DNA of 5,769 bases from contig PLSH01000186.1 of assembly GCA_003165095.1 (NCBI GenBank), positions 3,852 through 9,620 on the forward strand, given 5' to 3'. The notes beneath the pieces are model-generated. The model saw only the letters and a list, made by a program, of their open reading frames with translations. It was not told where the DNA came from and did no database searches. Both the position numbers and the translations under genes were made by a program. Origin of the DNA: Acidobacteriaceae bacterium. GTDB taxonomy: Bacteria > Acidobacteriota > Terriglobia > Terriglobales > Acidobacteriaceae. Every line of letters begins with the position of its first letter. The first letter of the stretch is position 1. Positions 1-5,769 of the stretch are shown in pieces.

Positions 1-108
1 CCGCACGCGGAACCCGGCCTCAGCCAAGGCGCAAGCCGCGCTCATGCCGGCTACGCCGCCGCCAACCACGGTGACGCTATTCTGCGGATTGACGGGCAAT
101 TCACTCAA
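1..108 (-). CDS. hpnE: HpnE, FAD-dependent hydroxysqualene dehydroxylase (N-terminal fragment)
   Basis: Only the first 36 codons are present; the gene continues beyond position 1. The peptide begins (M)SELPVNPQNSVTVVGGG and carries a Rossmann dinucleotide-binding motif, G-G-G-V-A-G-M followed by an alanine-rich helix (about residues 17-30), as expected at the start of flavin amine-oxidase/phytoene-desaturase-like proteins. Family knowledge: HpnE reduces hydroxysqualene to squalene, the last step of the three-enzyme bacterial squalene route. Assignment to HpnE and not another FAD oxidoreductase rests on its place directly after hpnC and hpnD. The start is taken as TTG at 108-106. An in-frame TGA at 123-121 limits the choice, an AAGGA lies 7 bases upstream, and the first in-frame ATG would fall after the glycine motif. 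It lies 23 bases after the hpnD stop in the same apparent operon. Confidence 0.85.
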   Translation of the reverse strand, partial: MSELPVNPQNSVTVVGGGVAGMSAACALAEAGFRVR

Positions 109-115
109 TACTTGA

Positions 116-120
116 TCCTT
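116..120 (-). promoter_or_regulatory. Ribosome binding site of hpnE
   Basis: AAGGA sits 7 bases before the TTG at 108-106 and lies in the 23-base gap between hpnD and hpnE. It supports the TTG start because no in-frame ATG or GTG exists between the upstream TGA and that codon. Confidence 0.6.
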
Positions 121-131
121 TCAAAAAGAAG

Positions 132-1043
132 CTATCCGATTGCGATCCGCACCAGCGCCATCCGCGCCAGCCCGACAGAAAAAATCGCCAGCTTCTGCGC
201 CATCGGCACGCTCGCGCGCTGCGTAAATACATCGTAATCCGCGCGTTCGATGCGCTTGAGCAGCGCATGATAAATCCGCACCAGCACCCACAGCGCCGGC
301 CTGCTTTCGCGATCGATCAGCGGCAGCAATTCTTCGGCCGAGCGATAGTAATCCTCAGCCCGATTCGCAATCGAGGCCAGCAGCGCGCGCGCATTCACCG
401 TAGGCGGCGCATTGGGAGTTCTATGCAACAGCGAGTCGAGCGAAACGCCCTGCGCGGCCAGGTCCTCAAGCGGCAGATACACCCGGTTTCGCGCCGCGTC
501 TTCAGCCACGTCGCGCAGAATATTTGTAAGCTGGAATGCGATGCCGGTTTCCTCGGCCAGCTTTTCGGCCCGAGGGTCCGTATAGCCGAAGATGCGAATG
601 CAAACCAGCCCCACCACTGACGCCACAAGATAGCAATAGCGGTAGAGGTCCGCGAAAGTGGCGTACGTGTCGGGCGCATCGCCGGCAGGCGTCAGATCCA
701 TGGTCACGCCCGCAATCAGCTCGTCCAGTAAATTGAGCGGAATCTCGAATCTCTCGGTGGCGGCGCGCGTCGCCAGGAATACGGGATTGGACGAGTCACC
801 GCCGTGGCAAACGCTGCGCCAATCCTCCAGCCACGCATCGAGCCGGCGTCGCCGCTCCTCCCGCGCCAGGCTCTCATCGTCGGCCAGGTCATCGGCCTGG
901 CGCATGAAAGCATAGATGGCGCAGATCGCGTTGCGCCGCGGCAGCGGCAGCGCGACAAATGCGTAATAGAAGTTTTTCGCTTCTTTCCTGGCGATGGCCC
1001 GGCAGATTGCGTAGCTCTCTGCCAATGTGTGATCGTCGGTCAA
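132..1043 (-). CDS. hpnD: HpnD, presqualene diphosphate synthase
   Basis: This 303-residue trans-isoprenyl diphosphate synthase of the squalene/phytoene synthase family condenses two farnesyl diphosphates head-to-head into presqualene diphosphate, the first step of the HpnD-HpnC-HpnE route. The early F-Y-Y-A-F segment (25-29) is followed by the first aspartate-rich motif QADDLADDE (49-57). The second, NILRDVAED (174-182; D178 and D182), runs into ARNRVYLP, a pattern typical of HpnD. These aspartates bind the Mg-diphosphate. Length is normal for the family and no membrane segment is evident. The start is TTG at 1043-1041; its TTGA shares 4 bases with the hpnC stop, and a GGGGA at 1055-1051 serves as ribosome site. 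The nearby ATG at 1050 is in another frame. Assignment as HpnD and not HpnC rests on the motif-2 context and on hpnC lying just upstream. Confidence 0.95.
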   Translation of the reverse strand: MTDDHTLAESYAICRAIARKEAKNFYYAFVALPLPRRNAICAIYAFMRQADDLADDESLAREERRRRLDAWLEDWRSVCHGGDSSNPVFLATRAATERFEIPLNLLDELIAGVTMDLTPAGDAPDTYATFADLYRYCYLVASVVGLVCIRIFGYTDPRAEKLAEETGIAFQLTNILRDVAEDAARNRVYLPLEDLAAQGVSLDSLLHRTPNAPPTVNARALLASIANRAEDYYRSAEELLPLIDRESRPALWVLVRIYHALLKRIERADYDVFTQRASVPMAQKLAIFSVGLARMALVRIAIG

Positions 1044-2044
1044 GCCGCATTCCCCGTGGTCTTTGGTCCCAGACGCAAAAATGGCAGCGCCTTGCCGCCA
1101 ATCGCGCGCAGCGCCAGCGCCAGCTTCGAGCGTTTTGAGATGGCCGGCCGCGCGCTCAGCACGTCATAACCCTGCCGTTCGATGGCGCGCAAAATCTCCA
1201 GCCCGCCGCGGCTGAAGAGATCCAGATCCAGCGCCAAATCGCGGTTCACCCTGCCGATCAGCGGCAGCCCTTCTTCGAACAACAACCGCGCGAACTCAAC
1301 CTCGTGCCGCAGCAGGGCGCGAAACTCAGACGTGGCCTTTCCTTGCTCAATCGTCTCGTCGCTCACCCCAAACCGGCGCATATCGTCCTGCGGCAGATAC
1401 ACGCGGCCCTTGGCAAAATCCACGCGCACGTCCTGCCAGAAATTCGCCAGTTGCAGCGCCGAACAGGTTGCATCCGAAAGTCGAAAATTCTCTTCGCTCA
1501 CTTCGCCGCTCGCATAAAGCACCAGCCGCCCCACGGGATTGGCCGAATAGCGGCAATAGCCGAGCACGTCGTGCATCGATTCGTAGCGGGCAACGGTCTG
1601 ATCCTGGCGAAAGGCGGTCAGCAGATCGGCAAACGGCTGTTTGGGAATCGAGCAGGCGCAGATCGTCTCGGCCAGCGCCACAAACACCGGGTGCCGCGCC
1701 CTGCCCTCATAGCAGGCATCCAGCTCGCGTCCCCACAGATCGAGCAGCGCCAGGGCCTGCGCCGTGTCGGGAACTTCATCGCCCAGGTCGTCTGAGATGC
1801 GGCAGTACGCGTAGATCGAATGAAAATGCGGGCGCAAAGCCTTGGGCAAAAACCGCGAAACAACGTGGAAATTTTCATAGTGCGATTCGGCCCGCAGCCG
1901 GCAATACGCGCGCGCCTCGTCAAGAGTTGGCGCAGTCTCCGGAATGCGATAGGAAGCCGGCAGCGCAGCCCAGCCGAGGGCCGCCAGTTCGTCCTGCGTG
2001 GACGCTTTGGAATCGCTTTGCGAATTCTCTGTCGCCGCGGTCAT
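1040..2044 (-). CDS. hpnC: HpnC, hydroxysqualene synthase
   Basis: This 334-residue squalene/phytoene synthase family protein is predicted to convert presqualene diphosphate, made by HpnD, into hydroxysqualene, which HpnE then reduces. The HpnC-like N-terminal block has SHYENFHVVSRFLP (54-67). The first aspartate motif is SDDLGDE (84-90; D85, D86, D89). The second is NFWQDVRVD (201-209; D205 and D209), followed by KGRVYLP (212-218). NFWQDV is characteristic of the HpnC branch; HpnD has NILRDV. The frame stays open upstream to 2353, but the upstream residues are low-complexity and overlap the preceding dehydrogenase, so ATG 2044-2042 is chosen. A GAGG overlapping the dehydrogenase stop lies 9 bases before it. 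The stop overlaps the hpnD start by 4 bases, which implies translational coupling. The first ~30 residues are polar and probably disordered. Confidence 0.95.
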   Translation of the reverse strand: MTAATENSQSDSKASTQDELAALGWAALPASYRIPETAPTLDEARAYCRLRAESHYENFHVVSRFLPKALRPHFHSIYAYCRISDDLGDEVPDTAQALALLDLWGRELDACYEGRARHPVFVALAETICACSIPKQPFADLLTAFRQDQTVARYESMHDVLGYCRYSANPVGRLVLYASGEVSEENFRLSDATCSALQLANFWQDVRVDFAKGRVYLPQDDMRRFGVSDETIEQGKATSEFRALLRHEVEFARLLFEEGLPLIGRVNRDLALDLDLFSRGGLEILRAIERQGYDVLSARPAISKRSKLALALRAIGGKALPFLRLGPKTTGNAA

Positions 2045-2053
2045 TGGGGTGAG

Positions 2054-2057
2054 CCTC
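2054..2057 (-). promoter_or_regulatory. Ribosome binding site of hpnC
   Basis: GAGG lies 9 bases before ATG 2044-2042 and overlaps the TGA stop of the upstream dehydrogenase (2058-2056). It fixes the hpnC start and indicates coupled translation with the upstream gene. Confidence 0.55.
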
Positions 2058-3297
2058 AGGGCACAATCGCGGTCTTGATCTCGCTCGAGCGCTTCATCAG
2101 CTTCTCGAAAACGCGGTTGAGTTCGTACAGGTTTGCATGGCCGGTGATGAATGCGCCCGCCTGGAACCGCCCTCCGGCAATGATGTCGAGAGCCTGGCGG
2201 CAGATGGCCGGCGTGTGGTGGAATGTCGCGCGCAGGGTGATGTCGCTGTAGTGGATGCGGTTGGTATCGAGCGTGACCCGGGTCTTTGCCGCGCAGCCTC
2301 CGAAAAAGTTGACCGTGCCTCCCTTGCGCACCAGGTCGACCGCTTCCTGCCACGCCTCGGGCACGCCCACTGCTTCAATCGCAATGTCCACGCCCCGGTC
2401 CTTCGGCGTCAGCGCCCGCGTTTCGAGAATCGCCTTGGGTATGCTCGAAGTCTGCACCACGTGCGCCGCTCCCAGTTGACGCGCCGCTTCCACCTGCCCA
2501 TCGTGCTTGACCAGCGCAATCACCTCGTACCCGGCCAGCGCCGCCACGTGCAGAATCATCAGTCCCAGCGGACCACCGCCGATGACGGCAACAATGTCGC
2601 CCTTGCGCGGCCGCGAATCTTCAAACCCGTGTACCGCGCAGGCCAGCGGCTCGGTCAGCGCCGCGTGCTCCAGAGGCACGTTGTCGGGAATATGAAGCGT
2701 GTTCATCTCCACAATCCGCGACGGGATGCGGATGAATTCGGCATAAGCCCCATTATTGAAGAGCAGGTCGTCGCACAGATTCTCCTGACCGCGCGCGCAA
2801 AAGTAGCACTTTCCGCATGGCGCGGAGTTGAGAGCCACCACGCGATCGCCGGAAGTAAAGCCCGTAACTCCCTCGCCCGCCTCTTCTACCGTTCCAGCAA
2901 GTTCATGGCCGAAGAGTGCCGGCGGCACAATCATCCGCGCGTGGTAGCCGCGGCGAAACACCTTCAGATCGGTTCCGCAGGTCAGAGCCGCGCCCACGCG
3001 CACGACCAGCTCGCCGGTTTCGGCTTTGGGAATGGGAACCTGCTCGATGCGAACGTCTTCGCGGCCGTGGAGGACGGCGGCCTGCATGGTGCTGCGTCCG
3101 TAAAGAAGGGTGTGCTCGACGGTTCTGCGGCCCAGGCTGACAGCGGATTCGACCGTCTGACGGCCCTTGCCGACCACCGCGTCGACTGTATTCAGACCTG
3201 CTTCGACGACGGTCTCGACGGTATCCAGGCCTCCCTCGACGACGTCCTCGACCGTCTTGCGGCCACGGCGGATCGCGTCTTTCACCGTGTTCGCCAT
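2056..3297 (-). CDS. Zinc-dependent MDR dehydrogenase with N-terminal 11-residue repeat extension
   Basis: This 413-residue protein joins an unusual ~70-residue repeat segment to a complete zinc alcohol dehydrogenase. Residues 4-69 are six 11-residue repeats. The dehydrogenase begins near M71 (MQAAVLHGREDVRIEQVPIP). Catalytic zinc ligands are visible as C107 (TCGTD), H131-E132 (GHE) and E216 (TEP). Structural zinc is bound by C161, C164, C167 and C175. The Rossmann loop is GGGPLG (240-245). At the end of the second Rossmann strand, where NAD enzymes usually have Asp, the sequence is VIALVKH (V263, K264), which may favour NADP. The substrate is unknown; the overall style resembles sorbitol/threonine dehydrogenases. 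The start at ATG 3297 has a strong AGGGGG site 5 bases upstream, while M71 has no good site, so the extension is translated. Its place between hpnG and hpnC suggests a hopanoid-related redox step (inference). Confidence 0.9.
   Translation of the reverse strand: MANTVKDAIRRGRKTVEDVVEGGLDTVETVVEAGLNTVDAVVGKGRQTVESAVSLGRRTVEHTLLYGRSTMQAAVLHGREDVRIEQVPIPKAETGELVVRVGAALTCGTDLKVFRRGYHARMIVPPALFGHELAGTVEEAGEGVTGFTSGDRVVALNSAPCGKCYFCARGQENLCDDLLFNNGAYAEFIRIPSRIVEMNTLHIPDNVPLEHAALTEPLACAVHGFEDSRPRKGDIVAVIGGGPLGLMILHVAALAGYEVIALVKHDGQVEAARQLGAAHVVQTSSIPKAILETRALTPKDRGVDIAIEAVGVPEAWQEAVDLVRKGGTVNFFGGCAAKTRVTLDTNRIHYSDITLRATFHHTPAICRQALDIIAGGRFQAGAFITGHANLYELNRVFEKLMKRSSEIKTAIVP
3091..3288 (-). repeat. 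Six 33-base coding repeats (11-residue amphipathic repeats)
   Basis: Six consecutive 33-base units encode TVKDAIRRGRK, TVEDVVEGGLD, TVETVVEAGLN, TVDAVVGKGRQ, TVESAVSLGRR and TVEHTLLYGRS. A seventh, TMQAAVLHGRE (3058-3090), is already the start of the dehydrogenase fold. There are no indels. Units 2 and 3 match at 26 of 33 bases; other pairs are more diverged, and the changes keep Thr-1, Val-2 and Gly-9. At 98 degrees per residue (three turns per 11), positions 2, 5, 6, 9 and 10 form one face that is mostly nonpolar. Positions 1, 3, 4, 7, 8 and 11 form a mainly polar or charged face. The two acidic units (2 and 3) are followed by increasingly basic ones. Confidence 0.9.
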
Positions 3298-3302
3298 CGA
3301 AT

Positions 3303-3308
3303 CCCCCT
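3303..3308 (-). promoter_or_regulatory. Ribosome binding site of the repeat-bearing dehydrogenase
   Basis: AGGGGG lies 5 bases before ATG 3297-3295 and overlaps the TAG stop of the preceding dehydrogenase (3309-3307). It is among the strongest sites in the window and shows that translation starts before the 11-residue repeats, not at the internal Met71. Confidence 0.7.
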
Positions 3309-4437
3309 ACTCTGCGCCGGACCCTGGCACAGGCTCCATCATAATCTTCATCGAGCCGGGCTGGGGATGGGATGCAATTTCGATGGCCGCAACAGCATCT
3401 TCAAACGGAAAACGATGCGAAATCAGCTGCGTCAGGTCGAATCCGTTGCGGTAACCGTCAAACACCAGGCCCGTCACTTCGTCGAGGATCGGGAACGAAG
3501 AAGAGTATGAGCCGAGAAGGGTCTTTTCGTCCACACAAACCGCCGCGGGATCGATGGTGGCTTCACCATGCTGCGTCTGCGCAAACAGCATCACCTTGCC
3601 GCCCGGCCGCACCGCGTCCATCGCCGTCCGGATCAGCGCGTTCCCGCCCACCGCCAGGATCACCGCGTCCGCGCCGCGGCCTTCTGTCTCGGCAAACACC
3701 CGCTCCACCACATTCTCGCTCCCCGCGTGGATGGGATCCTTCAGGCCGAAACGGGCGGCAATGGCGTGGCGCTCGGCAAACAGGTCCGAAGTAAGAACCC
3801 GAGCGCCTATGCGCCGCGCCAGCGCCGCGTGCATCAGCCCGATCGGACCCTGGCCAATCACCAGCACCGTATCGTCGGCGGCAAGATTGAGCAGCTTCAG
3901 TCCTTTGAGCACCGTGTTGAGTGGTTCGATGAAAGCAGCCTGCTCAAATGGGACGCCGTCCGGAATGTGCACCACGCCGCGGTTCGCCACCACAAAGTCC
4001 ATCACGCGAATGTACTCGGCAAACCCTCCGCCAGACGCCTCAAAGCCGGCCGTCGCGCCGGTTTTCTTATAAAGCGGGCACTGCGCCGGCGTTTGCTTGC
4101 GGCAGTAGTAGCACTGGCCGCAGGGGACATGATGAAAGGACATGACGCGGTCGCCCACGGCAAATTTGGTGACGCCTGTGCCCACCTCCGCGACCACACC
4201 AGCCATCTCGTGGCCGAAGATGCGCGGCGCGGAGTGCGAGCCCATGTGAATCTTCTTCAGATCCGTCCCGCAGATGCCGCAGGTGGCGATCTTTATCAAT
4301 AGCTCGCCGGGGCCAATCCGAGGCACGGGCACGGTCTCAACCCGCATGTCGTTGACGCCGCGGTAGACCACGGCTCGCATGGTGGAGGGGATTTTGGACT
4401 CAATAATCGTTTCAGCGCCTGATGTCTGGGTAGCCAT
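3307..4437 (-). CDS. Zinc-dependent MDR dehydrogenase (sorbitol/threonine dehydrogenase-like)
   Basis: This 376-residue medium-chain zinc dehydrogenase has a complete set of motifs. Catalytic zinc ligands are C56 (GICGTD), H76-E77 (GHE) and E171 (EP). Structural zinc cysteines are C106, C109, C112 and C120. The Rossmann loop is GQGPIG (195-200), and D218 (VLTSD) stands where an acidic residue selects NAD. The substrate cannot be read from sequence; members of this group oxidise polyols, amino alcohols or other secondary alcohols. ATG 4437-4435 is preferred because AGGA lies 6 bases upstream. An in-frame ATG at 4464 would overlap hpnG by 8 bases and has no ribosome site. Residues 1-19 are a short polar leader before the usual fold start (MRAVVYRG). 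The stop overlaps the ribosome site of the next dehydrogenase, to which this one is clearly homologous but well diverged. Confidence 0.9.
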   Translation of the reverse strand: MATQTSGAETIIESKIPSTMRAVVYRGVNDMRVETVPVPRIGPGELLIKIATCGICGTDLKKIHMGSHSAPRIFGHEMAGVVAEVGTGVTKFAVGDRVMSFHHVPCGQCYYCRKQTPAQCPLYKKTGATAGFEASGGGFAEYIRVMDFVVANRGVVHIPDGVPFEQAAFIEPLNTVLKGLKLLNLAADDTVLVIGQGPIGLMHAALARRIGARVLTSDLFAERHAIAARFGLKDPIHAGSENVVERVFAETEGRGADAVILAVGGNALIRTAMDAVRPGGKVMLFAQTQHGEATIDPAAVCVDEKTLLGSYSSSFPILDEVTGLVFDGYRNGFDLTQLISHRFPFEDAVAAIEIASHPQPGSMKIMMEPVPGSGAE

Positions 4438-4443
4438 TCCGTT

Positions 4444-4447
4444 TCCT
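4444..4447 (-). promoter_or_regulatory. Ribosome binding site of the first MDR dehydrogenase
   Basis: AGGA lies 6 bases before ATG 4437-4435, in the 19-base gap after the hpnG stop. It decides the start in favour of this ATG over in-frame ATGs at 4464 and 4380, neither of which has a comparable site. Confidence 0.6.
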
Positions 4448-4456
4448 GATGTGACC

Positions 4457-5134
4457 TCACTCATCGAGAAAATCGAGCAGCGACTCCGCAATGCTTTGGG
4501 AAGCCTTTCTACTATTCTCGCCCATCCGGATCAGTGCAGGCCAGTACCAGGGCCGAAGAACGGAAAAAAGAGTAAACCGGGCCATCAGGAACTGCCCCTG
4601 GGAGGAAATAAAGCGGTTGAAGTCGGGTAATCTGTCATCGAAACCGTCGCTCACGCCTTTGATGCAGTAAAACGGGATGCCGCGCATCGCCGCCAGCCGC
4701 CCAATCGCCGCGGCCTCCATATCCACCAGCCCGGCCTGGTAGGCCGCGGCAAGGCGCTTCTTTTCCGCCTGGTTCGCCACCATGGGGCTGGTTGCGAGCC
4801 AGATATCACCAGCGCCTGCATCGCAACGAAAACGCTCGCCAGTACGAATGTCGATCACGCCGGCAACGTTGTAAGCTGCTCCTGTTCCGATGTCCGGCCG
4901 GAGAGCGCCGGCCCAGCCGACGGAGAAAACCATGCTGATCGGGCCGCCATCTTCAAGGGCGGCAAAAGCGCGGGTCGCCGCAGCCTGGCCCGCTCCGGCG
5001 CAAGCCGCAATCCATTCCTCTTCCGGGCCAAGCCGGGACCAGAACCGCACACCATTGCGACTGCCGGATTGCCAGCCGCGCACCAGCGGCTTCAGCTCGC
5101 CGGGCATGGCGGCGATGATGGCGACGCGGGTCAT
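4457..5134 (-). CDS. hpnG: HpnG, hopanoid-associated nucleoside phosphorylase/nucleosidase
   Basis: This 225-residue protein of the purine nucleoside phosphorylase/MTA-SAH nucleosidase fold is, by family knowledge, the enzyme that removes adenine from adenosylhopane to yield ribosylhopane, the precursor of bacteriohopanetetrol. The N-terminus VAIIAAMPGEL places E13 where MTA nucleosidases have a catalytic Glu. A glycine-rich stretch SVGWAGALRPDIGTG (71-85) and GLVDMEAAAIG (135-145; M139-E140, the ribose-binding pair) follow. KGVSD (159-163) carries the Asp expected to contact the purine. The C-terminal 40 residues are helical and lack the standard nucleosidase ending. ATG 5134 shares ATGA with the hpnA stop, so translation is probably coupled. 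The frame is open upstream to 5326, but that part overlaps hpnA and looks non-coding. Assignment over a generic MTA nucleosidase rests mainly on the hpn neighbours. Confidence 0.88.
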   Translation of the reverse strand: MTRVAIIAAMPGELKPLVRGWQSGSRNGVRFWSRLGPEEEWIAACAGAGQAAATRAFAALEDGGPISMVFSVGWAGALRPDIGTGAAYNVAGVIDIRTGERFRCDAGAGDIWLATSPMVANQAEKKRLAAAYQAGLVDMEAAAIGRLAAMRGIPFYCIKGVSDGFDDRLPDFNRFISSQGQFLMARFTLFSVLRPWYWPALIRMGENSRKASQSIAESLLDFLDE

Positions 5135-5769
5135 ACGGCAGCCGGCGCATACCCATTCGCCCGGAACCACTCGATAGCCGCCCGCATCGCTGGATAAACC
5201 GGCACGATCCTGAAGTCCAGCTCCTGCTGCGCGTGCGCGCTCGACGCGTACATCTTCTTCCGCCCCATGCGAACCTCTTCGAGCGTAGCCCGCGGCTCCT
5301 TGCCCCGGATGCGTCCCGTGATCCACTCCTCAAAGAACGCATACGTCGCGGCCACTGCGAATGGAATCTTGACCGTCGGCGATCGAATGCCGGTAATCGC
5401 CGACATCTTATCGAGAATCTGCTTCAGCGTCAGATTCTCGCCGCCGAGAATATACCGATGCCCCGGCTCACCCCTGGTCAGCGCCGAAACATGCGTGCGC
5501 GCCACTTCTGCCACATCCACAAGGTTGAGCCCCGTGTCGACGTAGGCCGGAAATTTGCCGTTGAGGAAATCGACGAAAATTCGCCCGGTGGGCGTCGGCT
5601 TCGCATCGTTGGGCCCAATGGGCGTGGTCGGGTTCAGGATAATCACCCGCTGCCCATCCGCCGCTGCTTTCACGGCCTCCTGCTCGGCCATGAACTTCGA
5701 TCGCTTGTAATGCCCCACCATATCGGCGAGCGAAACCGGCGTGTCCTCGTTGATGACAATCCCGTCGGT
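5131..5769 (-). CDS. hpnA: HpnA, hopanoid-associated sugar epimerase (C-terminal two thirds)
   Basis: The reading frame is open from the right edge (5769 is a first codon base) to the TGA at 5133-5131, giving 212 residues. The N-terminal ~120 residues with the GxxGxxG NAD site lie outside. The fragment starts TDGIVINEDTP and contains GHYKRSKFMAE, with Y21 and K25 forming the YxxxK catalytic pair of extended short-chain dehydrogenases. NPTTPIGPND (46-55) and NLVDVAEVA follow, as usual in NAD-dependent epimerase/dehydratases, and the C-terminus ends IEWFRANGY, as in the HpnA family. HpnA is conserved in hopanoid clusters, but its exact reaction is not established; a role in sugar or side-chain modification is assumed. 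It is the most upstream gene seen and its stop overlaps the hpnG start. An ATG at 5721 is internal, not the start. Confidence 0.92.
   Translation of the reverse strand, partial: TDGIVINEDTPVSLADMVGHYKRSKFMAEQEAVKAAADGQRVIILNPTTPIGPNDAKPTPTGRIFVDFLNGKFPAYVDTGLNLVDVAEVARTHVSALTRGEPGHRYILGGENLTLKQILDKMSAITGIRSPTVKIPFAVAATYAFFEEWITGRIRGKEPRATLEEVRMGRKKMYASSAHAQQELDFRIVPVYPAMRAAIEWFRANGYAPAAV

Follow-up and report, generated by a model that had tools for sequence, protein, structure and literature searches.

A predicted helical tail built of six to eight units of 11 residues, probably copied from the enzyme's own first eleven codons, on a hopanoid-operon dehydrogenase of many soil acidobacteria

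Exact 11-residue units with a 3-11 helix period, rich in Thr, Val and Gly and carrying few aromatic residues, build the helices of perilipins 3 and 4 and of synuclein, and an array with all of these features and a similar hydrophobic moment forms the N-terminal tail of the bacterial zinc dehydrogenase described here. Thr, Val and Gly are poor helix formers in water, and they are prominent in the tail and in the perilipins alike. The tail differs from these proteins in being fused to an enzyme, and against Pfam it gave no match reaching a cut-off, the Perilipin and Synuclein families included. In the values printed in PMC5889406, perilipin 3 has a hydrophobic fraction of 0.37, an aromatic fraction of 0.01, a charged fraction of 0.23 and a moment of 0.35, and perilipin 4 has corresponding values of 0.35, 0.002, 0.15 and 0.257; the same source reports that 66 residues of the perilipin 4 helix on their own are cytosolic, and PMC8064757 reports that perilipin 4 targeting is almost abolished by Lys-to-Arg changes. 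As far as these sources describe it, perilipin 4 is a much longer helix built on Lys and Asp, in contrast to the Arg- and Glu-rich tail. The closest described enzyme is 'ug2', a Zn alcohol dehydrogenase of about 350 residues and unassigned function that often precedes hpnC in acidobacteria of subdivisions 1 and 3 (PMC5462960). The gene studied here, MDR2, fits 'ug2' by its position before hpnC and by the size class of its enzyme part, but the accessible text on 'ug2' gives only the approximately 350 residues and nowhere mentions a tail.

The window, by which we mean the whole 5,769-nucleotide stretch analysed (contig PLSH01000186.1 of an Acidobacteriaceae bacterium), carries part of a hopanoid operon on its minus strand, with matches from open reading frames, Pfam and NCBIfam to hpnA (partial), an hpnG-like gene, two dehydrogenases (MDR1 and MDR2), hpnC and an hpnD-like gene, which bears out the placement of the array in a hopanoid operon by the preliminary description. 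The hpnG-like gene encodes a phosphorylase that scores below its NCBIfam cut-off, hpnC passes its cut-off, and the hpnD-like gene falls somewhat short of its own. MDR2 (2056..3297, minus strand) encodes 413 amino acids with ADH_N at residues 94-195 (86.1 bits, cut-off 23.5) and ADH_zinc_N at 243-374 (80.0 bits, cut-off 31.8), and among the NCBIfam models it reached no named equivalog, the best being tdh at 164.9 bits with a cut-off of 458.35. Its catalytic and coenzyme domains run from Met71 onward (2056..3087), on evidence from Pfam, NCBIfam and solved structures. The columns that we take to be zinc ligands are C107, H131/E132 and E216 for one set and C161, C164, C167 and C175 for the other; C107 and E216 are invariant among 91 sequences and the others are kept in at least 90%. 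The whole enzyme part matches the MDR zinc dehydrogenases 4ej6, 2dfv and 1e3j, of the threonine 3-dehydrogenase and sorbitol/ketose reductase kinds, at 28-30% identity and a TM-score of 0.88-0.89 (normalised by target). These solved enzymes lack an MDR2-type tail: the 38 sequences found at E<=1e-20 align from query residue 65-92, and none covers the tail. The 9-base gap to the upstream gene (3298..3306, minus strand) reads GGGGATTCG, by eye a possible ribosome-binding site before the tail's ATG. That upstream gene, MDR1 (3307-4437, minus strand), belongs to the same broad class of dehydrogenases as MDR2 and adjoins the hpnG-like gene, and its best NCBIfam models, threonine and scyllo-inosose dehydrogenase, both remain below cut-off. 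The enzyme converting ribosylhopane to bacteriohopanetetrol has not been established according to PMC12583986, and MDR1 is, in our own estimation, a candidate for this step.

The tail itself (residues 1-69; 3091..3297, minus strand) consists of Met-Ala, six 11-residue units and one junction residue. Unit 1, NTVKDAIRRGR, lies at 3259..3291, and units 2-6 (KTVEDVVEGGL, DTVETVVEAGL, NTVDAVVGKGR, QTVESAVSLGR and RTVEHTLLYGR) lie at 3094..3258. These six units run without gaps over residues 3-68, and the enzyme's own STMQAAVLHGR (3061..3093), composed of the junction residue and the first strand of the enzyme, continues in register, so that TMQAAVLHGR looks like a seventh unit and is presumably the parent of the repeat. 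The preliminary description spoke of seven units in one place and six in another, and both counts are defensible, with six in the tail and the seventh being the enzyme's first strand. Identity at a lag of 11 amounts to 27 of 58 residues, compared with a mean of 5.0 and a maximum of 16 in 100,000 shuffles, and Tandem Repeats Finder detects a 33-base period at 3171-3252 (2.5 copies, 77% matches). The hydrophobic moment of residues 5-66 at 98.18 degrees is 0.355, a value reached by 1 of 20,000 shuffles. The tail is thus a real repeat, and the exact 11-residue periodicity ahead of an MDR dehydrogenase and the amphipathic pattern that had been noted from the sequence both hold. A search of titles and abstracts, with most subscription papers outside its coverage, found no description of this tail.

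Scanning of GTDB genome contigs yielded 101 related loci, and the N-termini of the best 80 were read. Among these 80 loci, 37 carry the array, 42 do not, and one (L079) is cut off. All five neighbours of MDR2 (hpnA, hpnG, MDR1, hpnC and hpnD) are matched in the same order and strand around 54 of the 76 loci placed on trees, 25 tailed and 29 tailless, where the hpnC match of L068 is a weak match to a paralogue; the other 22 miss at least one neighbour, many of them at contig ends. Tailed genes start like MASTVKDAILRGR, pass through the 11-mers and close with TMQAAVLHGRED; they typically open with MAxTVKDAIxRGRK, and the array ends with TM[QRK]AA[VI]LHGR[EQ]D in 36 of 36. Tailless ingroup genes start like MATTMKAAILHGRED, with the motif M[AS](A)[TS][TS]MxAA[VI]LHGR[EQ]D in all 30; among tailless genes that are more divergent, the N-termini differ from this motif and contain no repeat. 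The idea that tailless genes are frameshifted copies is rejected for these 30 genes, whose start motif is intact throughout (the start DNA of L035 was also read by eye), and because they start cleanly without a frameshift the tail is an optional module. The preliminary description had named absence or frameshifting of the segment in related hpn clusters as evidence against its reading; absence was found in 42 of the 79 judged loci among the best 80 of 101, including the 29 with all five neighbours in order, whereas no frameshift was seen in the 30 ingroup genes. In a separate query with the tail region, for which candidates were restricted by length and shared words, 402 of 580 candidates passed E 10, and all of the 120 matches listed, tallied by reading, show ADH_N (PF08240). 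A tailed gene also occurs in the named strain Occallatibacter savannae AB23, and the tail is therefore not restricted to metagenome bins. One tailed gene (L003) comes from a contig of 4235 bases whose bin is labelled Rudaea sp. (Pseudomonadota); on both trees it falls among acidobacterial rows, and its assignment is probably a binning error.

Comparison of tailed and tailless genes provides evidence on where the array came from. Unit 1 of 36 tailed genes and the start of the 30 tailless ingroup genes, whose compared DNA windows begin one residue later than the unit, at T, share a mean of 19.9 of 33 bases in comparisons that are non-independent and leave out 11 divergent tailless genes, compared with a mean of 8.8 (SD 2.5) for 67,932 frame-correct windows elsewhere, of which a fraction of 0.00004 reach that value. 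The best pair, L009 and L050, agrees at 28 of 33 bases, and unit 1 of L009 (TMKDAILRGRK, at L009:6001-6050) retains the Met of the tailless start and is the closest thing to an intermediate that we have seen. Unit 1 also resembles the first strand of its own gene (mean 18.9 of 33 bases, range 11-25, control 9.4): in 25 of 36 tailed genes it is closer to the first strand than to any other in-frame window tested. The remaining 11 genes comprise ten of the HGR type and L034, and in these between 1 and 75 of about 312 in-frame windows match unit 1 at least as well as the first strand does. Codon identity at identical residues is 54% where 49% is expected, which lends weak support to copying, and the inner units of the HGR type are alike in DNA (an average of 25 of 33 bases in L015, 18 in the window), consistent with later copying inside the array. 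Because the DNA of unit 1 resembles the tailless start strongly and at the expected place, we regard it as very probable that in-frame tandem duplication of 33 bases at the gene's own start gave rise to the array. The first 11 codons (T-M-K-A-A-I-L-H-G-R-E, encoding the first strand) would have been copied in frame, in tandem, until six to eight units preceded an intact enzyme, and the copies would then have diverged into T-V-E-x-[AV]-[VIL]-x-x-G-R-x.

The subsequent history of the tail appears to be one of repeated change. The loci placed on trees comprise 35 tailed ones, with the fragments L067 and L076 outside, and 41 tailless ones, with L066 outside. The tree of the five neighbour genes (76 rows) also leaves out L080, the MDR1 match of L058 and the HpnC match of L068, and was given L071, L072 and L074 as its chosen root. 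With this root the divergent loci L061, L062, L064, L065, L068, L069, L071-L075 and L077, all of them tailless, branch first, and for this reason the tailless state is taken as ancestral. The enzyme-part tree (77 rows, with L066, L067, L076 and L079 dropped and the bootstrap not settled), for which the very long branch of L080 served as root, gives no clear ancestral state. The tail label changes 9 times on the enzyme-part tree, at least 3 of them forced by well-supported branches, and 14 times on the neighbour-gene tree, at least 10 of them forced, in a quick search without bootstrap. Grouping all tailed genes in one clade on the enzyme part is marginally rejected (p-AU 0.036, quick tree), and this value together with the 9 and 14 label changes speaks against a single clean gain with vertical descent. 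Our reading of the sequences is that the tail arose once and then underwent losses and gene exchange, since tailed genes share derived features of unit 1 (V for M and R for H, each in 35 of 36); independent origins in separate lineages might also contribute to the pattern. The module would on this reading be dispensable, lost, regained or exchanged several times, because its presence is mosaic on the trees. The tailed L015 and tailless L035 are 95% identical in their enzyme parts, and L022 and L050, one tailed and one tailless, are sisters on the neighbour-gene tree. DNA identity between L022 (6001-7242) and L050 is 0.88-0.90 upstream, 0.79-0.81 over most of the MDR2 gene and 0.83-0.86 past it, a dip that could possibly reflect replacement of a gene carrying the tail, a weak case because identity falls again to 0.80-0.81 further downstream. 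Such pairs amount to a natural experiment on the contribution of an 11-mer helix to an enzyme encoded in a lipid operon, and they could offer a clue to the function of MDR2. Because tailless, tailed and differently counted versions coexist at one operon position, the birth of a domain by slippage would be traceable in living relatives: a new domain made by stuttering over a gene's own start and not by borrowing, with the copies apparently switching from strand to helix. This origin from the enzyme's first strand and its mosaic presence are the stronger finding, both new relative to the preliminary description, and the lipid-surface idea is plausible.

Structure prediction, which the preliminary description had recommended, models the tail as a single long helix. 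AlphaFold2 places one helix at residues 5-66 of the window protein with low confidence (approximately 55-65) and models TMQAAVLHG as a strand at 70-78, and in L015 it places a helix at 4-78 with pLDDT mostly 75-83 and a strand at 81-87. On these models similar 11-mers form a helix within the tail and a strand within the enzyme. In 36 of 36 arrays the maximum of the hydrophobic moment lies at 97.5-99.5 degrees, and array means are 0.37 for the hydrophobic fraction, 0.01 for aromatic residues, 0.30 for charged residues and 0.30 for the moment. In moment and composition the tail is near the printed values of perilipins 3 and 4, a comparison that is approximate because the tail moments were calculated by script and not by HeliQuest. 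We propose that the diverged copies would form a single long helix in which 11 residues make three turns and along which runs a narrow stripe of weak hydrophobicity, that in an MDR dimer or tetramer these helices would rest together against the inner face of the membrane that carries the hopanoids, and that the docked tails would hold the enzyme loosely near a lipid substrate or its partners. From these features we infer that membrane docking is the most likely role, with self-association as its main rival, and the setting in an operon that makes membrane lipids plausibly supports docking. Several observations speak against lipid binding, including the Arg/Glu composition, the cytosolic behaviour of 66 residues of perilipin 4 and a charged fraction of 0.30 versus 0.23 in perilipin 3 and 0.15 in perilipin 4; net charge is near zero and varies (-3 to +6, mean +1.4), so that no consistent pull towards an anionic membrane is expected. 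An oligomeric enzyme with several tails could offset weak binding by avidity. We lean towards duplication of the gene's own start followed by membrane docking as the whole explanation, while the more specific picture, in which a surface-docking domain was born from the first beta strand and the same 11-mer is strand in the enzyme and, in tandem copies, an amphipathic helix targeting the hopanoid membrane, is held more tentatively, as something short of probable. The lipid-surface interpretation first put forward thus retains its amphipathic repeat, predicted helix, period, moment and perilipin-like composition, and is weakened by the 42 of 79 loci that lack the segment and by an 11-mer pattern that is equally that of a hendecad.

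The alternative, already raised in the preliminary description, shares the same origin and makes the tail a right-handed hendecad coiled coil, in which helices from two or four subunits coil around each other to stabilise or lengthen the oligomer, or associate with a different protein. MDR enzymes are oligomers, and in hendecads the core residues follow the register rule a-d-e-h. The conserved V2, A/V5, V/I/L6 and G9 of the units are spaced 3, 1, 3 and 4, which is this register and fits a coiled coil equally well, and the a-d-e-h positions stay in register over the array in 203 units from 31 arrays, with h being Gly, small and not hydrophobic. In these units, from which five off-register arrays with a junction shift were left out, V2 (198) and G9 (191) are nearly fixed and are flanked by T1 (164), E3 (158) and R10 (152), positions 4, 7, 8 and 11 vary most, and a small-xxx-small pattern (A5-xxx-G9) recurs. 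What counts against a coiled coil is the nearly fixed Gly in the stripe, unlike hendecad coiled coils, and to our knowledge such structures seldom have a core so rich in Gly, Val and Thr; furthermore, comparison of the window tail with solved chains found no related sequence, the best match being a microcompartment protein at E 0.49. We regard self-association of this kind as rather unlikely.

The pattern of change in the units bears on whether the tail is of use to its bearers. Pooled over nine non-overlapping pairs whose arrays have the same length, dN/dS is approximately 0.19 in the tail and 0.08 in the enzyme, rough figures in that one pair, L004 and L023, joins different array types and synonymous change is high in several. 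Purifying selection on the tail is clear at the level of these sequence comparisons, and it rules out translation from Met71 with the tail left untranslated. The 31 in-register arrays have 6, 7 or 8 units in 15, 15 and 1 cases. Among the 157 proteins most like that of the window, 148 could be measured, the others being 4 in which the strand motif and 5 in which unit 1 was not recognised; the array span is divisible by 11 in 109, within which compensating shifts were not looked for, and in the remaining 39 the shift sits in or just after the last unit with the earlier Gly (or Ser) in step. The helix phase thus seems to be guarded and the joint to the enzyme not. These data make it improbable that slippage during replication left a selfish or neutral repeat of little or no use, tolerated as a by-product and held in frame only to spare the enzyme: the mosaic presence of the tail on both trees, its variable number of units and the common tailless orthologs would suit such a repeat, but a dN/dS of this size, off-register shifts confined to the enzyme junction in 39 of 148 proteins and the 98-degree period of all 36 arrays do not.

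It is very improbable that the array was taken from another gene of the YtxH- or DUF883/ElaB-like kind with 11-mers, its likeness to the first strand being convergence. The extension profile has weak matches to P0170, a YtxH protein (E 2e-5), and to P0171, a DUF883_C protein (E 0.15). Against such a donor, the DNA of unit 1 agrees with the start of the enzyme itself far beyond the control level and where copying would place it, up to the 28 of 33 bases of L009 and L050, an agreement that would not be predicted from convergence, and beyond the gene itself the genomes of eight relatives gave only 16 weak rows (E 0.016 to 0.96). Two of these rows were identified: L091 is by eye a NusA and a chance match, and L094:447-878 is a YtxH-like protein whose loose 11-mer helix pattern, VSALVDKSREHVSAFVDKGKEHV, is similar to the tail, a similarity for which we claim no homology. 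Among 7,991 candidates scored there were 21 matches, and the 16 proteins read contain no independent donor of 11-mers: P0158-P0169 are copies of the same gene that are fragmentary, frame-broken or joined, and the others are a YtxH protein and DUF883-like proteins. Of three further tails scanned against Pfam, only that of L034 (3312-3515, TVEDVLQVGR type) matches Synuclein, at 18.7 bits and below the cut-off of 23.3. In P0169 the array is joined to a histidine-kinase piece (PF02518) on a 516-base contig, and in P0124 the tailed enzyme is joined to an unrelated sequence of PF03699, which we take to be a membrane family; both are likely assembly chimeras.
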